A DNA stretch of 64,000 bases from contig NZ_WKJP01000001.1 of assembly GCF_009674585.1 (NCBI RefSeq), forward strand, positions 1,178,001-1,242,000. The letters are read 5' to 3'. The notes under the pieces are model-generated. The model was not told the origin of the DNA and searched no databases. It saw only the letters and a list, made by a program, of their open reading frames with translations. The stretch comes from Haloferax marinisediminis (GTDB lineage Archaea > Halobacteriota > Halobacteria > Halobacteriales > Haloferacaceae). This document shows positions 1 to 64,000 of the stretch, one piece after another. Position 1 is the first letter of the stretch. Every line of letters starts with the position of its first letter. Both the position numbers and the translations under genes were made by a program.

Positions 1-1089
1 GAAGGACTTCTGTACTTCACCGGTATCTTCGCACTGGTGTGGTGGGTGTGGCTCGACTTCAGCTACTACGCAGACCTCTACGCCGACGAAGACGCCTTCT
101 CTCGAATGAGTCTCATCGCCGTCATGTTCGTCATCATCTTCCTCTCGCAGACCATCGACGGCGTCTTCCACGGTGATACGTTCACCTTCGGGGCTATCGT
201 CCTGTTCTTGCGCTTAGTGCTCACTGCCCTCTATCTCCGTCCGGGGCCGACCGTCGCAGACGCGGAAACGAAGTGGTTCGTCGCGACGTGGGCGACGTCA
301 GAACTGCTCACGACGTCCGTCTGGGCGGCCTCGCTGTTCGTTCCCGATCCACTGCGGTTCGGGTTGTGGATGGTCGCCTTCGGCATCAACATGGTCGGCG
401 TCGCCGTCATGTACGTCGTCTTCGACAACGTCCTCGTTCAGGTCTCACACTTCCCCGAGCGTCTCGGACTCATCACTATCATCGTTCTCGGCGAGACGAT
501 TCTCGCAGTCTCGTTCGGCACCTCGATTGCGACGACCGGGCTCCACGTCCGGCCCGGACCGTTGCTCGTCGGCCTCGCTGGGTTCGTCGTCGCCGTGGGG
601 GCGTGGTGGCTCTACTTCGAACAGTTCGACGAGGACGTCATCGACCGGGCACTCACGGCACCTCCCGACCGACTCTACCGTGCGAGACAGGCGGCGCTCA
701 CCTACGTGTTCAGTCACTTCCTCGTCCATATCGGTATCGTCGCTGCCGGCGTTGGTGTCGTGTTCGCAATCGAAGCCACTACCGAAGGAATCCCCTTGGA
801 AGCGGACAGTCGGTTGGTTCTCTGTGGCGGTGCTGCTGCGTTCCTCGCTGGCTGTCTCATCATTCACCGGGCGATTCTGCAGGTCTCCCACGACAATCCG
901 TTCGACACGCACGTTCTGGTGGCACGACTCGCGGCCATGGCCATACTGGTGGCTCTCATCCCATACGGAGGAATGTTCTCCCCACTCGGGTTGATTAGCG
1001 TCGTGGCAGTGGTGTTCGTCTTCCTCGTCGGGTTCGAGACGCTGATTCACCCGTGGGCGGACACTGCGCTCGACCTGTCTGGAGCCTGA
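1..1089 (+). CDS. LtrA-like (low temperature requirement A) membrane protein, 5' end cut off
   Basis: The reading frame is open from the first base, so the true start lies upstream of the window; 362 residues are visible. It is an integral membrane protein with about nine or ten hydrophobic helices. The WLDFSYYADLY and ERLGLITIIVLGETILAVS segments match the LtrA family (Pfam LtrA), whose function is poorly known despite the Listeria cold-growth name. It ends with a charged tail after the last helix. The next gene converges on it across 150 nt, which contain the AT-rich stretch gacaattgaacagataattg but no gene. Confidence 0.8.
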   Translation, partial: EGLLYFTGIFALVWWVWLDFSYYADLYADEDAFSRMSLIAVMFVIIFLSQTIDGVFHGDTFTFGAIVLFLRLVLTALYLRPGPTVADAETKWFVATWATSELLTTSVWAASLFVPDPLRFGLWMVAFGINMVGVAVMYVVFDNVLVQVSHFPERLGLITIIVLGETILAVSFGTSIATTGLHVRPGPLLVGLAGFVVAVGAWWLYFEQFDEDVIDRALTAPPDRLYRARQAALTYVFSHFLVHIGIVAAGVGVVFAIEATTEGIPLEADSRLVLCGGAAAFLAGCLIIHRAILQVSHDNPFDTHVLVARLAAMAILVALIPYGGMFSPLGLISVVAVVFVFLVGFETLIHPWADTALDLSGA

Positions 1090-1239
1090 CGTGGTCGCGC
1101 ACGCGCGACAGCTACTATTGGGCAGACAATTGAACAGATAATTGAACAGGCGAGTTTCCCTCGGCACCACGTCGAATAGGACGTGCGAACCCACGCCGGT
1201 TCAGCGGAAGCACGCTACGCGAGTCCCAGTGCTGTCCCG

Positions 1240-2055
1240 TCAGACGACGAACGAATCGTCGGGAAGTAACTCGCGTTTGGTCTGTTTGGCTTCCGGCCCT
1301 TCGTCGACGAGCATCGGGTGGTCTGGCGGTCCAGAAAACCGGTCTGGGTCGGGTTCGACGGGTTCGAGCATCGTCGAGAACACGGGTCCGTTCCGCCCGA
1401 TGGCGGAGACGATTCCCCCGTATTTTCGCTCCTCGAAGGGGACCTCGTCAGGGTTGGGGAACTGTTCTCGGACAGTCTGTGCGTACTCTCTGATGGCCTT
1501 CGCAGCCTGCTTCTGCGAGTACAGCCCCTCGTTGTAGTACCGTTCGGCGTACTTGTCGTCGAGTTCCTCCGTCGAGTGCTCCGGTGACTCGTAGACGAGC
1601 GATTTGGTCGTGGTGTGTCCGCTCGCGAACCGGATGTTGACGGTGACGCAGTTCGGATACCGAAGGATGATGGGGAAGAACATCGTGTCCGTAATCGTCG
1701 CGTACTGCTGCATCCGCCACAGTCCCTCGAAGTAGTAGGCCGTCAACGCGCCGACGTGGTCGTCGCGCTCCCCGCGTTGGTACGCCATCGCGGTCTCTTC
1801 GTAGTCGTCCCCGGCAAGCTGGCGACACCGCCGTTCGTAACTCGTTGCGATTCCTTCTAACTGCCGCTCGTGTGCCTCGAAAACCGAGATGTCGGGGTCA
1901 GAGAGCATGTCCGCTTTCAGCTCCTGGGCCTCCGCGACAGTCATCATGTTCTCGTAGAACAGCCGTTCTGTCTCCTCGTCGGGCAGCGGAACCAAGTCTG
2001 CCTTCCCGAAGAGGACGTCCATCGAGCCGCCGAATCGGTCCCGCTGTCCACTCAT
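1240..2055 (-). CDS. Conserved hypothetical protein, 271 aa
   Basis: I do not recognise this protein. It is acidic and soluble, with no signal peptide or membrane segment. The first 100 residues are charged and helical (MTVAEAQELKADM, EAHERQLEGIATSYERRC), the middle is more beta-rich (FFPIILRYPNCVTVNIRFASGHTTT), and the C-terminus is proline-rich. Composition and codon use match a genuine haloarchaeal gene. The ATG at 2055 gives the longest frame; a later ATG in the first dozen codons is also possible. It stands alone on the minus strand. Confidence 0.6.
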   Translation of the reverse strand: MSGQRDRFGGSMDVLFGKADLVPLPDEETERLFYENMMTVAEAQELKADMLSDPDISVFEAHERQLEGIATSYERRCRQLAGDDYEETAMAYQRGERDDHVGALTAYYFEGLWRMQQYATITDTMFFPIILRYPNCVTVNIRFASGHTTTKSLVYESPEHSTEELDDKYAERYYNEGLYSQKQAAKAIREYAQTVREQFPNPDEVPFEERKYGGIVSAIGRNGPVFSTMLEPVEPDPDRFSGPPDHPMLVDEGPEAKQTKRELLPDDSFVV

Positions 2056-2439
2056 GTGCCTGTTCGTTGACTGTGAAGTGAGATTAATTCACTGGTAACC
2101 CACTGGAGACGCTCTGAGTAGACGACACAGCACACGATTCACCGAGCGTGTCACACAGTTCCCACACTCGACTCCCAGTCGTCGTCCGGTTTCGTCGACA
2201 ACTGGCGGATTCGAGCGTTCCTCTCGGGAGTCGGGCGTTCGGTTCGGTGGTGCGTCGGTCGATGTGTCTCTTTGGTCGAGAGAGTGGCCTCGGCACTCAT
2301 AGGGCTCCGCATCACCGAGTGCCTAGTTCGGTTCGGAACGGTGCCGTCGTCATCGGCCACCTGAAATTCGCCCGGCATCCGAGTAATCACCATCGGTCTC
2401 TGATTGGCTGTGGCGAAAAAGGAGGAGTTCCCGACCCGC
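2056..2439. other. Intergenic region, 384 nt, no convincing gene
   Basis: This lies between the hypothetical gene starting at 2055 and the end of deoxyhypusine synthase. The AT-rich gagattaattcactggtaac near 2080-2100 is a plausible TATA-type promoter for the gene at 2055. A 49-codon minus-strand frame near 2151-2300 is basic and histidine/threonine-rich, unlike its acidic neighbours, so I do not call it. Confidence 0.5.
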
Positions 2440-3495
2440 TCAGTCGAGGCGTTCTCTGGCGGCCGCAACCAGCAACGGGAGCATGATTGTCGCGTCGCCG
2501 AGGACCGTCGCGTTCCGAGCGTCTTTCTCCAACTTGCCCCACGAACGCGCTTCGTCGAGGGTCGCACCCGAGAGGCCACCCGTCGCCGCGGGGTCCATCG
2601 TAATCTGGACGCCGTAGTCGTACGCACCGGGCGTGACGAGCATCGTCTGGAGCGTGAAGTTCTTCGGGACGCCGCCGCCGACGAGGAGGCACCCGGCTTT
2701 GTCGGCGTCGTACGCGAGGTCGGTGAGCGGCGTCATGTCCGAAAGCGCGTCCAGCGAGAACGACGACGTCTGCGAGTACATCCACGCCTGCAGGCCGAGA
2801 ACGGAGTCCTGCACTGCGGGGCAGTAGATGGGCACGTCAGATTCGTATGCTGCGGCGGCGACACCAGCATCCTCCTCGATACCCTCCGCGTCGTTGACTT
2901 CGCTGTTCGCACGGCCGAGTTCACGGCAGAGGCGCTCGATGCTGACGACCCCCTCTTCTTCGAGTGGTGGGAAGACTTCCTCGCGCAGGTGCGACTCGAA
3001 TAGCGCGAAGTGTTCCTGTGGGAGGTAGACGTTGTAGATGCGGTCGACTTCCTCGTCACGGAGCGTCTCGTCGTGTTCGCGCGGCGTCTTCTCGTCGTGG
3101 TGTTCAGACCCGTGATGGTGCTTCCCGCCGATTGCCTCGATGGCGTCGTGGGTCAGGTTCGCGCCCGTCGTCACGAGGGCGTCGACGTAGCCGTCGCGGA
3201 TGAGGTCGGAGACGATTTTGCGCATGCCCGTCGGCACCATCGCGCCGGCGAGTGACATGAAGACAGTGCAGTCCTCGTCGGCGAGCATCTCGGCGTAGAT
3301 GTCGGCCGCTTCGTGGACGTCGGCCGCACCGATACCGGCGTGGCCGTACTGCTCGATGAGTTCGCCGACGGTCATGCCGCCGTGGACTTCGGCGTGGCCG
3401 AGTGGGTCGTGGCTGAACTCCTCGCGCTCCGGCATCTCGTAGCCGCCGTCGTGGTCGTGGCCGCCCTCGTCGTGGGCGTCGTCGTGGTCGCTCAT
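2440..3495 (-). CDS. dys: Deoxyhypusine synthase
   Basis: Makes the first hypusine modification of aIF5A by moving an aminobutyl (or, in halophiles, probably agmatine-derived) group onto one lysine, with NAD. The 351-residue protein has the family segments TVFMSLAGAMVPTGMRK, DALVTTGANLTHDAIEA and the C-terminal EARSWGKLEKDA, whose lysine corresponds to the active-site lysine of eukaryotic enzymes. Histidine/aspartate-rich stretches at the N-terminus (residues 1-40) and around 125-140 (GGKHHHGSEHHDEK) are additions. Its substrate aIF5A and an agmatinase-like enzyme lie 1-2 kb away on the same strand, which supports a shared pathway. Confidence 0.95.
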   Translation of the reverse strand: MSDHDDAHDEGGHDHDGGYEMPEREEFSHDPLGHAEVHGGMTVGELIEQYGHAGIGAADVHEAADIYAEMLADEDCTVFMSLAGAMVPTGMRKIVSDLIRDGYVDALVTTGANLTHDAIEAIGGKHHHGSEHHDEKTPREHDETLRDEEVDRIYNVYLPQEHFALFESHLREEVFPPLEEEGVVSIERLCRELGRANSEVNDAEGIEEDAGVAAAAYESDVPIYCPAVQDSVLGLQAWMYSQTSSFSLDALSDMTPLTDLAYDADKAGCLLVGGGVPKNFTLQTMLVTPGAYDYGVQITMDPAATGGLSGATLDEARSWGKLEKDARNATVLGDATIMLPLLVAAARERLD

Positions 3496-3610
3496 GCGAG
3501 GGAGTGCGACGGCCGAGCGTTTGAACGCCCCGGTCCTGAGAGGCTATGCGGGGGGTTGGCAGACGCGACGACGAGACGGTAACCGACCCAGTCGGCAGCG
3601 AACTGTCGAA

Positions 3611-4372
3611 TTACAATCCGGTCGGGTGACTGATGTACGCTGACTCCAGTCCGAGTTTCCCGGCCAGTTCGGCGAGGTTGCGAACGCCGAACGTCTCGGT
3701 CGCGTAGTGTCCGGCGAGGAACACTGAGATGCCCGCTTCACGCGCTTCGTGGTACACTTTCTGCTTCCCTTCGCCCGTGATGAGTGCGTCCACACCGGAG
3801 TCGATAGCTTCGTCCAACCAATCGACACCCGACCCGGTGACGATAGCCACGTCAGAAATCTCGTCGGGGCCGAAGTCGAAGACCTGTGTTCCCTCGTTCC
3901 CGTCCAGTTCGTCGAGCGCGTCGCGGAGTTCGTCGGTCGTCTTCGGCGACTCGAACGACCCCGACTGGCCGATGTGGACTGGGCCGAGCGACCCGAACGG
4001 CTCGCGGTTCGAGAGGCCGAGGTGGTCGGCGAGGCCAGCGGCGTTGCCCAGTTCCTGATGCCCATCGAGTGGGAGGTGAGAGACGTAGAGCGCGACGTCC
4101 TCACGAATCAGCGGTTCGATACGGTCGAAGTCCCGTCCGGTCAGGCGGTCGAGTCCGCCCCAGACGAGTCCGTGGTGGGTGACGAGGAGGTCAGCGTCGG
4201 CCTCGATAGCGGCCTCGATGGTCGCTTCGGCGGCGTCGACGGCGAACGCCACTGTCTCGACGGTTTTCTCGTCTGGTCCGACCTGTAGTCCGTTCGCACT
4301 GGCGTCTACGTCGGCGAACTCGTCGGTTGCGAGTTGCTCGTCGAATCGCGCGACGACATCGGTGAGCTTCAT
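3611..4372 (-). CDS. Nif3-like dinuclear metal centre protein (DUF34 family)
   Basis: A 253-residue member of the Nif3/YbgI/DUF34 family, ring-forming proteins with a dinuclear metal site. Likely ligands are visible: LLVTHHGLVWGG (about residues 62-73), YVSHLPLDGH, and the C-terminal GHYATETFG. The biochemical role is not settled; metal delivery or pterin-related functions have been proposed. It sits between the agmatinase-like gene and deoxyhypusine synthase on the same strand, so help with metallation of that Mn-type hydrolase is possible, but this is inference. The ATG at 4372 opens directly on MKLTDVVARFDEQL, a typical family start. Confidence 0.9.
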   Translation of the reverse strand: MKLTDVVARFDEQLATDEFADVDASANGLQVGPDEKTVETVAFAVDAAEATIEAAIEADADLLVTHHGLVWGGLDRLTGRDFDRIEPLIREDVALYVSHLPLDGHQELGNAAGLADHLGLSNREPFGSLGPVHIGQSGSFESPKTTDELRDALDELDGNEGTQVFDFGPDEISDVAIVTGSGVDWLDEAIDSGVDALITGEGKQKVYHEAREAGISVFLAGHYATETFGVRNLAELAGKLGLESAYISHPTGL

Positions 4373-4483
4373 ACAGGCCAGTAGTGACTCGATGACTTGT
4401 AAGAAACGGGATGGTGACTGACTCGCCCCGTGCGTGACGGCGGACTCGCAGCGTAGACGATTGCCGGCCGAATCCGAGGACGG

Positions 4484-5296
4484 TCAGTCCTGCGCGGCGG
4501 CGTGGGAGAAGACGAACTCTCGCAGCAACTTCGCCGCGAGCGATGCGGCCTGCCCGTCGTCTCTGTCGTTGACTTCGACCACGTCGAAGCCGTCTGTGTA
4601 CGGGGCGACTGCCCGGACGACGTCACGCATCTCACGCGAGGTGAGGCCGAACGGCTCTTTCGTACCTGTTCCGGGCGCGAACGCCGGGTCGGCGGCGTCG
4701 ATATCGACGCTCAAATACACCGACTCGTCGTCGAAGTCTGGTTCCCAGTCGGGCACGTCTTCGGGCGCGACGACGGTCACGTCGTCGGCGTCGGCGCGTT
4801 CCCACTCGTCGGGTGACCCGGTGCGAGCGCCGAGGATGACTGCTTCGTCCACGCCGAGTTCGTCGAGGACGCGACGCGTAATCGTCGCGTGACTCCACTC
4901 GTTGCCGTCGTACTCGCGTCTGAGGTCGAGGTGTGCGTCGAGACAGACGAACACGTCCGGTTCGACGCCCTCGACGCCTGCGGCGGTGACGGTGTGTTCG
5001 CCACCGAGGACGATGGGGACGGCGTCGTCCCAGACGGCGTCGCGGACGCTCCCGGCGAGCCAATCGATGTACTCGGGTGCGTCGTCCCACGCGCGGACGT
5101 CTCCCGCGTCGTGGACAGCTACCTCTGTGAAGAATAGGTCGGTACGCCGGTCGTAGTCGTCGAACGACTCGGCGAACCGACGGATGCGGTTCGGTCCGAA
5201 CCGCGTCCCTGGTTGGAAGGACGTAGAGATGTCGAGCGGGGCACCGAGAAGTACGTACGCTGCGACCTCACGGTCTGCGATTGCCCCGGGAAACAT
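4484..5296 (-). CDS. speB: Agmatinase-like ureohydrolase (hypusination pathway)
   Basis: Mn-dependent hydrolase of the arginase/agmatinase family, 270 aa. Metal ligands are present in order: GGEHTVT, CLDAHLDL, and SVDIDAADPAFAPGTG. It begins 15 nt after the aIF5A gene, so the two are almost surely co-transcribed. From memory of work in Haloferax volcanii, this enzyme is thought to remove urea from an agmatine-modified lysine (or from agmatine) during deoxyhypusine formation. Sequence alone cannot separate free agmatine from the protein-bound substrate. Confidence 0.92.
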   Translation of the reverse strand: MFPGAIADREVAAYVLLGAPLDISTSFQPGTRFGPNRIRRFAESFDDYDRRTDLFFTEVAVHDAGDVRAWDDAPEYIDWLAGSVRDAVWDDAVPIVLGGEHTVTAAGVEGVEPDVFVCLDAHLDLRREYDGNEWSHATITRRVLDELGVDEAVILGARTGSPDEWERADADDVTVVAPEDVPDWEPDFDDESVYLSVDIDAADPAFAPGTGTKEPFGLTSREMRDVVRAVAPYTDGFDVVEVNDRDDGQAASLAAKLLREFVFSHAAAQD

Positions 5297-5311
5297 CTCT
5301 CGTGTCCCCGT

Positions 5312-5686
5312 TTAGACGATCTTGCGCTGACCCTCGAATTCGAGGTACTCGATCTCGTCTTCGGGGTTGAGGTCTTCGTCGTCAGGGATGCGCATCGTGA
5401 ACGTCTGGTAGGTTTCGAGGTCCATGATCTGGGCGTCGTCACCGGTGACCGAGACGACCTGACCCTGCTTTCGCTCGATGATTGGGACCCAAACCTTCGC
5501 GTCGACGGGCTGGGAGAGCGAACGCTTCTTGCCGTCGAAGACGCCACGGGCCTCGACACGGGCCTTGGCGCTGCCGTGCTTACCGGGCTTTGCGGTACTG
5601 TAGGCGTAGATTTTGCACGGCTTGTCGTCCATGTTGACGTAGCTTCCTTCTTGGAGCTCGCGCACCTGCTTCTGCTCTTTCGCCAT
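5312..5686 (-). CDS. eif5A: Translation factor aIF5A
   Basis: Homologue of eIF5A/EF-P (124 aa), which rescues ribosomes stalled on proline-rich stretches. The hypusine site lies in [15 protein letters not shown] (about residues 31-45), where the lysine of PGKHGSAK is modified. An N-terminal SH3-like domain is followed by a C-terminal OB fold ([18 protein letters not shown]). I chose the ATG at 5686 over an in-frame GTG two codons upstream because a TATA-like gtttatac on the minus strand lies about 26-30 nt before it, fitting a leaderless message. First gene of the operon with the agmatinase-like gene. Confidence 0.97.
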
Positions 5687-5791
5687 GTTCACTCGTTATC
5701 GGATGGAAGGTATAAACAGTTTGGAACCGCTCTCGCACGGGAATCCTTCACGTAGACCCGCCAAACACGCCGATTGGCATCTCCGCGACCA

Positions 5792-6220
5792 TCAGGCGTC
5801 GTCGACGGTGTCGGCCTCCGCCATCGACGGGTCGAACCACGTGCCTTGGGCGTCACGACGACCAAGACTCCCGAGTGCTCCCGACGCGACGTTCGGCAAC
5901 GAGAGCGCCAACATGAGTGCGGTCGTGAGTTCGCCGGGTGACTCGAACAGCGGGATGAGGTACTGAAACGGAAAGAGAATCGGCGTCCGGTTGAGGAACG
6001 TGAGGAGGACCGAGACAGGCATCAAGACACATCCCCAGACGACGCCCGCCATCAACCCGTGCCAGCCACCGTCAGCAGGGTCTGTCCCGACGGTGTAGCC
6101 CGCGAGCGCACTTCCGGTGACACCGCCGACGAGCGTAAACTGACCCGTCATGGAGAAGACGAGTGCTTCAGTACACGCCGCGAGGCACACACCCGCCACC
6201 ACCGGGCGCCACTGGGTCAT
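5792..6220 (-). CDS. Small haloarchaeal membrane protein (DUF5518-like)
   Basis: 142-residue protein with four hydrophobic segments: an N-terminal VVAGVCLAACTEALV, a glycine-rich LVGGVTGSALAGY, GLMAGVVWGCVLMPVSVLLTFL, and a C-terminal ALMLALSLPNVASGALGSLG. The layout resembles haloarchaeal DUF5518 proteins of unknown function. The ATG at 6220 is preferred over a GTG 18 nt upstream because a TATA-like taattttat on the minus strand is centred about 29 nt before it. Single gene between aIF5A and the AarF kinase. Confidence 0.65.
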   Translation of the reverse strand: MTQWRPVVAGVCLAACTEALVFSMTGQFTLVGGVTGSALAGYTVGTDPADGGWHGLMAGVVWGCVLMPVSVLLTFLNRTPILFPFQYLIPLFESPGELTTALMLALSLPNVASGALGSLGRRDAQGTWFDPSMAEADTVDDA

Positions 6221-6277
6221 GGCCAGAGGTGACACCACGGGTGCGCATAAAATTACGCGCCCGATTCTCAGCTTTGA

Positions 6278-7954
6278 TTACTCTTCGCGGCGCTGTCGGA
6301 GGTTCTGCCTCGTGAACTGCGGCGTCGCCTTGATGCCCTTGCGCCCGCGGAACGACCGCCACAGGAGAATCACGACGAGCGCCGTGGGGACGCCTGCTGC
6401 GCCGACGGCGAGGAGGTTCTGTGGGTCCAGTGCGTAGATGATGACCGTCGAGACGAACCCGAACGAGAGGAAGATTCCGTAGATGAGTCGCTTCGCCAGT
6501 TTGTCGAGGACGCCTTTGTTGTCTTCGAGGCGGACGTTGACGGTCAGGTTTTCGCGGTCGGCCCTGTCGAGGACGCGTTCGAGTTTCGGCGGGACACGGA
6601 ACAGCGACTGCGCGGTTTTCTGGGCCTGTTGGCCGACGCCTTTCGCCACTTTCTCGATACTCTCTTCGCGGTAACCCTGTTCTGTAAGGTAGTCGGTCGC
6701 GACTGCGATGAAGTCGAAGTCTGGGTCGAGCGTGACACAGACGCCTTCGACGACACCCGCGACGCGCAAGACGAGCGCGAGGTTTCGCGGGAGTCTGAGC
6801 GGGAACTCGTAGATGGTCGACTCCACCTGTTCGAGAATCTGATTCACCCGGTACTGTTCGATGTCGTCACCGCGAGCGTCGGCGATGGCGAGTTCCATCA
6901 CGTCGCCCATCACCTGACGGTCGACGTTGGGGCTGAGCGTCCCCATCTCGATGAGCGTGTCGAGGATGCCGTCGACGTCCTGGTTGGCGACGGCGATGTA
7001 GAACTCCACAATCTTCTCTTGGATGAACGGGTCGACTTCGCCGTGCATCCCGAAGTCGTAGAAGATGATTCGCCCGTCGTCGGTCACAGACAGGTTCCCC
7101 GGGTGCGGGTCAGCGTGGAAGACGCCGTCTTGGACGATCATCTGCAGGTAGGTTCGCTGCAGGTTCGTCGCCAGTTCGGTCCGGTCGATACCGAGTTCGT
7201 CGAGTGCGGCGACGTTGTTTATCTTCGTCCCCGGGAGGTACTCCATCGTGAGTACACGGTCGTCAGAGCGCTCGTGGATGGGTTCCGGGATGACGAGGGT
7301 GTCGTCGTCCGCGAAGTTCTCCTGAATCTGCTCGAGCGTCGCTGCTTCTTCGTCGTAGTCCATCTCTTCGCGGATGGTCTTGGCGAACTCGTCGGCGAGG
7401 TTCTCCAGCGAGAAGGCGCGTCCCTGCCCGATGAACCGCATCAGGAGGGGAAGCGACCAGCGAATCACCCGAAGGTCGGCCTCGACGAGTTCTTCGATGC
7501 CGGGGCGACGAATCTTGACGGCGACTTTCTCGCCGTCGTACTCTGCCACGTACACCTGTCCGAGACTCGCGCCGCTTATCGGGTCGGTGTCGAACGAGTC
7601 GAACGCCTCGTCGACTGGGCCGAGCTCTGCTTCGAGGACGGCTTTCGACTCTTCCCACGGTGCGGGAGGCACGTCGTCCTGGAGACTGCCGAGGACGTCG
7701 ATGTACTCCGGTGGGAGGATGTCGGGCCGTGTCGACAGCAGTTGGCCGAGTTTGATGAACGTCGGTCCGAGCGTCAGTAGTGACTCGAGGAGGATTTCGG
7801 CGCGTTCGACACGCATCTCTGACGAGACGCGGCGACCGCGACCGAAGAACAGGTACTTCCGCTTGTCGCGGGTGTACGCGACGATGAGCGGGAAGAACTG
7901 GTAGACGACGATGAGGAACCGCCAGTAGGAGCGGAGATTGACCAGCGTGACCAC
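6278..7954 (-). CDS. AarF/UbiB/ABC1-family atypical kinase
   Basis: 558 residues. Typical family features: PTFIKLGQLLSTRPDILPPEY (KxGQ motif, about residues 63-83), SGASLGQVYVAEYDGEKVAVKI with the alanine-rich nucleotide loop and lysine, GVFHADPHPGNL, and FYDFGMHG. Two C-terminal transmembrane helices (LIYGIFLSFGFVSTVIIYAL, LLAVGAAGVPTALVVILLW) anchor it in the membrane. Relatives control isoprenoid-quinone or lipid metabolism as ATPases or kinases; the archaeal target is unknown. Starts with GTG 9 nt after the hsp20 stop, so it is probably the second gene of an hsp20-aarF operon. Confidence 0.92.
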   Translation of the reverse strand: MVTLVNLRSYWRFLIVVYQFFPLIVAYTRDKRKYLFFGRGRRVSSEMRVERAEILLESLLTLGPTFIKLGQLLSTRPDILPPEYIDVLGSLQDDVPPAPWEESKAVLEAELGPVDEAFDSFDTDPISGASLGQVYVAEYDGEKVAVKIRRPGIEELVEADLRVIRWSLPLLMRFIGQGRAFSLENLADEFAKTIREEMDYDEEAATLEQIQENFADDDTLVIPEPIHERSDDRVLTMEYLPGTKINNVAALDELGIDRTELATNLQRTYLQMIVQDGVFHADPHPGNLSVTDDGRIIFYDFGMHGEVDPFIQEKIVEFYIAVANQDVDGILDTLIEMGTLSPNVDRQVMGDVMELAIADARGDDIEQYRVNQILEQVESTIYEFPLRLPRNLALVLRVAGVVEGVCVTLDPDFDFIAVATDYLTEQGYREESIEKVAKGVGQQAQKTAQSLFRVPPKLERVLDRADRENLTVNVRLEDNKGVLDKLAKRLIYGIFLSFGFVSTVIIYALDPQNLLAVGAAGVPTALVVILLWRSFRGRKGIKATPQFTRQNLRQRREE

Positions 7955-7963
7955 CTCGCCTCG

Positions 7964-8419
7964 TCAGGCGTTGTCGCCGGAATTATTCTGGCGGCCTGAC
8001 GAGGTTTCCTCGTCATCGTCACCAGATTCTGTCTGGTGGGCAGACGAGCTCTGCTCGTCATCGTCGCCGGCGGTGATGGGAATGGTCCGCTTCGAGGTGG
8101 CCTCACGCTTGGGGAGGCGAACCTCGAGGACCCCGCGTTCCATCGATGCTTTGGCCTCGTCGGCGACTGCGTCCGGAGGCAGTGGGAGTTCGGCGTCGAG
8201 GAACAGTGGTCGCTCTTCGCGCACGTAATCGAACTCCGGCGAGAGTTGCTTGTCACGCCGCGCTTCGACGACCAATCGGCCTGTTTCGACTTTGAGGTCG
8301 GCAGTCTCGGCGGTCACGCCCGGGAGGTCGAGAACCAACAGGTACGACGTTTCGGACTCCAACAGGTCGGCGAACACCGCGTCCGGAAGTTCGGACAGCG
8401 CGTCGCGCAATGTTGACAT
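7964..8419 (-). CDS. Hsp20/alpha-crystallin small heat shock protein with repeat tail
   Basis: ATP-independent chaperone, 151 aa. The alpha-crystallin domain runs from about residue 25 to 112 (SYLLVLDLPGVTAETADLKVE, RGVLEVRLPKRE). The tail (about 118-148) is two 15-residue acidic/serine repeats, DDDEQSSSAHQTESG and DDDEETSSGRQNNSG, whose DNA forms four mini-hairpins (separate entry). Such a tail is not part of the normal Hsp20 fold. The ATG at 8419 is preferred over a TTG two codons upstream. First gene of a probable operon with the AarF kinase. Confidence 0.9.
   Translation of the reverse strand: MSTLRDALSELPDAVFADLLESETSYLLVLDLPGVTAETADLKVETGRLVVEARRDKQLSPEFDYVREERPLFLDAELPLPPDAVADEAKASMERGVLEVRLPKREATSKRTIPITAGDDDEQSSSAHQTESGDDDEETSSGRQNNSGDNA
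7976..8059 (-). repeat. Array of four mini-hairpins (two 45-nt in-frame repeats) in hsp20
   Basis: Four 17-nt inverted repeats, each a 7-bp stem with a 3-nt loop, lie at 7976-7992, 7998-8014, 8021-8037 and 8043-8059, separated by 5, 6 and 5 nt. Plus-strand examples: GACGAGG-TTT-CCTCGTC and GACGAGC-TCT-GCTCGTC; two of the four contain one G-T pair. Two hairpins plus spacers make 45 nt, exactly 15 codons, matching the 15-residue repeats of the protein tail. The same architecture occurs in the kinase gene at 38547-38608. Confidence 0.85.
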
Positions 8420-8578
8420 GAACAACCATAGGGAGTCGGTGTCGAAAAAGCCGGCGGTCCTTCAGGGGGTGCGCGGGCGCGTGTGCCGGCAAATTCGGCC
8501 GCCTCCAGTGGGATGGTTCGGGCCCATTGGTCCCGATGGGGGGCCGACGCTTTTTGTTCCCGGCACCAAAGGACGGCC

Positions 8579-9799
8579 ATGGAACACCACGACCGACGCA
8601 CGGCCGGGTTCAAGGAACGAACTCGGCTTGCGGACGCCCGCGAGACACTCCTCGCGGCGGTCTCCCCACACGAACGGACTGAACGACTCCCGCTCGGCGA
8701 GGCCGACGGTCGGGCACTCGCTGACCCCGCCGTCGCACCCGCCGACGTTCCGGGCTACGACCGCGCCGCAATGGATGGATTTGCCGTCCGCGCCAGCGAC
8801 ACTTTCGGAGCCAGTCGCCGGTCACCAAACGTCCTCCGCGTCGCCGAAGAACCCGTCGCACCGGGCGAGGCCGTCCGCGTCCACACGGGAAGTGACCTCC
8901 CCGAGGGTGCCGACGCCGTGGTGATGGTCGAAGACACCGACCGCTTCGACGACGAACTCGAAGTGTTCGACGCCCTCGCAGAAGGCGAGAACGTCGGCGA
9001 ACGCGGGGAAGACGTCCGCGAAGGCGACGCCCTGTTCGACGCGGGACACGAACTGCGCCCGTCTGACCTCGGCCTCCTCCGCTCTGTCGGCATCGAAGAG
9101 GTGTCCGTCTTCGAGCGCCCCCGCGTCGCCGTCATCCCGACGGGTGAGGAACTCGTCGACTCCGACCCCGGTCCCGGCGAAGTAATCGAGACGAACGGCT
9201 TGACCGTCTCGCGACTGGTCGAGCGCTGGGGCGGTGAAGCGAGCTACCGCGACATCGTCGTCGACGACCCCGACTTGCTCCGCGAGGCCGTCGAATCCGA
9301 CCTCGACCACGACGTCATCGTCACGACCGGCGGGTCCTCCGTTGGCGAGCGAGACCTCATCCCGGAAGTCATCTCGGAGATTGGCGAGGTACTCGTCCAC
9401 GGCGTCGCGCTCAAGCCCGGTCACCCGGTCGCCCTTGGTGTCGTCGAAGACACACCCGTCGTGATGTTGCCCGGCTATCCAGTCGCCTGCGTCGTCAACG
9501 CGTTCCAGTTCCTCCGGCCGGTGCTCAAACACGTCGGGTCGCTTCCGACGCATCCGTTCCCGACGGTCGACGCGACGCTCACGCGAAAGATTCCGAGTTC
9601 ACCCGGGACGCGAACGTTCGCTCGTGTCCGTCTCGACGAGTCGGGTGACGAACCGACCGCCGAACCGACTCGGACGAGTGGGTCCGGTATCCTCTCCAGT
9701 GTCGCCCTCGCCGACGGCTGGGTCGAAGTTCCCGAAGAGAAAGAGGGGTACGAGGAAGGCGAAACTGTCTCTGTTGCCGGATGGGAGTGGTCTGCATGA
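8579..9799 (+). CDS. moeA: Molybdopterin molybdenumtransferase MoeA
   Basis: Inserts molybdenum (or tungsten) into adenylated molybdopterin. 406 residues with family segments VPGYDRAAMDGFAVRASDTFGA, GSDLPEGADAVVMVEDT, RVAVIPTGEELVD, TTGGSSVGERDL and HGVALKPGHPVALG. The ATG at 8579 begins MEHHDRRTAGFKERTRL, in line with haloarchaeal MoeA, with a TATA-like gctttttgtt about 28 nt before it; a frame 96 nt longer is a non-coding extension. Its last codons overlap the start of the second moeA. Confidence 0.93.
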   Translation: MEHHDRRTAGFKERTRLADARETLLAAVSPHERTERLPLGEADGRALADPAVAPADVPGYDRAAMDGFAVRASDTFGASRRSPNVLRVAEEPVAPGEAVRVHTGSDLPEGADAVVMVEDTDRFDDELEVFDALAEGENVGERGEDVREGDALFDAGHELRPSDLGLLRSVGIEEVSVFERPRVAVIPTGEELVDSDPGPGEVIETNGLTVSRLVERWGGEASYRDIVVDDPDLLREAVESDLDHDVIVTTGGSSVGERDLIPEVISEIGEVLVHGVALKPGHPVALGVVEDTPVVMLPGYPVACVVNAFQFLRPVLKHVGSLPTHPFPTVDATLTRKIPSSPGTRTFARVRLDESGDEPTAEPTRTSGSGILSSVALADGWVEVPEEKEGYEEGETVSVAGWEWSA

Positions 9800-11679
9800 G
9801 AAAACAGTTCCGCGACCTCGCATCTCCGGAGGAGGCCCGCGAAACCATCGCGTCGCTCGAACTGACCCCCGAGGTGGAGCGTGTCCCACTCTCCGATGCC
9901 CGCGGACGAATCCTCGCGGAGCGAGTCGACGCCGAGATAGACGTTCCCGGATTCGACCGTGCGAGCATGGACGGCTATGCAGTCCGCGCACGCGACACCT
10001 TCGGCGCGGACGAGGCAGACCCAGTCGAACTCGCCCTCGCAGGTGAGGTCCACGCGGGAGCCGAACCCGACGTCGAAGTCGAACCCGGAACGGCAGTCGA
10101 GATATCGACGGGCGCCGTCATGCCCCCCGGCGCAGATGCCGTCGTCATCGTCGAACGCACCGAAGAACGAGACGGGAATCTCGTCGTGTACAAAGCCGTC
10201 GCACCGGGCGACAGCGTGATGCCCGCCGGGACGGACATCGCGGCGGGTGCCCGAGCACTCGGCCCCGGAACTCGAATCACGCCGCGCGAAATCGGTCTCC
10301 TCTCAGCACTCGGCATCGACGACGTCCCCGTCCGTGGCGCACCCGTCGTCGGCATCGTCTCGACTGGCGACGAACTCGTCCGCCCCGGTGAGACCCTCCG
10401 ACCCGAGGCAGGGCAAATCTACGACGTGAACTCCTACACCATCGCTGCGGGTGTCGAGGAGGCCGGCGGCGTCCCCAAACTCTACCCACACGCCGGCGAC
10501 GATTACGACGAGATGGAGCGCCTCCTCCGTGAGGCCGCCGACGAGTGTGACCTCGTCCTCTCGTCGGGGTCAACCTCGGCGAGCGCCGTCGACGTCATCT
10601 ACCGTGTCGTCGAAGAACGCGGAGAGTTACTCCTCCACGGCGTCTCTGTCAAGCCCGGCAAACCCATGCTGGTCGGGACACTCGGCGAAGGCAGCGCCTA
10701 CATCGGTCTGCCGGGCTACCCGGTCTCTGCGCTCACGATTTTCCGAACGTTCGTCGCACCGGCTATCCGCGATGCTGCCGGCCGCGAGGAACCCCAGACT
10801 GCGACCGTCGAAGGGTCGATGGCCGTCCGTGAACGGTACGCCGAAGGTCGAACCCGGCTCATGCCGGTCGGACTGATTGCCGACGGCGACGGCGAGATGC
10901 TCGTCTACCCGGTCGACAAGGGGTCGGGCGCGACGACGAGTCTGGTCGAGGCAGACGGCGTGGTCGAAGTACCCGCAGACGTGGAGTACCTCGCCGAGGG
11001 TGAGACGGTCACGGTCCAACTCTTCTCGGTCGACGTTCGTCCGCCAGCACTGCTCGGTGTCGGCGAGGACGACCCGGCACTCTCGCGACTGCTCGACCGT
11101 GTCCCATCACCGCGGTACCTCGCAGTTGGGTCGCGCGAGGGACTTCGTCGACTCCGTGACGGTATCCCGGACGTGGTCGTCGTCGCTGGCGACGCTCGGT
11201 CCGACGGCAACGCGGTCGAACTCGGCTCGTGGACGCGTGAGTGGGGTCTCGTCGTCCCCACGGACAACCCCGCCGGCGTGACGGGACTTGGTGACCTCGT
11301 CGACGCGGACCTGCGGTTCATCAACCGAGACACGAATTCGGGACTCCGGACCGAACTCGGGAACGCCATCGCCACCCTCGCAGACGAACGCGGACAGACC
11401 CGGCACGAACTCGTCGAGGCAATCGACGGCTTCGACCGGGGAATGAAAGCGTTCGAAAGCCCTGCCCGTGCCGTCCTCGCCGGTCGAGCAGACGTTGGCC
11501 TCGGCCTTCGCGAGACGGCCGAGTCACTCGGCCTCGGCTTCGTGTCGCTCGGGACGCAACCGGTTCACGTCCTCGGGAACCCCGACCGAACCCAAAAAGA
11601 GAGCGTCCAACAGTTCGGTGAGATACTCGCCGACGGAGACGACGTCTTTGGAACGCTCAGCGGCTACGAGAGCAAATAG
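9796..11679 (+). CDS. MoeA fused to a C-terminal substrate-binding-protein-like domain
   Basis: 627 residues. The first 400 are a second MoeA (DVPGFDRASMDGYAVRARDTFGADE, STGAVMPPGADAVVIVERTE, GIVSTGDELVRPGE, HGVSVKPGKPMLVG). Residues about 415-627 resemble a type-2 periplasmic binding protein/LysR-effector domain (SRLLDRVPSPRYLAVGSREGLRRL, GLVVPTDNPAGVTGLGDLVDADLRFINRDTNSGLR, ADVGLGLRETAESLGLGFVSLG), as in other archaeal MoeA fusions. That domain may sense molybdate or tungstate intracellularly. The ATGA overlap with the first moeA indicates translational coupling. An AT-rich inverted repeat follows the stop. Confidence 0.93.
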   Translation: MRKQFRDLASPEEARETIASLELTPEVERVPLSDARGRILAERVDAEIDVPGFDRASMDGYAVRARDTFGADEADPVELALAGEVHAGAEPDVEVEPGTAVEISTGAVMPPGADAVVIVERTEERDGNLVVYKAVAPGDSVMPAGTDIAAGARALGPGTRITPREIGLLSALGIDDVPVRGAPVVGIVSTGDELVRPGETLRPEAGQIYDVNSYTIAAGVEEAGGVPKLYPHAGDDYDEMERLLREAADECDLVLSSGSTSASAVDVIYRVVEERGELLLHGVSVKPGKPMLVGTLGEGSAYIGLPGYPVSALTIFRTFVAPAIRDAAGREEPQTATVEGSMAVRERYAEGRTRLMPVGLIADGDGEMLVYPVDKGSGATTSLVEADGVVEVPADVEYLAEGETVTVQLFSVDVRPPALLGVGEDDPALSRLLDRVPSPRYLAVGSREGLRRLRDGIPDVVVVAGDARSDGNAVELGSWTREWGLVVPTDNPAGVTGLGDLVDADLRFINRDTNSGLRTELGNAIATLADERGQTRHELVEAIDGFDRGMKAFESPARAVLAGRADVGLGLRETAESLGLGFVSLGTQPVHVLGNPDRTQKESVQQFGEILADGDDVFGTLSGYESK

Positions 11680-11708
11680 AGAAATTTCATATTTCTAAGA
11701 TATTCTCT
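11678..11708. terminator. AT-rich inverted repeat after the moeA pair
   Basis: AGAGAA (11678-11683) and TTCTCT (11703-11708) form outer arms and AGAAAT/ATTTCT inner arms. It begins inside the stop codon of the MoeA fusion and precedes the promoter of the next gene, so a transcript-end hairpin is the simplest reading. Confidence 0.4.
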
Positions 11709-11737
11709 CCTGACCGAAATATAAACTCGGCGGAATG

Positions 11738-11746
11738 TTTTTTATC
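11738..11746 (+). promoter_or_regulatory. TATA-like box of the response regulator
   Basis: The run gttttttatc is centred about 28 nt before the ATG at 11770, the spacing expected for a leaderless haloarchaeal transcript. Confidence 0.5.
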
Positions 11747-11769
11747 TGAGCAGTGAGTACGGAACAGCA

Positions 11770-12516
11770 ATGAACCGTCCTCAGTCGGTCCTCCACGTCG
11801 ACGATGACCCCGAAATGCTCGCCCTCTCCGCGGCGACGTTTCGGAATCTCGACGACGTCTGTCTTCTCACTGCTGAGACGGCGACGGAGGCCATCGAAGT
11901 CATCTCGAATCAGCGTGTCGACTGCGTGGTAAGTGACTCGCTGGTGTTACCCGACGGTGTCCCACTGGTCGAAGCAGTTCGCCACGCAGACGACGACGTC
12001 CCAATCGTCTTGTTCACTGCGAAAGATTGGAGTGAAGTCGCCGACCTTGCATCCGCAGCAGACGTGGACGAGTACGTCCAGAAGGCGGGTCCCGACGACT
12101 TCGCCACGGTCATTCGACACGTGAGTACACTCGTCGACGAGGGCGATTCGGACGGTGCACTGGCACAGAGCGCCTCCGCAGTCGCCCAGGCGCTCGACGA
12201 CCACGCAAACGCCATCTCCGACGCGACGCTCAGTCTCGGCGAACAGTGGGACCTCGTCGGCCAGTGGATGGGTGAGGAAGAACTCGGTATCGTCGTCGTC
12301 GAAGCGATCGAATCGCACGCCGGACTGCCGGCTATCGAACAGCCACTGTACGAGTCAGTCGACGCCGACGCGCTCGAAGCGTTGCTCCGCCCAGTCCTCG
12401 AAGACGAGGAGCGACCCGGTATCGAGGTTCGGTTCCCGTACGGTGACTTCGAACTCGCGATCACGAGTACGGGCGACATCTTCGCCCGCCCAAAACCAGA
12501 GACGACGCTCTACTGA
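11770..12516 (+). CDS. Response regulator with HalOD1 output domain
   Basis: 248 residues. N-terminal receiver domain (1-120): acidic pair in VLHVDDDPEML, phospho-acceptor aspartate in CVVSDSLVLPDG, conserved lysine in LFTAKDW. After a helical linker (125-170), the last 75 residues (HAGLPAIEQPLYESVDADALEALLRP, EVRFPYGDFELAITSTGDIFARP) match HalOD1, a haloarchaeal output domain of unknown target. No kinase gene is adjacent, so it is probably an orphan regulator. Upstream TATA-like box at about 11740. Confidence 0.88.
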   Translation: MNRPQSVLHVDDDPEMLALSAATFRNLDDVCLLTAETATEAIEVISNQRVDCVVSDSLVLPDGVPLVEAVRHADDDVPIVLFTAKDWSEVADLASAADVDEYVQKAGPDDFATVIRHVSTLVDEGDSDGALAQSASAVAQALDDHANAISDATLSLGEQWDLVGQWMGEEELGIVVVEAIESHAGLPAIEQPLYESVDADALEALLRPVLEDEERPGIEVRFPYGDFELAITSTGDIFARPKPETTLY

Positions 12517-12585
12517 GCGGTCGGCACGTTCGAATCGTTCTAGTGCACGCTGTTTGATCCGCCGGTCGTCTGCAGCCGTCAGTCG

Positions 12586-13254
12586 TTACTTCGACCGAAC
12601 GAGTTCGTCGAACGTCTGCACCCGGTACTCACCGAGGACGCACCGACCACGTTGTTCGGGGCCGTGTCGTTCGACGTGGATTCCGTCGAGTCCCGTGTTC
12701 CACGCCGCGCCGATGTCGCTCTCTCCGTCACCGGCGAGCACTCCCGACGTCCCACCGTCAGTCAGGAGTTCTCCCCCAAGTCCGAGCTGGGAGATGGCCC
12801 GCTTGACCGGTGCAGCGTCAGGTTTCCATCCAATCTCTTCGGTACAACAGACGACGGTGTCGAACCAGTCGCGGATGTCGAGGTGGTCCAACACGGGGTC
12901 GGTCAAGAACTGCTGACAGTGGGTGACGATACCCACCGGCCGGCCGGCAGCGTGAATCTCTTCGACGAGTCGGGCAGCGTCGTCGTGGAGGTACGTCGCC
13001 TCGGCGCGCTTCAGCGGGTCCTCTTCGCGGTGGAAGGCGGGCCAGAACTCGGTGGGGTCGACGCCCCACTCGCGGAGGGTCGGGTCGCGTGCTCCGCCGA
13101 GTCCGTGCCAGAGTATCTCTGCTTCCCGGTCGGTGAACTGGCGGCCTAACCGGTCGCCGACACGGTCGAACACGTCACGCGTGTACGACCACTCGGCATC
13201 GATGAGGGTCCCATCGAGGTCGAACAGCCAGAAATCGTAGTTATCGGCGACCAT
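12586..13254 (-). CDS. HAD-superfamily hydrolase (phosphoglycolate phosphatase-like)
   Basis: 222 residues with all four HAD motifs: DLDGTLID (nucleophile and acid, residues 12-19), GIVTHCQQ, the lysine in GWKPDAAPVKRA, and AGDGESDIGAAWNTG. A helical cap lies between motifs I and II, as in subfamily IA phosphatases. The substrate cannot be read from the sequence. The ATG at 13254 has a TATA-like catttatttac on the minus strand about 27 nt before it, fitting a leaderless start. Confidence 0.9.
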   Translation of the reverse strand: MVADNYDFWLFDLDGTLIDAEWSYTRDVFDRVGDRLGRQFTDREAEILWHGLGGARDPTLREWGVDPTEFWPAFHREEDPLKRAEATYLHDDAARLVEEIHAAGRPVGIVTHCQQFLTDPVLDHLDIRDWFDTVVCCTEEIGWKPDAAPVKRAISQLGLGGELLTDGGTSGVLAGDGESDIGAAWNTGLDGIHVERHGPEQRGRCVLGEYRVQTFDELVRSK

Positions 13255-13305
13255 TCGGACAGTTATGTAGGTCTTCTGTAAATAAATGTCTTCTGCAAGT
13301 GAGGT

Positions 13306-13692
13306 TCATCTGTCGTGTGTGTCCGTCTTCTCGACGTGGATTGCGCTCCCAAAGTACTTGTGGAGTACCTCCCGGACCGAGTCAGCGTTGAACTCGTCGA
13401 GGTCGGCAGCGATGGCCTCCCGCAGGTCCGAGAGGGCGTCCTCGTCGGTTCGGAGTTCGGCGAACGAACAGGAGACGACTGGGACGTCCAGCCACGACTG
13501 GGCGAGTTGGCGGGCGTACACCGGGTCGTTCACTTCCCCGCGCCAGAGTGCGTCACGGAACAGCATCCACCCGGAGTCGCCGGGGGGCGGTGGGGTGACG
13601 CGGACTGTCGTCTCGAACTCCTGTGGGTCGGTGCTGACACCCGACGCTGTTTCGAGTCGAAAGCGCACAGTGAAGACGTACCTGAGGGACAT
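13306..13692 (-). CDS. LWR-salt protein
   Basis: 128 residues matching the haloarchaeal family named after its Leu-Trp-Arg motif, visible here as FRDALWRGEVND. Starts MSLRYVFTVRFRLE, a beta-rich N-terminal half with DPQEFETTVRVTPPPPG, followed by an acidic helical tail. Function unknown. I chose the ATG at 13692, 2 nt after the pterin dehydratase stop, which implies co-transcription; the longer open frame upstream only overlaps that gene and is basic. Confidence 0.85.
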   Translation of the reverse strand: MSLRYVFTVRFRLETASGVSTDPQEFETTVRVTPPPPGDSGWMLFRDALWRGEVNDPVYARQLAQSWLDVPVVSCSFAELRTDEDALSDLREAIAADLDEFNADSVREVLHKYFGSAIHVEKTDTHDR

Positions 13693-13694
13693 CC

Positions 13695-13970
13695 CTACAA
13701 CTCGGCGTCGAACAGGTCGGCGAGCCGCAGGTCCTTCTCGGTGATGCCGCCTTCTTCGTGACTCGTGAGGCGGACTTCCACCTTCTTGTACCGGATGGTT
13801 ATCTCGGGGTGGTGGAACTCTTCTTCGGCGACTTCGCCGATGTCGGCGGCGAACGCCACACCGTCTAAGTAGTCGTCGAACTCGTAGACACGAACGATTT
13901 CGTCGCCGTCGCGGCTCCACGCTTCGCTCAGTTGGTCGTCGACGTCTGCGTCGGAGAGTACCTCGGCCAT
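13695..13970 (-). CDS. 4a-hydroxytetrahydrobiopterin (pterin-4a-carbinolamine) dehydratase
   Basis: 91 residues. The family core FHHPEITIRYKKVEVRLTSH (about residues 54-73) carries the catalytic histidine pair and the usual beta-strand, followed by EGGITEKDLRLADLFDA. Recycles the hydroxylated pterin cofactor of aromatic amino acid hydroxylases; in archaea a role in pterin metabolism more generally is possible. No hydroxylase gene is in the window. The LWR-salt gene begins right after the stop. Confidence 0.93.
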   Translation of the reverse strand: MAEVLSDADVDDQLSEAWSRDGDEIVRVYEFDDYLDGVAFAADIGEVAEEEFHHPEITIRYKKVEVRLTSHEEGGITEKDLRLADLFDAEL

Positions 13971-14012
13971 ACCAAACGTGTCGTTCGGCGAACCGATAAG
14001 GATTCGCCCGGG

Positions 14013-14600
14013 TCATCGCAGACTGACGACGACGAACGCCGGCCCCCTCAGCGACCGGGTTCCACGGTGCCCGATGACGACGCGTCCGGTGACCGTCACA
14101 CGGTCTCCTTCTTCGACGGTTGTCCCTCGGCCGACTCGCTCGTGGTCGTCACTTTGGTTGCATTCGTCACTCTGTTCGTGTCCGTCACCGACGAGAATCT
14201 TCCCGTCCGGCGGGACACGGACCGAAATCGTTCCAGTCCCGTCGTCGAGGACGAACGGACGGGTTGCCCGCCAACTGACTGCTGGGGCGTTCGTCTCGGT
14301 GGTTGTCCACGTGGCGATTGCCGGTCCCTCGCCGCCGACGTCGGTGACGTTCCCGGTGACCGTCGCTCGGGCCACGTCGGCGAGGTCACACACCTTCCGA
14401 CTCGGCGTCGCCTCGACCAGCCGCCGGCACCGGCGCACGCGGAGTCGAGAGACGAATCGTCGGACGACTGAGTGGCCACGACCCACTCGACTGGAACCGA
14501 CACCGCATCCGATTCTGTTTGGGCGTTCAGCCATCGGCGACGACTGTCGTTCATCTTGGGGGCGACCCGAGGTGTTCCAGACGGCAGGCGGGAAGTCCAT
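14013..14600 (-). CDS. Putative OB-fold/GIDE-like protein, possibly N-terminally truncated
   Basis: The last 130 residues look genuine: ATPSRKVCDLADVARATVTGNVTD, ATRPFVLDDGTGTISVRVPPDG and EGDRVTVTGRVVIGHRGTRSL resemble the OB-type domain of archaeal GIDE-like membrane proteins. The first 65 residues are arginine-rich and unlike a halophile protein. A different frame just upstream (from about 14553 on the minus strand, MNDSRRRWLNAQTESDAV) has better composition, so a frameshift may have split the gene, or the start may be internal (ATG near 14534). No transmembrane helices, although such relatives usually have them. Confidence 0.45.
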   Translation of the reverse strand: MDFPPAVWNTSGRPQDERQSSPMAERPNRIGCGVGSSRVGRGHSVVRRFVSRLRVRRCRRLVEATPSRKVCDLADVARATVTGNVTDVGGEGPAIATWTTTETNAPAVSWRATRPFVLDDGTGTISVRVPPDGKILVGDGHEQSDECNQSDDHERVGRGTTVEEGDRVTVTGRVVIGHRGTRSLRGPAFVVVSLR

Positions 14601-14725
14601 CGAGGAAAGGTGGCCTCGGCATCGTATATGGACCTCCGCGGCGGGCCGTGCCTATCGGTCGTCAAAATACGGGGCGTTGTCGCTCAGTGGGGTGGGTACA
14701 CTCGTTCAAAAGCAGTATCCGGAGG

Positions 14726-16111
14726 TCAGTCGTCCGAGAGTTGCTCGATGACGCGACGGGGAACTTCTTCGTCGGACGCCTCACGGTCGATGTCGGAGCG
14801 ACCACCCTCGGGGACGTCCGTCTGCGAACTGGACGACTCCCGTGCGTCTGGCACCGCGTAGTCGTCGAATCCCGGGTCGAACAACCGCATCGCGGTCTGG
14901 ATGGTTGTCCAGTCGTCGTCGCCGGCGGCGTCACGAAGACTCTTCGTCGGTGCCGAGAGCAGTTGGCCGATGAGCGCGTCTGCGAGCGATTCGACGGTCT
15001 CGCGCTGTTCGTCCGTCAGGTCGCCCTGTGCTTCTAACTTCGAGATGGCCGTCGAGACTTCACGGCGCTTGACGTGCTCTGCGGCTTCGTACATCGAACT
15101 AATCGCTTCGTCGGCGCGCTTGCGCTTGTAGGCGGCGAGGAGTCGGTCGAACTCCTCGTCTATCATCGTCTCGACCTGCTTTGCCGCCTGTTCGCGCTGG
15201 GCCGCCGTTCGGTCTGTCACCGTCTCCAGGTCGTCGATGTCGTGGACGCAGACACCGTCGAGTTCGTCGGCAGCCGGGTCGACATCACGGGGTTGGGCGA
15301 TGTCGATGAGCATCGTCGAACCGGCGTCGCCGAGGTGGCTCGAATCGATGACGTACTCGGGACTGCTCGTCGCCGTGATGACGATGTCGGCAGTCGCGAG
15401 TAACGTGTCCATGCCTCCGAGACCCGCCGCATCGTCGATACCGGGGACCTCACGGGAGAGATATTCCGCGTGAGCGACGGTCCGGTTTGCGACGATCAAC
15501 TCGGCGACGTCGACGGATGCGAGTGCCTTCGCAGCGAGTGTTCCCATCTCGCCAGCGCCAACGACGAGAGCGCGGGCGTCTTCGATTGGGTGGTCTAGTT
15601 CGGCCCGAGCGAGTCTGACGGCGGCGCTTCCGAGCGAGACGGCACCTTCGTTGATGGCGGTCTCGTTGCGGGCGCGTTCGCCCACGTGAATCGCTTTCAT
15701 CAGCGCGTCTTCGAGCATCGAACCGATGCTACCGGCGTCGTGGGCCGCGTCAACGGCGCGCTTGAGTTGGCCGAGAATTTGGTCCTCACCGAGGACGAGT
15801 GATTCGAGGCCCGCCGCCACCCGCATGAGGTGGCGAAGGCTCTCTTCGTGGTCCATGTGGCGGACGCTCCCGTCTCGGACGTCGGGGGCGAAGTCTTCCA
15901 GCGCGCGACGGCCGTCGGCCGCGTCGTCGGTGACGACGTACGCTTCCGCACGGTTACACGTCTGCAAGGAGAACGCTTCGGTAACACCGTCACGCCTGAG
16001 AAGTCGGGCGACCACTGTCTCGACGTCGTCGCTCGAAGCGGATTCTATCTCTTGAACGCTCGCCCGGTCGTGGGCCACGCTCACACCAGAGATGACACCC
16101 GCGCTTCTCAT
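14726..16111 (-). CDS. hemA: Glutamyl-tRNA reductase
   Basis: First step of C5 tetrapyrrole synthesis: reduces glutamyl-tRNA to glutamate-1-semialdehyde with NADPH. 461 residues with the catalytic cysteine in SLQTCNRAEAYV (about 50), the segment LVLGEDQILGQLKRA, the Rossmann motif LVVGAGEMGTLAAKAL, and the C-terminal helical dimerisation domain. An extra polar tail (DARESSSSQTDVPEGG) follows. The ATG overlaps the end of the preceding precorrin-2 dehydrogenase gene by 4 nt, so the genes are translated together. Confidence 0.95.
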   Translation of the reverse strand: MRSAGVISGVSVAHDRASVQEIESASSDDVETVVARLLRRDGVTEAFSLQTCNRAEAYVVTDDAADGRRALEDFAPDVRDGSVRHMDHEESLRHLMRVAAGLESLVLGEDQILGQLKRAVDAAHDAGSIGSMLEDALMKAIHVGERARNETAINEGAVSLGSAAVRLARAELDHPIEDARALVVGAGEMGTLAAKALASVDVAELIVANRTVAHAEYLSREVPGIDDAAGLGGMDTLLATADIVITATSSPEYVIDSSHLGDAGSTMLIDIAQPRDVDPAADELDGVCVHDIDDLETVTDRTAAQREQAAKQVETMIDEEFDRLLAAYKRKRADEAISSMYEAAEHVKRREVSTAISKLEAQGDLTDEQRETVESLADALIGQLLSAPTKSLRDAAGDDDWTTIQTAMRLFDPGFDDYAVPDARESSSSQTDVPEGGRSDIDREASDEEVPRRVIEQLSDD

Positions 16112-16755
16112 GAATCACCTCGCTTTGTGTTTCTAATCACGCGCGCTGCCTCTCGTCGGGGGTTTGTATCCGCACTACGTAAAGCCTTCCAAACCGACGG
16201 GTCGCGGACGACGGCACGAATCGCGTCACGACGTTCGGCCGGTGTGCGGTCTGATTCTTTGAGTTCTGCCCGAAGGTTCGCTGTCAACTCGGCCATCGCG
16301 CCGGCACCGTCGAGTTCGTCCTCGATGCGTTCACGGAGGTACTTCGACAGGGCCGGACTCGACCCGCCAGTTGTGATGGCGACAGACACATCCCCGTCGT
16401 CGACGGTGGCGGGAACGACGACGCTCCCCGCCTCGCGCTCGCCGCTTCGGTCCGCTCGATTGACCAGTGCCCCCCGCGTTTTGGCCGCCTCGACGACGGC
16501 GTCGTTCACGTCCACGTCGCTCGTCGCCGCGACGGCGAGTGCCGGTGCAAAGCGGGCGAACCACTCGTCGATATCGTCGGGGGCGGGGGACGCACGAACG
16601 AGTTCGGCATCGCCAAAGTCGCAGTCCGCAAACTCGGGGCTGACGACGACAGTTCGGGTCTCTCGGGCGAATCGCCGGGCTTTCCGCGCGCCGACAGGCC
16701 CGCCTCCGAACACGAGGATGGTTTCGCCGGACAGGTCGTGGACCAGTGGTATCAT
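16108..16755 (-). CDS. Precorrin-2 dehydrogenase / siroheme synthase-like (CysG N-terminal type)
   Basis: 215 residues. The NAD-binding motif ILVFGGGPVGARKARRF lies at the N-terminus, and ITTGGSSPALSKYLRERIED matches the active-site helix region of Met8p/CysG-type enzymes. It oxidises precorrin-2 to sirohydrochlorin and may also insert iron, supplying siroheme to the decarboxylase encoded just upstream. One base separates it from that gene and it overlaps hemA by 4 nt. Confidence 0.92.
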   Translation of the reverse strand: MIPLVHDLSGETILVFGGGPVGARKARRFARETRTVVVSPEFADCDFGDAELVRASPAPDDIDEWFARFAPALAVAATSDVDVNDAVVEAAKTRGALVNRADRSGEREAGSVVVPATVDDGDVSVAITTGGSSPALSKYLRERIEDELDGAGAMAELTANLRAELKESDRTPAERRDAIRAVVRDPSVWKALRSADTNPRREAARVIRNTKRGDS

Positions 16756-16756
16756 C

Positions 16757-17818
16757 TCACTCCGTGTTGGCGTCTGCTCGCTCGTCCAGTCTAATTCCAG
16801 TCTTCTTCAAGATTCGGGTCGAAAACAGCGAATCCCAGTCGCCGTCGTCGACATCCCAGTAGTCGCTCATGACCTCGCGAACGCGCTCGATGCGGGCGTC
16901 GCTCTCTTCTTTCGACCGGCCGTGGGTCATCGCGAAGAAGTTGTACGGCCACACTCCCTCGTGTCGTGGCCGGCGGTAGCAGTGGGTGACGAAGTCGAGT
17001 GCGGCGATTTCGGGGCCGACCTCCATCACGATGTCGTCGGGGACGTTCCAGACGGTCATCCCGTTCTCGCTGTAGCCGAGTGCGTAGTGGTTCGGGATGA
17101 CGCCGACGCGCCGGACCTTCCCTTCGACGTTGAAGCGTTTGATGGTCTCGACGACCCACGCGGTGTCCTGTCCGAGCGCCTCTGCAACGTCGGCGTAGGG
17201 CGTCTCGGTCACGGGGAGGCCGCCTTGAATCTCCAACACGAGGTCGCGTTCGTCGGGCGTGAGCATGCGCTCGCCAGATGGTTCGACCTCGGGACCGAGG
17301 TGCGAGAGGTCGAGGTCACCGTCGGAGATGGGGCCGTCGAGGAGGAACTTCGCACCGACGTGGAACTCGTGGAGCTTGGGCATGTTGTACGTCGGCTGTC
17401 CGGTCTCTGCCTCGATTTCACCGAGTACTTCGTCGACCCGTGACTCCGCGGCGACGGAGACGACGAACCACATGTTGAGGTGCGGGTGTTCGCGCTCGTA
17501 GTTGTGTGCGACTTCGCGGTGGGCGTTGACCTGTTCGGCCACCTCGTCGAATCGCTCTGGGGGCGCGTGCATGGCGACGAGCGTCGCTGTCCCCCCGATT
17601 TCTTCGGCGTTGACGAGCGCACCGAATCGAGAGAGGATGCCTTCGTCGTCGAGGAATTTGACGCGTTCACAGAGTTCCGACGCTGTCACGTCCACGCCGC
17701 GGTCCTGCAACGCCTTCGCTGCAGGTTCGAAAGGACGTTCGACGACGGGGAAGCCGCCCTGGAAGGCGTTGACGATGGCGCGGTCGAGACGAGAGAGGTC
17801 CGCGTCCGCCTGTATCAT
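16757..17818 (-). CDS. ahbAB: Siroheme decarboxylase, fused AhbA-AhbB (Lrp/AsnC-like fold)
   Basis: 353 residues holding two copies of the Ahb module. Each has a winged-helix half (LDRAIVNAFQGGFPVVERPFEPAAKAL; VLEIQGGLPVTETPYADVAEALG) and an Lrp-type ligand half (HNYEREHPHLNMWFVVSV; HCYRRPRHEGVWPYNFFAMTHG, with the histidine/arginine-rich active-site region). Converts siroheme to didecarboxysiroheme in the alternative archaeal heme pathway. Once annotated as an Lrp-type regulator (NirD/L-like). It heads the operon with the siroheme-forming enzyme and hemA, which strongly supports this role. AhbA and AhbB are separate subunits in many organisms. Confidence 0.92.
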   Translation of the reverse strand: MIQADADLSRLDRAIVNAFQGGFPVVERPFEPAAKALQDRGVDVTASELCERVKFLDDEGILSRFGALVNAEEIGGTATLVAMHAPPERFDEVAEQVNAHREVAHNYEREHPHLNMWFVVSVAAESRVDEVLGEIEAETGQPTYNMPKLHEFHVGAKFLLDGPISDGDLDLSHLGPEVEPSGERMLTPDERDLVLEIQGGLPVTETPYADVAEALGQDTAWVVETIKRFNVEGKVRRVGVIPNHYALGYSENGMTVWNVPDDIVMEVGPEIAALDFVTHCYRRPRHEGVWPYNFFAMTHGRSKEESDARIERVREVMSDYWDVDDGDWDSLFSTRILKKTGIRLDERADANTE

Positions 17819-17955
17819 GAGCGTGAGTCAGGATGCGAAGGGAATAAACGACTCGCTTGTTCTCACACACCCACATCGGTCGCTGCGGCCGCTGAACTAC
17901 CGCGACACCCGCGATTCTCTCAGACTGCCGCCGAGAAGATGAAGATAAAAACTGT

Positions 17956-18354
17956 TCAGGGAACGGGCGTGACGCGGTCGACGTTGTCCAGTGCGTCGAG
18001 TTCCTCGACGATGGCGTCGTGGTCGGCGGTCGCCTCGTAGTAGAACACGAGGTCGAACGTCCCCTCTCGGAGGAGTTGCTGGCACTCCCAGACGAACTCG
18101 TCGTCCTCGACGCTGAGGCCCTGGAACTGGTTCGACGAGAAGTTGGTGTCGTCGTTGCCGGCGTAAATCCACGCGTCGCCTTTGTCCGCGTGCTCGGAGA
18201 TGACGTCGTTGATTGCGACGGTCAGTTCCTGCATCTCGAGGTCCTCACGGCCGCTGAGCGTCGTGTGGACGATAGCGCCGACCAACTCGATGTCGCCGGG
18301 TTCGAGCAGTGCGAGCGTTCGCTTGTAGAGGTCGTCGTCGATGGTCTCGCTCAT
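17956..18354 (-). CDS. Haloarchaeal DUF5778 family protein
   Basis: 132 residues, very acidic, soluble. The start MSETIDDDLYKRTLALLEPGDIELVGAIVHTTL and the body DAWIYAGNDDTNFSSNQFQGLSVEDDEFVWECQQLL match a conserved haloarchaeal family that I associate with DUF5778. Function unknown. The ATG at 18354 is preferred; the frame stays open upstream, but that part is not halophile-like and overlaps the promoter region of the divergent uppS. Confidence 0.75.
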   Translation of the reverse strand: MSETIDDDLYKRTLALLEPGDIELVGAIVHTTLSGREDLEMQELTVAINDVISEHADKGDAWIYAGNDDTNFSSNQFQGLSVEDDEFVWECQQLLREGTFDLVFYYEATADHDAIVEELDALDNVDRVTPVP

Positions 18355-18516
18355 GTCCGTCTCTTCTCGGGCAGGTACAAACGGATGGCGATTCGTCGGT
18401 CTGATTCCCCTCGCACTGGTCGGGCGACTGTTCTCTCGGCGGCCTGCACTGATTCTGTCGTCAGTTAGTCGGCACGACCCACAAGACACATAGGCTCGGC
18501 ATGCAATCGACGGTAC

Positions 18517-19446
18517 ATGTTCGGGTGGGTCCGACGCGGCTTTCGACGCGCCTACGAGCGAGTGCTCCACCGGGAGATTGGCGACGGGCCGACACACGTC
18601 GCAATCATCCAAGACGGGAACCGGCGCTACGCGAGAAAGCGCGGTGACGACGCACCGGACGGCCATCGCGCCGGTGCACAGACGACCGAAAACGTCCTCG
18701 AATGGTGTGAAGAACTCGGCATCGAAGAGTTGACACTCTACGCCTTTTCGACCGAGAACTTCGACCGTCCGCCCGAGGAGCGAGAACATCTCTTCGACCT
18801 CTTCGAAAACAAACTGTACGAGTCTGTTCGCTCCGAACAGATCCACGACCGAGAAGTGGCCGTGCGAGTCATCGGAGAGGTAGACCGGCTCCCAGAACGG
18901 GTCCGCGATGCTGTCGAGTACGCCGAGTCAGAGACTGCCGACTACGATAAGTTCACGCTCAACATCGCCCTCGCGTACGGCGGACGAGCGGAACTGCTCA
19001 GCGCCGCCCGCGACGTCTGTCACGACGTCGAGGCGGGTAAGCTCTCAGCCGACGACGTAGACGTGGCGGCGGTCGATGCCCATCTCTCGCGGCAACCCGT
19101 CCGCGACGTGGACCTCATCATCCGCACCGGTGGCGACGAACGAATCTCGAACTTCCTGCCGTGGCACGCCAACGGCAACGAGGCGGCCGTCTACTTCTGT
19201 GCGCCCTACTGGCCGGAGTTCTCGAAAACCGACTTCCTCCGCGGCATCCGTACCTACGAGTCGCGAGAGAAGTCGTGGCAACGGACACGAACCGAACGCG
19301 CCGTCGCACTCGTTCGCGCCGTCGCCGAAGTCGAGTTCGAAGATGCCCGCGCCGTCGCCAGCCGACTCCGTGAGCAACTCTCTTCGTCGGGTGCCGACGA
19401 GGTGTCCGCCGAGTTGGCGAAACGGACCGACGAGACGGCTGACTGA
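18517..19446 (+). CDS. uppS: cis-Prenyltransferase (undecaprenyl/dolichyl diphosphate synthase family)
   Basis: Makes the long cis-polyprenyl diphosphate used as a dolichol-type lipid carrier for N-glycosylation. 309 residues with the catalytic segment VAIIQDGNRRYARKRG (catalytic Asp of the DGN motif), LTLYAFSTENFDRPPEE, LNIALAYGGRAEL, and DLIIRTGGDERISNFLPWHANGNEAAVYF with the RxGG diphosphate-binding loop. Fully equipped for catalysis, unlike the paralogue at 21308. The N-terminus is an amphipathic, arginine-rich helix (MFGWVRRGFRRAYERVLHRE). It is transcribed divergently from the DUF5778 gene. Confidence 0.94.
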   Translation: MFGWVRRGFRRAYERVLHREIGDGPTHVAIIQDGNRRYARKRGDDAPDGHRAGAQTTENVLEWCEELGIEELTLYAFSTENFDRPPEEREHLFDLFENKLYESVRSEQIHDREVAVRVIGEVDRLPERVRDAVEYAESETADYDKFTLNIALAYGGRAELLSAARDVCHDVEAGKLSADDVDVAAVDAHLSRQPVRDVDLIIRTGGDERISNFLPWHANGNEAAVYFCAPYWPEFSKTDFLRGIRTYESREKSWQRTRTERAVALVRAVAEVEFEDARAVASRLREQLSSSGADEVSAELAKRTDETAD

Positions 19447-19492
19447 GTGCCCCGCGAAGCGGTGGACTGAGTTCCAGAAACCTGATTCTGCG

Positions 19493-20857
19493 CTATTCGT
19501 CACCCTGTGCAGCGCCGGCGTCGACGACCCGCCCGTAGAATAGAATTGCGTCCGTCGGCCGGTCACGAATACAGAACAAGAACGGCCTGTCGAACCGGAG
19601 TTCGCCCCACGACGGCGGCAACGACTCCAGCATGACGACGGCCGTCGAGGCCGCCGCTTCGGTCCCTTCCTCGTCCACGGAGACGAACGTCTTGTGGAAC
19701 ACTTCGTCGATAGCGAGGCCGCTCTGGTCGCCGTCGACCATCCCGCTGAAGTCAGCGCCACCGCCGAACGCGATGGGCATGCCGAGGTCAGAGAGCGCTG
19801 TCGACAACTGCACCTCCGTCTCGAACTCGAAGCGAGGGAACACGAGCGACCCCGTCGCGTCGCTCATCTCTTGGAAGATGCCGAACAACCGGTCGGCAGT
19901 CAAGTTCTGCTCGAACTCTTCGAACGTGCCTTCGTCGGGGAGGATGAGTACCATCGACACGTCCTCACCGATGTACGGGAGTTCGACGGCCTGCGCACCG
20001 GGGACCGACGCGTAGTTCACTCGGTCCATCTCTCGATGCATGAGCGGAACCGTCGATTCGGTGCCGTCGAGCGCGGTGAACGTGCCGTCTTCGGTGTTCT
20101 CGGGGTCGAACTTGTGCAACCAACTCGCCATGAAGTAGATGGCGTTGGTGAGCACGAGCACCGTCTGTGGGGTAATCGAATCCGGTGGGAGTAGGTCTTC
20201 GATGCGGTCTTCGGTCTGGTCGGCCACCCAGTCGTTGATTCGTTCGCGCTCGCCGTCTGGATCGCCGGCGAAGTTCGCCTCACGGAGGCCTGCGCCGTAG
20301 TTCTCTTCCAGCAGTGCGAGGTAGTCTTCGGAGAACGGGTAACCCTCTCTTCCCCACAGGGCGTTCGCCACAGCCAACTGGAAGGCGTCGACCTCGCTGT
20401 CGTCGGCAGGGTCGGTAGCAGTCGCCCGACTGTCCAGTTTAGATTGCAGGTCGGCAAAGGCCGGGTGGACGTCGTCGCCGAGTGTGTAGTGGAGCGTCTC
20501 TTCCATCTGCTCGCGGGTGTCGCCACGAGCGCCAGCGTAGGTCATCGCCAGCGCGACAGAGATGCTGTACGGCGAGAGGAACTGGTTGCCGCCCGTGTTG
20601 GCCGCCAGATGGTTGTGCAGTTCGAGAGCGAACTCGGCGTTCCCCGCTGCGAGCGCGGCGAGTCGTTCGTCGTCGACGGTGGGTTCGCCAGTCGGTGGCT
20701 CTTCGGTCGGTGTGTCTGTTGGCGTCTCAGTCGGCGTGTTTGTGGAGGAGGGCGTGTCGGTTTCCGTCTCTGGTTGGGACCCACCGTCTCCCGTACACCC
20801 TGCCACGGTCGCGGCGACGAGTGCACCCGAGAGTGCGAGGAGTTCGCGACGGTTCAT
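19493..20857 (-). CDS. Serpin-family protease inhibitor, predicted Tat lipoprotein
   Basis: 454 residues. The N-terminus MNRRELLALSGALVAATVAGC has a twin-arginine motif and a lipobox (VAGC), followed by a Thr/Pro/Glu linker of repeated TETPT-like units (about 25-60), so the inhibitor is probably tethered outside the cell. The serpin fold starts near FALELHNHLAANTGGNQFLSPYSISVALAMTYAGARG. The hinge EEGTEAAASTAVVM has the small residues needed for loop insertion, so it should be inhibitory; counting from the hinge puts the scissile bond near MLESLPP (P1 about Ser). The C-terminal RPFLFCIRDRPTDAILFYGRVV is typical. Serpins are uncommon in archaea. Confidence 0.93.
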   Translation of the reverse strand: MNRRELLALSGALVAATVAGCTGDGGSQPETETDTPSSTNTPTETPTDTPTEEPPTGEPTVDDERLAALAAGNAEFALELHNHLAANTGGNQFLSPYSISVALAMTYAGARGDTREQMEETLHYTLGDDVHPAFADLQSKLDSRATATDPADDSEVDAFQLAVANALWGREGYPFSEDYLALLEENYGAGLREANFAGDPDGERERINDWVADQTEDRIEDLLPPDSITPQTVLVLTNAIYFMASWLHKFDPENTEDGTFTALDGTESTVPLMHREMDRVNYASVPGAQAVELPYIGEDVSMVLILPDEGTFEEFEQNLTADRLFGIFQEMSDATGSLVFPRFEFETEVQLSTALSDLGMPIAFGGGADFSGMVDGDQSGLAIDEVFHKTFVSVDEEGTEAAASTAVVMLESLPPSWGELRFDRPFLFCIRDRPTDAILFYGRVVDAGAAQGDE

Positions 20858-20992
20858 GCCGAACGGTTCATACGACTAACAATATGTCTTCTGTAGGCAC
20901 ACACAGGCGTTTGAGTTATCGCAGGCGTGACTCGCCCGCGAGATGGCAGTCACCTATCCAGCGGTGTGTTCACACCCGCTACGGCTCAGTAT

Positions 20993-21211
20993 ATGCTCCG
21001 TCACGACGTGTCTCTCTGCATGCACGTTCTGACAAAATACGTATTGAGCGCCGTCATCTCCTCGATTCTCGCCGTGATTCTCACGGTGTTCGTGTTTCAG
21101 TTGTCGACGGCGGACGCCGTCCAGACCGGACTTCTCGCGAGTGCTGTCGCAGTGGTCATCGTCTATCTGAACACGCGCCGGGAGGAGTCGGTGTCAGATG
21201 GGTCAGCGTAG
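20993..21211 (+). CDS. Small two-helix membrane protein
   Basis: 72 residues with two hydrophobic segments, YVLSAVISSILAVILTVFVFQL and GLLASAVAVVIVYL, and a polar C-terminus (RREESVSDGSA). I do not recognise the family. An upstream in-frame ATG at 20927 would add 22 polar residues, and an internal ATG at 21020 is also possible; the helices are the same in each case. It lies between the serpin and the inactive-looking cis-prenyltransferase paralogue. Confidence 0.5.
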   Translation: MLRHDVSLCMHVLTKYVLSAVISSILAVILTVFVFQLSTADAVQTGLLASAVAVVIVYLNTRREESVSDGSA

Positions 21212-21307
21212 CGGGAACGGCAGGAACGCTGCCACGTAATTCGGCCTACCGGCCGAACTTCTGTCGCACCCTCTGGGCGCGACAACGTTTGGACGGGCCG
21301 CTGACGC

Positions 21308-21916
21308 TCACCGTCCAAACCGCCTCTGTCTATCCTGATAGTCCCGCAACGCCCGCAGATAGTCGCGCTTTCGGAAATCCCGCCAGTTCACGTCGGTGAA
21401 GTAGAGTTCGGCGTACACCGACTGCCAAATCATGAAATCAGAGAGCCGCTCCGCACCCGTCTTGACGACGAAGTCGGGTTCGTCTGGGAACACGAGTCGC
21501 TCTTCGATGTCGGTTCCGTCGATGTCTTCGGGGTCCAACTCGCCCGCTTCGACTTCTTCCGCGAGCGACCGAACGACTGCGGCGAACTCGCGTTTTCCGC
21601 CGAGTCCGATGTTCACCTGCACGGGGGCGTCGGCGGGTTCGGTGTCACCGGGTTCACGGACCGCGATTGGATACGGCGTGTCCAGGTCACGGAGTTCGCG
21701 CGAGAGCGTCGGGACGACTGCCTCGTCGAGGACGCTCACCGAGATGGTGACGCGTTCGCTTCCGTACTCGAAGGCCCAGCGGACGAACTCTTCGAGGGTG
21801 GCGTACGCGCCTTGCTCTAACAGGTCGCGCTCGGTGATGACGAGTGCGACGTGTTCGGGGGCGCTCGCGTCGTCGAGACGGAACCGGAAGGCGAGGTAGT
21901 AGTCGTACAATCCCAC
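21308..21916 (-). CDS. cis-Prenyltransferase homologue lacking the catalytic motif
   Basis: 202 residues, aligned over most of its length with undecaprenyl diphosphate synthases. The C-terminal half keeps VQVNIGLGGKREF, FVVKTGAERLSDFMIWQSVYAELYFTDVNWRDF and RDYQDRQRRFG. The N-terminal catalytic segment (DGNRR in the homologue at 18517) is replaced by VALVITERDLLEQGAYATLEEF, and the SxENF-type motif is also gone. The metal-binding catalytic aspartate therefore appears absent. This pattern recalls the non-catalytic NgBR/Nus1 subunit of eukaryotic cis-prenyltransferases. It is transcribed divergently from DUF92. Confidence 0.88.
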   Translation of the reverse strand: MGLYDYYLAFRFRLDDASAPEHVALVITERDLLEQGAYATLEEFVRWAFEYGSERVTISVSVLDEAVVPTLSRELRDLDTPYPIAVREPGDTEPADAPVQVNIGLGGKREFAAVVRSLAEEVEAGELDPEDIDGTDIEERLVFPDEPDFVVKTGAERLSDFMIWQSVYAELYFTDVNWRDFRKRDYLRALRDYQDRQRRFGR

Positions 21917-22043
21917 AGAACTTGGTAGTCACCCGCGGGTCCCTAACGCTTCGGGTTTCGTGTCGATGGAGAGATGGGTCGGCATCGCTCGAGGCGCGTA
22001 CTCCCCTCGTTTCTGGGGGACTCTGTCGGTCTCCGATGTCGGG

Positions 22044-22054
22044 AGGGTTAAGTG
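22044..22054 (+). promoter_or_regulatory. TATA-like box of the DUF92 gene
   Basis: The sequence ggttaagtgcg is centred about 29 nt before the GTG at 22077. It supports that GTG as the start of a leaderless transcript over the ATG at 21960, which would put this promoter inside the gene. Confidence 0.5.
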
Positions 22055-22076
22055 CGAGTCGGGGATACCGAACGGT

Positions 22077-23390
22077 GTGACTTCCACACTACGGCGAGCG
22101 GGTGGATTCGCGGTCGTCGGGACCTTGGCCCTCGCGGCCCCGAGTCTCGGCACTGCCGCGTTCGCACCCTTCGCCGCAGTCGCGCTCCTGGCGGCCTTCG
22201 TCATCGACGACGGGCCGCTCTTCGAGCTGTTCGCGCGACCCGGTGACCGCAAGGACGGCCGCCTCAATGGGCTGGCCGGGTTCTCCCTTGCAGCAACCGG
22301 ACTCGCACTCCTGGCGACCGTTCCTCGGGTCGCGATGCCACTCACCGTGTTCGTCGCGGCCGTCCTGATACTCGCCTACGGAAATCTCGGTGCGCGACTG
22401 GTGGATACGCGTGTCGACGACGAGTTCTTGCACGCTGCTGGATTCGTCGCCGTCGGCCTTCTCGCCGGAACACTGGGACAGGTAACCGTCGCGAATATGA
22501 CCGGCGAACCGATGGTTCTCGCCCGATTCATCTTCATCGCTGCGCTCGGGGCCCTCGTCGCGGCGCTGCTTCGGTCTGTCCTCTTCGAGCGCGACGACCC
22601 ACTCGTCATGCTCTCGGTCGGTCTCGCGCTCTGGGGTGTCGACTGGTTGGCGGGCCCAATTACACCCGCACAGACGGGCGTCTCGCTCGCCATGACCGTC
22701 GCACTCGGATACGCCGCTTTCGCCCTCGGAACCGCGTCTGTCGCCGGCATGATAACCGGCGTCCTCCTCTTGCTCATCGCCGTCGTCTTCGGCGGATTCG
22801 GGTGGGCAGTCGTCCTCGCATCGTTCTTCGGCATCGGCGCACTCGCCACAAAGTTCCGCTACGACCGGAAAGCCGAACGCGGCGTCGCCGAAGAGAACGA
22901 AGGTGCACGGGGAACCGGGAACGTCCTCGGTAACTCCGCAGTGTCGCTCCTCGCCGTCGTGGGGTTCGCCACGATGGAGACGTTCGGGTACACGTTCGGA
23001 AGCAACCTGTTCGTCGTCGCCTTCGCCGGGTCCGTCGCGGCCGCGATGAGCGACACACTCTCCAGTGAAATCGGCGGCCTGTTCGACAACCCGCGACTCA
23101 TCACGTCGCTCAAGCGAGTGCCGCCGGGAACCGACGGCGCGGTCACGTGGCAAGGAGAACTCGCTGGCGCTGTCGGATCGGCGTTCGTCGCCGGGAGTGC
23201 GTACGTGTTACTCCCGCTTCCGGGTACGACGGCAGCAGTCGCAGTTCTCGTCGGCGGCGTCATCGGCATGACCATCGATAGTCTGCTCGGTGCCACCGTC
23301 GAAGGTGCTGGCCTCGGAAACCAAGCCGTCAACTTCCTCATGACGCTCGGCGGCGCTCTGGGTGCGGCCGTCGTCTGGATTCCGCTGTGA
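22077..23390 (+). CDS. DUF92 family integral membrane protein (TIGR00297-type)
   Basis: 437 residues, around 11-13 membrane helices. The C-terminal half has the DUF92 signature: ASFFGIGALATKFRYDRKAERGVAEENEGARGTGN (split here only for description), VAAAMSDTLSSEIG, and TVEGAGLGNQAVNFLMTLGGALGA. The family includes plant VTE6, a phytyl-phosphate kinase, so a role in isoprenoid-phosphate metabolism is plausible. I chose the GTG at 22077 because of the TATA-like box before it. The stop overlaps the start of the GNAT gene. Confidence 0.85.
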   Translation: MTSTLRRAGGFAVVGTLALAAPSLGTAAFAPFAAVALLAAFVIDDGPLFELFARPGDRKDGRLNGLAGFSLAATGLALLATVPRVAMPLTVFVAAVLILAYGNLGARLVDTRVDDEFLHAAGFVAVGLLAGTLGQVTVANMTGEPMVLARFIFIAALGALVAALLRSVLFERDDPLVMLSVGLALWGVDWLAGPITPAQTGVSLAMTVALGYAAFALGTASVAGMITGVLLLLIAVVFGGFGWAVVLASFFGIGALATKFRYDRKAERGVAEENEGARGTGNVLGNSAVSLLAVVGFATMETFGYTFGSNLFVVAFAGSVAAAMSDTLSSEIGGLFDNPRLITSLKRVPPGTDGAVTWQGELAGAVGSAFVAGSAYVLLPLPGTTAAVAVLVGGVIGMTIDSLLGATVEGAGLGNQAVNFLMTLGGALGAAVVWIPL

Positions 23391-23785
23391 CCGTCCGCCC
23401 TGCACGACCCACCGACCGGGACGATATCTCGTCGCTCCAACGACTCGTTACGCACCCGTCTCCCGAACTACTCGACGCGTGGCCTACAGTCGGCACGCTG
23501 CTCGTCTCTGTCGATACCGACGACCACCCGGTCGGCTATCTCCTCGGCGTCGGTTCCCACCTCGCCGAACTCGCGGTTGCACCGAGCGCCCGGCGAGAGG
23601 GGCGCGCCACTGCACTCATCGAGGCGTATCACGAACGCCACATGGACGCGTCGCTCACGTTGTTCGTACATCCCGAAAACGACGGTGCGCGAGCGTGCTA
23701 CGACGCACTCGGATTCCAGCACGACGCGCGTGTCACAGACGCGTTCGACGGCGACGACGCGATTCGACTCGTCTACGACGGGTGA
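23387..23785 (+). CDS. GNAT-family N-acetyltransferase (RimI-like)
   Basis: 132 residues. The acetyl-CoA loop is ELAVAPSARREGRATALIEAY (Q/RxxGxA type) and the C-terminal segment LTLFVHPENDGARACYDALGF is typical of the fold. GTG start overlapping the DUF92 stop (GTGA), so the two are translationally coupled. Substrate unknown. It ends 8 nt before the convergent dnaG stop. Confidence 0.88.
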   Translation: MTVRPARPTDRDDISSLQRLVTHPSPELLDAWPTVGTLLVSVDTDDHPVGYLLGVGSHLAELAVAPSARREGRATALIEAYHERHMDASLTLFVHPENDGARACYDALGFQHDARVTDAFDGDDAIRLVYDG

Positions 23786-23792
23786 GCAACCC

Positions 23793-25184
23793 CTACGTCA
23801 GGAGTTGGTCGGAGGTCCTGACGCGGACGCTGACTGGTTTCTTCACGTACTCGCCTTTCGAGCGAGCGACGACGTCGCTGACACCACGCTGGGCCGCGAT
23901 GTCGATGAGTTTCTGACTCGCCTCGCCGTCGACGACTACGAGTCGCGGGACCGAGTCTGTGTGTTCGAGCGTGTCGTAAATCTTCTCGACGGCAACCTCG
24001 TCGAGCAGGTTGAGGTCCGAATCGAGGAGGCGGGCTAACCCACTGCCGTCGGAAATCGTCTCACGGACGTGGTCCGAGAGGGACATCGACGGTTGGACGG
24101 GCTCGACCGCTTCTGCGACTGCTTCGACTTCAGGGTCGCTGAGTACGTCGGCGTCGGCGGTGGTGTCGGCTGAGGTGTCGGCGGTGGCGGCCGTGTTCGC
24201 GGTCTTTTCGACGGTGACCGCGCCGCCGGTGTCGGAACTCGCCTCGGTGACCGCATCGGTGGGGGCGTCTGCGGATGGAGTCGACGACGAATCGTCAGTC
24301 GTCGGCGACTCCGGTCGAGGGTCCGACGGAACACCTGCCGCTCCGGTGGCAGCAGCGACGGCGGCACGGAAGTTGCCGTCGTCCGGAAGCGACGAAAAGG
24401 CCACTTTGTTCCGGAGTGCGCGGATAACCGCGCCGCGGTCGAGGTCCTCGACAGACTGGGCGTCGGGGGCGAACGCGACGTAATCGACGTCGCCGACCTG
24501 CGAGAGTTCGCGGAGGATGAGTTCGCCGCCTCGGTCGCCGTCTAAGAACGCCGTGACGGTGCGTTCCTGTGTGAGCGAGGCGACGTCGTCGGGGATGTTG
24601 GTCCCCTCGACGGCGACGGCGTTCTTGATGCCGTATCGGAGGAGCGTCAGTACGTCTGCCCGACCTTCGACGACGATGATGGCGTCCGAGTCGGCCACGC
24701 GCGGTCCCGCCGGGAGGTCGTGGTACTCGGTGATGTCTTCGACGCGAACGCTCTCTTTGACCTCTTCGAGAATCTCCGAGGAGGTCATGACGGTGTCGTC
24801 GAACGACTCCGTGAGCAGTTCTTTGGCGCGTTCGACGACCATCCGGCGCTTGGCTTCGCGAACGTCTTCGATGTTCGTGACTTCGATGACTGCCTGACAC
24901 GGGCCGACGCGCGTGAGCGTCTCCAGCGAGGCCGCGAGGATGGCCGTCTCGACCTTGTCGAGACTGCTCGCGATGGTCATTTGGCCGAACGAGTGGCCGT
25001 TTTCGGAGTCTATCTGTACGTCTATCCGTCCGACCTTGGAGGACTGTTGGAGGTCACGGAGGTCGAGGTCGTCGCCGAGGAGGCCTTCGGTTTGCCCGAA
25101 GATGGCACCGACCACGTCGCTCCGTTCGACCACCCCGTCGGCGGAGATGGAGGCGTGAATGAGATATTTTGCAGTGTCGTCCAT
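23793..25184 (-). CDS. dnaG: DnaG-type primase (archaeal)
   Basis: 463 residues. The archaeal N-terminal region ([33 protein letters not shown]) is followed by a Toprim domain at about 165-250 with the glutamate in [11 protein letters not shown] and the metal aspartates of [10 protein letters not shown] low-complexity Ala/Thr/Asp linker (about 290-370) joins a C-terminal domain. In archaea DnaG also associates with the exosome in RNA degradation. The promoter lies about 75 nt upstream, so the message has a leader, unusual among its leaderless neighbours, with a Shine-Dalgarno hairpin (separate entry). Confidence 0.95.
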
Positions 25185-25192
25185 TGGTGAAA

Positions 25193-25211
25193 CCCTCCCG
25201 AAGGAGGTGAT
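25193..25211 (-). promoter_or_regulatory. dnaG leader hairpin with Shine-Dalgarno and anti-SD mimic
   Basis: In the transcribed direction the leader reads ATCACCTCCT-TCG-GGAGGG then eight bases to the ATG. CCTCC and GGAGG (25194-25207) pair around a TTCG loop, the very stable c(UUCG)g tetraloop. GGAGG sits at ideal Shine-Dalgarno distance, and ATCACCTCCT equals the usual 3' end of 16S rRNA. The hairpin would hide the ribosome site. Confidence 0.65.
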
Positions 25212-25256
25212 GATGTGATGATTGTGATGATGTCATGGGTGGAACCCACGAACGTC

Positions 25257-25266
25257 TTTATATAAG
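25257..25266 (-). promoter_or_regulatory. TATA box of dnaG
   Basis: The minus strand reads cttatataaag, a near-ideal archaeal TATA box, about 75-80 nt before the dnaG ATG. Transcription would begin near 25235, giving a leader of about 50 nt that contains repeated ATCATCAC units and the hairpin. Confidence 0.65.
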
Positions 25267-25341
25267 TCGTGCCCGAGGGAAATATCTATCGTGGCCGACG
25301 AATCGAATGCGAGCGTCGTCCGGTTTTCCTTCGACAGTCGG

Positions 25342-26097
25342 TTATTCTGCGTGCTCCTCGCGGCGGAGTGCGGCGACCGTTTCGCCAGATTCTCTACAGA
25401 ACTCGGCCGGGTCTGCTGGGTCGTCGTGTTCGACGATTGCCCACTCGACGAACCCTTCCTCGCGGGCGACGGCGAGGCACTCGTCGATATCGAGGTCACC
25501 CTCGCCGAGCGAGACGGGACGCCCACCTCGCTCTGCAGCTTCGTCGAGGACGACGTCTTTCAGGTGGACGATCGGCGTCCGGTCGGCGTATCGGTCGAGA
25601 TACGTGGCAGGGTCGTGGCCGGCAGCGAGTACCCACGCGAGGTCGAGTTCGAATCCGATGCCAGACTCTTCGGCGAGTCTGTCGAGTGCAGGTTCTCCCT
25701 CGACGGTCCGGAGTTCGTGCTCGTGGTTGTGATACAGGAGTCTGAAGCCTCGGTCGTCACACCGTGCGGTCAGGTCGTCGAGTCTGTGTGCCGTCTCGTC
25801 GACGGTTTCGGCGTCTGCAAACGCTTCGGGCGGGAGATACGGCACGACGAGTGTTTCGACACCCAGTGACCCATACCGGTCACAGACCGCGTCGAGGTCA
25901 GATTCGAACTCCTCGATGGGGACGTGTGCAGCGGGCGCTGTGAGACCCGCGTCAGAGAGGGATTGTGTGGTCGCGTCGTCGTCGTCGACGCCTGCGAACT
26001 CGACACCATCGAACCCGGCTTCTGCGGCGCGTTCGACGAGCGACGAGGTCGACTCTTCGAGATTTCGGAGTGAGTAGAGTTGGACGCCAAACTTCAT
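25342..26097 (-). CDS. Sugar phosphate isomerase/epimerase-like TIM-barrel protein
   Basis: 251 residues of the xylose isomerase-like/AP endonuclease 2 superfamily. Opens MKFGVQLYSLRNLEESTSSLVERAAEAGFDGVEFAG, and metal-ligand positions are in RLLYHNHEHEL, GFELDLAWVLAAGHDP, VHLKDVV and WAIVEHDDP. Family members isomerise or epimerise sugars or inositols with a divalent metal. The substrate is unknown. It is divergent from DUF3311 and the sodium symporter, which could transport its substrate; that link is inference. Confidence 0.9.
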   Translation of the reverse strand: MKFGVQLYSLRNLEESTSSLVERAAEAGFDGVEFAGVDDDDATTQSLSDAGLTAPAAHVPIEEFESDLDAVCDRYGSLGVETLVVPYLPPEAFADAETVDETAHRLDDLTARCDDRGFRLLYHNHEHELRTVEGEPALDRLAEESGIGFELDLAWVLAAGHDPATYLDRYADRTPIVHLKDVVLDEAAERGGRPVSLGEGDLDIDECLAVAREEGFVEWAIVEHDDPADPAEFCRESGETVAALRREEHAE

Positions 26098-26343
26098 ACA
26101 TCACCGACTCACAGGCGGCGGTAGAAATTGTTCCGGCTACGACAAGTGCCGGGTGGACGCGACTCCGACAGTGTTCTCTTCGGTGACGAATCCCCCACGT
26201 GAGCGGAATTCCATCTCGTCAACGCCATATGAACGACTGGTTGACTCCGAAAACGGTCTTTGAAGAGAATTTTTCTTCGATAAGATACAACGTAGGTCAA
26301 CAGAGTAAGATTTACGTCCTATTGTTAACTATAATCTCCAAGA
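26098..26343. other. Divergent intergenic region between isomerase and symporter operon
   Basis: 246 nt that must carry promoters in both directions. The last 100 nt are AT-rich, including gaagagaatttttcttc (short inverted repeat GAAGA/TCTTC) and gttaactataatctc just before the ATG at 26344, a candidate promoter. The open frame running through here on the plus strand is only an extension of the symporter frame. Confidence 0.45.
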
Positions 26344-26559
26344 ATGACGAGAGCACGTATCGACTACGTCTGGATTGCGACGTTCGCGATTCTCGTGACG
26401 TTCGCCGTCCCGTGGTTCCTCTGGGGAGACAGTCGGGTGTTCGCTGGGCTTCCACTGTGGCTCTGGTGGCACATCGGTTGGATGGGCCTGGCGACAGTGG
26501 TCTTCTATCTGTTCACGCGGAACGCGTGGGACCGTGGAATGGCCGAGGGGACCCGCTGA
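26344..26559 (+). CDS. DUF3311 small membrane protein
   Basis: 71 residues with two helices (YVWIATFAILVTFAVPWFLW; LPLWLWWHIGWMGLATVVFYLF). The tryptophan-rich WFLWGDSRVFAGLPLWLWWH loop is characteristic of DUF3311, which is regularly encoded before sodium-solute symporters and is presumed to assist them. Its stop TGA shares its final A with the ATG of the symporter gene. Confidence 0.85.
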   Translation: MTRARIDYVWIATFAILVTFAVPWFLWGDSRVFAGLPLWLWWHIGWMGLATVVFYLFTRNAWDRGMAEGTR

Positions 26560-28058
26560 TGGTGTCCGCACTCGGCATCCAACTCGGCGTCATCGGCGCG
26601 TACCTCGTGGTCGCCCTCGCCGTCGGGTTACTCGCCTACCGTCTCACGAGCAGAGACGCCGAAGATTACTACCTCGCCGGCCGCTCTATCGGGACTGTCG
26701 TCCTGCTTTTCACCACCTTCGCGACGCTCCTGTCCGCGTTCACCTTCTTCGGTGGCCCGGACCTCGCGTTCCGCGCTGGCCCCGAGTGGATTCTGGTGAT
26801 GGGCGTCATGGACGGCGTCCTGTTCGCCATCCTCTGGTACGTCGTCGGATACAAACAGTGGCTCGTCGGCAAGGCCCACGGCTACGTGACGCTCGGTGAG
26901 ATGCTCGGCGACCGCTTTGGGTCGAAGCGACTCCGTGCCCTCGTCGCGGGTATCAGCCTCTTTTGGCTGTTCCCGTACGTGATGCTGCAGCAGATGGGTG
27001 CGGGTGAGGCCATCGTCGGCCTCACGAACGGCATCGTGCCGTACTGGGCCGGTGCTGCGGGCATCACGGTGTTCATGATTGCCTACGTCGTCATCGCCGG
27101 TCTCCGTGGAGTCGCGTGGACAGACACGCTTCAGGGGCTGTTCATGCTCGGCGTCGTCTGGCTTGCGGTCGGCTGGGTCGCGACCGCCGCAGGTGGTCCC
27201 ACTGCGCTCTCGAACGCCCTCACGACGAACAAACCCGAGTTCCTCGCACTCGGTGGCGGCCTCTACTCCCCACAGTTCATCATCTCGACGGCCGTCACCA
27301 TCGCGTTCGGCGTGGCGATGTTCCCACAGATCAACCAACGATTCTTCGTCGCCAAGTCCGCGACTGTCCTCAAGCGCTCGTTCGCGCTGTGGCCCGTACT
27401 CGTCGTCTTGCTGTTCGTGCCCGCGTTCATCCTCGGTACGTGGGCGGCCGGTCTCGGTATCTCGGTCCCCGAGGGTGCGAACGTCCTTCCCGTGCTCCTC
27501 AACGAGTACACGCCCGTCTGGTTCGCTGCGCTCGTCGTCGCCGGCGCGATGGCCGCGATGATGTCCTCGTCGGACTCGATGCTCCTCTCGGGGTCGTCGT
27601 ACTTCACCCGTGACCTCTACCGGCCGTTCGTCGATGCCTCGCTGTCCGACGCCCGCGAGGCGTGGATTGCGCGCATCGGTGTCGCTCTCTTCGCGACGCT
27701 GACGTTCGTCGCCAGTCTGTTCCGACCCGGTACTCTCATCGAAGTCGGTGACACGGCCTTCGGTGGATTCGCACAGATGGCCCTCCCCGTAATCATCGCG
27801 CTCTACTGGGCGAAGACCACGCGCTCGGGCATGTTCGCAGGCATCATCGGTGGACAGGCGTTCTACCTCGCCCACGTCTTCCTTCCAGCGGTCGAACTCG
27901 GCGGCGTCACCGTCCTCGGGCCGACGTACCTGACGTGGGACTTCGCGCTCTGGGGGATGTTGCTCTCGGCCATCTTGACGCTCGGTGTCTCCTCGCTGAC
28001 TGCTGCTGCCCCTGAGGAGAATCAGAGCCGGTTCTCTGAAGGCCTACGCGCCGACTGA
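26559..28058 (+). CDS. Sodium:solute symporter family transporter
   Basis: 499 residues, about 13 membrane helices, SSS family. Typical segments: DYYLAGRSIGTVVLLFTTFATLLSAFTFFG (first helices), RGVAWTDTLQGLFML, and MAAMMSSSDSMLLSGSSYFTRDLY with the sodium-site serines. Substrate unknown; pantothenate, proline and organic acid carriers are all in this family. Start chosen at the TGATG overlap with DUF3311; an extension to 26199 would swallow that gene in another frame. Confidence 0.92.
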   Translation: MVSALGIQLGVIGAYLVVALAVGLLAYRLTSRDAEDYYLAGRSIGTVVLLFTTFATLLSAFTFFGGPDLAFRAGPEWILVMGVMDGVLFAILWYVVGYKQWLVGKAHGYVTLGEMLGDRFGSKRLRALVAGISLFWLFPYVMLQQMGAGEAIVGLTNGIVPYWAGAAGITVFMIAYVVIAGLRGVAWTDTLQGLFMLGVVWLAVGWVATAAGGPTALSNALTTNKPEFLALGGGLYSPQFIISTAVTIAFGVAMFPQINQRFFVAKSATVLKRSFALWPVLVVLLFVPAFILGTWAAGLGISVPEGANVLPVLLNEYTPVWFAALVVAGAMAAMMSSSDSMLLSGSSYFTRDLYRPFVDASLSDAREAWIARIGVALFATLTFVASLFRPGTLIEVGDTAFGGFAQMALPVIIALYWAKTTRSGMFAGIIGGQAFYLAHVFLPAVELGGVTVLGPTYLTWDFALWGMLLSAILTLGVSSLTAAAPEENQSRFSEGLRAD

Positions 28059-28061
28059 GTA

Positions 28062-28100
28062 GCCTTTTTAGTTCTCTCTTCACCCTTTTTCTTCCTCTCC
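28062..28100 (+). terminator. T-rich tract after the symporter gene
   Basis: Directly after the symporter stop come cctttttagttc and cacccttttttcttcc, two T-runs without a strong hairpin. Oligo-T tracts of this kind commonly end archaeal transcripts. Confidence 0.4.
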
Positions 28101-28167
28101 ACACGCCCGGTGACCGACACCCTCCACCGAGGTGGGGTTTATTCTTCTGTAGAACGATGATCCATCC

Positions 28168-28452
28168 ATGCCTGAAGAAGTTCTGTTCAAATCGGAGAGT
28201 CGCCAGTCGAGAGCCGAAATCGCGTCGTACCTTCGTGCCATCGCCGACAAACTCGACGCCGGCGAGCCAATCACGCTGAAAGCAGGCAACCAGTCTGTGA
28301 CGATGGACCCTCCAGCCTCGCCGACGTTCGAAGTGAAGGCCGAACGCGAAGGTCCCGCTGGGCAACCCGGCGAACTGAGCGTCGAATTCGAACTGGAGTG
28401 GGACGAAGACGGCGGTGACGGCGGCAACGGCGGCCAGTTAGAAATCGAGTAA
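28168..28452 (+). CDS. Amphi-Trp domain protein
   Basis: 94 residues: MPEEVLFKSESRQSRAEIASYLRAIADKLDAGEPITL followed by a beta-rich stretch ending SVEFELEWDED and a Gly/Asp tail (GGDGGNGG). This arrangement, with the conserved tryptophan in E-x-E-W, matches the small amphi-Trp domain common in haloarchaea. Function unknown. A TATA-like ggtttattc lies about 25-30 nt upstream. Confidence 0.82.
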   Translation: MPEEVLFKSESRQSRAEIASYLRAIADKLDAGEPITLKAGNQSVTMDPPASPTFEVKAEREGPAGQPGELSVEFELEWDEDGGDGGNGGQLEIE

Positions 28453-28521
28453 GCGCAGCGCCCACTCGACCGCTCGACAGACAGATAATCTTTTGACAGT
28501 TCTACGAGTCGTCAGTCGTCC

Positions 28522-29001
28522 ATGCAGATTCGACCGTGTTCTGACGCGGACATCGCGTCACTCGTCGACGACCTGTGGTTGCCGTTCGCCGAGGAGATGG
28601 GTGGTATCGACCAGTACGACGCACTGGCGACGGACGTAGACGTTCGAACCGAGGCGGTCGAGTACCGGCGAGCGCAACTCGCCGACGAAGACACCGAGAC
28701 GTTCGTCGCAGTCGACGACGAGGGACGACGACTCGTCGGCTATACGACCGTCTCGTACGCCGAGTCACCACCTGTCTTCGCCAGAGGGCCAGTCGCGAAG
28801 GTGAAGGATCTCTACGTCGCGCCAGCGGCACGCGGAGACGGCCTCGGGACGAGGTTACTCGAACGAGCGCACGAGTGGGGACGCGAGCGTGGGTGTGAAC
28901 GGGTCGCGTTGAGCGTTCACGCCCGCAACGAGGGTGCGCGCGCTTGTTACGAGTCCATGGGATACGAGACGCGATACCTGAAGATGGACCGGTCACTGTG
29001 A
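28522..29001 (+). CDS. GNAT-family N-acetyltransferase
   Basis: 159 residues. Acetyl-CoA binding is shown by KVKDLYVAPAARGDGLGTRLLERAHEWGRERGCERVAL (described in two parts: the RGDGLG loop and the following helix), then HARNEGARACYESMGYETRYLKM. The N-terminus IRPCSDADIASLVDDLWLPF is the usual substrate-side helix. Substrate unknown. It stands alone, with flanking intergenic gaps. Confidence 0.9.
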   Translation: MQIRPCSDADIASLVDDLWLPFAEEMGGIDQYDALATDVDVRTEAVEYRRAQLADEDTETFVAVDDEGRRLVGYTTVSYAESPPVFARGPVAKVKDLYVAPAARGDGLGTRLLERAHEWGRERGCERVALSVHARNEGARACYESMGYETRYLKMDRSL

Positions 29002-29116
29002 GGGAGTCCGGCGGGTGTGAATCGGCAAGCGAGGAGACGTCTATCCCCTCCATCTCAGGGGGCCGATTCGGCCACCAAACCCGAACTCTCAAATCTACCC
29101 AAACTAACCCCCGCGC

Positions 29117-29935
29117 ATGAACGAGTCGGGTTACCAGGTGCTGATGGAGCAAGACGTGCTCCGTCGCCGTTTAGACGACGGTGACCTGCCTGAGTGGGCG
29201 GAACAGCACTACGAGACGTTCCGCGAGACGATGCTCGGCGACAACGACGGCGCGCCGTTCCCGTGCTACTTCGGCGTCGAATCCGAGCGACAGGGAGACG
29301 CGCTGTACACGTTCGTCGACTCGATGACCGACAAAGACGCCCTCTTGGCACTTCGCGACACGCTCTTGGAGTACCTCGACGTCTACCGCGACTACTCCGA
29401 GGCCTGCTCGCTCGTCGCGTTCTTCAGACCGCCTGCGGAGGACCTGACGGAAGCAGACTACCACGAACGCCTGTGGCACATCCTCCAGTTCCTCCACGTG
29501 CACGACACCGAACCGTGGCCCGCGGATATCCCGACCGACCCCGACGACTCGACGTGGGAGTTCTCCTTCGGTGGCGAGCCTATCTTCCCGACGACGCGCG
29601 CACCGTTCTACGACGACCGACTCAGTCGCTACTGTCCGTGGGGCCTCGAAATCACGTTCCAGCCACGCTCGCTGTTCGACGGCATCACCGCCGACACCGA
29701 GGCCGGACAGAAAGCCCGCGAAGTCATCCAGAACCGCCTCGAAGCGTACGACGGAGTCTGCCCCCACGCCGACCTCGGTGACTGGGGTGTCGACGGCGAC
29801 CGCGAGTGGCCGCAGTACATGTTCTCGTCGGACGAGTCGCAAGCACCCGACGAATGCCCGATTCGAATCGCGCGTGAGCATCCGAAGGTGCCCGTCACAT
29901 CGGTGGACAACTCACTGTCGCCGGCCGACGACTGA
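29117..29935 (+). CDS. YqcI/YcgG family protein
   Basis: 272 residues. Hallmarks of the YqcI/YcgG family are [63 protein letters not shown] and [10 protein letters not shown]. Its biochemical function is not established. The stop codon overlaps the ATG of an isochorismatase-family gene (TGATG), so the two are probably a functional pair. Confidence 0.88.
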
Positions 29936-30501
29936 TGTCCGACTTCGACCTTCCCGCAGACACCGTCCTCGTCTGTATCGACATGCAGGTCGGCTTCGAC
30001 ACCCCCGCGTGGGGTGAACGAAACAACCCCGAGATGGAAGCACGCGTCGCCGACCTCCTCGCGGCGTGGCGCAACTCGAGTTCTCCCGTGGTCCACGTCC
30101 GCCACGATTCCACGGAACCAAACTCACCGCTCCGACGTGACAGCGAAGGGTTCGACTGGAAACCAGAGTCCGAACCCGTCGAGGGAGAACGGGTGTTTAC
30201 GAAGCGCGTCAACAGCGGGTTCATCGGCACCGACCTCGAATCGTGGCTCCGCGACCACGACTACACGACACTCGTCGTCTGCGGTCTCACGACCGACCAC
30301 TGCGTCTCCACGACGACCCGGATGGCCGAGAACCTCGGATTCGACGTTTTCCTCCCCGAAGACGCGGTTGCGACGTTCGGCCGCGAAGGACACGACGGGA
30401 CGCACTACTCCGCCGACGAGATGCACCGGACAGCCCTGACTCACTTGAACCGAGAGTTCGCTACCGTTGTCGAGACGGCCGACGTGCTGGCGACTCGCTG
30501 A
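29935..30501 (+). CDS. Isochorismatase-family cysteine hydrolase
   Basis: 188 residues with the catalytic triad in order: Asp of [11 protein letters not shown], Lys of [11 protein letters not shown], Cys of [18 protein letters not shown]. The family includes isochorismatases, nicotinamidases and ureidoacrylate-type amidohydrolases; the sequence does not choose among them. Translationally coupled to the YqcI/YcgG gene. Confidence 0.92.
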
Positions 30502-30620
30502 CTGGGCGACCGACCACCCACTTCTGGGTGAGATAAACCGATTTCAATTACCATCTATTTCGTGTGTGAGGTGCTGTCGTTACGCAAACACATTTAGCGC
30601 ACGACCAAAAACTGACAGCC

Positions 30621-31751
30621 ATGGCAGTCTCGTTCCCGTCTCGTGACGACTCCACGCTCGACTTCGCGTGGAACGAGTTCACTGGTGCGGTAGGGGATTC
30701 GGTTACGGTCCTCCCAATCGTCGTCGCCCTCTCGCTTCTCTCGGACCTCTCGCTATCGCTCGTCCTCGTCTGGTTCGGCGTCTTTCAGGTCGTCTGGGGA
30801 CTCTCTTACGGCGTCCCGCTCTCTGTCGAACCGATGAAAGCGCTGGCAGCGCTCGTCATCGCGGGGGCGATTTCGACCGCCGAGGTACTCGTCGCTGGCG
30901 GACTTCTCGGTGTCGTCTTGCTCGGTATCGGGCGGACGAACTCGCTCGCTCGGGTGAGTCGCTACATCGGTTCTCCCGTCGTTCGCGGCGTCCAGTTCGG
31001 CGTCGCCCTCGTCTTGCTCGAAACCGGACTCGAACTCGGATGGTCGAACCCCGGATTGGCCGGCCTCGCCGCCGCCGTCGCCGTCGTCGCACTTGCCCTC
31101 GGTCGGGTGAAGCTGAGTGCGCTCGCCGTGCTCCTCGTCGGCGGGGCAGTCGCCGCGTTCCACACCGGACTTCCCTCGCCCACACTCCCATCGACGACCG
31201 GCGTGTTTCTCGTCGACTCTGCCGGGTTCACCATGCCTGCAATCGAGGGCGCACTCGCCCAGTTGGCGATGACCGTCGGCAACGCGGCACTCGCCACGTC
31301 GGTCCTCCTCGCGGACTACTTCGACCGCGACATCTCGGCCGACGACCTCGCCACGAGCATGGGCGTGATGAACCTCGTCGCCGTCCCCTTCGGGGGCTTT
31401 CCGATGTGTCACGGAAGTGGCGGTGTCGCCGGCAAGTACGCCTTCGGCGCCCGAACCGCCGGTGCGAACGTCATCTTGGGTGTCGGTTACATCCTCGTCG
31501 CGCTCGTGGCCGTCGAAATTGTGGCAGCGTATCCGCTTGCGATGCTCGGCGTCGTACTGGCGATTATCGCGCTGCAACTCGCCCGGACGAGCATTCGGGA
31601 GACTGAGGAGTACGTGTTCGTGGTCGGGATTGGTGTCCTTGGAGTTGTGGTGAATCTGGGTGTGGCGTTCGTGGTTGGAATCGTGGTTTGGGTGGTGTGG
31701 GAGCGGTGGATTGGTGGACGCTCGTGGATGCGGTTCAGTTGGTCGGATTGA
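30621..31751 (+). CDS. MOT1-type molybdate/sulfate transporter
   Basis: 376 residues, about 10-11 membrane helices. The motif LSYGVPLSVEPMKALAALVIAG and the second signature VAVPFGGFPMCHGSGGVAGKYAFGARTA are those of the MOT1 branch of the SulP-like superfamily, which imports molybdate in plants. A molybdate role would fit the two moeA genes earlier in the window, but sulfate is possible. A TATA-like acatttagc lies about 28 nt before the start; the regulator gene follows after 26 nt. Confidence 0.88.
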   Translation: MAVSFPSRDDSTLDFAWNEFTGAVGDSVTVLPIVVALSLLSDLSLSLVLVWFGVFQVVWGLSYGVPLSVEPMKALAALVIAGAISTAEVLVAGGLLGVVLLGIGRTNSLARVSRYIGSPVVRGVQFGVALVLLETGLELGWSNPGLAGLAAAVAVVALALGRVKLSALAVLLVGGAVAAFHTGLPSPTLPSTTGVFLVDSAGFTMPAIEGALAQLAMTVGNAALATSVLLADYFDRDISADDLATSMGVMNLVAVPFGGFPMCHGSGGVAGKYAFGARTAGANVILGVGYILVALVAVEIVAAYPLAMLGVVLAIIALQLARTSIRETEEYVFVVGIGVLGVVVNLGVAFVVGIVVWVVWERWIGGRSWMRFSWSD

Positions 31752-31777
31752 TAAACGACCGCAGCGACGTACCACGT

Positions 31778-32704
31778 ATGCAGACGCACATCGTTCCCGT
31801 CGGGTTCGACTACGACCGACTCATCGCGCCGCTCATCCGCGATCAGTTGGATGTCGACCGCGTCATCCTCCTCGAAGGGGCCGTCGGGAGCGAGGCGAAC
31901 GTCGAGTACTCGATGAACCTCTCGGGGAAACTCCAGAAGGACTTCGAGAACCTCCTCGGCGCGGAGACAGAGCGTGTCGTCGTCGCCGACGTGTACGACT
32001 ACGACGCCGCGTTCGAGCAAGCGTACGACCTCATCAACGCCGAACTCGACGCCGACGACGAACTGCGCGGCGACGACGAGGAACCGGGCGAAGTGTGGGT
32101 GAACGTGAGCGCCATGCCCCGACCCGTCTCGTTCGCCTTCGCGACCGCCGCGCATTCGATTATGGTGGAGCGACAGGCGGACAGAGACCGCATCCACACC
32201 TACTACACCGCCCCAGAGAAGTATCTGGAAACCGAACTCGCCGAGGAACTGCGTGCCGGGCGCGACCTGCTCGAAACGATTCTCGAATCGGGCGACATCG
32301 ACGAAGCCGAGATTCGCGAACGACTCGACGTGTCGTCGGACCTGCTGTCTGAGTTCGACGAACGCGGGACGACCATCGGCGCGAAGCAAATCGGCAAGCG
32401 CCACATCGTCGAACTCCCGGTTGCGTCCTTCTCGAACGTCAAACCGTTCGAGGAAGTCATCCTCTTCAAACTCGGCGAACACGGTGAGTTCGGGTCGGTG
32501 TCGGAACTCGCCGAGGCGCTGGCTCGCGAGATGAACGAAGAGTACACCGACTCCTTCCGGTCGAAAGTCATCTACAACGTCGACCGTCTCGGCCCGGGTG
32601 GGAAAGGCTACATCGAGCAAGAAGAACGCGGGAAGTCCTACCGGACGCGACTCTCCCGAATCGGCGAGTTGTGGGTCCGCGCACACGCCGACAGCGACGA
32701 GTGA
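31778..32704 (+). CDS. HFX_2341-family regulator (CARF-like N-terminal domain plus winged helix)
   Basis: 308 residues. The N-terminal 140 residues form a Rossmann-like sensor (MQTHIVPVGFDYDRLIAPL, DRVILLEGAVG, EVWVNVSAMPRPVSFAFATAA) similar to DUF6293/CARF-type folds. The C-terminal part holds helix-turn-helix elements (FKLGEHGEFGSVSELAEALAREM, GYIEQEERGKSYRTRLSRIGELWV). This is the haloarchaeal HFX_2341 transcriptional regulator type; its ligand is unknown. Placed 26 nt after the MOT1 transporter, so it may control it. ATG at 31778 chosen, because the frame upstream overlaps the transporter. Confidence 0.82.
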   Translation: MQTHIVPVGFDYDRLIAPLIRDQLDVDRVILLEGAVGSEANVEYSMNLSGKLQKDFENLLGAETERVVVADVYDYDAAFEQAYDLINAELDADDELRGDDEEPGEVWVNVSAMPRPVSFAFATAAHSIMVERQADRDRIHTYYTAPEKYLETELAEELRAGRDLLETILESGDIDEAEIRERLDVSSDLLSEFDERGTTIGAKQIGKRHIVELPVASFSNVKPFEEVILFKLGEHGEFGSVSELAEALAREMNEEYTDSFRSKVIYNVDRLGPGGKGYIEQEERGKSYRTRLSRIGELWVRAHADSDE

Positions 32705-33047
32705 AGCGAGACTGACAGACGAGTCGCTGCCGGCGAACTGGTGAGGTGGCTCGATACGTCGTCCCTGAGTGCGTGCCGACACGAGTCTGACCGGTCTGGT
32801 CACGTCCCACGATATAATTCTTCGTGGCGGTGTGCAGGGGAACCAACCCACCGTGCAGGCTCGGTGTCACCCAGATTTGGTGTGTATCCCCCGTCGTCAG
32901 CATAGATAATTGATAGAAAGTGGTCACAGTTGCAGTCTGATTACTGTCTATTTTTCACCGGTCTTCTGCGTATTACACGCATATCAGAATTTTCAGATAA
33001 ATTTTTAAGAATGATTATCTCCTCATGAGTGGTATTGTCTAGCACCC
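32705..33047. other. Intergenic region, 343 nt
   Basis: No gene seen. GC falls sharply after about 32890 (tagataattgatagaaag, gtctatttttcacc, cagataaatttttaagaatg). The run ataaatttttaagaa near 33000-33012 is a promoter candidate for the gene at 33048, with a leader of roughly 10-20 nt. Confidence 0.5.
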
Positions 33048-33296
33048 ATGCCGCTATACATGGACGTACACAGGAACGTAGAGGGGACTGCGAAGGATGT
33101 CGCAGAGGCGCACAAGGCTGACCTTGAAACGCAGGAGAAGTACGGCGTCAATTACAAACGCTATTGGGTGGATGAAGAAGACGGAGCAGTGTTCTGTCTG
33201 TTCGAGGCCCCGAACAAAGAGGCTGGTGCCAAAGTCCACAAGGAAGCCCACGGGCTCGAAGCCGACGAGATATTCGAGGTCCAAGAAGGCGCATAG
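33048..33296 (+). CDS. DUF4242 / SCO4226-like nickel-binding family protein
   Basis: 82 residues: MPLYMDVHRNVEGTAKDVAEAHKADLETQEKYG, then YKRYWVDEEDGAVFCLFEAPNKEAGAKVHKEAHG. This is the DUF4242 ferredoxin-like fold with conserved histidines and the C-F-E motif; SCO4226 of this family binds nickel. Codon use is more AT-tolerant than in neighbours (for example aaggatgtc, tattgg). Flanked by AT-rich gaps on both sides. Confidence 0.82.
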   Translation: MPLYMDVHRNVEGTAKDVAEAHKADLETQEKYGVNYKRYWVDEEDGAVFCLFEAPNKEAGAKVHKEAHGLEADEIFEVQEGA

Positions 33297-33574
33297 AACC
33301 GAGTAACACCCCTCACAGAACGATTTTTGACGTTGTCAGAAAGCTCCCGACCATCCGGTCTGGTCGCCCTGCAGTATTTGAACTCACGGGGTTGGTGTGT
33401 CAAGCGAGCACACGCGCGAGGTTGTTATTGCCCTCTCGGTCCCACATCGAACCGGGCGAACCGAACATCTCGTCGCTGATTCGCACCCCCTGTCCGAGAC
33501 GGCGACGATGCCAGTCAACCGTTTGCCCATCCTGTACACTGCCCCTCTTCTCCCCCTGTACCCCATTTTGACAC

Positions 33575-34630
33575 TCAGAAGTCGAGACCCAACGGGTCGT
33601 CGCCCGGTTCTAACGGACTCCGTGGAAGCCCTTCCGGTGGTTCGGGGAGGTTGTAGGCGCTCGGTGCGACATCGTTCGGCCCGTCGGAGTAGAACACCGA
33701 CGCGAGCAGTTGGATGTGGTCGCGACCGACGCCGAGTTCGAACTGGCCGCCGCCGTAGAGCGACATCCCCCGTTCGTGGGCGTACTCGATGGTCTCGAAG
33801 AGCGACTCGACGGTGCCGAACCGCGAGGGTTTGATGTTCAGCCACGAGGGTTCGAACGGGAGCGCTTCGACGGATTCGACGCCCGTGATTGGGTAGTCCC
33901 ACGAGACACGGTCTTCGTGGCCGTCGAACAGCGGTCGTGTCTCGTCGGTGAACGCCGGGTCTTCGATAACTGCGTCGGGGAATCCAGTGATGATGCGCTC
34001 GTAGAGTGCCGGGTCGGGTGCTTGGTCGACCTCGGTGCCTTCGTACTGCCCCTTGAGGTCGAGGATTCTGACGCAGTCGTGGCTCGCGACCGATTCCACC
34101 AGCGCGTCGTCCCACTCGGACGTTGGATCTAGTTTGAACTCACAGTCTGGGTCGCGGTCGAGGAGCATCTCCACGCGGTCGGCGGACGGTGGGTCGCCGA
34201 GACGGGTACTCACGACGAACCGAACAGGGTCGCGTTCGCGGCCGACTGCGGTGGCGAGGTCTGTCTCGTTCTGTCGCAACGCGAGGTCTAACCCGGCGGA
34301 TTCGAGTCCCCAGCGCCGGTAGTGTTCGGAGGTCGCTCGTTCGGGGTCTTTCGTCGGAAAGAGGTCCACGTCGTCGAGTGCAGCCGAGAACTCCGCGAAC
34401 GAGTCGTACGTCCCTTCGAGACCGAACACGTCGTCGGGAGCGTCTGCGAGAGCGTCGTGGTCTTCGGCGTCGTAGGTCACGTCTTCGCCACGACCAACCT
34501 CACCGTCACCAGAGAGTACGAAGAGTGTCGTCTTGCGAAGGAACCCACTGGACGTATCGCTCTCGCGGCGGCTCCGAGAGACGGAGTCGACTGTGAGCGG
34601 CAGGTCTGCCACTCCATCGAAGAAGTTCAT
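33575..34630 (-). CDS. Enolase-superfamily enzyme (OSBS/MR-like)
   Basis: 351 residues with an N-terminal capping domain and a C-terminal barrel. Catalytic and metal positions appear in order: CEFKLDPTSEWD, ILDLKGQYEG, DAVIEDPAF, VSWDYPITG and NIKPSRFGTVESL, then SLYGGGQFELGVGRDHIQ. This resembles o-succinylbenzoate synthase and related muconate/mandelate-type enzymes, but the spacing is divergent, so the reaction is not assigned. ATG at 34630; the open frame continues upstream through the hexamer repeat but is not coding there. Confidence 0.82.
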   Translation of the reverse strand: MNFFDGVADLPLTVDSVSRSRRESDTSSGFLRKTTLFVLSGDGEVGRGEDVTYDAEDHDALADAPDDVFGLEGTYDSFAEFSAALDDVDLFPTKDPERATSEHYRRWGLESAGLDLALRQNETDLATAVGRERDPVRFVVSTRLGDPPSADRVEMLLDRDPDCEFKLDPTSEWDDALVESVASHDCVRILDLKGQYEGTEVDQAPDPALYERIITGFPDAVIEDPAFTDETRPLFDGHEDRVSWDYPITGVESVEALPFEPSWLNIKPSRFGTVESLFETIEYAHERGMSLYGGGQFELGVGRDHIQLLASVFYSDGPNDVAPSAYNLPEPPEGLPRSPLEPGDDPLGLDF

Positions 34631-34684
34631 TGGGTAACGGGTTAGGCACGCCGGGGGAAAAGCGTACGTCTCAACTGAGCAGGT

Positions 34685-34714
34685 GCAGATACAGATACAG
34701 ATACAGATGCAGAG
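34685..34714. repeat. Hexanucleotide tandem repeat, (A/G)CAGAT
   Basis: Five consecutive hexamers: GCAGAT, ACAGAT three times, then GCAGAT-like GCAGAG; four are a perfect run except for the first base. It lies in the gap between the enolase-superfamily gene start and the end of the DUF1405 gene. Short tandem repeats are rare in this window. Confidence 0.8.
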
Positions 34715-34758
34715 GGTCCAACGTGAAGCGCTTGGGGCAGACCACGTCGCGTCCGTGG

Positions 34759-35496
34759 TCAGGGCACGCCGCGTTTGACCTTCTCGACTCGCGTGGCGAA
34801 CGCGAGGAACGTCGCAGTCAGGGTCAACACGACGGCACCCGCCGCGGCGAGTTCGTGGGCCGGTGCGACGTGCTGGACGACGCCGTCGAGTATCGGTTCG
34901 GCCGGGATGAGCGTGTGGTGCGGTGTTCCGACGAGGGGGACGAAGTAGTCGACGAGGTCGTTGAACCCGTACCAGACGACGGCGACGAAGACGGCGATAG
35001 TGGGGAATCTCGCGTACCGCTGGATGAGGAACGCCTCGACGACCATCGCGAGGTGACTCCAAAACAGGAAGTTGTACATCGCCCAGTGGAGGTACGAGAA
35101 GTCGCTTTTGAACACGAGGAGGACGTACGGTGTCCACAGGCCGAGTTTGAGACACCCGAAGAAGGCGAGTGCGTTGAGGTACTCGTTCGACCGTTCGAGT
35201 TTCCACAGTGCGAGAGAGAGGGCGATAAAGAGCGTCGCGACGGGGCTATCGGGGACGAACGGCCACATCACGACCGGTTCGATACTGAACTGAAATCCGT
35301 AGTACCAAAAGCCGAAGGCGGTGCCGACGAGGTTGATGACGACGACCAACCACGCGACGTTGAGTCCGAAGTTTTCGAGCCACTCCGGGAGGGGGGTGAG
35401 CCACCGTGGGAGGTCGGCCGTGGCGGGCAGATTGTCGTCGCCGAAGAGAGCCTTCGGGTCGTCGACTAGTCGGCGCAATCGCGTCACCGCGTCCAT
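34759..35496 (-). CDS. DUF1405 integral membrane protein
   Basis: 245 residues, about seven helices. Family features: NVAWLVVVINLVGTAFGFWYYGFQ, WPFVPDSPVATLFIALSLALWKL, GLWTPYVLLVF and WYGFNDLVDYFVPLVGTPHHTLIP. DUF1405 (YpjA-like) function is unknown. ATG at 35496 begins MDAVTRLRRLVDDPKALFGDD; the frame remains open far upstream only because it runs antisense to pdxS. Confidence 0.88.
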   Translation of the reverse strand: MDAVTRLRRLVDDPKALFGDDNLPATADLPRWLTPLPEWLENFGLNVAWLVVVINLVGTAFGFWYYGFQFSIEPVVMWPFVPDSPVATLFIALSLALWKLERSNEYLNALAFFGCLKLGLWTPYVLLVFKSDFSYLHWAMYNFLFWSHLAMVVEAFLIQRYARFPTIAVFVAVVWYGFNDLVDYFVPLVGTPHHTLIPAEPILDGVVQHVAPAHELAAAGAVVLTLTATFLAFATRVEKVKRGVP

Positions 35497-35587
35497 ACCC
35501 ACGCGGAAGCATGGGGGAGGGAAAGCGATGCCGGTCTCTCCCATGGGGAACACTGTCGGGTGTGAACGACTGACGGCCGGAAGCAAC

Positions 35588-35597
35588 TGCTTAAGTA
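35588..35597 (+). promoter_or_regulatory. TATA-like box of pdxS
   Basis: The sequence tgcttaagta is centred about 27 nt before the pdxS ATG at 35620, consistent with a leaderless or near-leaderless transcript. Confidence 0.55.
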
Positions 35598-35619
35598 GGC
35601 CCAGTCGCAAGCCACGAAC

Positions 35620-36528
35620 ATGGCAGAGGAGACGGACCTGAAGGCACTCCGGCGCGGCACTGAACTCGTCAAGCGAGGGTTCGCGCAGATGCAGAAAGGC
35701 GGCGTCATCATGGACGTCGTCAACGCAGAGCAAGCACAGATTGCCGAAGACGTCGGTGCAGTTGCCGTCATGTCGCTCGAAGCAGTTCCGGCCGACATCC
35801 GCAAGCGCGGGGGCGTCTCTCGGATGGCTGACCCCGAGAAGGTCAAAGAAATCATCGACGCCGTCTCCATCCCGGTGATGGGGAAGGCGCGCATCGGCCA
35901 CTACACCGAAGCCCAGATTCTCGAAGCCGTCGGCGTCGACATGGTCGACGAGAGTGAGGTTCTCACCCCCGCCGACAACGAGTACCACATCGACAAGCGC
36001 GACTTCACCGCGCCGTTCGTCTGTGGTGCCCGCAACCTCCCCGAAGCACTCCGCCGCATCAACGAGGGTGCTGCGATGATTCGCACGAAGGGTGAAGCAG
36101 GCACGGGCGACGTGAATCAGGCGGTCACCCACCAGCGAACCATCAAGAACCAGATTCGGACGCTCACCGGGCTGAACTTCGACGAACGCGAAAAGTGGGC
36201 CCGCGAACACCAAGCACCCGCCGAACTCGTCCACGAGACAGCGGAGATGGGCCGCCTCCCCGTCGTCAACTTCGCCGCCGGCGGTATCGCCACCCCGGCC
36301 GACGCCGCGCTCATGATGTACCACGAGTGCGACGGCATCTTCGTCGGCTCCGGCATCTTCGGCGCCGAGGACCCAGAAAAGATGGGCAAGGCCATCGTCG
36401 AGGCCGTCAACAACTGGGACGACCCAGAGAAACTCGCGGAGATCGCCTCCGGCATCGGCAAGGGCATGAAAGGCGAAGCGAACGTCGACATGCCCGAAGA
36501 GAAGAAACTGCAAGGCCGCGGCGTCTAA
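35620..36528 (+). CDS. pdxS: Pyridoxal 5'-phosphate synthase subunit PdxS
   Basis: Builds PLP from ribose 5-phosphate, glyceraldehyde 3-phosphate and ammonia from the glutaminase PdxT. 302 residues; the active-site lysines are in VMGKARIGH (about 88-96) and [13 protein letters not shown], and the phosphate loop is in [18 protein letters not shown] and IFVGSGIFG. Among the most conserved proteins of the window. No pdxT is in the window. Confidence 0.97.
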
Positions 36529-36654
36529 GCCGTTTTTCGACCGACGCTTCTCGTTCCAATCGACGACTGTGAGCGTGAGCGACGCGCTCGCCGGTCGCAG
36601 TTCGTCTAAAACAGTGAATTCGTTCGCGTCGCCGACGCTGGCGACTCGGTCGGA

Positions 36655-37152
36655 TTACGCGAGTGGCTTCGTCTTCTGCTTCGACTCGGATTCCGTCTCG
36701 TCTTCTTCGCCGAGGAGGACGGTCACTGGGCCATCGAACTTCAGCATAATCGACTGCGTCGCGTCACGGGAGATGAGTTTCCCGGTGGGCGACCGACGGC
36801 GACCAGAGATGAACAGGTGGTCGCACGCTTCCCACTGGGCCGTCTCGAGGACGGACTCCACTTCGGGACCGATGTCGGCGACGACACGGTAGTCGACGTC
36901 GATACCGTCGAGTGCGTCGCGTGCGAAGCGCTTGGCCTTGCGTCGGGCGGACTCTGTCGCTTGGTCCACGCCGTAAACGACGTCCGACGACCCGACGTTT
37001 GCGAGGGCCGAGCGAGTCTCTTCGAACTCGTCGTTCGGAATGACGGTGAGGACGACGAGTTCTGCTCCACTACCGGCAGCGAGTTCGCCGGCCTCTCGGA
37101 GGATACGGTTCGACCGCTCGTTCGGAGTCACGACGACGAGTGCTCGGTTCAT
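36655..37152 (-). CDS. UspA-family universal stress protein
   Basis: 165 residues. Starts MNRALVVVTPNERSNRILREAGELAAGSGAELVVLTV, the usual first strand and helix, and has the nucleotide-loop region CDHLFISGRRRSPTGKLISRDATQSIMLKFDGPVTVLL near 118-150 (G-x-G variant SGRRRSPTGK). Likely ATP-binding. The C-terminus ends in a charged tail EEDETESESKQKTK. Single gene. Confidence 0.88.
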   Translation of the reverse strand: MNRALVVVTPNERSNRILREAGELAAGSGAELVVLTVIPNDEFEETRSALANVGSSDVVYGVDQATESARRKAKRFARDALDGIDVDYRVVADIGPEVESVLETAQWEACDHLFISGRRRSPTGKLISRDATQSIMLKFDGPVTVLLGEEDETESESKQKTKPLA

Positions 37153-37285
37153 GTTTCGAACTTCTCGTCATTATGAGAAAAGTCTTCTCGGAATCGTGTT
37201 ACCACTCCCCGTGAGAATTCGTTACGGACGCTCAAACGGCAGAATTCGGGGAGAATATGCGTGTGTGAGTGTGTCTCAATAACGC

Positions 37286-38167
37286 TCAGATATCGAATAC
37301 TTCTGCCCCGCGACCGACGCGAGTCTTGTAGGCACGTGCGGCCACACCCGCCTCGTCGAACGCTTCGACCATCGCGGCGGCGACGCGAGTTCGTTCGCGT
37401 TCTCCACAGACGGCGAGAATCGACGGCCCGGCACCGGAGACGGTGACACCGTCAGCACCCGCTTCGAACGCGGACTCCCGAACGTCGTGGTAGCCGGTGA
37501 TGAGTTCGGCCCGTGCCGGCGTGACGATTCGTTCGTCCATTCCTGCGCCGACGAGCGACGGGTCTCGTCGGCACATCCCGACAGAGAGCGTCGCCGCCCG
37601 CCCGACGGTGTGGACGAGGTCGTCCATGCTCGCAGTGTCGGGGACGACACGCCGCGCATCGCGGGTCGAGACGGCGATTTCGGGGAGACAGGCGACGAGT
37701 GGAATGTCGGCGTCGACCGTGGTGACTCCCTCGTCGGTCGCGACCGTGAACCCACCGAGGAGTGCAGGTGCGACGTTGTCGGCGTGGGCCTCGCCCGAGA
37801 CGACTGCCTCACCCTCTGCGGCGACCGGAACGAGTTCCTCGCGGGAGAGCCCCCGGTCGTAGAGTTCGTTCAGGGCGAGCGCGGCGGCAGCGGAACTCGC
37901 GGCAGACGACCCGAGACCCGACGACGGACGGACGCCTTTGTCGATGCGGATGTGGGCGGGAGCGTCGAGTGCGTCGGCGACGGCGCCGACGACGTTTCGG
38001 TCTGGGTCTGTGGGGATGTACTGACTCCCGACTCCCGTCACCTCGATTGTTGTGCGGTCCGCTCGCTCGACGTGAACGACGTCTGCCGGGCGGTCGAGAG
38101 CCACACCGAAGACGTCGAACCCACTTCCGAGATTGGCGCTCGTCGCGGGTGCGCGGACCGTAACCAT
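37286..38167 (-). CDS. thrB: Homoserine kinase (GHMP family)
   Basis: Phosphorylates homoserine in threonine biosynthesis. 293 residues: MVTVRAPATSANLGSGFDVFGVAL, the GHMP ATP loop RPSSGLGSSAASSAAAALALNEL (about 83-105), and the C-terminal GADGVTVSGAGPSILAVCG. ATG at 38167 chosen because a TATA-like acatttttatc on the minus strand lies about 25 nt before it; the upstream extension is not coding. Confidence 0.95.
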   Translation of the reverse strand: MVTVRAPATSANLGSGFDVFGVALDRPADVVHVERADRTTIEVTGVGSQYIPTDPDRNVVGAVADALDAPAHIRIDKGVRPSSGLGSSAASSAAAALALNELYDRGLSREELVPVAAEGEAVVSGEAHADNVAPALLGGFTVATDEGVTTVDADIPLVACLPEIAVSTRDARRVVPDTASMDDLVHTVGRAATLSVGMCRRDPSLVGAGMDERIVTPARAELITGYHDVRESAFEAGADGVTVSGAGPSILAVCGERERTRVAAAMVEAFDEAGVAARAYKTRVGRGAEVFDI

Positions 38168-38245
38168 GCCCCGCAGTTGCCGTATCGGAGATAAAAATGT
38201 GGCGAACGTCGCATTACCCACCTGACGCGTGGCGGGGCACCCGCC

Positions 38246-40024
38246 TCAGTTCTGTGTCGTCTCGGCAGCTACTGATTCGGACTCGGTTTCGACGTCTGTG
38301 AACTCGAATCGCGCCCCACCGGACGCCGCCGACGTGAGCGTGACCGACCACCCGTGCGCCTCGGCCACCGACTTGACGATGGGGAGCCCAAACCCAGTGC
38401 CGTCTTCGTGTGTCGTGTAGCCGCGTTCGAACACGTCCTCGCGCTTGGATTCTGGGACACCGGGGCCGTTGTCTTCGACGTAGAACCCATCGTCGAGTCG
38501 GCCGACGGTGACAGAGAGGGTGGCAGCAGGCTTCGACTGGTCGGTGGTCGAGCTATGCTCGACAGCCTCGCCGGACGAGGTCCGGCTGTCTGTGGAACTG
38601 TGTTCTACAGCATTCCGAAACAGGTTCTCGAACAGCTGTCTGAGTCGGCTTCGGTCGGCGGCGACCGTCTCGTCGGTCTGCACGTCGAGTGTCGAGTTCC
38701 CGACGGCGACGCTATCCCACGCCTCGTGTGCGACGGTGCGAATCGCGATTGGAGAGACGTCAGTGAGTGTCTCACCCTGCCGAGCGAGTGTGAGCAAGTC
38801 GTCGATAATCGTCTCCATTCGGTCGTGCGCGTCCTCGACGCGGTCGAAGTAGTCGTCGTCACCTGTCTCACGTGCCAACTCGTGGTAGCCTCGGGCGACC
38901 GTCAGCGGATTTCGAAGGTCGTGTGAGACGACCGAGGCGAACTCTTCGAGACGGTCGTTCTGGCGTTGGAGTCGGCGCTCACGCTCTTTTCGTTCGGTGA
39001 TGTCACGAACGAGGAGCAACGTCCCAGCAGTCGCCGTATCCGCTCCGAGCGTGGTCGTGTTCACCAGCAGGTCTCGTGGATTGCCGTCGAGCGACACTGT
39101 CGCCTCCGACTTCGACGGGTCGTCGAGAACCGCCATAATCGCCGACGGCAGGACCTGTTCAGCGGGACGGCCGTACGAATCGACGAGGGAACCTGTGAGA
39201 AGCGATTCACCTGACGGATTCGCGTCGAGGACTCTGTTCCCACCGTCGAGGACGATTGCGGACCCCTTCATCGACTCGACTGCAGACTCCCAGGCGATGG
39301 GGGTGAGTGTGAACAACCGGTGGCGGAAGACACTCCACGCGACGGCAGTCGACGTGAGCGAGAACGCCAGTGCGGGCAGGTTCAACCCCGGAACTGGACT
39401 CGCGTCCGCGACGTAGATGATGCCGCCAACTGCCGGGACGAGTCCACCGACGAGGAGGCCGAGCGTCTGTTTTCGGTAGATTCCGTCCGCGTGGAGAAGC
39501 GTCCGTAAGAGAACCCCGACACCGACGAAGATGAGGACGTAGGCGTAGACGATGAACCCGGTGAACGCGATGCTGTGGTCGTTGACGAGGATGACGTAGC
39601 CGCTCTGTTCTGAGAGCCAGAGGTCGTCCCAGATGAGTCCGTGCCACTGGTTCGTCAGCGCGAGACCGGCGACGAGTGCCGAGATACTTCCGAGGCCGGC
39701 CCACACCGCTCGGGGCAGGTCGTCGAAGCCAGCGTGGCGCATCACGTACGCGAGCCACAAGAGCGGGAGTGGCGCGATTCCGAGGTAGCCGAGTTGGTTC
39801 AACAAGACCTTGGCCGCGAAATCGGTCCGGGAGAGTTCGAGGGCGTACATCCCCATCCAGAACCCAGATACGAACAGCAACAGCGCACCGAGTGTCGCAC
39901 CGGGGACGAGACGGCGTTTGGTACGGCGCCGGAGCAAGTAGACTCCGAGAACCACGAACAGGCCCGCACCGACCCCGAGCGGGATTGTGTAGGGTGTCGA
40001 CTGCCAGTGGGTCGCGCCGTGCAT
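38246..40024 (-). CDS. Sensor histidine kinase with seven-helix N-terminal domain and PAS
   Basis: 592 residues. Seven hydrophobic segments fill residues about 10-225 (HisKA_7TM type), then a PAS domain (SAIVLDGGNRVLDANPSGESLLTG), HisKA with FASVVSHDLRNPLTVARGY, and HATPase with FENLFRNAVEHSST, VEDNGPGVPESKR and GTGFGLPIVKSVAEAHGW. Directly after the N-box the protein carries a 15-residue insertion that repeats the N-box motif (AVEHSSTDSRTSSGE then AVEHSST), matching the mini-hairpin repeat described separately. No response regulator is adjacent. ATG at 40024 chosen before MHGATHWQSTPYTIPLG. Confidence 0.92.
   Translation of the reverse strand: MHGATHWQSTPYTIPLGVGAGLFVVLGVYLLRRRTKRRLVPGATLGALLLFVSGFWMGMYALELSRTDFAAKVLLNQLGYLGIAPLPLLWLAYVMRHAGFDDLPRAVWAGLGSISALVAGLALTNQWHGLIWDDLWLSEQSGYVILVNDHSIAFTGFIVYAYVLIFVGVGVLLRTLLHADGIYRKQTLGLLVGGLVPAVGGIIYVADASPVPGLNLPALAFSLTSTAVAWSVFRHRLFTLTPIAWESAVESMKGSAIVLDGGNRVLDANPSGESLLTGSLVDSYGRPAEQVLPSAIMAVLDDPSKSEATVSLDGNPRDLLVNTTTLGADTATAGTLLLVRDITERKERERRLQRQNDRLEEFASVVSHDLRNPLTVARGYHELARETGDDDYFDRVEDAHDRMETIIDDLLTLARQGETLTDVSPIAIRTVAHEAWDSVAVGNSTLDVQTDETVAADRSRLRQLFENLFRNAVEHSSTDSRTSSGEAVEHSSTTDQSKPAATLSVTVGRLDDGFYVEDNGPGVPESKREDVFERGYTTHEDGTGFGLPIVKSVAEAHGWSVTLTSAASGGARFEFTDVETESESVAAETTQN
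38547..38608 (-). repeat. Three mini-hairpins in the histidine kinase N-box region
   Basis: 17-nt inverted repeats at 38547-38563 (GTCGAGC-TAT-GCTCGAC), 38570-38586 (GCCGGAC-GAG-GTCCGGC) and 38592-38608 (GTGGAAC-TGT-GTTCTAC, one G-T pair), spaced by 6 and 5 nt. Start-to-start distance between first and third is 45 nt, or 15 codons, and the protein repeats AVEHSST at that spacing. Same architecture as 7976-8059. Confidence 0.85.
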
Positions 40025-40121
40025 GAGGGGGAGTGAGTAGACAGGGGTTAAAACTCCAACTCTCGCCACCGGAGACCGACCAATCAGAAAGGACTTTCCG
40101 GCACCCATCGAACTCCCGTCT

Positions 40122-41441
40122 ATGATTGGCATCGTCGGCGGCGGCATCGCGGGCCTCGCCGCGGCGCATCGACTCCGGAAACGGGGTCACGACGTTCGCA
40201 TCTTCGAGGCGTCCGACTCACTCGGCGGCCTCGCGGCCACCTACGAGACGAAAGGTGACGATATCGAACGGTACTACCACCACCTCTCGAAATCTGAAGA
40301 GACCATCGTCGAACTCGCCGAGGAACTCGGCCTCGGCGACGAGTTAGAGTGGCACATCGGCAAGAACGCCTACTACGTCGACGGCGTCGTCCACCCACTG
40401 GACACGGCGTGGCAAATCGCCGCGTACCCACACATGAGCCTCTACGACAAGTTCCGTCTCGGCATGCTCACCCTCGGAATCGACGTTCGCGGCGGCTTCC
40501 CCGACTTCGACGCCTACGAGGAACTCGCGGAGTACGAACACACTCCCATCCGCGACTTCGTGGTCGAGCACACCACACAGGGCGTCTACGACAACTTCGT
40601 CGAACCCCTGTTGGATGGTAAATTCGGCGAGCGCAAAGACGACGTGTCGGCAGCGTGGTTCCTCGGGCGCGTCCGCTTCCGCGGTGAGCGTGACCTCCTT
40701 CGCGGCGAGCTCCTCGGCTACTTCGACGGTGGCTTCGCACCGCTCATCGACGCGCTCGTCGATGCGGTCGGCCGCGAGAACATCCAGACTGGCGCTCGGG
40801 TCACAGAACTCGACACCGGCGGCGAGGGCGGGGACGTCGAGACGATTACCGTCGAGACAGACGACGGCACAGAGACCCACGAGGTCGATTCGGTCGTCGT
40901 CGCCACGATGCCGAACGTCCTCGAAGACCTCACTGGCTACCAGTGCGACATCGACTTCCAGGGCGCAGTGTGTGGACTGGCGACGATGTCCGAGTCGCTG
41001 ATGGACACCTACTGGCTCAACATCGCCCACGACGCACCCTTCGGGTCGCTCATCGAACACACGAACTTCGTCCCGCCGGAGCAGTACGGCGGCGACCACT
41101 TGCTCTACGTCGCGAGTTACGTTCAGGGACCGCACGAAGACCTCTGGCAAATGAGCGATGAGGAGGTCGAGGACGTCTGGTTCGACGAAATCGAGGACAT
41201 GTTCCCCGACTTCGACCGCTCGGCCGTCGAGGAGTTCAAAATCGCCCGCAACCCGCGTGCCGGACCAGTGTACGAACGTGGCTACCTCGACCTCGTCGTC
41301 CCCTACGACCTCGCAGACGACGTTGCAGAGGGCGTCTACTACGCCGGGATGGCCTCCGAAGCGCAGTACCCCGAGCGCTCGCTCAACGGCGGTATCGTCG
41401 CAGGCTACGAAGTCGCCGACCGCATCGACGAGCGACTGTAA
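40122..41441 (+). CDS. FAD-dependent amine oxidase/protoporphyrinogen oxidase-like protein
   Basis: 439 residues. FAD-binding motif IGIVGGGIAGLAAAHRLRKRGHDV with SDSLGGLAAT at the N-terminus, and the C-terminal VYYAGMASEAQYPERSLNGGIVAGYEVAD closing the FAD site. The middle (HMSLYDKFRLGMLTLG, FVEPLLDGKFGERKDDVSAAWFLGR) resembles UDP-galactopyranose-mutase- and desaturase-like flavoproteins. The substrate is not clear. It is divergent from the histidine kinase. Confidence 0.87.
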   Translation: MIGIVGGGIAGLAAAHRLRKRGHDVRIFEASDSLGGLAATYETKGDDIERYYHHLSKSEETIVELAEELGLGDELEWHIGKNAYYVDGVVHPLDTAWQIAAYPHMSLYDKFRLGMLTLGIDVRGGFPDFDAYEELAEYEHTPIRDFVVEHTTQGVYDNFVEPLLDGKFGERKDDVSAAWFLGRVRFRGERDLLRGELLGYFDGGFAPLIDALVDAVGRENIQTGARVTELDTGGEGGDVETITVETDDGTETHEVDSVVVATMPNVLEDLTGYQCDIDFQGAVCGLATMSESLMDTYWLNIAHDAPFGSLIEHTNFVPPEQYGGDHLLYVASYVQGPHEDLWQMSDEEVEDVWFDEIEDMFPDFDRSAVEEFKIARNPRAGPVYERGYLDLVVPYDLADDVAEGVYYAGMASEAQYPERSLNGGIVAGYEVADRIDERL

Positions 41442-41554
41442 CACCCCACGCGCCGCCGCGGACCGCTCGCACCGCACATCTTCTCCCCCGAATCCGTGAC
41501 ACAGTGAGCCACGCTTACCGGCAATCCTCTTTCGATTCGCAACCCCTTTTGACG

Positions 41555-41580
41555 TCACTGACTGACTGGTCAGTTAGTGA
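41555..41580. promoter_or_regulatory. Operator: 26-bp near-perfect palindrome over the tetR start
   Basis: Arms TCACT-G-ACTGAC and GTCAGT-T-AGTGA flank a TG centre; only one base pair (41560 against 41575) breaks the symmetry. It covers the GTG start of the TetR gene (41577) and follows a weak TATA-like ccttttgac, so bound protein would block the start site. Typical of autorepression by TetR proteins. Confidence 0.75.
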
Positions 41581-42254
41581 GTGTAGACGCAGACCACTCG
41601 GTCCCCGCCGAGGTCCACGAGGAGTTGATGGAGGCCACCTATCGGGCACTGTGCGCCGACGGGTACGCCGACCTGACGATGCAGCGAATCGCCGACGAGG
41701 CAGGAAAGAGCAAGTCGCTCCTCCACTACCACTACGGGACGAAACGCGAGTTGCTCGTCGCCTTCCTGGCGTACCTGCTGGACCGGTTCGAAGCGAAAGT
41801 CGAGGCGACCGAAGGCGACGCACCCGAAGAGCGCCTCCGGTTCATCCTCGACAAGATGGTCCCCGACGAGGACGACGAGGGTGACTACGACCGGTTCGGC
41901 CTCGCCCTGACGGAACTTCGGATACAAGCGCCCCACGACGAGGCCTACCGTGAGCAAATCGCGCAGAACGAAGTCGCAATCCGCGAACGCTTCGCCGACG
42001 TGATACGCGACGGCATCGAACAGGGCGTCTTCCGCGACGTCGATGCCGACCGGACGGCAACGCTTCTCTTTGCTGCCCTCGACGGGGCGCGACTCCAACG
42101 AGTCATCGTCTCCGGCGCAGACGCCGACACCGGTCACCTCTCGGGTGCAGACGCACCGGAGACGGTTCGCGCGGCCCTCGACGAGTTCGTCGTCTCGAAC
42201 CTCCTCGTCGAGAATCGAGATGAGGAGAGTGCGCACACGGAGGACGACCGGTGA
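41577..42254 (+). CDS. TetR/AcrR-family repressor
   Basis: 225 residues. N-terminal helix-turn-helix: EELMEATYRALCADGYADLTMQRIADEAGKSKSLLHYHYGTKRELLVAF (residues about 14-62, split by recognition helix SKSLLHYHY). The C-terminal helical domain binds an unknown ligand. Starts with GTG inside its own operator. Its stop overlaps the start of the MATE efflux gene (GTGA), so the regulator and pump form one operon, probably inducible by the pump substrate. Confidence 0.92.
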   Translation: MSVDADHSVPAEVHEELMEATYRALCADGYADLTMQRIADEAGKSKSLLHYHYGTKRELLVAFLAYLLDRFEAKVEATEGDAPEERLRFILDKMVPDEDDEGDYDRFGLALTELRIQAPHDEAYREQIAQNEVAIRERFADVIRDGIEQGVFRDVDADRTATLLFAALDGARLQRVIVSGADADTGHLSGADAPETVRAALDEFVVSNLLVENRDEESAHTEDDR

Positions 42255-43732
42255 GCACCCGCGACGTCAACCTCACCGAGGGTGACCTGCTCAAACCGCT
42301 GTTGACGCTCTCGATTCCAATCGTCCTCTCGCAACTCATGCAGGTCGGCTACAACCTCGCCGACACCTTCTGGGTTGGTCGCGTCGGCGAGAACGCGGTG
42401 TCCGCACTCTCGTTCTCGTGGCCGCTGGTTTTCTTGATGATTTCCATCGGTGGCGGGTTCACCGTCGCTGGAACCGTCCTCGTCGCCCAGAACAAGGGTG
42501 CGGGCAACCACGACAGAGTCGACCACGTCGCCGGCCAGACCATCGCGTTCGTCACGCTCCTGTCGATATTCTTCTCGGCGGTGGGGTATCTTCTCGCGCC
42601 GGTGATGTTGCCCCTCATCGGGACGACGCCGGGGACGGAAGTCCACAATTTGGCCGTCGAGTACACGCGGACCATCTTCCTCGGCGTCTACTTCATGTTC
42701 GGCTTCTTCATCTTTCAGGCGCTCCTGCGCGGATGGGGCGACACGCGCACGCCGATGTTCCTCATGGCGTTCGGCGTCGCGCTGAACGTCATCATCGACC
42801 CGTTTCTCATCCTCGGGTTCAACAACAATCCGCTCTTCGGCGTCCTCGGCCTCGGCGCCCTCCAGTCGCAACTCTTCGCGGCGACTGGATTCACCGGGTT
42901 CGGCGTGCAGGGTGCCGCAATCGCAACCGTGTTCTCGCGGGGACTCGGCGCACTCGCCGGCTTTTTCCTCCTCTTTTCGGGGCGAGTCGGCATCCACCTC
43001 TCGCCGCGTGACCTCGTGTTGAAAGCCGAGACGGTGCGAAAAATCGTCAAAATCGGGGCACCGACGAGCGTGGAGCAATCGACGCGTGCCCTCGGTGTGA
43101 CCGCGCTGACGGCACTCGTCGCCTTCGCCGGGGCCAAGACGGTCGGTGTGGACACCTCCGCAGCAGTCGCGGCGTTCGGTATCGGGATTCGCCTCAACTC
43201 GCTCGTCTTCTTGCCGGCGATTGGACTCCAGCAAGGTATCGAGACAGTCGTCGGGCAGAACCTCGGCGCAGACAAACCCGACCGCGCAGAACGCGGCGTC
43301 CACCTCGGTGCGGGCCTCATCACCGGCGCGCTGGTCTTCGTCTCGGCGGGCGCGTACTTCTTCGCCGAACCGATATTCTCGGTATTCATCCCCGGCGAAC
43401 CGAACGTCATCGCAATCGGCGTGGACTTCCTCCGAATCGTCGCACCGACGTACATCTTCCTCGGCATCTTCCGGGTCGTCTCCGGCGGGTTCCGTGGGAG
43501 CGGGTCGACCCGGACAGCGATGATTTTCACCCTCCTCTCGCTGTGGGTGTTCCGCATCCCACCCGCCTACCTCCTCGTCGAATACGGTGGCATGGGCGTC
43601 TCGGGCGTCTGGTGGGCGATTGCGCTGTCGAGCGTGATTTCGGCGGTCATCGCCTACGCGTGGTTCCTGCGTGGCACGTGGAAAGACAACGTCGTCGACT
43701 CGCCACGGATGGCGGCGGCGGCAGACGATTAA
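42251..43732 (+). CDS. MATE-family efflux transporter
   Basis: 493 residues, 12 helices. Typical MATE segments: PIVLSQLMQVGYNLADTFWVGRVGENAVSALSF (helices 1-2), FQALLRGWGDTRTPM, and the second-half repeat APTSVEQSTRALGVTALTALVAF with GLQQGIETVVGQNLGADKPDRA. Exports drugs or cationic compounds using a sodium or proton gradient. Co-translated with the TetR regulator. It ends 18 nt before the convergent DUF6149-like gene. Confidence 0.93.
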   Translation: MSTRDVNLTEGDLLKPLLTLSIPIVLSQLMQVGYNLADTFWVGRVGENAVSALSFSWPLVFLMISIGGGFTVAGTVLVAQNKGAGNHDRVDHVAGQTIAFVTLLSIFFSAVGYLLAPVMLPLIGTTPGTEVHNLAVEYTRTIFLGVYFMFGFFIFQALLRGWGDTRTPMFLMAFGVALNVIIDPFLILGFNNNPLFGVLGLGALQSQLFAATGFTGFGVQGAAIATVFSRGLGALAGFFLLFSGRVGIHLSPRDLVLKAETVRKIVKIGAPTSVEQSTRALGVTALTALVAFAGAKTVGVDTSAAVAAFGIGIRLNSLVFLPAIGLQQGIETVVGQNLGADKPDRAERGVHLGAGLITGALVFVSAGAYFFAEPIFSVFIPGEPNVIAIGVDFLRIVAPTYIFLGIFRVVSGGFRGSGSTRTAMIFTLLSLWVFRIPPAYLLVEYGGMGVSGVWWAIALSSVISAVIAYAWFLRGTWKDNVVDSPRMAAAADD

Positions 43733-43750
43733 AAAGGGAACCGAGCGGCG

Positions 43751-44344
43751 TCAGGCCGTCTCTTCGTCGACGTCCTGCAGACCGGGTGCGGCGTTCACGT
43801 CCACGTCTTCTGGTTCGTCGACGCCGCCGACGTTGACCTCGCCAGTCTCGTCTTCGACGTACACGTCGTCGGCGAAGCCGCCTTCTGCGTGCGGGTGTTC
43901 TGGATTGTCTAACTTCTCCAGCGTCGCGGGGGCGTCCGGAATCTCGATGGTTCGGAACTCACCGAGTGGGTTCGCGATGTCGATGTCGTAGCGCTCGAAG
44001 AACTCCTCGTAGCGCTCGTAGTGGGCTTCGAGTTCGTCCGCGGGGAACTCCATCATCTCGGTCCACCCGTGGTTGTAGAAGTCGAAGTTGGCCTGAATGT
44101 GCGTTATCTCGCGGGCCTCGGCCTCGGGGAAGCCGGCGTCGAGCGCCGCCAGATAGGTGTCGAACGTACACTCGAAGAACGCCGCCATGTGGGCTTCGCG
44201 CTCGTCCCGGTGGTCCGGGTCGGCGCGCTCGCCGAAGATGCGCACGTGGAGGTCGACCATCTTCTCGGTGGCGATGTCGCCGATGACGGGCATGGTGAGC
44301 GCCTTCTTCGTCGCAAAGTGGCGGAGGTTCTGACGAATCTTCAT
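43751..44344 (-). CDS. Conserved haloarchaeal protein (DUF6149-like)
   Basis: 197 residues. The N-terminal 130 are helical (MKIRQNLRHFATKKALTMPVIGDIATEKMVDLHVRIFGERA, read in two parts; FECTFDTYLAALDAGFPEAEAREITHIQANFDFYNHGW), and the C-terminal 60 are a very acidic low-complexity tail. I associate it with the haloarchaeal DUF6149 family; function unknown. The start region includes the sequence ccggctta just upstream (44353-44360), the same half-site as the palindrome at 45370. Confidence 0.7.
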   Translation of the reverse strand: MKIRQNLRHFATKKALTMPVIGDIATEKMVDLHVRIFGERADPDHRDEREAHMAAFFECTFDTYLAALDAGFPEAEAREITHIQANFDFYNHGWTEMMEFPADELEAHYERYEEFFERYDIDIANPLGEFRTIEIPDAPATLEKLDNPEHPHAEGGFADDVYVEDETGEVNVGGVDEPEDVDVNAAPGLQDVDEETA

Positions 44345-44450
44345 TCAGTCGCCGGCTTAGGGTCGAATACACGTAAAGACCACGCCTGTGGCGGCTACTG
44401 AAGGAGATTTCACGACGTGTTTTAATGGGATTCCCACGCATGGTTCGTAC

Positions 44451-45359
44451 ATGAGCGACTCCGTATCCGCCCGTGAGGATTCGGTCCTCGATTGCGACGA
44501 CTGTCTCTCTCCTGCCGAGGCGTTCGCAATCGTCGCCGACGAGACGCGACTGACCATCCTCGAAGCCCTCTGGGAGTCACCCGACCGCCCAGTCCCGTTC
44601 TCTGAACTCCGCCGCCGTGTCGGCGTCGACGACAGCGCCCGGTTCAACTACCACCTCGGCAAACTCCGCGGCCAGTTCGTCCAGAAGACCGACGATGGCT
44701 ACGACTTCCGCCACGCTGGCGAGAAGGTGGTGCGCGCCGTACTGGCGGGGACCTTCAACGAAGACCCGGTCTTACCGGCGTTCCCCGCACCGGGGGCGTG
44801 TGTCTCGTGCGACGGCCAGCTCCAAGCGGACTACGGCGACGAGAAATTCACTATCGCCTGTGCCGACTGTGGGCGAGTCCACGCGCACGAAGAGTTCCCT
44901 CCGGGTGGCCTCCAGAACCGGTCGACTGACGCACTCCTCTCGGCGTTCGACCAGCGAGTCAGACACCTGCACTGTCTCGCGGCCGATGGCGTCTGCCCCG
45001 AATGTGGCGGGACGACGAGCACTGAACTCACGCGCGACACTGACCCGTTCGAACTCGACGTTGTAGTGAACCACCGCTGTGTGCAGTGTGCCTACGAGGC
45101 CGTCTCACCCGTCGGGTTGGTGCTGCTCGACGAGTCCACGGTCCTTGGGTTCCTCTCCTCGCGTGGTGACGACGTCTGTGGGACGCCCTTCTGGCGGTTC
45201 CCGTGGGTCGTCGGCGACGACGCCCTCACCATCGTCGACGACGACCCGTGGCGCATCCGTATCCGCATCGAACACGAGTCAGAGGTGCTCGTCGTCGAAC
45301 TGGACGAGACACTCTCGTGTGTCGATTCGCGCGTCGAACCTCTCGGCGAAGTTGCATAA
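44451..45359 (+). CDS. ArsR-like helix-turn-helix regulator with zinc-ribbon motifs
   Basis: 302 residues. Winged-helix domain at about 25-100 (SPAEAFAIVADETRLTILEALWE, FSELRRRVGVDDSARFNYHLGKLRG). The C-terminal 180 residues contain two Cys pairs that look like zinc ribbons: ACVSCDGQL with ACADCGRVH, and VCPECGGT with HRCVQCAY. This matches haloarchaeal winged-helix proteins of the DUF7351 type. ATG at 44451 chosen; a TATA-like tgttttaatg about 30 nt upstream supports it over the ATG at 44388. Confidence 0.85.
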   Translation: MSDSVSAREDSVLDCDDCLSPAEAFAIVADETRLTILEALWESPDRPVPFSELRRRVGVDDSARFNYHLGKLRGQFVQKTDDGYDFRHAGEKVVRAVLAGTFNEDPVLPAFPAPGACVSCDGQLQADYGDEKFTIACADCGRVHAHEEFPPGGLQNRSTDALLSAFDQRVRHLHCLAADGVCPECGGTTSTELTRDTDPFELDVVVNHRCVQCAYEAVSPVGLVLLDESTVLGFLSSRGDDVCGTPFWRFPWVVGDDALTIVDDDPWRIRIRIEHESEVLVVELDETLSCVDSRVEPLGEVA

Positions 45360-45369
45360 ATTCGGTACG

Positions 45370-45383
45370 GTAAGCCGGCTTAC
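45370..45383. promoter_or_regulatory. Perfect 14-bp palindrome GTAAGCCGGCTTAC
   Basis: Lies 11 nt after the regulator stop and before the next gene, followed by AT-rich aaaaatatc. The half-site gccggctta recurs at 44352-44360, in the divergent region upstream of this regulator. An operator is plausible; a transcript-end hairpin is the alternative. Confidence 0.5.
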
Positions 45384-45446
45384 AAAAATATCATTCTGCT
45401 TACCCTTTTGGTGTCGTGGGTCGTCTCTTTACGTGTGAGAACGACG

Positions 45447-45803
45447 ATGACGCACGACAACAAACTCGGTCTTCCGGATGCACTGGACGAGGCTCCCTCC
45501 GGTCTCGAAACGCTCGCCGACACGGTGTTCGTCGCGACTGCCGCAGTGGTCGGGATTCTCGTGGCGACGCTGCTTGCGACGGTCGTCGCACCCGTGGGGC
45601 CGGGAATCGGCCTCGTGGCACTGTTCGTCGGGTGGCCGCTCGGATTCCTCGCTGCCGCCTTGGGCCTGCGCGCTGGGATTCGAGCAATCGTCCGAAGTGG
45701 CCTCCCGGCACTGGCCAGAGACACCGTTCACCGCGTCCGCGCTCCGCCGCGGGTCGTCACGGACGGCGGCCATCCCGACGAAGTGCCGTGCAACAGCCAC
45801 TAA
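45447..45803 (+). CDS. Small membrane protein, 118 aa, unknown
   Basis: Residues 1-25 are polar (MTHDNKLGLPDALDEAPSG), then two hydrophobic segments, FVATAAVVGILVATLLATVVAP and GLVALFVGWPLGFLAAALGL, and a basic C-terminal tail (RSGLPALARDTVHRVRAPPR). I do not recognise the family. ATG at 45447 is preferred over an upstream GTG because the palindrome and promoter-like AT region lie just before it. Confidence 0.6.
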   Translation: MTHDNKLGLPDALDEAPSGLETLADTVFVATAAVVGILVATLLATVVAPVGPGIGLVALFVGWPLGFLAAALGLRAGIRAIVRSGLPALARDTVHRVRAPPRVVTDGGHPDEVPCNSH

Positions 45804-45909
45804 TCGGCGATTGGTTCTGATTTTCTCCCGCTGCCCGGCGATTTTGGCGGTGTAAACAATCATGAGGGAGATAGCAATCCACATTAACCCCGAATACAAA
45901 CGTCGGGTC

Positions 45910-47151
45910 ATGAGTCAATCGTACGTGATCGTCGGCGACGGCATCGCGGGGGCCTCCGCGGCCGAGACGCTCCGCGAGGAGGAACCCGATGCCGACATCA
46001 CAATCATCACGGACGAGGGTGAACCCCTGTACAATCGCATTCTGATCAAAGAATTCGCCAAGGGCAAACTTCCCGCCGCACCGATTTCGATCCACGACGA
46101 ATCGTGGTACGACGACCGCGACGTCGACCTCGAACTGAACACGCTCGTCACCAACATCGACCCCGACGCGCACACGGTCACGGCGCACGACGGGACCGAG
46201 TACGAGTACGACAAACTCCTCCTCGCCATCGGTGGCACGCCGACGCAGCTCCCCGTCGAGAACTCCGACGCCGAGGGTATCCACCACTTCTGGACGTTCC
46301 AGGACGCCCGCGACATCAAGGAACACATCGAACAGGCCGACAACTCTGTCGTCATCGGTGCCGGCCTCCTCGGTATCGACCTCGCGGCCATCACCGCCGC
46401 ACAGGGTGTCGAAGGCAAGTACCTCATGCGCGGCAAGGCGTGGTGGCGCTACGCGCTTTCGCAGGACGGCGCAGAGATTATCCACAACGCGCTCCGCGAG
46501 CGCAACGTCGAACCCGTCTTCGACTCCGGCGTCGACCACTTCGAGATGGACGACGATGGGAAGGTCACTGCCGCCATCGACCCCAACGGCGACCGCTACC
46601 CCGCCGACTTCGTCGGCATCGCCATCGGTCTGAACTTCAACACCGAAATCCTCCAGGGAACCGACATCGAGTACGACACCGGCATCCACGTGGACGAGTA
46701 CATGCGGACGAACCACGACGACATCTTCGCCGCCGGTGACATCACCGAGTTCCACGACGTCATCCTCGGCGAGCGCGCCCAGAACGGTGCGTGGGGCTCC
46801 GCCAAGGAACAGGGAACGATCGCGGCCAAGAACATGGTCGACTACGGGTCTGACGAGTTCCGCTGGGTTTCGTCGTACTCCATCACTCACTTCGACTTCC
46901 CGTTCCTCTCGTTCGGTCACCCGACGCTCGGCGACGACAGCGTCGAAGCCAAGTACTCCGACACCGAGTGGCGGCGTCTCGCCATCAAGGACGGCAAAAT
47001 CGTCGGTGGCGTCCTCATCGGTGACCTTTCGCCGCAGACGAAGTACAAGAAGCTCATGCGCGAACAGGTCGACGTCAGCGGTCAGCTGGACACCCTCGTG
47101 AAACAGGACTTCGAACTCGAAGACCTCGAAGGCGCGGCTGCCGAGCAGTAA
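45910..47151 (+). CDS. NAD(P)/FAD-dependent oxidoreductase (nitrite/rubredoxin reductase-like)
   Basis: 413 residues with two dinucleotide motifs, SYVIVGDGIAGASAAETLR at the N-terminus and SVVIGAGLLGIDLAAITA near 156, and the FAD-binding DDIFAAGDITEFHD. PLYNRILIKEFAKGKLP is the family's usual active-site side. No cysteine pair, so it is not a disulfide reductase; the partner may be a ferredoxin or rubredoxin. ATG at 45910 chosen; a TATA-like segment and ggtgtaaacaatcatg lie upstream. Confidence 0.9.
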   Translation: MSQSYVIVGDGIAGASAAETLREEEPDADITIITDEGEPLYNRILIKEFAKGKLPAAPISIHDESWYDDRDVDLELNTLVTNIDPDAHTVTAHDGTEYEYDKLLLAIGGTPTQLPVENSDAEGIHHFWTFQDARDIKEHIEQADNSVVIGAGLLGIDLAAITAAQGVEGKYLMRGKAWWRYALSQDGAEIIHNALRERNVEPVFDSGVDHFEMDDDGKVTAAIDPNGDRYPADFVGIAIGLNFNTEILQGTDIEYDTGIHVDEYMRTNHDDIFAAGDITEFHDVILGERAQNGAWGSAKEQGTIAAKNMVDYGSDEFRWVSSYSITHFDFPFLSFGHPTLGDDSVEAKYSDTEWRRLAIKDGKIVGGVLIGDLSPQTKYKKLMREQVDVSGQLDTLVKQDFELEDLEGAAAEQ

Positions 47152-47443
47152 TCGGCACCCGACGCCCGATATTTTCACCCTCTCAGCCACGACTGCGTCT
47201 CTCTCGGATTGCTCTCTGCGGTTCTCTCTCGTCCACTCTGTGGCACTCTCTCGTCTACCCTGCGGCCCTCTCTCTCGTCCACTCTGTCTCTCTCGACTTC
47301 TCTGTGTCTCGGCCTCTTTGTGCGCTGTCGTGCCCTTCCCTGTAGAGGCCGCTCGTCGGTTCTCGTGTGCGCCGACGCGAGTACCCGAACTGACTGGTGA
47401 CTGTCGTGAGGATGTTATATTTGGTAGACCCTAGCAAACATTT
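47152..47443. other. Pyrimidine-rich intergenic region, 292 nt
   Basis: No gene seen. From 47190 to 47340 the plus strand is dominated by CT runs, including a 19-nt direct repeat at 47223-47241 and 47269-47287 (TCTCTCTCGTCCACTCTGT). After 47400 it becomes AT-rich, with gatgttatatttgg as the promoter candidate for the gene at 47444. Confidence 0.6.
47223..47287 (+). repeat. 19-nt direct repeat in CT-rich tract
   Basis: TCTCTCTCGTCCACTCTGT occurs at 47223-47241 and 47269-47287, exactly 46 nt apart, within a strand-biased pyrimidine tract. A further partial copy (ctctctcgtctaccctg) sits between them. Confidence 0.8.
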
Positions 47444-47710
47444 ATGGCAATTGATGGCATGTGTTACCATATGTCATCAAAGGATGGACAGCCTACGTCT
47501 GCGCCAGACGTCACTACGTCGCCCATCGTCGTACCCGTGACTGACGTACCCGCTGGCGTCCGGGTTCACCACTTCGACGAACTGAGTGAACAGACTCAGC
47601 ACGCTCTCGCAACTGTTCCCCCGTCGGGCCGACTCGACGTCGACCCAACAACGACGCGCCTCTCCCGTGGCGACGTCGTCGTCTTCACCGAGTATTTCCG
47701 CGTTCAGTGA
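47444..47710 (+). CDS. Small haloarchaeal protein, 88 aa
   Basis: Unknown function. The C-terminal part VHHFDELSEQTQHALATVPPSGRLDVDPTTTRLSRGDVVVFTEYFRVQ (read in two halves) looks like a real, conserved small domain. Start uncertain: ATG at 47444, 47459 or 47471. The TATA-like gttatatttgg is centred about 28 nt before 47444, favouring the first, though the N-terminal MAIDGMCYH is not acidic. Confidence 0.6.
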   Translation: MAIDGMCYHMSSKDGQPTSAPDVTTSPIVVPVTDVPAGVRVHHFDELSEQTQHALATVPPSGRLDVDPTTTRLSRGDVVVFTEYFRVQ

Positions 47711-47868
47711 CGACTGAGCGTCGATTTTCGACGCGTTTTCACCGCATTTCGTTCGACAGGCATCCCCAGTCATGGCTGAACGCTCCCCGTGAACGGAGCA
47801 ACCGCTGAATTCTCATCCGCCGATGAGGACCGAAGTGGTTTTCCACGCTTCGCCGCCTATCGCCGGAC

Positions 47869-48291
47869 ATGGCAGCAGGTGGCGGACAAGGGACGATGAC
47901 GCTCGCGTTCGAACTAGAGGCACTCAAACAGCTCGCCAACCCGAATGAGGCGTTCGCGGACGCTCGAACGTGGACGAAGTACGTCGGCGTCGTGAGTGAG
48001 AAACCCACGTACGTCGTGACCAACTTCACTCGAAAAGAGCGCATCCGTCAGGACTTCTTCTCTGGTCCACGCGGCGTCAAAGAGAGTCTCGAGAACGTGA
48101 TGCGACAGTTCGACACTGACAGACACGTCTTCATCGGGACTACCGACGAAGACCGCGCACTCGCCGAGGAGACCGAGTGGGAGTATCTCGCCGTCGAAGA
48201 CGCCGCCGAGGCGGCCGACTGGGAACTCGCCGGTGACGACGAGACGGTCGAAGACCCCTTCGAAGACGACGGCCGCGACGATTGGCCCTAG
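47869..48291 (+). CDS. Conserved haloarchaeal protein (DUF7124-like)
   Basis: 140 residues: MTLAFELEALKQLANPNEAFADARTWTKYVGVVSEKPTYVVTNFTRKERIRQDFF is a compact domain (split here after KYVG), followed by HVFIGTTDEDRALAEETEWEYLAVEDAAEAADW and an acidic tail. I associate it with DUF7124; no function known. An internal ATG ten codons in (MTLAFELEAL) is an alternative start. Confidence 0.65.
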   Translation: MAAGGGQGTMTLAFELEALKQLANPNEAFADARTWTKYVGVVSEKPTYVVTNFTRKERIRQDFFSGPRGVKESLENVMRQFDTDRHVFIGTTDEDRALAEETEWEYLAVEDAAEAADWELAGDDETVEDPFEDDGRDDWP

Positions 48292-48372
48292 TCGGGGTAC
48301 AGCGGCGCGTCTCCCGCCGGCTTTGTTCGCCTATCGAAAGCACTAATCAGCAACAGCACTTCTTACTCGCTG

Positions 48373-49299
48373 ATGAGTCACCAGTTGCCTGACGTACAGG
48401 CCTCTCAGCCGGACGTAACCGTCGGGCTCAGCCAGGTCGGCGTCACAGGCGTCGAGAAGCTCGTCAAGATTGCCCGTGACGGAAAACGTCCGCTCGTTTT
48501 GATGGCGGAGTTCGAAGTCTTCGTCGACCTCCCCGGTGGACGAAAGGGCATCGACATGAGCCGGAATATGCAGGTCATCGACGAGGTGCTCGAAGCCGCG
48601 GTCTCCGAACCCGCGTACCGCGTCGAAGACATGTGTGGCGACGCGGCCGAGCGTCTCCTCGCGAAACACGAGTACACCACGACTGCCGAGGTTCGGATGA
48701 CTGCCGAACTCGTCATTCGTGAAGACACCCCCGCAAGCGGACTGGCCACCCAGAGCACTGCGAACATCATCGCGAGTGCGACGGCCACCGAAGACGGAAC
48801 TCGCGAAGAAATCGGTGCCAAGGTCGTCGGGATGACGGTCTGTCCCTGCTCGCAAGGCATGTCCGCGTCCCGCGCCCGCGACGTCCTCCAAGACCTCGCC
48901 GTCGACGACGACACGATAGAAGAGTTCCTCGACAAGGTCCCGCAACCCGGTCACTCACAGCGTGGCCACGCAACCCTCACTGTCGAGACCGAAGGGTCGC
49001 CAGACGTCGACTTGATGGACCTCATCGACATCGCCCGCGACTCGATGTCGGCACGCATCTACAACCTCGCGAAGCGCCCGGACGAAGACCACATGACGTA
49101 CCACGCCCACGCGAACGCGAAGTTCGTCGAAGACTGCGTCCGCTCGATGGCAGAGATGACTGTCGAGGAACTCGAACACCTCGACGACAACGCAGTCGTC
49201 CACATGAAGCAGTCGAACGACGAATCGATTCACCAGCACAACGCTCACGCAGAACGTGAAGTGACGCTCGGGCAACTTCGGGCCGAACTCGACGTCTGA
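48373..49299 (+). CDS. mptA: GTP cyclohydrolase MptA (FolE2-like)
   Basis: Opens the GTP ring in archaeal pterin (tetrahydromethanopterin/folate and archaeosine-related) synthesis. 308 residues of the GCYH-IB/MptA family: [31 protein letters not shown] with the metal-binding cysteine, [13 protein letters not shown] and [18 protein letters not shown]. Short COG1469-type protein with no zinc sites of the bacterial GCYH-IA. Stands alone; the pterin dehydratase is 35 kb away. Confidence 0.93.
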
Positions 49300-49416
49300 C
49301 CACACGGCAGCGGTCGCTCCGTCATCGGGCGCCCGCTTGTCGGAGGCCGCAGTCGAGATATCTTCGACTGAGAAGTTGTTTCTCGCCGTGCGACGAGAGG
49401 TAGATTTTTCGCCGTA

Positions 49417-50220
49417 CTACAACGGGAGCGGTGCCGCTGCTTCCCAGCGTGGGTCGAACGTCGACCGAAGGTCTGCGGCGAACTCGGGGTCTTTCAGGTC
49501 GATCATCGCGAACGCCTGTCCGGGGTCGAGTGGGTTGGGTACCTCGATGCAGACTTCGACGTCGTCGATGAGGTTGAACACACCAGTGAGGTTCTCCTCC
49601 GTCCGCACGTGGAAGTCTGGGTGGTCCGAGAGTCGGTCCACGTATCGCTGTCCGACGCTCTCCGGGAGGCTATCGACCAGGTCAGGTGACATGAGTATCG
49701 ACACCTCGACGCCGCGTTCGAGTGCTGCTTCCAGTTCTTCGACGACCAGATCACCGACTGCGCCGAGGTCGAACTGTGGCGACGGCGTTCCAGCGACCAT
49801 CGCGAGTGACTCGTCTGCCGCGGCTAACCGCTCGACGAGCAGGTCTATCGTCTCATCTGCCCCGACGGCGGCCGTCCAAAACTGGTCGTGGACCGGTTCT
49901 GCGGCGTCGAGTTCGTCGTTCAGTTCCTCGACGACGTTCTCGTACTGCTGGGCCTTCTCGTCTAACTCCTGTCGCTTGCTCTCGAGGAGTCTGTCGAGCG
50001 CCATGTCCGGTTCGACGGCGACGTACTTCTTCGGCCGACTCGCCGCCTGACTCCGGATGAGGTGGTACTGTTCGAGGCTGTTCAGTACGTCGTAGATGCG
50101 ACCCATCGGCACGTCGCTCGCTCGCGACAGCTCTTTGGCCGTTGTCGCCCCCGTTCGGAGAAGCGCGCGGTACGCTCGCGCCTCGTACTCAGATAATCCA
50201 AGATCTCGAAGACTCGCCAT
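49417..50220 (-). CDS. TrmB-family transcriptional regulator
   Basis: 267 residues. Winged helix at the N-terminus: MASLRDLGLSEYEARAYRALLRTGATTAKELSRASDVPMGRIYDVLNSLE (read in two parts around LLRTG) and the wing RPKKYVAVEP. A coiled-coil linker (SKRQELDEKAQQYENVVEELNDEL) leads to a C-terminal effector domain with LERGVEVSILMSPDL. TrmB proteins sense sugars or metabolites. ATG at 50220; promoter cgttataaac (minus strand gtttataacg) lies upstream with a palindrome next to it. Confidence 0.88.
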   Translation of the reverse strand: MASLRDLGLSEYEARAYRALLRTGATTAKELSRASDVPMGRIYDVLNSLEQYHLIRSQAASRPKKYVAVEPDMALDRLLESKRQELDEKAQQYENVVEELNDELDAAEPVHDQFWTAAVGADETIDLLVERLAAADESLAMVAGTPSPQFDLGAVGDLVVEELEAALERGVEVSILMSPDLVDSLPESVGQRYVDRLSDHPDFHVRTEENLTGVFNLIDDVEVCIEVPNPLDPGQAFAMIDLKDPEFAADLRSTFDPRWEAAAPLPL

Positions 50221-50257
50221 GCTACGTCTGTCTCGCTTCTTCGTTATAAACAATCCG

Positions 50258-50269
50258 GGTGTTTACACC
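50258..50269. promoter_or_regulatory. Inverted repeat GGTGT-TT-ACACC upstream of trmB TATA
   Basis: It sits immediately upstream (relative to the minus-strand gene) of the TATA-like gtttataacg at 50242-50251, at a position where an activator or autoregulator could bind. It does not match the published TACT-N7/8-GAGTA type of the Halobacterium TrmB, as I remember it. Confidence 0.4.
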
Positions 50270-50294
50270 ATGTGCCAGTTGGTGTGGAGACGAT

Positions 50295-51944
50295 TCAGGC
50301 GTCCGATGTGACTGAGGAGACTGCCTCCATCAACTCGTCAGGAGTGGTTGCTTCGTATGTAACCGCTCCAGAACTGACAACTGCGATGTCGGCGTCGATG
50401 TCGGCCTCGGGCACGACGAGTGCTTCGTGGTCTGCGACGCGGAGCGCAGCGCGGTGAAGGTCAGACCCCGCCTCGCCACCGATTTCGACGACGAGTGGGT
50501 CTCGGAGCAGTCGTGCTGCGACGCTCCCGTACTCGGCGACTTGCACACCGATACGGTCCCATGCACCAGCGAAGGCACCGATTGCCTCTTCGGCGACGTC
50601 CCGATAGCCGTCGGTCCCCGTGAGGACTGCGAGGTCGAGGAGTGCGTTCGCCATCTCGACGTTACCGTCGATGGGACGAAGTGGCGACGAGAGGAGCCCT
50701 TCGCCGGTCGCAGGGCCGTCGACGAACGACCCATCTTCGAAGAGTTCGTCGATAGCGGCGTCGGCCACAGCGGTCGCAAAGTCGAGGAAGCTGTCGCCTG
50801 CGACGGTGTCGTCGCCGAGGACTTGTCGGGCACGGCAGGCGGCAGCGACGACGCGTGCGTGGTCTTCGAGGAGGAGCGACTCGCCGACTGCGCCTCCCGA
50901 GTTGAAGTGAGTCACGACGCCGTCGTCGACGAGGTCTTCGGCGATGCGATGGAGGGCGCGCTCGGCGTACTCGCGGGCCTGTTCGTCGTCGGTGAGTCCT
51001 GCGAGGACCAACAGGGAATCAACCGCGAGGGCGTTTCCACCAGCGTAGACCGTGAGGTCGGTCCGCGGTCCGGGTGCGTTCTCGCGCCCTTCGGCACCGA
51101 GGAGGTAGTAGTCCGTCCCGGCAGCAGGGCCCATGCTCCCGCCGAACCCGGTGCCGGTCCACAGCGACTTGACGAGGAACCGTGCCGTCTCGACTGCCGG
51201 GTCGCGGTAGGCGTCTTCACCGGTGTACCGGTATCCGTTGGCGAACGCCCGAAGGAGCGCCGCGTTTGATTCGAGTGTCTTCTCCCGGTTCGCTTTCGTC
51301 CACGCAGCGTCGTCTGTGTATCGGAAGAAACCGCCTTCGACAGGGTCGAACAGCCCGTCACGAATCGCATCGAGTGTTCGGAGCGCGCGCTGTTGGTCGC
51401 GCTTGAGTGCGAACTCGACGGTGCGCGGGAGTGGGAACTTGGCGGCGTCGCCCCACCCGGCGTGTGATTCGTCGAAGGTGACCTCGACCTGCCCGGCGAG
51501 GTGCGCTTCGATTTGCGGCGAGACCTCACCTGCTGGCGGGAGGTCACCGGCGAGTGCGCGCGGGAGTCGGCCTGCTTCGGCCCCCTTCTTCTCCCACACC
51601 TCGCGCACGCGGTCGATGACCTGCCGCATGCCGTCGGGTCCGATGAACGTCGCGCCCGTGATTGGTCGGCCGTCCGGCGCGAGGAACACCGTCGAGGGGA
51701 ACCCGCCCATGTTGTACCGCTCGCGGATGCGTGGCTGGCGGTCCACGTTCACCCGGACCGGAACGAACCCGTCGTTGAGATTCGCGGCGATACGCGGCTC
51801 CGCGTACGTCTCGGCGTCCATCTCGTGACAGTCCTCGCACCACGTCGCCGTGAGCGACAGGAGAATCGGCTTGTCTGCCGCCTGTGCCTCGGCGAACGCG
51901 TCGGGACCCCACGGTCGCCATTCGACGCGCGTCTCGTCGGTCAT
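50295..51944 (-). CDS. Thioredoxin-domain protein, DUF255 (YyaL/SSP411 family)
   Basis: 549 residues. N-terminal thioredoxin-like domain with KPILLSLTATWCEDCHEMDAETY: the active site is W-C-E-D-C. The remainder is an alpha-alpha barrel-like region (AALLRAFANGYRYTGEDAYR, VTHFNSGGAVGESLLLEDHARVVAA). Homologues include YyaL and SPATA20, function not established. Shorter than many family members (about 670), with a compact C-terminus. ATG at 51944. Confidence 0.9.
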   Translation of the reverse strand: MTDETRVEWRPWGPDAFAEAQAADKPILLSLTATWCEDCHEMDAETYAEPRIAANLNDGFVPVRVNVDRQPRIRERYNMGGFPSTVFLAPDGRPITGATFIGPDGMRQVIDRVREVWEKKGAEAGRLPRALAGDLPPAGEVSPQIEAHLAGQVEVTFDESHAGWGDAAKFPLPRTVEFALKRDQQRALRTLDAIRDGLFDPVEGGFFRYTDDAAWTKANREKTLESNAALLRAFANGYRYTGEDAYRDPAVETARFLVKSLWTGTGFGGSMGPAAGTDYYLLGAEGRENAPGPRTDLTVYAGGNALAVDSLLVLAGLTDDEQAREYAERALHRIAEDLVDDGVVTHFNSGGAVGESLLLEDHARVVAAACRARQVLGDDTVAGDSFLDFATAVADAAIDELFEDGSFVDGPATGEGLLSSPLRPIDGNVEMANALLDLAVLTGTDGYRDVAEEAIGAFAGAWDRIGVQVAEYGSVAARLLRDPLVVEIGGEAGSDLHRAALRVADHEALVVPEADIDADIAVVSSGAVTYEATTPDELMEAVSSVTSDA

Positions 51945-52074
51945 ATCCTGTCATCCGCAGTGGATGCGGGTAAGCGCTTCGAGGCCACGCCGCACAGTCC
52001 GCGACGGCGTTGGGGTCCCGTCGCATCTAACGGAGGACAAAAGGGCTATGCGTTGGGACCCGGTAGAGACGACC

Positions 52075-52596
52075 ATGCGAACGCGCACGCTGCTCGCGCT
52101 CTTGCTCCTCATCCCCCTCTCCGACGCGTTGTTGCTCGTGGTCGTCGCGCAGTACATCGACCTCGTGCCCACTGTCGCGTTGGTGGTGCTGACCGGGTTA
52201 GTCGGTATGCTGCTCGTCCGCGCCGAGGGGCGACACACCCTCCGCAATCTTCAGACGAAGTTCGCTCGAGGCGACCTGCCGACGAACGAACTCATGGACG
52301 GTGGCCTCCTCATCGCGGCCGGTGCGTTCCTCCTCACGCCGGGGCTCGTCACGGACACGATTGGCTTCCTCATCGCCATCCCAGTGACGCGGTACCCCAT
52401 CCGCGAGGTGCTCAAGCGCTACGTCGTCAAACCGTACATGGACAAGCAGGCCGGCGGATTCGTCACGGGCAACGTCTGGACTGCCGGATTCCCGCAAGGA
52501 GACATCGGCGACGACGACGTCTACGACACCGGTGGCGACGGCGTCTACGACGCCGACCCCGACTCGTATCGGTTCGGCGGACAGGACTCAGAGTAA
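52075..52596 (+). CDS. FxsA-family membrane protein
   Basis: 173 residues. Starts MRTRTLLALLLLIPLSDALLLVVVAQYIDL and has VALVVLTGLVGMLLVRAEGR and LLIAAGAFLLTPGLVTDTIGFLIAIP, the FxsA core with its PGLVTD motif. A cytoplasmic acidic tail rich in Asp/Gly/Tyr follows (DDDVYDTGGDGVYDADPDSY). FxsA overproduction relieves phage F exclusion in E. coli; its native role is unclear. An in-frame ATG at 52048 is an alternative start. Confidence 0.88.
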   Translation: MRTRTLLALLLLIPLSDALLLVVVAQYIDLVPTVALVVLTGLVGMLLVRAEGRHTLRNLQTKFARGDLPTNELMDGGLLIAAGAFLLTPGLVTDTIGFLIAIPVTRYPIREVLKRYVVKPYMDKQAGGFVTGNVWTAGFPQGDIGDDDVYDTGGDGVYDADPDSYRFGGQDSE

Positions 52597-52775
52597 CGCT
52601 GGCTACATTTTCTTCGACACACACTCGTCGACGAGCGACAGCGCTCGGACCTGACGGGATTCGTGTCTCCTCGGTGAATCGACGGACGACGGCGACATTC
52701 ACTAACACGCACCAACGCTGCCTCGAAAAGAAAGTCTTAAAATCAACAGCGCACAACGAGTGAATGCGCTTACCT
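52597..52775. other. Intergenic region before tRNA-Ile
   Basis: 179 nt without a gene. The run aaagaaagtcttaaaatcaac at 52727-52747 is AT-rich and lies about 30-40 nt before the tRNA, a good promoter candidate (TATA cttaaaat). Confidence 0.5.
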
Positions 52776-52849
52776 GGGCCAATAGCTCAGTCAGGTTGAG
52801 CGCTCGGCTGATAACCGGGAGGCCCGCGGTTCAAATCCGCGTTGGCCCA
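52776..52849 (+). tRNA. tRNA-Ile (anticodon GAT)
   Basis: A complete cloverleaf of 74 nt. Acceptor stem GGGCCAA/TTGGCCC, D-arm GCTC/GAGC, anticodon stem CTCGG/CCGGG with loop CTGATAA (anticodon GAT), and T-arm CGCGG/CCGCG with loop TTCAAAT. The discriminator base is A; CCA is not encoded. No intron. It decodes ATC/ATT and stands at the left edge of the accessory island at 52.9-56.1 kb. Confidence 0.97.
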
Positions 52850-52857
52850 CTCCCATT

Positions 52858-52874
52858 GGCAACGATTCGTTGCC
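52858..52874. repeat. Mini-hairpin GGCAACG-ATT-CGTTGCC after tRNA
   Basis: A perfect 7-bp stem with a 3-nt loop, beginning 9 nt after the tRNA. Same size as the coding mini-hairpins elsewhere. It may help end the tRNA transcript, although no strong T-run follows. Confidence 0.6.
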
Positions 52875-52977
52875 GATGTGAGTTGGGGCGTAAACTCCCC
52901 GGCCACCCAACTTCTGACGAACCTACTCCTGAAGAGACGTCTCTACTTACGGAGCGTTCACTGAGATTACTCATGGT

Positions 52978-53091
52978 GCGAGACGCAGGAGTCAGTGTCG
53001 CCACTGTAACTCACACGTCTCGCGGAGCTTCCGCACCTTCGGCGGCGACGACAACCCCGCGCATCGTTGTACGGAGTACGACACGCCCATG
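52978..53091 (+). pseudogene. Degenerate small zinc-ribbon gene remnant (DUF7563-like)
   Basis: One frame reads CRHCNSHVSRSFRTFGGDDNP followed by AHRCTEYDTP, close to the pattern of haloarchaeal zinc-ribbon proteins (C-x2-C, then H-R-C-P-E-C). Here the last cysteine position reads Tyr, and there is no in-frame start: the nearby ATG at 52973 is in a different frame. A frameshifted, decayed gene is the simplest reading. It sits next to the tRNA, at the island edge. Confidence 0.4.
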
Positions 53092-53112
53092 AGTGATGAT
53101 AGTCGGGTGCAG

Positions 53113-54069
53113 CTATCGGACCTTCACCCCATCACTACCGGAAATGTTGGTCCCATCATCGAGTTGGCCGACGATGATTCCCAGTTCGTCTCCATCTCCA
53201 AATCCAGTATCTTGAACCGGGAAGTGGAGCACTAAGTCAACGATTCCATCGCCATCTACATCCTCGAGATGTCCTCCATGAGCGGCGCTGGCACCAGCCC
53301 CACCGCCAACAGCCGACTCAGAGCCAAATCTGAGTGAGCCCACATCGACGCTACTGGGATCGAAGTCGGCCGTGCCAAGGATGGCAACTGGGATTACACC
53401 TGCACTCCTCGGGTTAACTGGATTCAGATCGCTTCCAGGCTTGATGTCGATGGAAACTTCTTGGATCGATTTGAAGAACCGAATATTATCCCAATACGCG
53501 TCATTGTCACCGTCGACCCAGAAGGCGACGGTGTGAACTCCGCTTACACCAGATAAGTCGATGAGGCAATCCCGCCACCACTGTCCCTCGCCTCCGTACG
53601 GGTCTTCACCCCGACGGTTCTTCAACTCGGTCGATGGGAAGTCCCACAGAGCAATCTGATTTGGAGAACCATATCCAGCATCATCGAGCGAGACTTTGAT
53701 GTTCCCGTAGTTTGGGTTATTATTCTCTGCATATAGGTCTAAAAGGATATTTTCAAAGTCGGTCAAATCGAGAGTAATCCCGATTGCGCTAGCGTATCTT
53801 AGGGGTGCATTCGCTGTGCGGAACGATTGTGAACCGCTTGATGCCTGTGCAGTCGTGACTACATGGGTTCCGTTATTTTTGAACAATACCCATGGGGCGT
53901 TTGGTGAAGTATCTCCTGGGCTCTCAGTTTCGAAGGATTGGGTGATTGTCGGGCTCTGTGCTACGGCGGGAGAACTGGTCGCTAATATACCGGTCCCGAG
54001 CACCGGCACGGTACCAGCGATCTTGAGCACTGTACGTCTCGAAATTCGCAGCAGGTCTCGTTCTGACAT
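53113..54069 (-). CDS. Tat-exported surface protein with beta-sandwich and Ca-binding-like domain
   Basis: 318 residues. N-terminal Tat signal SRRTVLKIAGTVPVLGTGIL (residues 10-29) with a cleavage site near AVAQS. Residues about 40-195 resemble a carbohydrate-binding-like beta sandwich (TQSFETESPGDTSPNAPW; FWVDGDNDAYWDNIRFF). The C-terminal part, SIDIKPGSDLNPVNPRSAGVIPVAILG with the Asp cluster EDVDGDGIVDLVLHF, is a widespread domain of cell-surface proteins. Codon use and GC are lower than in the core. ATG at 54069; an AT-rich promoter region (aggattaatatt, minus strand) lies upstream. Confidence 0.75.
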   Translation of the reverse strand: MSERDLLRISRRTVLKIAGTVPVLGTGILATSSPAVAQSPTITQSFETESPGDTSPNAPWVLFKNNGTHVVTTAQASSGSQSFRTANAPLRYASAIGITLDLTDFENILLDLYAENNNPNYGNIKVSLDDAGYGSPNQIALWDFPSTELKNRRGEDPYGGEGQWWRDCLIDLSGVSGVHTVAFWVDGDNDAYWDNIRFFKSIQEVSIDIKPGSDLNPVNPRSAGVIPVAILGTADFDPSSVDVGSLRFGSESAVGGGAGASAAHGGHLEDVDGDGIVDLVLHFPVQDTGFGDGDELGIIVGQLDDGTNISGSDGVKVR

Positions 54070-54330
54070 ACGATACGAGATACGAACTGCAGTCGAATCA
54101 CGTCACCCACCGGGAGAATCACCGGGGTACGGTCGCCAATATTAATCCTTCCGGAATATGTAATTTGAGTCTAACATTGTAAAGAGACATTCGGAATTTT
54201 GAGTAGGCGATAGTGCTTCGCTATCGCGGTTTTTCAACCAGATAGATTTGGAGATAATCTGGTGACACGGAGAACCTATCAAATTTTATAACTTTTCAGA
54301 GTGTACCTGTCTTGTAGGGTGGATGCAGCT
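54070..54330. other. AT-rich divergent intergenic region with two inverted repeats
   Basis: Contains a hairpin at 54207-54227 and a second inverted repeat, CCAGAT (54238-54243) with ATCTGG (54257-54262). The TATA-like aaattttataac at 54281-54292 precedes the regulator gene at 54331. Confidence 0.6.
54207..54227. repeat. Hairpin with T-run in the divergent region
   Basis: Nine-pair stem (one T-G pair) around the loop CTT; its core is GATAGTG-CTT-CGCTATC. It is followed by ggtttttc on the plus strand. A terminator is odd between two divergent genes, so a decayed gene end or an operator is possible. Confidence 0.55.
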
Positions 54331-55101
54331 ATGAAAAATACAGAAACGGATATTATCGATATTCTGAATCGCCGTTCTGTTCTATTAGAGTCAATCTCAA
54401 AATATCCAGCAAGAAAGCGTACACTGGTTGATGAGTTGGATACCTCGCGGTCAACGATTGACCGAGGGATTCGCGACCTCGAGACTCTTGGGTTGGTCAA
54501 GTACGAATCTGGTCTCTACAGTCTCACATCAGTTGGTCAGTTCATTGAAACCATATTCTTCGATTTCCAGGAATCAGTCACAGTCGCGACGAACCTCGCA
54601 CCCTTCCTAGAGTGGATGGATCCCGAGTGGTTTGATGTCAACCTCTCTTCGCTTCGGGATGCACAAGTATTCGTTGCCGACTCTAACGACTCTTTTGGGC
54701 CTTGGGATTGGCACGCTGGGACTGTACGAACCACACAGCTGTACCGTGCATTGCTCCCATCTGTTGGCCGGGAACCGATGGAAATCAAGTACCGGACTAT
54801 TGTCGAAAACGAGTCAGAACTCGACGTGATTGTGTCTCATGAAACTGCAGAGAAACTCCAATCTGAGCCACTCGTAGACGTCTTCGAGGACATGTTGGAA
54901 ACCGGTCGTGTAACGGTCTACGTCTGTGACGAGCCAATCCCCTACTATATCGGTATTTTCGATAACGTGGTACAGGTTGGATGCTGTGGCAACCACGGAA
55001 TACCGCATACGCTACTGGAAACTAGCGCCCCCGAATGTGTGACATGGGCAGAAAACAAATTCAATTCGTATCAGACCCGGTCGGAGTTGCTTTCCTACTA
55101 A
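54331..55101 (+). CDS. Winged-helix regulator with FilR1 domain
   Basis: 256 residues. N-terminal HTH: DIIDILNRRSVLLESI, KRTLVDELDTSRSTIDRGIRDLETLGLV, YSLTSVGQFI. The C-terminal 170 residues match the FilR1/methanogenesis regulator middle domain (VNLSSLRDAQVFVADSNDSFGP, RVTVYVCDEPIPYYIGIFDNVVQVGC). Codon use is AT-richer than in the core genes (tctattagag, aatatccagc), supporting transfer. ATG at 54331; the TATA-like ttttataac lies about 40-45 nt upstream. Divergent from the surface protein, which it may control. Confidence 0.82.
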   Translation: MKNTETDIIDILNRRSVLLESISKYPARKRTLVDELDTSRSTIDRGIRDLETLGLVKYESGLYSLTSVGQFIETIFFDFQESVTVATNLAPFLEWMDPEWFDVNLSSLRDAQVFVADSNDSFGPWDWHAGTVRTTQLYRALLPSVGREPMEIKYRTIVENESELDVIVSHETAEKLQSEPLVDVFEDMLETGRVTVYVCDEPIPYYIGIFDNVVQVGCCGNHGIPHTLLETSAPECVTWAENKFNSYQTRSELLSY

Positions 55102-55529
55102 CCATCACCTGCTCAATTCCTTAGACGGGACGGATAACCTCGCGTGGCACACCGGGATGTGTATCGGCGCGAAGCACGCGACCAACGTCGACGACATCGA
55201 TTGGAGTGCGAAATCTGCATCTCGCTGGAACCGGGCAGGATCTCTACGACTTCCACAAGGGCAACTACTTCGACGTGACCAGTCCCTCAATCGTGAGCGA
55301 CCGAGTGAATCCACGTGAGACGAGATGCAGGAGTGTGCCACGTCGAACTGCGTGTAGAATTGCCCCTACTCTCGATAAACAATGTCAACTGTATGCCCGA
55401 CTACAGTGGTAGTTTTAAAGATTATTAACGTATCGTCTCACAACTTGGCCATATATACTCGAACTTAGACCCCACCTGTCGCAAATGAGGGCAACGCATA
55501 TGTGGCACCGGAATGTGGTACCAAATAAC
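55102..55529. pseudogene. Degenerate region with decayed gene fragments
   Basis: No intact gene. One frame gives DGTDNLAWHTGMCIGAKHAT at about 55129-55190, then the coding signal jumps frame to GTGQDLYDFHKGNYFDVTSP near 55225-55290. This looks like one gene broken by a frameshift; I do not recognise the family. The sequence gagatgcaggagtgtgccac (55322-55341) resembles gagacgcaggagtcagtg at 52980, the zinc-ribbon remnant. Confidence 0.4.
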
Positions 55530-55715
55530 ATGGTTTTCAAATTGACGTGTCTCTACGGATGTGAGTTCACGACCACTGCAGACTCTCGCGAACACGTCGG
55601 GGTTCTCGTGATGGAACATATGGACGACGAACACGATACGCCCGTCGACCCACTGGAGGCGGGCGAACTCGCAGTGAAGACCGCCGACAGACCACCGAGA
55701 AGTCGGTCCACCTGA
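55530..55715 (+). CDS. Small Cys-containing protein (DUF1059-like), 61 aa
   Basis: MVFKLTCLYGCEFTTTADSREHVGVLVMEHMDDEH is like haloarchaeal DUF1059 proteins (C-x3-C, later His residues that could bind zinc; read in two parts). The tail ends abruptly in a basic RPPRSRST. Start uncertain: ATG at 55530 is favoured because the AT-rich ccaaataacatgg precedes it; an upstream ATG at 55485 is possible. Part of the island. Confidence 0.45.
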   Translation: MVFKLTCLYGCEFTTTADSREHVGVLVMEHMDDEHDTPVDPLEAGELAVKTADRPPRSRST

Positions 55716-55888
55716 AACGTATCAATCAGGTCGTCGGTGGTGTGAGTCTCGTTTCAAATCACATCCAGTTCCGTACCAATTCGTCTCTGTCACTCGATTC
55801 GAGCCTCGGTTGTCGAACGATAGCAAATAAATTTACTCGATTCTGTATTCCAGTAGTATTAAAGTCGTACACGACATATGAACAGGTG
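55716..55888. other. Intergenic region with promoter candidate
   Basis: 173 nt. No gene seen. The AT-rich gatagcaaataaatttactcg and tagtattaaagtcg near 55820-55865 are promoter candidates for the small gene at 55889. Confidence 0.5.
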
Positions 55889-56017
55889 ATGCCAACCATC
55901 GACGTCTCCGAACACCTGTACCGCCAGCTCCAGTCCGCCGCCGAAGGTGAGGATCTCGACGCGGCGATGTGGAAGATGGTCGGTCGCTACCAGCGCGGTA
56001 ACACGCCCGGCGACTAA
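55889..56017 (+). CDS. Tiny ribbon-helix-helix-like protein, 42 aa
   Basis: MPTIDVSEHLYRQLQSAAEG then EDLDAAMWKMVGRYQRGN resembles the short RHH antitoxin-like proteins that haloarchaea carry alone or beside toxins (DUF7557-like). A beta strand (PTIDVS) and two helices are visible. No toxin gene is adjacent. ATG at 55889 is about 30 nt after the TATA-like tattaaag. Confidence 0.55.
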   Translation: MPTIDVSEHLYRQLQSAAEGEDLDAAMWKMVGRYQRGNTPGD

Positions 56018-56204
56018 ACAGGCTGGAGACCAACTACCCCGGCCGCGCTTGCGGTCACATCAACCCCTCTCGTCGCGGTATGCCCTTTTCGCGACGGGCC
56101 ATCAGTACTCCAGAGCGGGTGCGCTGTGTCGCGCTGCGCAGCTGTGTCCGTCGACAGCGTCCCCCGCAGATACCCACTTATCCATAGAACGCCTCCACAC
56201 GAAC

Positions 56205-56510
56205 GTGGAAAAAGAACACAAAGATTTCACTTCCATCAGTGGCCTGCCCGACGAACTCGGCATCGACGCTGACCTCTCGAAGGTCGGACAGACGCTCACG
56301 ATTCGGAAAGACACCCGACGGTACGGAAAGCCGATGACCATCGTCTCCGGGTTCGAGATGGACCGAGCCGACATGAAAGAACTCGCGTCGGAACTCAAGC
56401 GCAGACTCGCCTGTGGCGGAACTATTCTCGACGACGAGATCGAACTCCAGGGGAACCACGTCGAGCGCGCGCGGGACATCCTCGAAGAACTGGGGTACCG
56501 AGTCGCCTGA
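56205..56510 (+). CDS. SUI1/eIF1-family translation factor
   Basis: 101 residues: SISGLPDELGIDADLSKVGQTLTIRKDTRRYGKPMTIVSGF, then ELKRRLACGGTILDDEIELQGNHVERARDILEELGY (each read in parts). The G-G-T-I-x-D motif and basic strand are those of eIF1/SUI1, which monitors start-codon selection. GTG start at 56205, with a TATA-like acttatccat about 25 nt before it, fitting a leaderless transcript; the longer open frame upstream is not coding. Confidence 0.93.
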   Translation: MEKEHKDFTSISGLPDELGIDADLSKVGQTLTIRKDTRRYGKPMTIVSGFEMDRADMKELASELKRRLACGGTILDDEIELQGNHVERARDILEELGYRVA

Positions 56511-56537
56511 GCGCCGTTCGTCATCCCGGGTCGCGCG

Positions 56538-57560
56538 TCACCCGACGAACGAGGTGACGCCGAGGCTTTCGGCGACTAACCACACGATGAACAACCCGTA
56601 CGTTCCGAGGAGGACGTACGACTCGCCGCGGGTCAGTGCCATCTCGGTCCGGAGGACGGCGAAGAAGACGATGGATGCACCGGTCAGAAAGCTCATCATC
56701 GGGACGACTTCTTCGAACGCGATGACTGTCCCACCCGCGACGAGAATACCGATTGGGAGCGCGACGAGCAGGGCGAAGACGTTGCTCCCGAAGACGTTTG
56801 CCAGACTCATCGGTGCGTTACCCTGACGGGCGGCCGTGACGCTGACGAAGGTATCTGGAAGGCTGGTCCCCGCCGCGACAACCGTCAATCCCCAGAGGAA
56901 CGGCGACGTTCCGAAGGCGTCACCGAACCCGACCGCCGCCCGGACGAGCAGCTCCGCCCCGACGAGGATGATTCCGAGGGAGACGATGAGCGCAATCCAC
57001 TGACGCCGTGGGTCGATGCCTTCGACGGTCGTGGTCTGCGTCGCACGGTGCTCCAGCGTATCGTGGTACTGCATGAAGAGATAGAGGCCGTACAGCGAAA
57101 GAGGGATGAGCGCCAGCGGACGGGTGACGAACCCTTCGAGGCTCTCAGCCGTTCCAGACGGTTGGTAGATGACGGCGAGTGAGAACGTGAGTACGAGCAC
57201 CGCCAGCGCGAGGAGATAGAACTGTGCTTCCTTGTACACGAGGTCACGGTTCGACGCGAGTCGCTGTCCTTCACCCACGAGCGCGGACACCGCAGGAATA
57301 ACCAAGATGTTGTACACCGCTGACCCGACGACGGCACCGATACCGATGTCGAACGCGCCGTATCGAAGCGTGGCGATGATGATGCTCGATAGCTCTGGAA
57401 AACTCGACCCGATGGCGGCGATGATGGCTCCCTGTACGATGGCGGGGAGTCCGTAGTACGCGCCGAGTCGGTCGGACGCCTGCACGAGGTAGTCGCCACC
57501 CCTCCACGCGAGGACTGCGCCCACGATGGTGAACACCACGAGAACTGGAACAGATGCCAC
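56538..57560 (-). CDS. Sodium/calcium exchanger family protein (YrbG-like)
   Basis: 340 residues, about ten helices in two inverted halves. The alpha repeats are clear: GAIIAAIGSSFPELSSIIIAT and GLTVVAAGTSLPDTFVSVTAAR with the ion-binding Glu/Asp and Ser. Exchanges Na+ (or H+) for Ca2+ or another cation. ATG at 57560; it follows the convergent SUI1 stop. Confidence 0.93.
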   Translation of the reverse strand: MASVPVLVVFTIVGAVLAWRGGDYLVQASDRLGAYYGLPAIVQGAIIAAIGSSFPELSSIIIATLRYGAFDIGIGAVVGSAVYNILVIPAVSALVGEGQRLASNRDLVYKEAQFYLLALAVLVLTFSLAVIYQPSGTAESLEGFVTRPLALIPLSLYGLYLFMQYHDTLEHRATQTTTVEGIDPRRQWIALIVSLGIILVGAELLVRAAVGFGDAFGTSPFLWGLTVVAAGTSLPDTFVSVTAARQGNAPMSLANVFGSNVFALLVALPIGILVAGGTVIAFEEVVPMMSFLTGASIVFFAVLRTEMALTRGESYVLLGTYGLFIVWLVAESLGVTSFVG

Positions 57561-57629
57561 ACCGGACGTTCGGTTGGTGGTGACAAAAGCGCGCGGGACA
57601 GTGGTCGCGACACGCTGCCGGAGTGGCGT

Positions 57630-57661
57630 CCCTCAGAACCCTTCTCCCTCAGAACCCTTCT
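57630..57661. repeat. 16-bp tandem duplication at the end of the Eis-like gene
   Basis: CCCTCAGAACCCTTCT occurs twice in direct succession (57630-57645, 57646-57661). It includes the stop codon, so a second copy of the last codons and stop lies just after the first. Confidence 0.85.
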
Positions 57662-58866
57662 CGGAGATAGACGTCACGCTCGGTGAACACCGAACCAAGG
57701 GCGTCGACAGCAGACGACTCGTGAACGGTGAGGTACTCACTCTGTGCAAGTTCGTCGACCGACCGAGCGCCGACGAGCAGTTGCGAGAGCGCCCCGATTT
57801 CGACGGTTGCATCGGGGTCTGCTGTCGTCGGTTCGACCGACGCCTCGCCGTCGGTGACGACGACCCGGAACGTCTCGTCGTTCCACGCACAGCGGTCGTC
57901 GGACACGTCGAAGACGAACGCAGACTCGGCAGCTGTCGGGTACGACACCGCTTCGAGCGCTGCGGCCACGTCGACGATACGGACCATCGGCCCGGGCTTG
58001 ATTTCGACCGTCGCTGCGCGCGGGTCGGTCAGGTCGTCGATGAGACGGGTTCGCTCGTGCTCTCGTTCGAAGACCACCGAATCCACCTGTGAGTCGTGGT
58101 CGCGAACGAATCGCAGGAGGTGTCGCTGTGCCTCGGTATCCACGCCCGCGAGCTGGTCGACGTGCATCGTCCGCGACTCCCAGTCGCCTTTGACGCGGTA
58201 GACGACGTACCCTCTCAGGTCGCCGTCCAGTTCCCACCCGTAGACGTATGGGTCTGTCTCCCAGCCACGGAAGACACGATATCGCCACCATCCTTCGGTT
58301 CGGTCGAGTGCGAGGTCTTCGGTGGCCGAGTCGGCGTAGACGGCGTCGAGGCGGTCCCAGTCGTCGGCTCTGAGACGGACGAACTCGCCGCGCGCGGCTG
58401 GACACACCGCGGTGAGTTCTTCAGGCGAGACCGTCGTCTTCGCGTAGTTGTTGGTTGTCGCCCACCCAAAGCGCCGATAGAACTCGTATTTGAACGGCCA
58501 GAGCGCCGAGAGGTACCGACCGGTCTCCCGGAATTCGACGAGGAGATCGTCGAGCATCGTCGCGATGTGGCCTTGCCGGCGCGCCTCGGGCGGCGAGGCG
58601 ACCGCGGTGATTCCGGGCAGTGGATGCCACTCGCCGCGGACGCGTGCTTTGTAGTCGTAGAAACCACAGACCGTCACGAGGGCCGACGAATCGAGGTCCT
58701 CGAGTGGTGTCTCTGGCGGGACGTCGTAGAGGCCGCGGCGGACGTAGATGTCCGGGTGGGGGTGGTCGTCGTCGTCCCAGTCGGGACCACCCTCCGGACG
58801 GAAGGCGTAGTTGAGGAACTCGCGGTAGGTGTCGCGGTGTTCCTCGGGAAGTGGGTGGAGGTGCAT
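57649..58866 (-). CDS. Eis-like GNAT acetyltransferase with SCP2-type C-terminal domain
   Basis: 405 residues. The first GNAT half has ITAVASPPEARRQGHIATMLDDLL (acetyl-CoA loop), then FYRRFGWATTNNYAKTTV and a second GNAT-like part. The C-terminal 100 residues (FRVVVTDGEASVEPTTADPDATVEIGALSQLLVGARSV, read in halves) resemble the SCP2-like domain of Eis proteins. Mycobacterial Eis acetylates aminoglycosides and proteins; the archaeal substrate is unknown. ATG at 58866 (MHLHPLPEEHRDTYREFL); the last codons are duplicated by a 16-bp repeat. Confidence 0.9.
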   Translation of the reverse strand: MHLHPLPEEHRDTYREFLNYAFRPEGGPDWDDDDHPHPDIYVRRGLYDVPPETPLEDLDSSALVTVCGFYDYKARVRGEWHPLPGITAVASPPEARRQGHIATMLDDLLVEFRETGRYLSALWPFKYEFYRRFGWATTNNYAKTTVSPEELTAVCPAARGEFVRLRADDWDRLDAVYADSATEDLALDRTEGWWRYRVFRGWETDPYVYGWELDGDLRGYVVYRVKGDWESRTMHVDQLAGVDTEAQRHLLRFVRDHDSQVDSVVFEREHERTRLIDDLTDPRAATVEIKPGPMVRIVDVAAALEAVSYPTAAESAFVFDVSDDRCAWNDETFRVVVTDGEASVEPTTADPDATVEIGALSQLLVGARSVDELAQSEYLTVHESSAVDALGSVFTERDVYLREGF

Positions 58867-59013
58867 AGAATCGGTCCGTCGTCGGCCGGTATATGTTTTG
58901 GGAGGCCGACCGTGTGACGGGGAGACCTTCGGCATGACGCTTCGGCCTGACGGTGTCTTCGCGTGCCTGCGAGAACCGTGCGATTCACGTCGTCGCGGCC
59001 CTGAGGCGTCACC

Positions 59014-59235
59014 ATGAGCGAGACTCGGAGTTCGTTTTTGAAGCGGGGGAATCTGCTCCTCGTAGCCGTCGTGACGCTTGGAATCGTCATTCCGGGTGTC
59101 GCGCGACGGTTCCTCGGTGAGGCCGGGTACAACGACCTCGGCATGATTGTATTCATCCTCGGCTACGCGGGGATGATATTCATCGTCTGGTACGGGTGGA
59201 TTCGACCGCTCGACATCTCCGGGCCGGAACCGTAG
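59014..59235 (+). CDS. Small two-helix membrane protein, 73 aa
   Basis: Hydrophobic segments LLLVAVVTLGIVIPGVARRFL and GMIVFILGYAGMIFIVWYGWI, with a short N-terminus (MSETRSSFLKRGN) and a proline-ended tail. Unknown family; a conserved small haloarchaeal protein by composition. A further small membrane protein follows after 115 nt. Confidence 0.6.
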   Translation: MSETRSSFLKRGNLLLVAVVTLGIVIPGVARRFLGEAGYNDLGMIVFILGYAGMIFIVWYGWIRPLDISGPEP

Positions 59236-59350
59236 CGCTACCGAGTCACTCTCTCGACGGTTTACCTCTATATCGTGGGCTAGTGGCCCGCGAGACGAGG
59301 GAGAATAACGGAACTTTGATAGTCGATTCGCACCGACCGAGAAAACAAGA

Positions 59351-59602
59351 ATGCTTCCCCTTCAGCTCATAGACAGCTTCCTGCTCAACTACAACATCGG
59401 GCAGGCGCTGTTGCTCGTGTTCATCCTGACGACGGTTGGAGCTCTGCCGCTGAAGTCGCGACGTATCCTCGGCATCAACACCATCGTGTTCGGCCTCATC
59501 TTCCTGTTGACGCCGCAGGCACTGGCAAAGTCGCACTACCTGTTCCTCGGCATCGCACTGCTCATCGTCGGCCCCATCCTCTACACGACGGGCAACCGCT
59601 AA
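59351..59602 (+). CDS. Small membrane protein, 83 aa
   Basis: Three hydrophobic segments: ALLLVFILTTVGALPL, ILGINTIVFGLIFLLTP and LFLGIALLIVGPILY. Starts MLPLQLIDSFLLNYNIGQ. I do not recognise the family. The short gap before it (59236-59350) holds a promoter-like region around gataatggaac-type sequence (aataacggaactttgatag). Confidence 0.6.
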   Translation: MLPLQLIDSFLLNYNIGQALLLVFILTTVGALPLKSRRILGINTIVFGLIFLLTPQALAKSHYLFLGIALLIVGPILYTTGNR

Positions 59603-59691
59603 CCACCGAACCGACCGCTGACAACGCTTTCTCTGCGCACCTGACTCCGAAGAACGCGACGTTTAAACAGTGAGAACCGTAACGCACGGGT

Positions 59692-60222
59692 ATGTCTGAA
59701 CCGCGCGTTCCCGGCGGTCGTGGGGCAGTGCTCGACCTGCCCTGTGGCGAAGAAAAGCGCGTCCGGGGACTCGACTTGGGCAAACGTGAGTTTGACTGTC
59801 CCTGCGGCGGCACGCACGCTGTCGTCATGGACGTTCACCCACCGGACCGATTCCTCCCTGAGTTCCTCGTCGAAATTCTCCAGAGTACCATCGAGACGAC
59901 GAGTGAGGACATGCCCGAGTTCGGGACGGCACATCTCATGGGAATCGTCCTCGAAGAGTTCCCCGAAGCAGTCGTCTCCGAAGACGTCTCCGACGACGGT
60001 GAGATGGGCGCGGGCATCGTCTGGGTCACGGATTTCGATTCTCGAAGACTCCACGAGATTATCGTCGAACTCATCGTCGAACTCATGGAACACGCCGTCA
60101 GTCACGCCAACGACGACGGTGTCATCTCCGAGTTCGAGTCGAAGATGCTCCAGTTCGACGTGAGCGAGTTCGTCGACGAGTACCGCGCCCAGCGCGACCT
60201 CGACCCCGAACCGTACATGTGA
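59692..60222 (+). CDS. Haloarchaeal DUF5815-like protein
   Basis: 176 residues. N-terminal part GGRGAVLDLPCGEEKRVRGLDL and FDCPCGGTHAVVMDVHPPDRF carry two Cys-rich motifs (LPCG, CPCGGTH) that could bind a metal; the rest is helical and acidic. I associate it with DUF5815, conserved in haloarchaea, function unknown. ATG at 59692. It ends 26 nt before the convergent peptidase. Confidence 0.72.
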   Translation: MSEPRVPGGRGAVLDLPCGEEKRVRGLDLGKREFDCPCGGTHAVVMDVHPPDRFLPEFLVEILQSTIETTSEDMPEFGTAHLMGIVLEEFPEAVVSEDVSDDGEMGAGIVWVTDFDSRRLHEIIVELIVELMEHAVSHANDDGVISEFESKMLQFDVSEFVDEYRAQRDLDPEPYM

Positions 60223-60247
60223 GCGCTGGGGCCGTCGGCCCCTCTCG

Positions 60248-61270
60248 TTACTCCACGTGTATCTCTTCAGCAGTAGGGTCGAGCGTCGCCTTCGCCCCGA
60301 GTGGGAGTGGAACGCTCGGGTCTGCGTGGCCGAACTCCACGTCGAAGACGGCAGTCGCCTCCGGGTTGTACTCACTGAGAACGGACAGCACCGCTTCGCG
60401 GAGTTGCTCGCCGTAGTCCGCTGGCGGTTCCCACTCTAACTCTGGCGAGTACGTCTGTGGCCGACCCATCACGAGTCCGTCGAATCGCTGGAGGAGTCCC
60501 CGCTCACCCATCGAACGAAGGGTATACCCTACTTCACGAGGCAGTGGCACGTCTTCCGACGTTTCGAGCGCGAGTATCGCACCGTCGAGTTCGTCAGGAG
60601 TCGGGAGGTAGCGGTCTGTCTGGAGGTGCCACTTGACGATGCTGAAGCATCCGCCCCAAAGCGTCCCGGAGACGCGCTCGTCACCGTGCCACGTCCGGCC
60701 GGGGTTCTCGTACCATTCGCGAGGTTCCCCGGTGTCGAAGTCGAACCATCTGTCGGTCCACTCCGGGGCCGGTTCGACCACGCCGAGTGCGTCGTCGAAG
60801 AACGCACGTCTGAGATACCGCTCGGTGTAGGGGTGTATCTCGGGGTCCAAGATGAGCGTCGGGTGCAGTGTCGCACCGTAACTCACGATGCCGTGGTTCC
60901 AGAGAAACAGGCGGAGGTTGTCGTTGTCGCTGAAGCCGTAGAATCGCGTCGGGTTGGCGGTCAATCGTTCTGGGTCGAGATGCTTCAAGACGCGAATCTG
61001 GTCGTCACCACCGGTCACCGCGATGACGCCGTCGATCGACGGGTCTTCGAACGCATCCACGATATCTTCCGCGCGCGCTCGCGAGTTGTCACGGAGCCAC
61101 TCCCAGTCTCGGCGGGCCGTCTCGAATATCACTGGCTCCAGACCGAACGTCTCTCGGAGTCGCTGGCACGCTCTGTTTCGCCTCGACTCGTCGATGGGGC
61201 GCGACGGTGCGACGACGGCAATCCGACTGCCCGGCTCGAGCGGTGGCGGCGTCGTGAACTGTGGGGGCAC
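60248..61270 (-). CDS. S66-family LD-carboxypeptidase / MccF-like hydrolase
   Basis: 340 residues. Nucleophile serine in RFYGFSDNDNLRLFL, glutamate in AILALETSEDVPLP, histidine in DVEFGHADPSVPLPLGAKA: the S66 Ser-Glu-His triad. MccF-type members cleave microcin-like amides or LD-peptides; the archaeal substrate is unknown since there is no murein. GTG at 61270 is preferred (MPPQFTTPPPLEPGSRIAVVAPS); the frame extends 21 codons upstream only with a TTG start. Divergent from carB. Confidence 0.87.
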   Translation of the reverse strand: MPPQFTTPPPLEPGSRIAVVAPSRPIDESRRNRACQRLRETFGLEPVIFETARRDWEWLRDNSRARAEDIVDAFEDPSIDGVIAVTGGDDQIRVLKHLDPERLTANPTRFYGFSDNDNLRLFLWNHGIVSYGATLHPTLILDPEIHPYTERYLRRAFFDDALGVVEPAPEWTDRWFDFDTGEPREWYENPGRTWHGDERVSGTLWGGCFSIVKWHLQTDRYLPTPDELDGAILALETSEDVPLPREVGYTLRSMGERGLLQRFDGLVMGRPQTYSPELEWEPPADYGEQLREAVLSVLSEYNPEATAVFDVEFGHADPSVPLPLGAKATLDPTAEEIHVE

Positions 61271-61414
61271 GTTCTTCCATCGTGTTACTTCGCCTGAATA
61301 GCCTTCGCCGGGCCGTACACCGGTGTTTGGCAAACTTTACGATATTCGCAATCACGTTTCGGACCTCGTAATTTTTCGCCGGACTTATTACGATGTGCGG
61401 ATTCGATTGCGACG

Positions 61415-64000
61415 ATGACTGACGAGGACACATCAGCCGGAACTCAGAACGGAACAGAGGACCGGACGATTCTGCTCATCGGAAGTGGCCCGATTCAAAT
61501 CGGACAAGCAGCGGAATTCGACTACTCCGGCGCGCAGGCCTGCCGCGCGCTGCGAGAGGAAGGCGCACGAGTTGTCCTCGTCAACTCCAACCCCGCGACC
61601 ATCATGACCGACCCCGAGATGGCCGACAAGGTCTACATCGAGCCCATCACGACGGAGGCCATTTCGGAGATCATCCGGAAGGAACGCCCCGACGGCGTCA
61701 TCGCCGGACTTGGTGGCCAGACGGGACTGAACGTCACGGCCGAGTTGGCAGAAGAAGGCGTCCTCGACGAGTTCGACGTCGAAATCATGGGGACGCCCCT
61801 GGACACCATCTACGCGACCGAAGACCGCGACCTCTTCCGTCAGCGGATGGAGAAGATTGGACAACCCGTCCCGCGCTCGACGACCATCTCACTCGAAGAC
61901 GGTGAGAAGGTCCAGAACATCACCGAAGCAGACCTCCAAGAACGCGTCGAAGCGTCCGTCGACGACGTCGGCGGCCTCCCCGTCATCGCCCGCACTACCT
62001 ACACGCTCGGTGGCTCAGGGTCCGGCGTCGTCCACGAGATGGACGAACTCGTCAGCCGTGTCCGCAAGGGACTTCGCCTCTCGCGTAACAGCGAAGTGCT
62101 CATCACGGAGTCCATCTCCGGTTGGGTCGAACTCGAATACGAAGTGATGCGCGACGCCGACGACTCGTGTATCATCATCTGTAACATGGAGAACATCGAC
62201 CCGATGGGGATTCACACCGGCGAGTCCACCGTCGTCACCCCATCGCAGGTCATTCCCGACGAAGGTCACCAAGAGATGCGCGACGCCGCACTCGAAGTTA
62301 TCCGCGAACTCGGCATCCAGGGTGGCTGTAACATCCAGTTCGCGTGGCACGACGACGGCACACCCGGCGGCGAGTACCGCGTCGTCGAAGTGAACCCGCG
62401 TGTCTCTCGCTCCTCCGCGCTCGCGTCGAAGGCGACCGGCTACCCAATCGCCCGCGTGACGGCGAAAGTCGCCCTCGGCAAGCGCCTCCACGAGATTACG
62501 AACGAGATTACCGGCGAGACGACCGCCGCCTTCGAACCCGCAATCGACTACGTCGTCACGAAGGTCCCGCGCTGGCCCAAGGACAAGTTCACCGACGTAG
62601 ACTTCACGCTCTCGACGGCGATGAAGTCCACCGGTGAGGCGATGGCTATCGGCCGGACGTTCGAAGAGTCACTGATGAAGGCGCTTCGCTCCTCGGAGTA
62701 CGACCCCGCCGCCGACTGGGACGAGGTGTCCGACGACGAACTCGAAGCAGAGTTCCTCGTGAAGCCGACACCCGACCGTCCGTACGCCATCTTCGAGGCG
62801 TTCGAACGTGGCTACACGGTCGACGACGTGGTCGAACTCACGGGAATCGAAGAGTGGTACGTCGAGCGCTTCGGCCGCATCGTCGAATCGGTCGAAGCCG
62901 CCTCGGAGGGTGACTTCGCCGCCGCCGCATCCGCCGGGCACACGAACGCCAGCATCGCAACGGCGACTGGCACCACCGTCGACGAAGTCGAGCAGAACGT
63001 CCCCGGCCGCACGTACAAGCAGGTCGACACCTGTGCCGGCGAGTTCGCCGCACAGACGCCATACTACTACTCCGCCCGCAAACCCGAGTTCTTCCGCGGA
63101 CCGTTCAAAGGCGACTCCGCGGGCAACGAACTCCGCGTCGACCGCGACATGGAGAGCGTCGTCGTGGTCGGTGGCGGCCCCATCCGTATCGGACAGGGTG
63201 TCGAGTTCGACTACTGTTCGGTCCACGCCGTCCAGGCCCTCCGCGACCTCGGAATCGACGCGCACGTCGTCAACAACAACCCCGAGACGGTCTCGACGGA
63301 CTACGACACCTCCGACGGCCTCTTCTTCGAACCAATCACGGCCGAAGAAGTCGCCGACGTCATCGAGGCAATCGACGCCGACGGGGTGATGCTCCAGTTC
63401 GGTGGCCAGACCTCGGTCAACATCGGTCACCCGCTGGAGACCGAACTCAAGCGTCGCGGTGTCGACTGTGAGATTCTCGGAACCACCATCGACGCGATGG
63501 ACCTCGCCGAAGACCGCGACCGGTTCAACCGCCTGATGGACGACCTCGGCATCCTCCAGCCACAAGGTGGCTCTGCCACGAGCGAGGCCGAAGCGCTCGA
63601 CCTCGCCAACGAACTCGGCTACCCCGTCCTCGTCCGCCCGTCGTACGTCCTCGGCGGCCGCGCGATGGAAGTCGTCCACTCCGACGACGAACTCAAAGAG
63701 TACATCGAGGAAGCAGTCCGCGTCTCGCCCGACAAGCCAATCCTCATCGACGAGTTCCTCGCCGACGGTGTCGAACTCGACGTCGACGCCGTCTCCGACG
63801 GCGAACGCGTCCTCATCGGTGGCGTGATGGAACACGTCGAGGCCGCCGGTGTCCACTCCGGTGACTCCGCGTGTATGATTCCGCCGCGCTCGCTCGACGA
63901 CGAGACGATGGCGCGTGTCCGCGAGGTCACAGAAGATATCGCAAAAGCGCTCGACACGGTCGGCCTGATGAACGTCCAACTCGCCGTCAAGGAGAACGAC
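61415..64000 (+). CDS. carB: Carbamoyl-phosphate synthase large subunit, 3' end cut off
   Basis: Makes carbamoyl phosphate for arginine and pyrimidine synthesis from bicarbonate, ammonia and two ATP. 862 of about 1070 residues are in the window; the frame is open to the last base. First half: ILLIGSGPIQIGQAAEFDYSG, VEVNPRVSRSSALASKATGYPIA. Second half: VVVVGGGPIRIGQGVEFDYCS near residue 580, VLVRPSYVLGGRAMEVVHSD near 736. ATG at 61415 begins MTDEDTSAGTQNGTEDRTILLIG; an ATG inside would lose the first motif. Confidence 0.96.
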   Translation, partial: MTDEDTSAGTQNGTEDRTILLIGSGPIQIGQAAEFDYSGAQACRALREEGARVVLVNSNPATIMTDPEMADKVYIEPITTEAISEIIRKERPDGVIAGLGGQTGLNVTAELAEEGVLDEFDVEIMGTPLDTIYATEDRDLFRQRMEKIGQPVPRSTTISLEDGEKVQNITEADLQERVEASVDDVGGLPVIARTTYTLGGSGSGVVHEMDELVSRVRKGLRLSRNSEVLITESISGWVELEYEVMRDADDSCIIICNMENIDPMGIHTGESTVVTPSQVIPDEGHQEMRDAALEVIRELGIQGGCNIQFAWHDDGTPGGEYRVVEVNPRVSRSSALASKATGYPIARVTAKVALGKRLHEITNEITGETTAAFEPAIDYVVTKVPRWPKDKFTDVDFTLSTAMKSTGEAMAIGRTFEESLMKALRSSEYDPAADWDEVSDDELEAEFLVKPTPDRPYAIFEAFERGYTVDDVVELTGIEEWYVERFGRIVESVEAASEGDFAAAASAGHTNASIATATGTTVDEVEQNVPGRTYKQVDTCAGEFAAQTPYYYSARKPEFFRGPFKGDSAGNELRVDRDMESVVVVGGGPIRIGQGVEFDYCSVHAVQALRDLGIDAHVVNNNPETVSTDYDTSDGLFFEPITAEEVADVIEAIDADGVMLQFGGQTSVNIGHPLETELKRRGVDCEILGTTIDAMDLAEDRDRFNRLMDDLGILQPQGGSATSEAEALDLANELGYPVLVRPSYVLGGRAMEVVHSDDELKEYIEEAVRVSPDKPILIDEFLADGVELDVDAVSDGERVLIGGVMEHVEAAGVHSGDSACMIPPRSLDDETMARVREVTEDIAKALDTVGLMNVQLAVKEND

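Follow-up and report, generated by a model that had tools for sequence, protein, structure and literature searches.

Paired mini-hairpins in a haloarchaeal hsp20 gene are probably tandem copies of a very short mobile DNA element

The C-terminal tail of an hsp20 gene of Haloferax marinisediminis contains four small hairpins that share one geometry and differ in sequence, raising the question of what keeps the structure while the sequence changes. An earlier note on this DNA had regarded the hairpins as a feature of hsp20 and proposed selection for folding of DNA or RNA. Comparison of the sequences across a 64-kb window (the whole 64,000-nt stretch that was analysed), the genome and the class Halobacteria indicates that the hsp20 hairpins are very probably a haloarchaeal mobile DNA element, very short and non-autonomous, that is present here in two tandem copies. 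The assignment to hsp20 was incomplete, because the element is dispersed and has dozens of unrelated genes as hosts. The hsp20 gene is one of these, and its tail contains zero, one, or two units depending on the species; copy-number differences were among the checks that the note had proposed.

The features of the window are listed in Table 1. On the forward strand of the hsp20 tail, which is the site of two element copies, the four 17-nt hairpins are separated by spacers of 5, 6, and 5 nt, with start-to-start distances of 22, 23, and 22 nt and a period of 45 nt. The 7-bp stems and 3-nt loops described earlier are present, although the stems at 7976-7992 and at 8021-8037 are complete only if a single G-T pair (A-C on the coding strand) is allowed in each; under strict Watson-Crick pairing, 8020-8038 forms a 7-bp stem with a 5-nt loop. 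The 45-nt direct repeats (7973-8017 and 8018-8062) are 73% identical and encode the peptides DDDEQSSSAHQTESG and DDDEETSSGRQNNSG, in agreement with the claimed 15-codon period and two 15-residue repeats. The coding strand (window 8065-7964) reads GACGAT-[GACGAGCAGAGCTCGTC]-TGCCC-[ACCAGACAGAATCTGGT]-GACGAT-[GACGAGGAAACCTCGTC]-AGGCC-[GCCAGAATAATTCCGGC]-GACAAC-GCC-TGA.

Table 1. Positions of the host genes, element copies, hairpins, and flank in the window
Feature	Position	Strand	Details
hsp20 gene, small heat-shock protein	7964..8419	-	ATG 8419, TGA 7966-7964; Pfam HSP20 PF00011, E = 9.1e-13
Element copy 1 in hsp20	8015..8059	-	45 nt: H1, 5-nt spacer, H2, 6-nt spacer; peptide DEQSSSAHQTESGDD; model match 57.3 bits, E = 8.4e-11
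Element copy 2 in hsp20	7970..8014	-	45 nt; peptide DEETSSGRQNNSGDN, then GCC TGA; model match 58.5 bits, E = 4.3e-11
Hairpin H1, hsp20 copy 1	8043..8059	-	GACGAGC AGA GCTCGTC
Hairpin H2, hsp20 copy 1	8021..8037	-	ACCAGAC AGA ATCTGGT; includes a C-A pair (T-G on the opposite strand)
Hairpin H1, hsp20 copy 2	7998..8014	-	GACGAGG AAA CCTCGTC
Hairpin H2, hsp20 copy 2	7976..7992	-	GCCAGAA TAA TTCCGGC; includes an A-C pair (G-T on the opposite strand)
Left flank hexamer GACGAT at hsp20	8060..8065	-	GACRNY-like; such flanks recur on either side of copies
Histidine kinase gene, second host	38246..40147	-	Pfam HisKA_7TM, HisKA, HATPase_c
Element copy in kinase HATPase N-box	38564..38608	-	GTAGAACACAGTTCCAC 5 GCCGGACCTCGTCCGGC 6; peptide VEHSSTDSRTSSGEA; 53.8 bits, E = 6.5e-10
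Second kinase element copy, partly decayed	38519..38563	-	GTCGAGCATAGCTCGAC 5 ACCAGTCGAAGCCTGCT 6; 48.7 bits, E = 1.2e-8

Compared with dinucleotide shuffles, the tail folded more stably both as DNA (z = -8.85) and as coding-strand RNA (z = -5.70). Under a codon-preserving null, the folding energy of the tail was not significant (z = -1.4, P = 0.09), and minimum free energy, much of which the codon null accounts for, was therefore not relied on by itself. In most hsp20 orthologues, a palindrome, CGCCTGACGAGGCG (window 7953-7966; loci L005-L018), lies across the stop codon, just upstream of the GTG codon at which the next ORF, an ABC1-type kinase, begins; it possibly mediates translational coupling. 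An alternative hairpin of the tail controlling the GTG start of the next gene was considered and set aside, since the tail copies are missing in several species.

In the scan of the window, the 5/6/5 hairpin geometry recurred at 38525-38608, in the ATPase domain of an unrelated histidine kinase, and the kinase repeat could be aligned with the hsp20 repeat of copy 1. Good-hairpin pairs with start-to-start distances of 22, 23, and 45 nt stood out in the window (3, 2, and 3 pairs, respectively) and mapped to the hsp20 locus and to this kinase segment. Many element copies adjoin the N-box of histidine kinases. In the histidine kinases at loci L094 and L097, up to five tandem 45-nt units were seen in the ATPase domain; the length of the kinase differs between species in 15-residue steps because the number of tandem units differs. 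The A-N-A first loop reported earlier is present in hsp20 and the window kinase without being a general rule; among 105 distinct copies, GAA, ACG, AAA, and GGA are the most frequent first loops.

The element unit of 45 nt consists of a 39-nt core, in which two 17-nt palindromes (H1 and H2; 7-bp stem, 3-nt loop) lie 5 nt apart, and a 6-nt GACRNY flank. A pattern search of the same genome added another kinase and a CGHC-motif protein to the hosts, and a 45-nt covariance model (R1), built from 13 copies, gave 13 matches in this genome at E <= 4e-6; E-values of the model reach 3e-12. Copies were observed in all 15 genomes of the genus survey, and the search of haloarchaea that had been suggested returned matches in 235 of 292 genomes and 66 of 77 genera of the Halobacteria sample. 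In a phylum sample of 247 genomes, the 32 genomes with matches all belonged to Halobacteria, and none lay outside the class. The exact pattern, searched over 84,980 bacterial and archaeal species, matched 19 stretches, in Halobacteria only (Halolamina, Halorubrum, Haladaptatus, Haloterrigena, Halobaculum, Natronobiforma, a Halococcaceae MAG, and unclassified Halobacteriales MAGs).

Among the searched genomes, the highest number of matches was 85 (genome G245, E <= 0.001). Copies inside one genome are seldom identical (24 of 25 distinct), a scarcity that is unlike a recently active single-master transposon. Two strict pattern scans of viral contigs gave no match, and an Rfam search over nine sources returned tRNA and sR-tMet only, so that the element matches no known structured RNA family. 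In G245, two probably non-coding, intergenic copies (L214 and L215) lie within a duplicated stretch of about 600 nt with 88.5% identity, which may be a larger repeat that carries the element.

Occupied and empty sites were observed among orthologues of the same genus. The alignments contained 2 occupied and 7 empty sites for CofG, 1 and 3 for the M20 peptidase, 2 and 4 for EndA, and 4 and 9 for LigA, with a difference of exactly 45 nt in each case and good similarity between occupied and empty sequences on either side of the site. For PurC, the difference was 51 nt because of 6 additional bases in one loop. As judged from these alignments, insertion rather than divergence explains the 45-nt length differences. 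The PurC site THYRGV/VE bears the element in three genera (L130:922-1989, L126:697-1758, and L227:694-1758), either as a hot spot or through old inheritance; in the L130 copy, the second loop is the one that is longer by 6 bases. In the CofG genes of two related species (L166 and L167), copies at the same site differ at several stem pairs and are both perfect, which suggests independent insertion or replacement. More generally, same-site copies across lineages (PurC, LigA, and CofG) may have been inherited or transferred rather than independently inserted.

The flanks of 88 single, non-kinase copies show a clear preference. The hexamer 5' of H1 reads G(0.94) A(0.75) C(0.91) R(0.98) N Y(0.91); that 3' of H2 is GACGNC-like. 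Flank identity at the degenerate position is 0.47 within a locus versus 0.25 between loci (z = 4.6). This pattern is consistent with a duplicated 6-bp target; the direct repeats are imperfect, however, and could reflect plain target preference instead of duplication, which is a caveat to mobility.

The hosts identified by reading of the sequences are LigA (DNA ligase), EndA (tRNA-splicing endonuclease), CofG, PurC, an Orc1/Cdc6-like protein, and the M20 peptidase. Those identified by Pfam or NCBIfam are PurA, a class I tRNA synthetase, PurF, MetX, an aconitase-family protein, Lhr-like and Dna2-like helicases, an ABC transporter, a CopA-type copper P-ATPase, a sulfite/nitrite reductase, a pyridine nucleotide-disulphide oxidoreductase, and a carboxyl transferase. 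A same-frame ORF of at least 150 residues surrounds the unit in 102 of 111 loci. The other nine, without a frame +0 ORF of 150 residues, include an antisense, in-frame copy within a MenC-like gene (L244), whose peptide differs from the sense one, and copies that are probably intergenic. Another copy, in a small YccF-like membrane protein (L231), also looks antisense, as read from the sequence; neither family library recognised this protein.

All six frames of the element consensus are open. Of the GACRNY words in the window genes, 40% fall in sense frame 0 and 31% in antisense phase 0, so that target preference accounts for part of the frame bias. The remaining bias is probably due to selection, because the antisense peptide, DVAGLRPAARRALLV, is hydrophobic; the sense peptide has 15 residues and is hydrophilic and acidic/serine-rich. 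In the host protein, the insert probably forms a tolerated surface loop or tail. A search of solved structures found no chain resembling the element peptide and no match for PurC at the threshold, and the AlphaFold model of PurC (mean pLDDT of 53) was too poor to place the insert.

The stems covary strongly. Over 105 distinct copies, 98.2% of the stem cells were Watson-Crick, a percentage inflated by the fact that this set was mostly gathered with a structure-aware model, and the perfect arms comprised 23 different sequences for the first stem and 17 for the second. In a smaller alignment made before the model (A2), both-sided changes occurred at 10 of 14 pairs, in 31 cells compared to 11.4 in shuffles. 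The proposed covariation test gave a paired fraction of 0.98 for columns 2-16, versus 0.37 expected from the marginals. Mutual information was 1.07-1.37 bits for partner columns and 0.00-0.08 bits for the tested non-partner columns; the latter are almost uncoupled, indicating that subfamily structure or shared ancestry is not the cause of the coupling. The arms of H1 and H2 vary independently of one another. The earlier note was thus correct that the structure rather than the sequence is conserved, and that stem changes compensate each other.

Whether these stems are kept for a role in the host message, in stability, processing, or translation coupling, with selection acting gene by gene, was considered in light of these data. 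The coding strand of the hsp20 tail outfolds shuffles, and the tail directly precedes the next gene of a likely operon (the ABC1-type kinase ORF, GTG 7954). In contrast, the unit is present in dozens of unrelated genes, and several species have none. RNA tolerates G-U pairs, whereas the 1554 stem cells contain 8 G-T and 12 A-C; the lack of a G-T excess over A-C points to a DNA palindrome rather than an RNA fold. Furthermore, same-site copies in related species carry uncompensated mismatches (79% Watson-Crick in hsp20 and 84% in LigA), and resident copies therefore seem free to decay. The stem constraint seems to act on spreading copies or when copies form, not for the host gene; a regulatory RNA is therefore a less likely reading than a mobile DNA element, and the mRNA explanation is improbable. 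Of the proposed selection for folding of DNA or RNA, the evidence favours the DNA part, as a constraint in spread or formation, over an RNA role in the host message.

An origin in the protein, by duplication and shuffling of a hydrophilic serine/acidic 15-residue linker whose palindromes arise from codon bias (GAC/GAG versus TCG/TCx), would agree with the use of frame +0 by most copies, and codon bias alone does yield some hairpins (mean of 0.34 7-bp hairpins in the hsp20 tail). However, none of 2000 synonymous-codon randomisations reached the three perfect 7-bp hairpins observed there, and pairing is kept at codon positions 1, 2, and 3. Residues 1 and 6 are coupled (D-S, V-T, A-A, and E-S) because stem pairing demands it, with no reason in the protein. 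Together with the different peptide of the antisense copy in the MenC-like gene, this non-synonymous compensation refutes a protein module as the full account, and we consider it very improbable. Chance or low complexity is less credible still: haloarchaeal DNA abounds in GACGAG/CTCGTC-like words and the window has about one 7-bp hairpin per 1.3 kb, but the exact geometry common to unrelated genes, the model E-values, and the class-wide distribution refute it. Arm-templated repair (quasi-palindrome correction), which accepts mobility and would keep stems perfect by mutation rather than by selection for folding, is a serious alternative for stem perfection, although on balance an unlikely one. 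Stem pairs vary independently with mismatched intermediates nearly absent, and the transversion pairs common at columns 2-16 (A-T, T-A, and C-G) are hard to reach via stepwise selection; on the other hand, the old LigA and hsp20 orthologous copies remain imperfect, indicating that correction is inefficient in resident copies and still possible during copying.

For the mobile element favoured here, the following course of events is proposed. The palindromes would fold as DNA hairpins, and an enzyme supplied in trans would recognise them at copying or insertion. Insertion would occur at GACRNY sites with duplication of the hexamer, each event adding 39 + 6 = 45 nt and hence keeping the reading frame. 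The dominance of frame +0 would arise because target sites are mostly in codon phase and because the hydrophilic, acidic/serine-rich peptide is presumably harmless and suited to high-salt proteins. Tandem arrays would expand or contract through recombination or slippage between the 45-nt repeats, as in the hsp20 tail. More tentatively, and with somewhat more doubt than confidence, the element may be still active throughout Halobacteria, a twin DNA mini-hairpin that a putative enzyme moves into GACRNY sites; essential proteins would thereby gain a hydrophilic peptide of 15 residues, and the stems would be re-made or corrected in each round so that the arms of every copy differ yet pair perfectly.

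In agreement with the earlier note, no description of a 45-nt twin-hairpin element was found in the open-access literature; most subscription papers were outside this scope, and a prior report is possible. By analogy, the element appears to work like the in-frame palindromic elements known from Rickettsia, Wolbachia, and Methanocaldococcus jannaschii (PMC2229807, PMC2996958), and differs in size, twin-hairpin build, flank, tandem behaviour, and host range. The Rickettsia palindromic elements (RPEs) and their Wolbachia counterparts are likewise short palindromic DNA in frame within conserved protein genes, have no transposase of their own, and, for RPEs, also occur outside genes; in-frame insertion with empty sites in relatives was likewise found here (CofG, M20, EndA, LigA, and PurC). 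RPEs are reported to be 105-146 bp long and to have a single long stem-loop, with terminal inverted repeats of 12 bp (PMC2229807), whereas the haloarchaeal element has 45 nt, two 17-nt mini-hairpins with separate 7-bp stems, GACRNY flanks, and frequent 45-nt arrays. The coding palindromic repeats of M. jannaschii (Suyama et al. 2005, as relayed in PMC2229807 and PMC2996958) are also archaeal and fused in frame; the comparison is by description, and Methanocaldococcus belongs to another phylum than Halobacteria, outside the model search.

PARCEL repeats resemble the element as genome-dispersed coding tandem repeats with dyad symmetry, but have 25 residues (75 nt), are amphipathic, occur in membrane-targeted proteins, and are reported absent from Archaea (PMC2996958); the present repeat has 15 residues and is hydrophilic. 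The PATEs, MITEs, and small mobile repeats of Haloquadratum (PMC3119063) are, like the element, transposase-free mobile repeats of haloarchaea. In the part of PMC3119063 drawn on here, PATEs have near-terminal palindromes, are related to IS605-type transposons, and lack target duplication, and in-frame coding insertions are not described. A simple IS605-type mechanism, which, according to the same part, duplicates no target, fits less well with the direct-repeat-like GACRNY flanks. MITEs have terminal inverted repeats that match those of a transposon; in the present element, H1 and H2 are two distinct palindromes with independent arms. REP elements of the GTAG/CGTC families are also high-copy palindromes, of 20-40 bp, some of them in genes, but they are single palindromes that carry a GTAG or CGTC tag and lie mainly outside genes, and the text describing them does not mention haloarchaea (PMC3733652); the present copies are mostly genic, and no tag is invariant among them, column 16 being T, A, or G.

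The element would rank among the smallest mobile DNA elements described. In our survey, it extends through the larger part of an archaeal class, some genomes having tens of copies, and its host enzymes serve replication, repair, translation, and purine synthesis. Since haloarchaeal genetics is available, it offers a tractable case of selfish DNA that enters coding sequence without breaking it and adds peptide loops. The covariation poses the question of how dispersed copies stay perfectly stemmed while every pair varies, and in haloarchaeal alignments, 15-residue insertions or repeats should be taken as mobile-element scars.

Follow-up and report, generated by a model that had tools for sequence, protein, structure and literature searches.

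The repeat in a membrane histidine kinase gene of Haloferax marinisediminis is probably a short array of a 45-nt double-hairpin DNA element that lies in frame within genes across the archaeal class Halobacteria. The element itself is likely to be palindromic, mobile-like and compatible with the proteins that carry it, with a class-wide distribution; it is shorter than the Rickettsia palindromic elements (RPEs), is made of two hairpins and keeps one constant frame. In-frame palindromic elements had been recorded chiefly in a few intracellular bacteria and a single methanogen; with a class-wide case in Haloferax and other culturable, genetically tractable genera, the way they move and form new protein segments would become directly testable. 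The element also accounts for oddities in haloarchaeal alignments, namely the short polar inserts of conserved enzymes and the 'VEHGST' repeats of kinases.

Two arrays in the window

The features found in the window, which is the 64,000-nt stretch of the H. marinisediminis genome that was analysed, are collected in Table 1. In the kinase, whose HisKA and HATPase_c domains were confirmed, the 62 nt at 38547-38608 were arranged as A (17)-5-B (17)-6-A' (17), each hairpin having 7-3-7 geometry; the spacers were AGACA (5 nt, A to B) and GAGGCT (6 nt, B to A') and the period was 45 nt. The three hairpins described in the sequence-only reading, with their spacers and their period after the N-box, were thereby confirmed on the coding strand. 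Pairing was perfect in B and A' (7/7 base pairs each); as a small correction, the first hairpin, A, paired at 6/7 positions with one A.C mismatch. The A-N-A loops assigned to the A-type hairpins were found as ACA and ATA. The encoded peptide, beginning at the N-box Asn, is NAVEHSSTDSRTSSGEAVEHSST. When folded as single-stranded DNA, 38547-38608 beat 200/200 dinucleotide shuffles (z -4.4), and Rfam 15 at its gathering score gave 0 matches in 7 loci.

Table 1 Features of the kinase and hsp20 loci in the window. R2 is a covariance model described in the text.
Feature	Position	Strand	Details
hsp20-family gene, second host	7964..8425	-	array in C-terminal tail; Pfam HSP20 9e-13
First hsp20 unit, 45 nt	8018..8062	-	A 8043-8059, B 8021-8037; R2 match 8015-8065, E 1.6e-17
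Second hsp20 unit, 45 nt	7973..8017	-	A 7998-8014, B 7976-7992
Host gene, membrane histidine kinase	38246..40147	-	domain matches HisKA_7TM, PAS_4, HisKA, HATPase_c
Hairpin A, GTAGAAC-ACA-GTTCCAC	38592..38608	-	codes VEHSST; directly after N-box catalytic Asn-Ala codons
Hairpin B, GCCGGAC-CTC-GTCCGGC	38570..38586	-	codes SRTSSG stretch
Hairpin A', GTCGAGC-ATA-GCTCGAC	38547..38563	-	second VEHSST, other synonymous codons
Predicted 45-nt unit, NNC/NNT-A-5-B-GAN	38567..38611	-	boundary rule from filled/empty alleles; edges +/- ~3 nt

The hsp20 array (7976-8059, minus strand) had a hairpin geometry identical to that of the kinase array. The repeat that the two genes had been proposed to share is real, as both hold an A-5-B-6 unit in one frame. 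We read 0.8 Mb of the chromosome of this species in stretches, and a scan for the geometry gave a third gene, coding for a zinc-ribbon protein in the same genome, and then a fourth. In kinases, the VEH[GS]ST peptide coded by the A hairpin would rebuild the end of the N-box helix; extra units lengthen the loop that follows, and their effect on kinase activity is probably mild or none.

Distribution, hosts and insertion boundaries

A first covariance model, R1, found the unit in many genes of 14/15 Haloferax species. With a second model, R2, built from 28 non-kinase copies, the A-5-B unit was detected at E<=1e-5 in 335/391 Halobacteria genomes and 77/86 genera, which are lower bounds because 15 candidates were scored per genome; the kinase copy of the window was matched at 38564-38614 (E 1.8e-9). 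As a control across the phylum at the same threshold, R2 matched 43/51 members of the class and 1/243 other Halobacteriota, this lone match being at 6e-6, so that matches outside the class did not exceed chance. The element is thus restricted to Halobacteria among the genomes searched. Its generic non-kinase peptide is DVDEQxSSARQTQSGDV, the consensus is approximately DVDEQSSSARQTQSGDV, and the 15-residue hydrophilic form can be written [DVA]-E-x-x-S-[STA]-x-x-[RQ]-T-x-S-[GD]-D-x. In one haloarchaeon, probably of low GC (G028), eight identical 51-nt copies (L456-L463) lie within a longer dispersed repeat.

The kinase form was searched for separately with a codon-degenerate pattern of two VEHxST copies 45 nt apart. 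Such arrays were present in 67/391 Halobacteria genomes and 25/86 genera, and the control, the reversed pattern, gave 0. Extended to 84,980 genomes of bacteria and archaea, the search returned 86 stretches, all from Halobacteria or from assemblies that are haloarchaeal by title, with one bearing only the title 'uncultured archaeon'. In nearly all translated loci the array started at the N-box. It had been suggested that kinase N-boxes may be the source of the unit, and this is unsupported: the generic form occurs in 77 genera versus the 25 of the VEH array form, and most of the generic copies examined lie in proteins without an N-box. Another spacing class is seen at L049 and L053, where VEHGST arrays have a unit of 48 nt (SPDSQTRQDA) or longer.

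The hosts are unrelated and often essential proteins. By Pfam they include aconitase, PEP synthase, TsaD, Val- and Ile-tRNA synthetases, FolD, sulfite reductase, anthranilate synthase, A-ATPase E, ABC ATPases and P-type ATPases; the names LigA and CofG, used below, and other functions outside the Pfam scans were assigned by us from the protein sequences. We sampled 90 loci from the class-wide list. Both flanks were confidently coding in 69 of them, with 21 left undecided, and in 69/69 the element was sense to the gene and in a single frame (phase 0), the R2 matches having been sampled from the best scores, so that intact copies are favoured. In one genome (G055), 3/10 copies examined had flanks without coding support (L469, L470, L473).

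Filled and empty alleles were found at several loci. LigA carries an extra 45 nt in 4/15 Haloferax species; CofG carries 45 nt in the window's species versus an empty counterpart (95% protein identity); and for an ABC ATPase there are alleles of +45 and of +51 nt as well as empty ones. The cleanest case is ValRS, with +45 nt in one Haloferax species and flanks 98-100% identical in empty close relatives. The kinase locus of the window is variable as well. Among its Haloferax orthologues, two had no repeat (G006, at 83% identity, and G010), two had one added unit (G011, G014), one had two (G013) and one had five (G008), a range of 0 to 5 in the allele comparison that the sequence-only reading had proposed. 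Its idea that the repeat is compatible with coding and spreads or expands is supported by units that are present or absent, and by copy numbers that vary, between orthologues; we checked for the opposite picture, a constant length with no relatives elsewhere, and found that lengths vary and that other genes contain relatives.

For CofG, LigA and a case within an insertion sequence (IS), in all of which the insertion is exact, the simplest rule is that NNC-A-5-B-GAC was inserted without clear duplication. Under this rule the palindromes lie 3 nt from each terminus, and each 6-nt spacer within an array consists of the GAC end of one unit and the NNC start of the next. The triplet left of A equalled the triplet right of GAC in 20 cases versus 10.4 by chance, and ValRS reads AGC on both flanks where its empty relatives read TCC, which a pure insertion fails to explain; a 3-nt duplication or local conversion at the insertion site is possible. 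We rejected a target duplication of 6 nt (GACGTC on either side), since the empty ValRS allele reads GA[GT]TCC and not the flanking GACAGC, and since a non-coding pair shows insertion of GTC...GAC. Copying of the A stem from the host site (GAGGA in ValRS) was also rejected, as GAGGAGC stems are found elsewhere (L353). Two ABC transporters of different genera (L340:1501-1551 and L354:1501-1551) have the element after an FYD/LYD motif downstream of Walker A, and this shared position suggests a site preference or a tolerance.

Stem pairing and neighbouring units

The stems were kept paired while their sequences varied. Of 238 A hairpins (119 distinct units), 198 were perfectly paired despite varied combinations of third-codon letters; for example, GTG GAA CAC GGT TCC AC and GTC GAG CAC GGC TCG AC both code VEHGST. 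In 39 diverse array units, double-change cells numbered 131 versus 45 when shuffled, and 94.7% of cells were paired versus 22-43% with slid partners. For non-kinase copies there were 60 double-change cells versus 20, and 0/500 shuffles reached the observed counts. Compensation changes the encoded residues in B hairpins and in the A hairpins of non-kinase copies, as in the coordinated non-synonymous change from GAC..GTC (D..S) to GCC..GGC (A..A). We infer that the conserved thing is the DNA structure rather than the peptide.

This bears on whether the peptide itself was selected, as a halophilic surface loop or a protein-binding tag, with the palindrome as a by-product of codon bias. The single frame, the consistent Ser/Thr/Asp-rich peptide and the VEH N-box residues kept in kinases would all fit a selected linker. 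However, the compensatory changes keep the palindrome at the cost of the peptide (also N..GD to S..DD), synonymous V, E, G and S codons are matched inside each hairpin, and decayed copies (TsaD, L451 and L453) keep an intact frame while peptide and stems are lost. We regard this explanation as extremely improbable.

If a ladder of mRNA hairpins had been selected to regulate the translation or stability of its hosts, the coding strand would likewise be expected to pair strongly and to covary. Against this, the element is present or absent between close species in essential genes, its hosts have no common function and some copies lie outside genes. An RNA helix, moreover, tolerates G.U, whereas the corresponding G.T was no commoner than A.C among the mismatches (generic stems, G.T 3 and A.C 8; VEH stems, G.T 16 and A.C 27). 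Selection or generation at the DNA level therefore fits better than an mRNA helix, and the mRNA ladder seems very improbable.

The spacing of the hairpins was equally regular. In the VEH arrays the ladder at 22/23-nt spacing occurred 131 and 137 times over ~0.98 Mb of loci, versus 0-22 occurrences for every other spacing pair tested, and these other matches are mostly skipped hairpins within the same arrays. A rival account is that replication slipped on the hairpins and so duplicated the kinase N-box locally in tandem, the likeness to hsp20 being convergence. It would be in keeping with the start of the VEH arrays at the N-box, with their varying copy number and with the near-identical adjacent units of some arrays (e.g., four in G144). 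Slippage, however, predicts alike neighbours, whereas adjacent A stems were unlike at both variable pairs in 77/119 cases versus 37 expected and alike in 16; related arrays are not independent, and in a deduplicated set the stems were unlike in 11/23 versus 5 expected. This suits the adding of different units or the losing of identical neighbours, and not slippage alone. In addition, dozens of unrelated genes share the S-x-x-[RQ]-T-x-S-[GD]-D peptide and the A-5-B-6 geometry, and single-copy insertions whose empty alleles are shorter by exactly 45 nt contradict slippage as a full account. As such an account it is improbable; it could be the source of growth of individual arrays.

Possible mobility and known elements

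We consider it about evenly balanced that a selfish 45-nt two-hairpin DNA, moved in single-stranded form by a haloarchaeal activity, invaded the proteome of the class and survives as a harmless polar in-frame peptide, the mechanism of mobility or stability keeping stems paired and adjacent copies dissimilar. On the main reading the element would spread as DNA, probably via a single-stranded hairpin intermediate, and the only copies to persist would be those inserted sense, in frame and within surface loops, since the peptide there is soluble and flexible. Arrays would grow because a further unit can be set beside, or copied next to, an existing one. The leading candidate for the mover, as yet unproven, would be an IS200/IS605-type HUH transposase acting in trans, and we rate this route as rather unlikely. 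The stems vary too much for a transposase with simple sequence specificity. The window's genome gave no Y1_Tnp match, so TnpA need not be present now.

Structures like those modelled by R2 were seen in or beside several IS605 loci, near tnpA. At the non-coding upstream end in one family of IS200/IS605 elements the double hairpin was present in three loci (L370:1326-1382, L379:1957-2013 and L365:1239-1295), and the same site was without it in three others (L362, L364 and L372). We had considered that the matches near tnpA are IS ends; because IS copies without the insert exist, they are insertions there. A related 51-nt in-frame insert, SGGIEDSADLAEQSSAQ, lies in the TnpA genes of L364, L365, L372 and L373 (near 1480-1529); it has two hairpins in the other order and is absent from TnpA of L362, L370 and L379.

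A sharper form of the mobile-element reading takes each unit for a terminal-only PATE, in which the two ends of an IS200/IS605-type transposon have fused and can still be moved in trans. Two hairpins ~5 nt apart, short ends and no clear target duplication would suit it, as would the R2 matches in or beside IS605 loci and the identical copies in the dispersed repeat of G028. The total size is near that of the 52-bp terminal-only forms of Haloquadratum PATEs, which may be mobile; the cited part of PMC3119063 describes PATEs as having near-terminal palindromes and no target duplication. The double hairpin, however, is present or absent between IS copies at one site, which marks it there as an insert and not an IS end. 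We think this form possible but doubtful. The haloarchaeal element resembles PATEs in having palindromes close to both termini; in the same part of PMC3119063, PATEs are not described as in-frame protein insertions. Its two separate hairpins, in place of an inverted end pair, and the lack of a consistent target duplication set it apart from MITEs.

RPEs were reportedly described by Ogata in 2000 and 2002, with a counterpart in Wolbachia. They are palindromic DNA inserted in frame in unrelated functional, often essential genes, where they code for a recurrent peptide, and they also occur outside genes; several sequence families exist in one bacterial genus. The haloarchaeal element is likewise palindromic and inserted in frame in unrelated genes, with empty orthologues found, but it has two hairpins instead of one long palindrome, keeps to one frame, forms tandem arrays and extends over nearly a whole archaeal class. 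RPEs are ~150 bp long (PMC10969869), unlike the 45-nt element. Given this length, we say that the element works like an RPE and do not file it as a member; by analogy, it appears to be a haloarchaeal counterpart of RPEs that has not been described. The open-access papers searched held no description of it in haloarchaea, an absence that is weak evidence.

The archaeal precedent cited in part of PMC2996958 is palindromic repeats within coding genes of Methanocaldococcus jannaschii only. These belong, as cited there, to one hyperthermophile species. The same source presents PARCELs, which are considered mobile, as dyad-symmetric coding repeats in tandem that encode 25-residue amphipathic domains in membrane proteins, with none in the archaeal genomes of the time. 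The haloarchaeal unit differs from them in coding for 15 hydrophilic residues.

Two other repeats were noticed in the window. At 47223-47322 there is an array of 16-22-nt repeats, TCTCTCTCGWCCACTCTGTGGCA-like, with no link to the double-hairpin element seen, and at 57629-57662 there is a perfect two-copy tandem of TCCCTCAGAACCCTTC.
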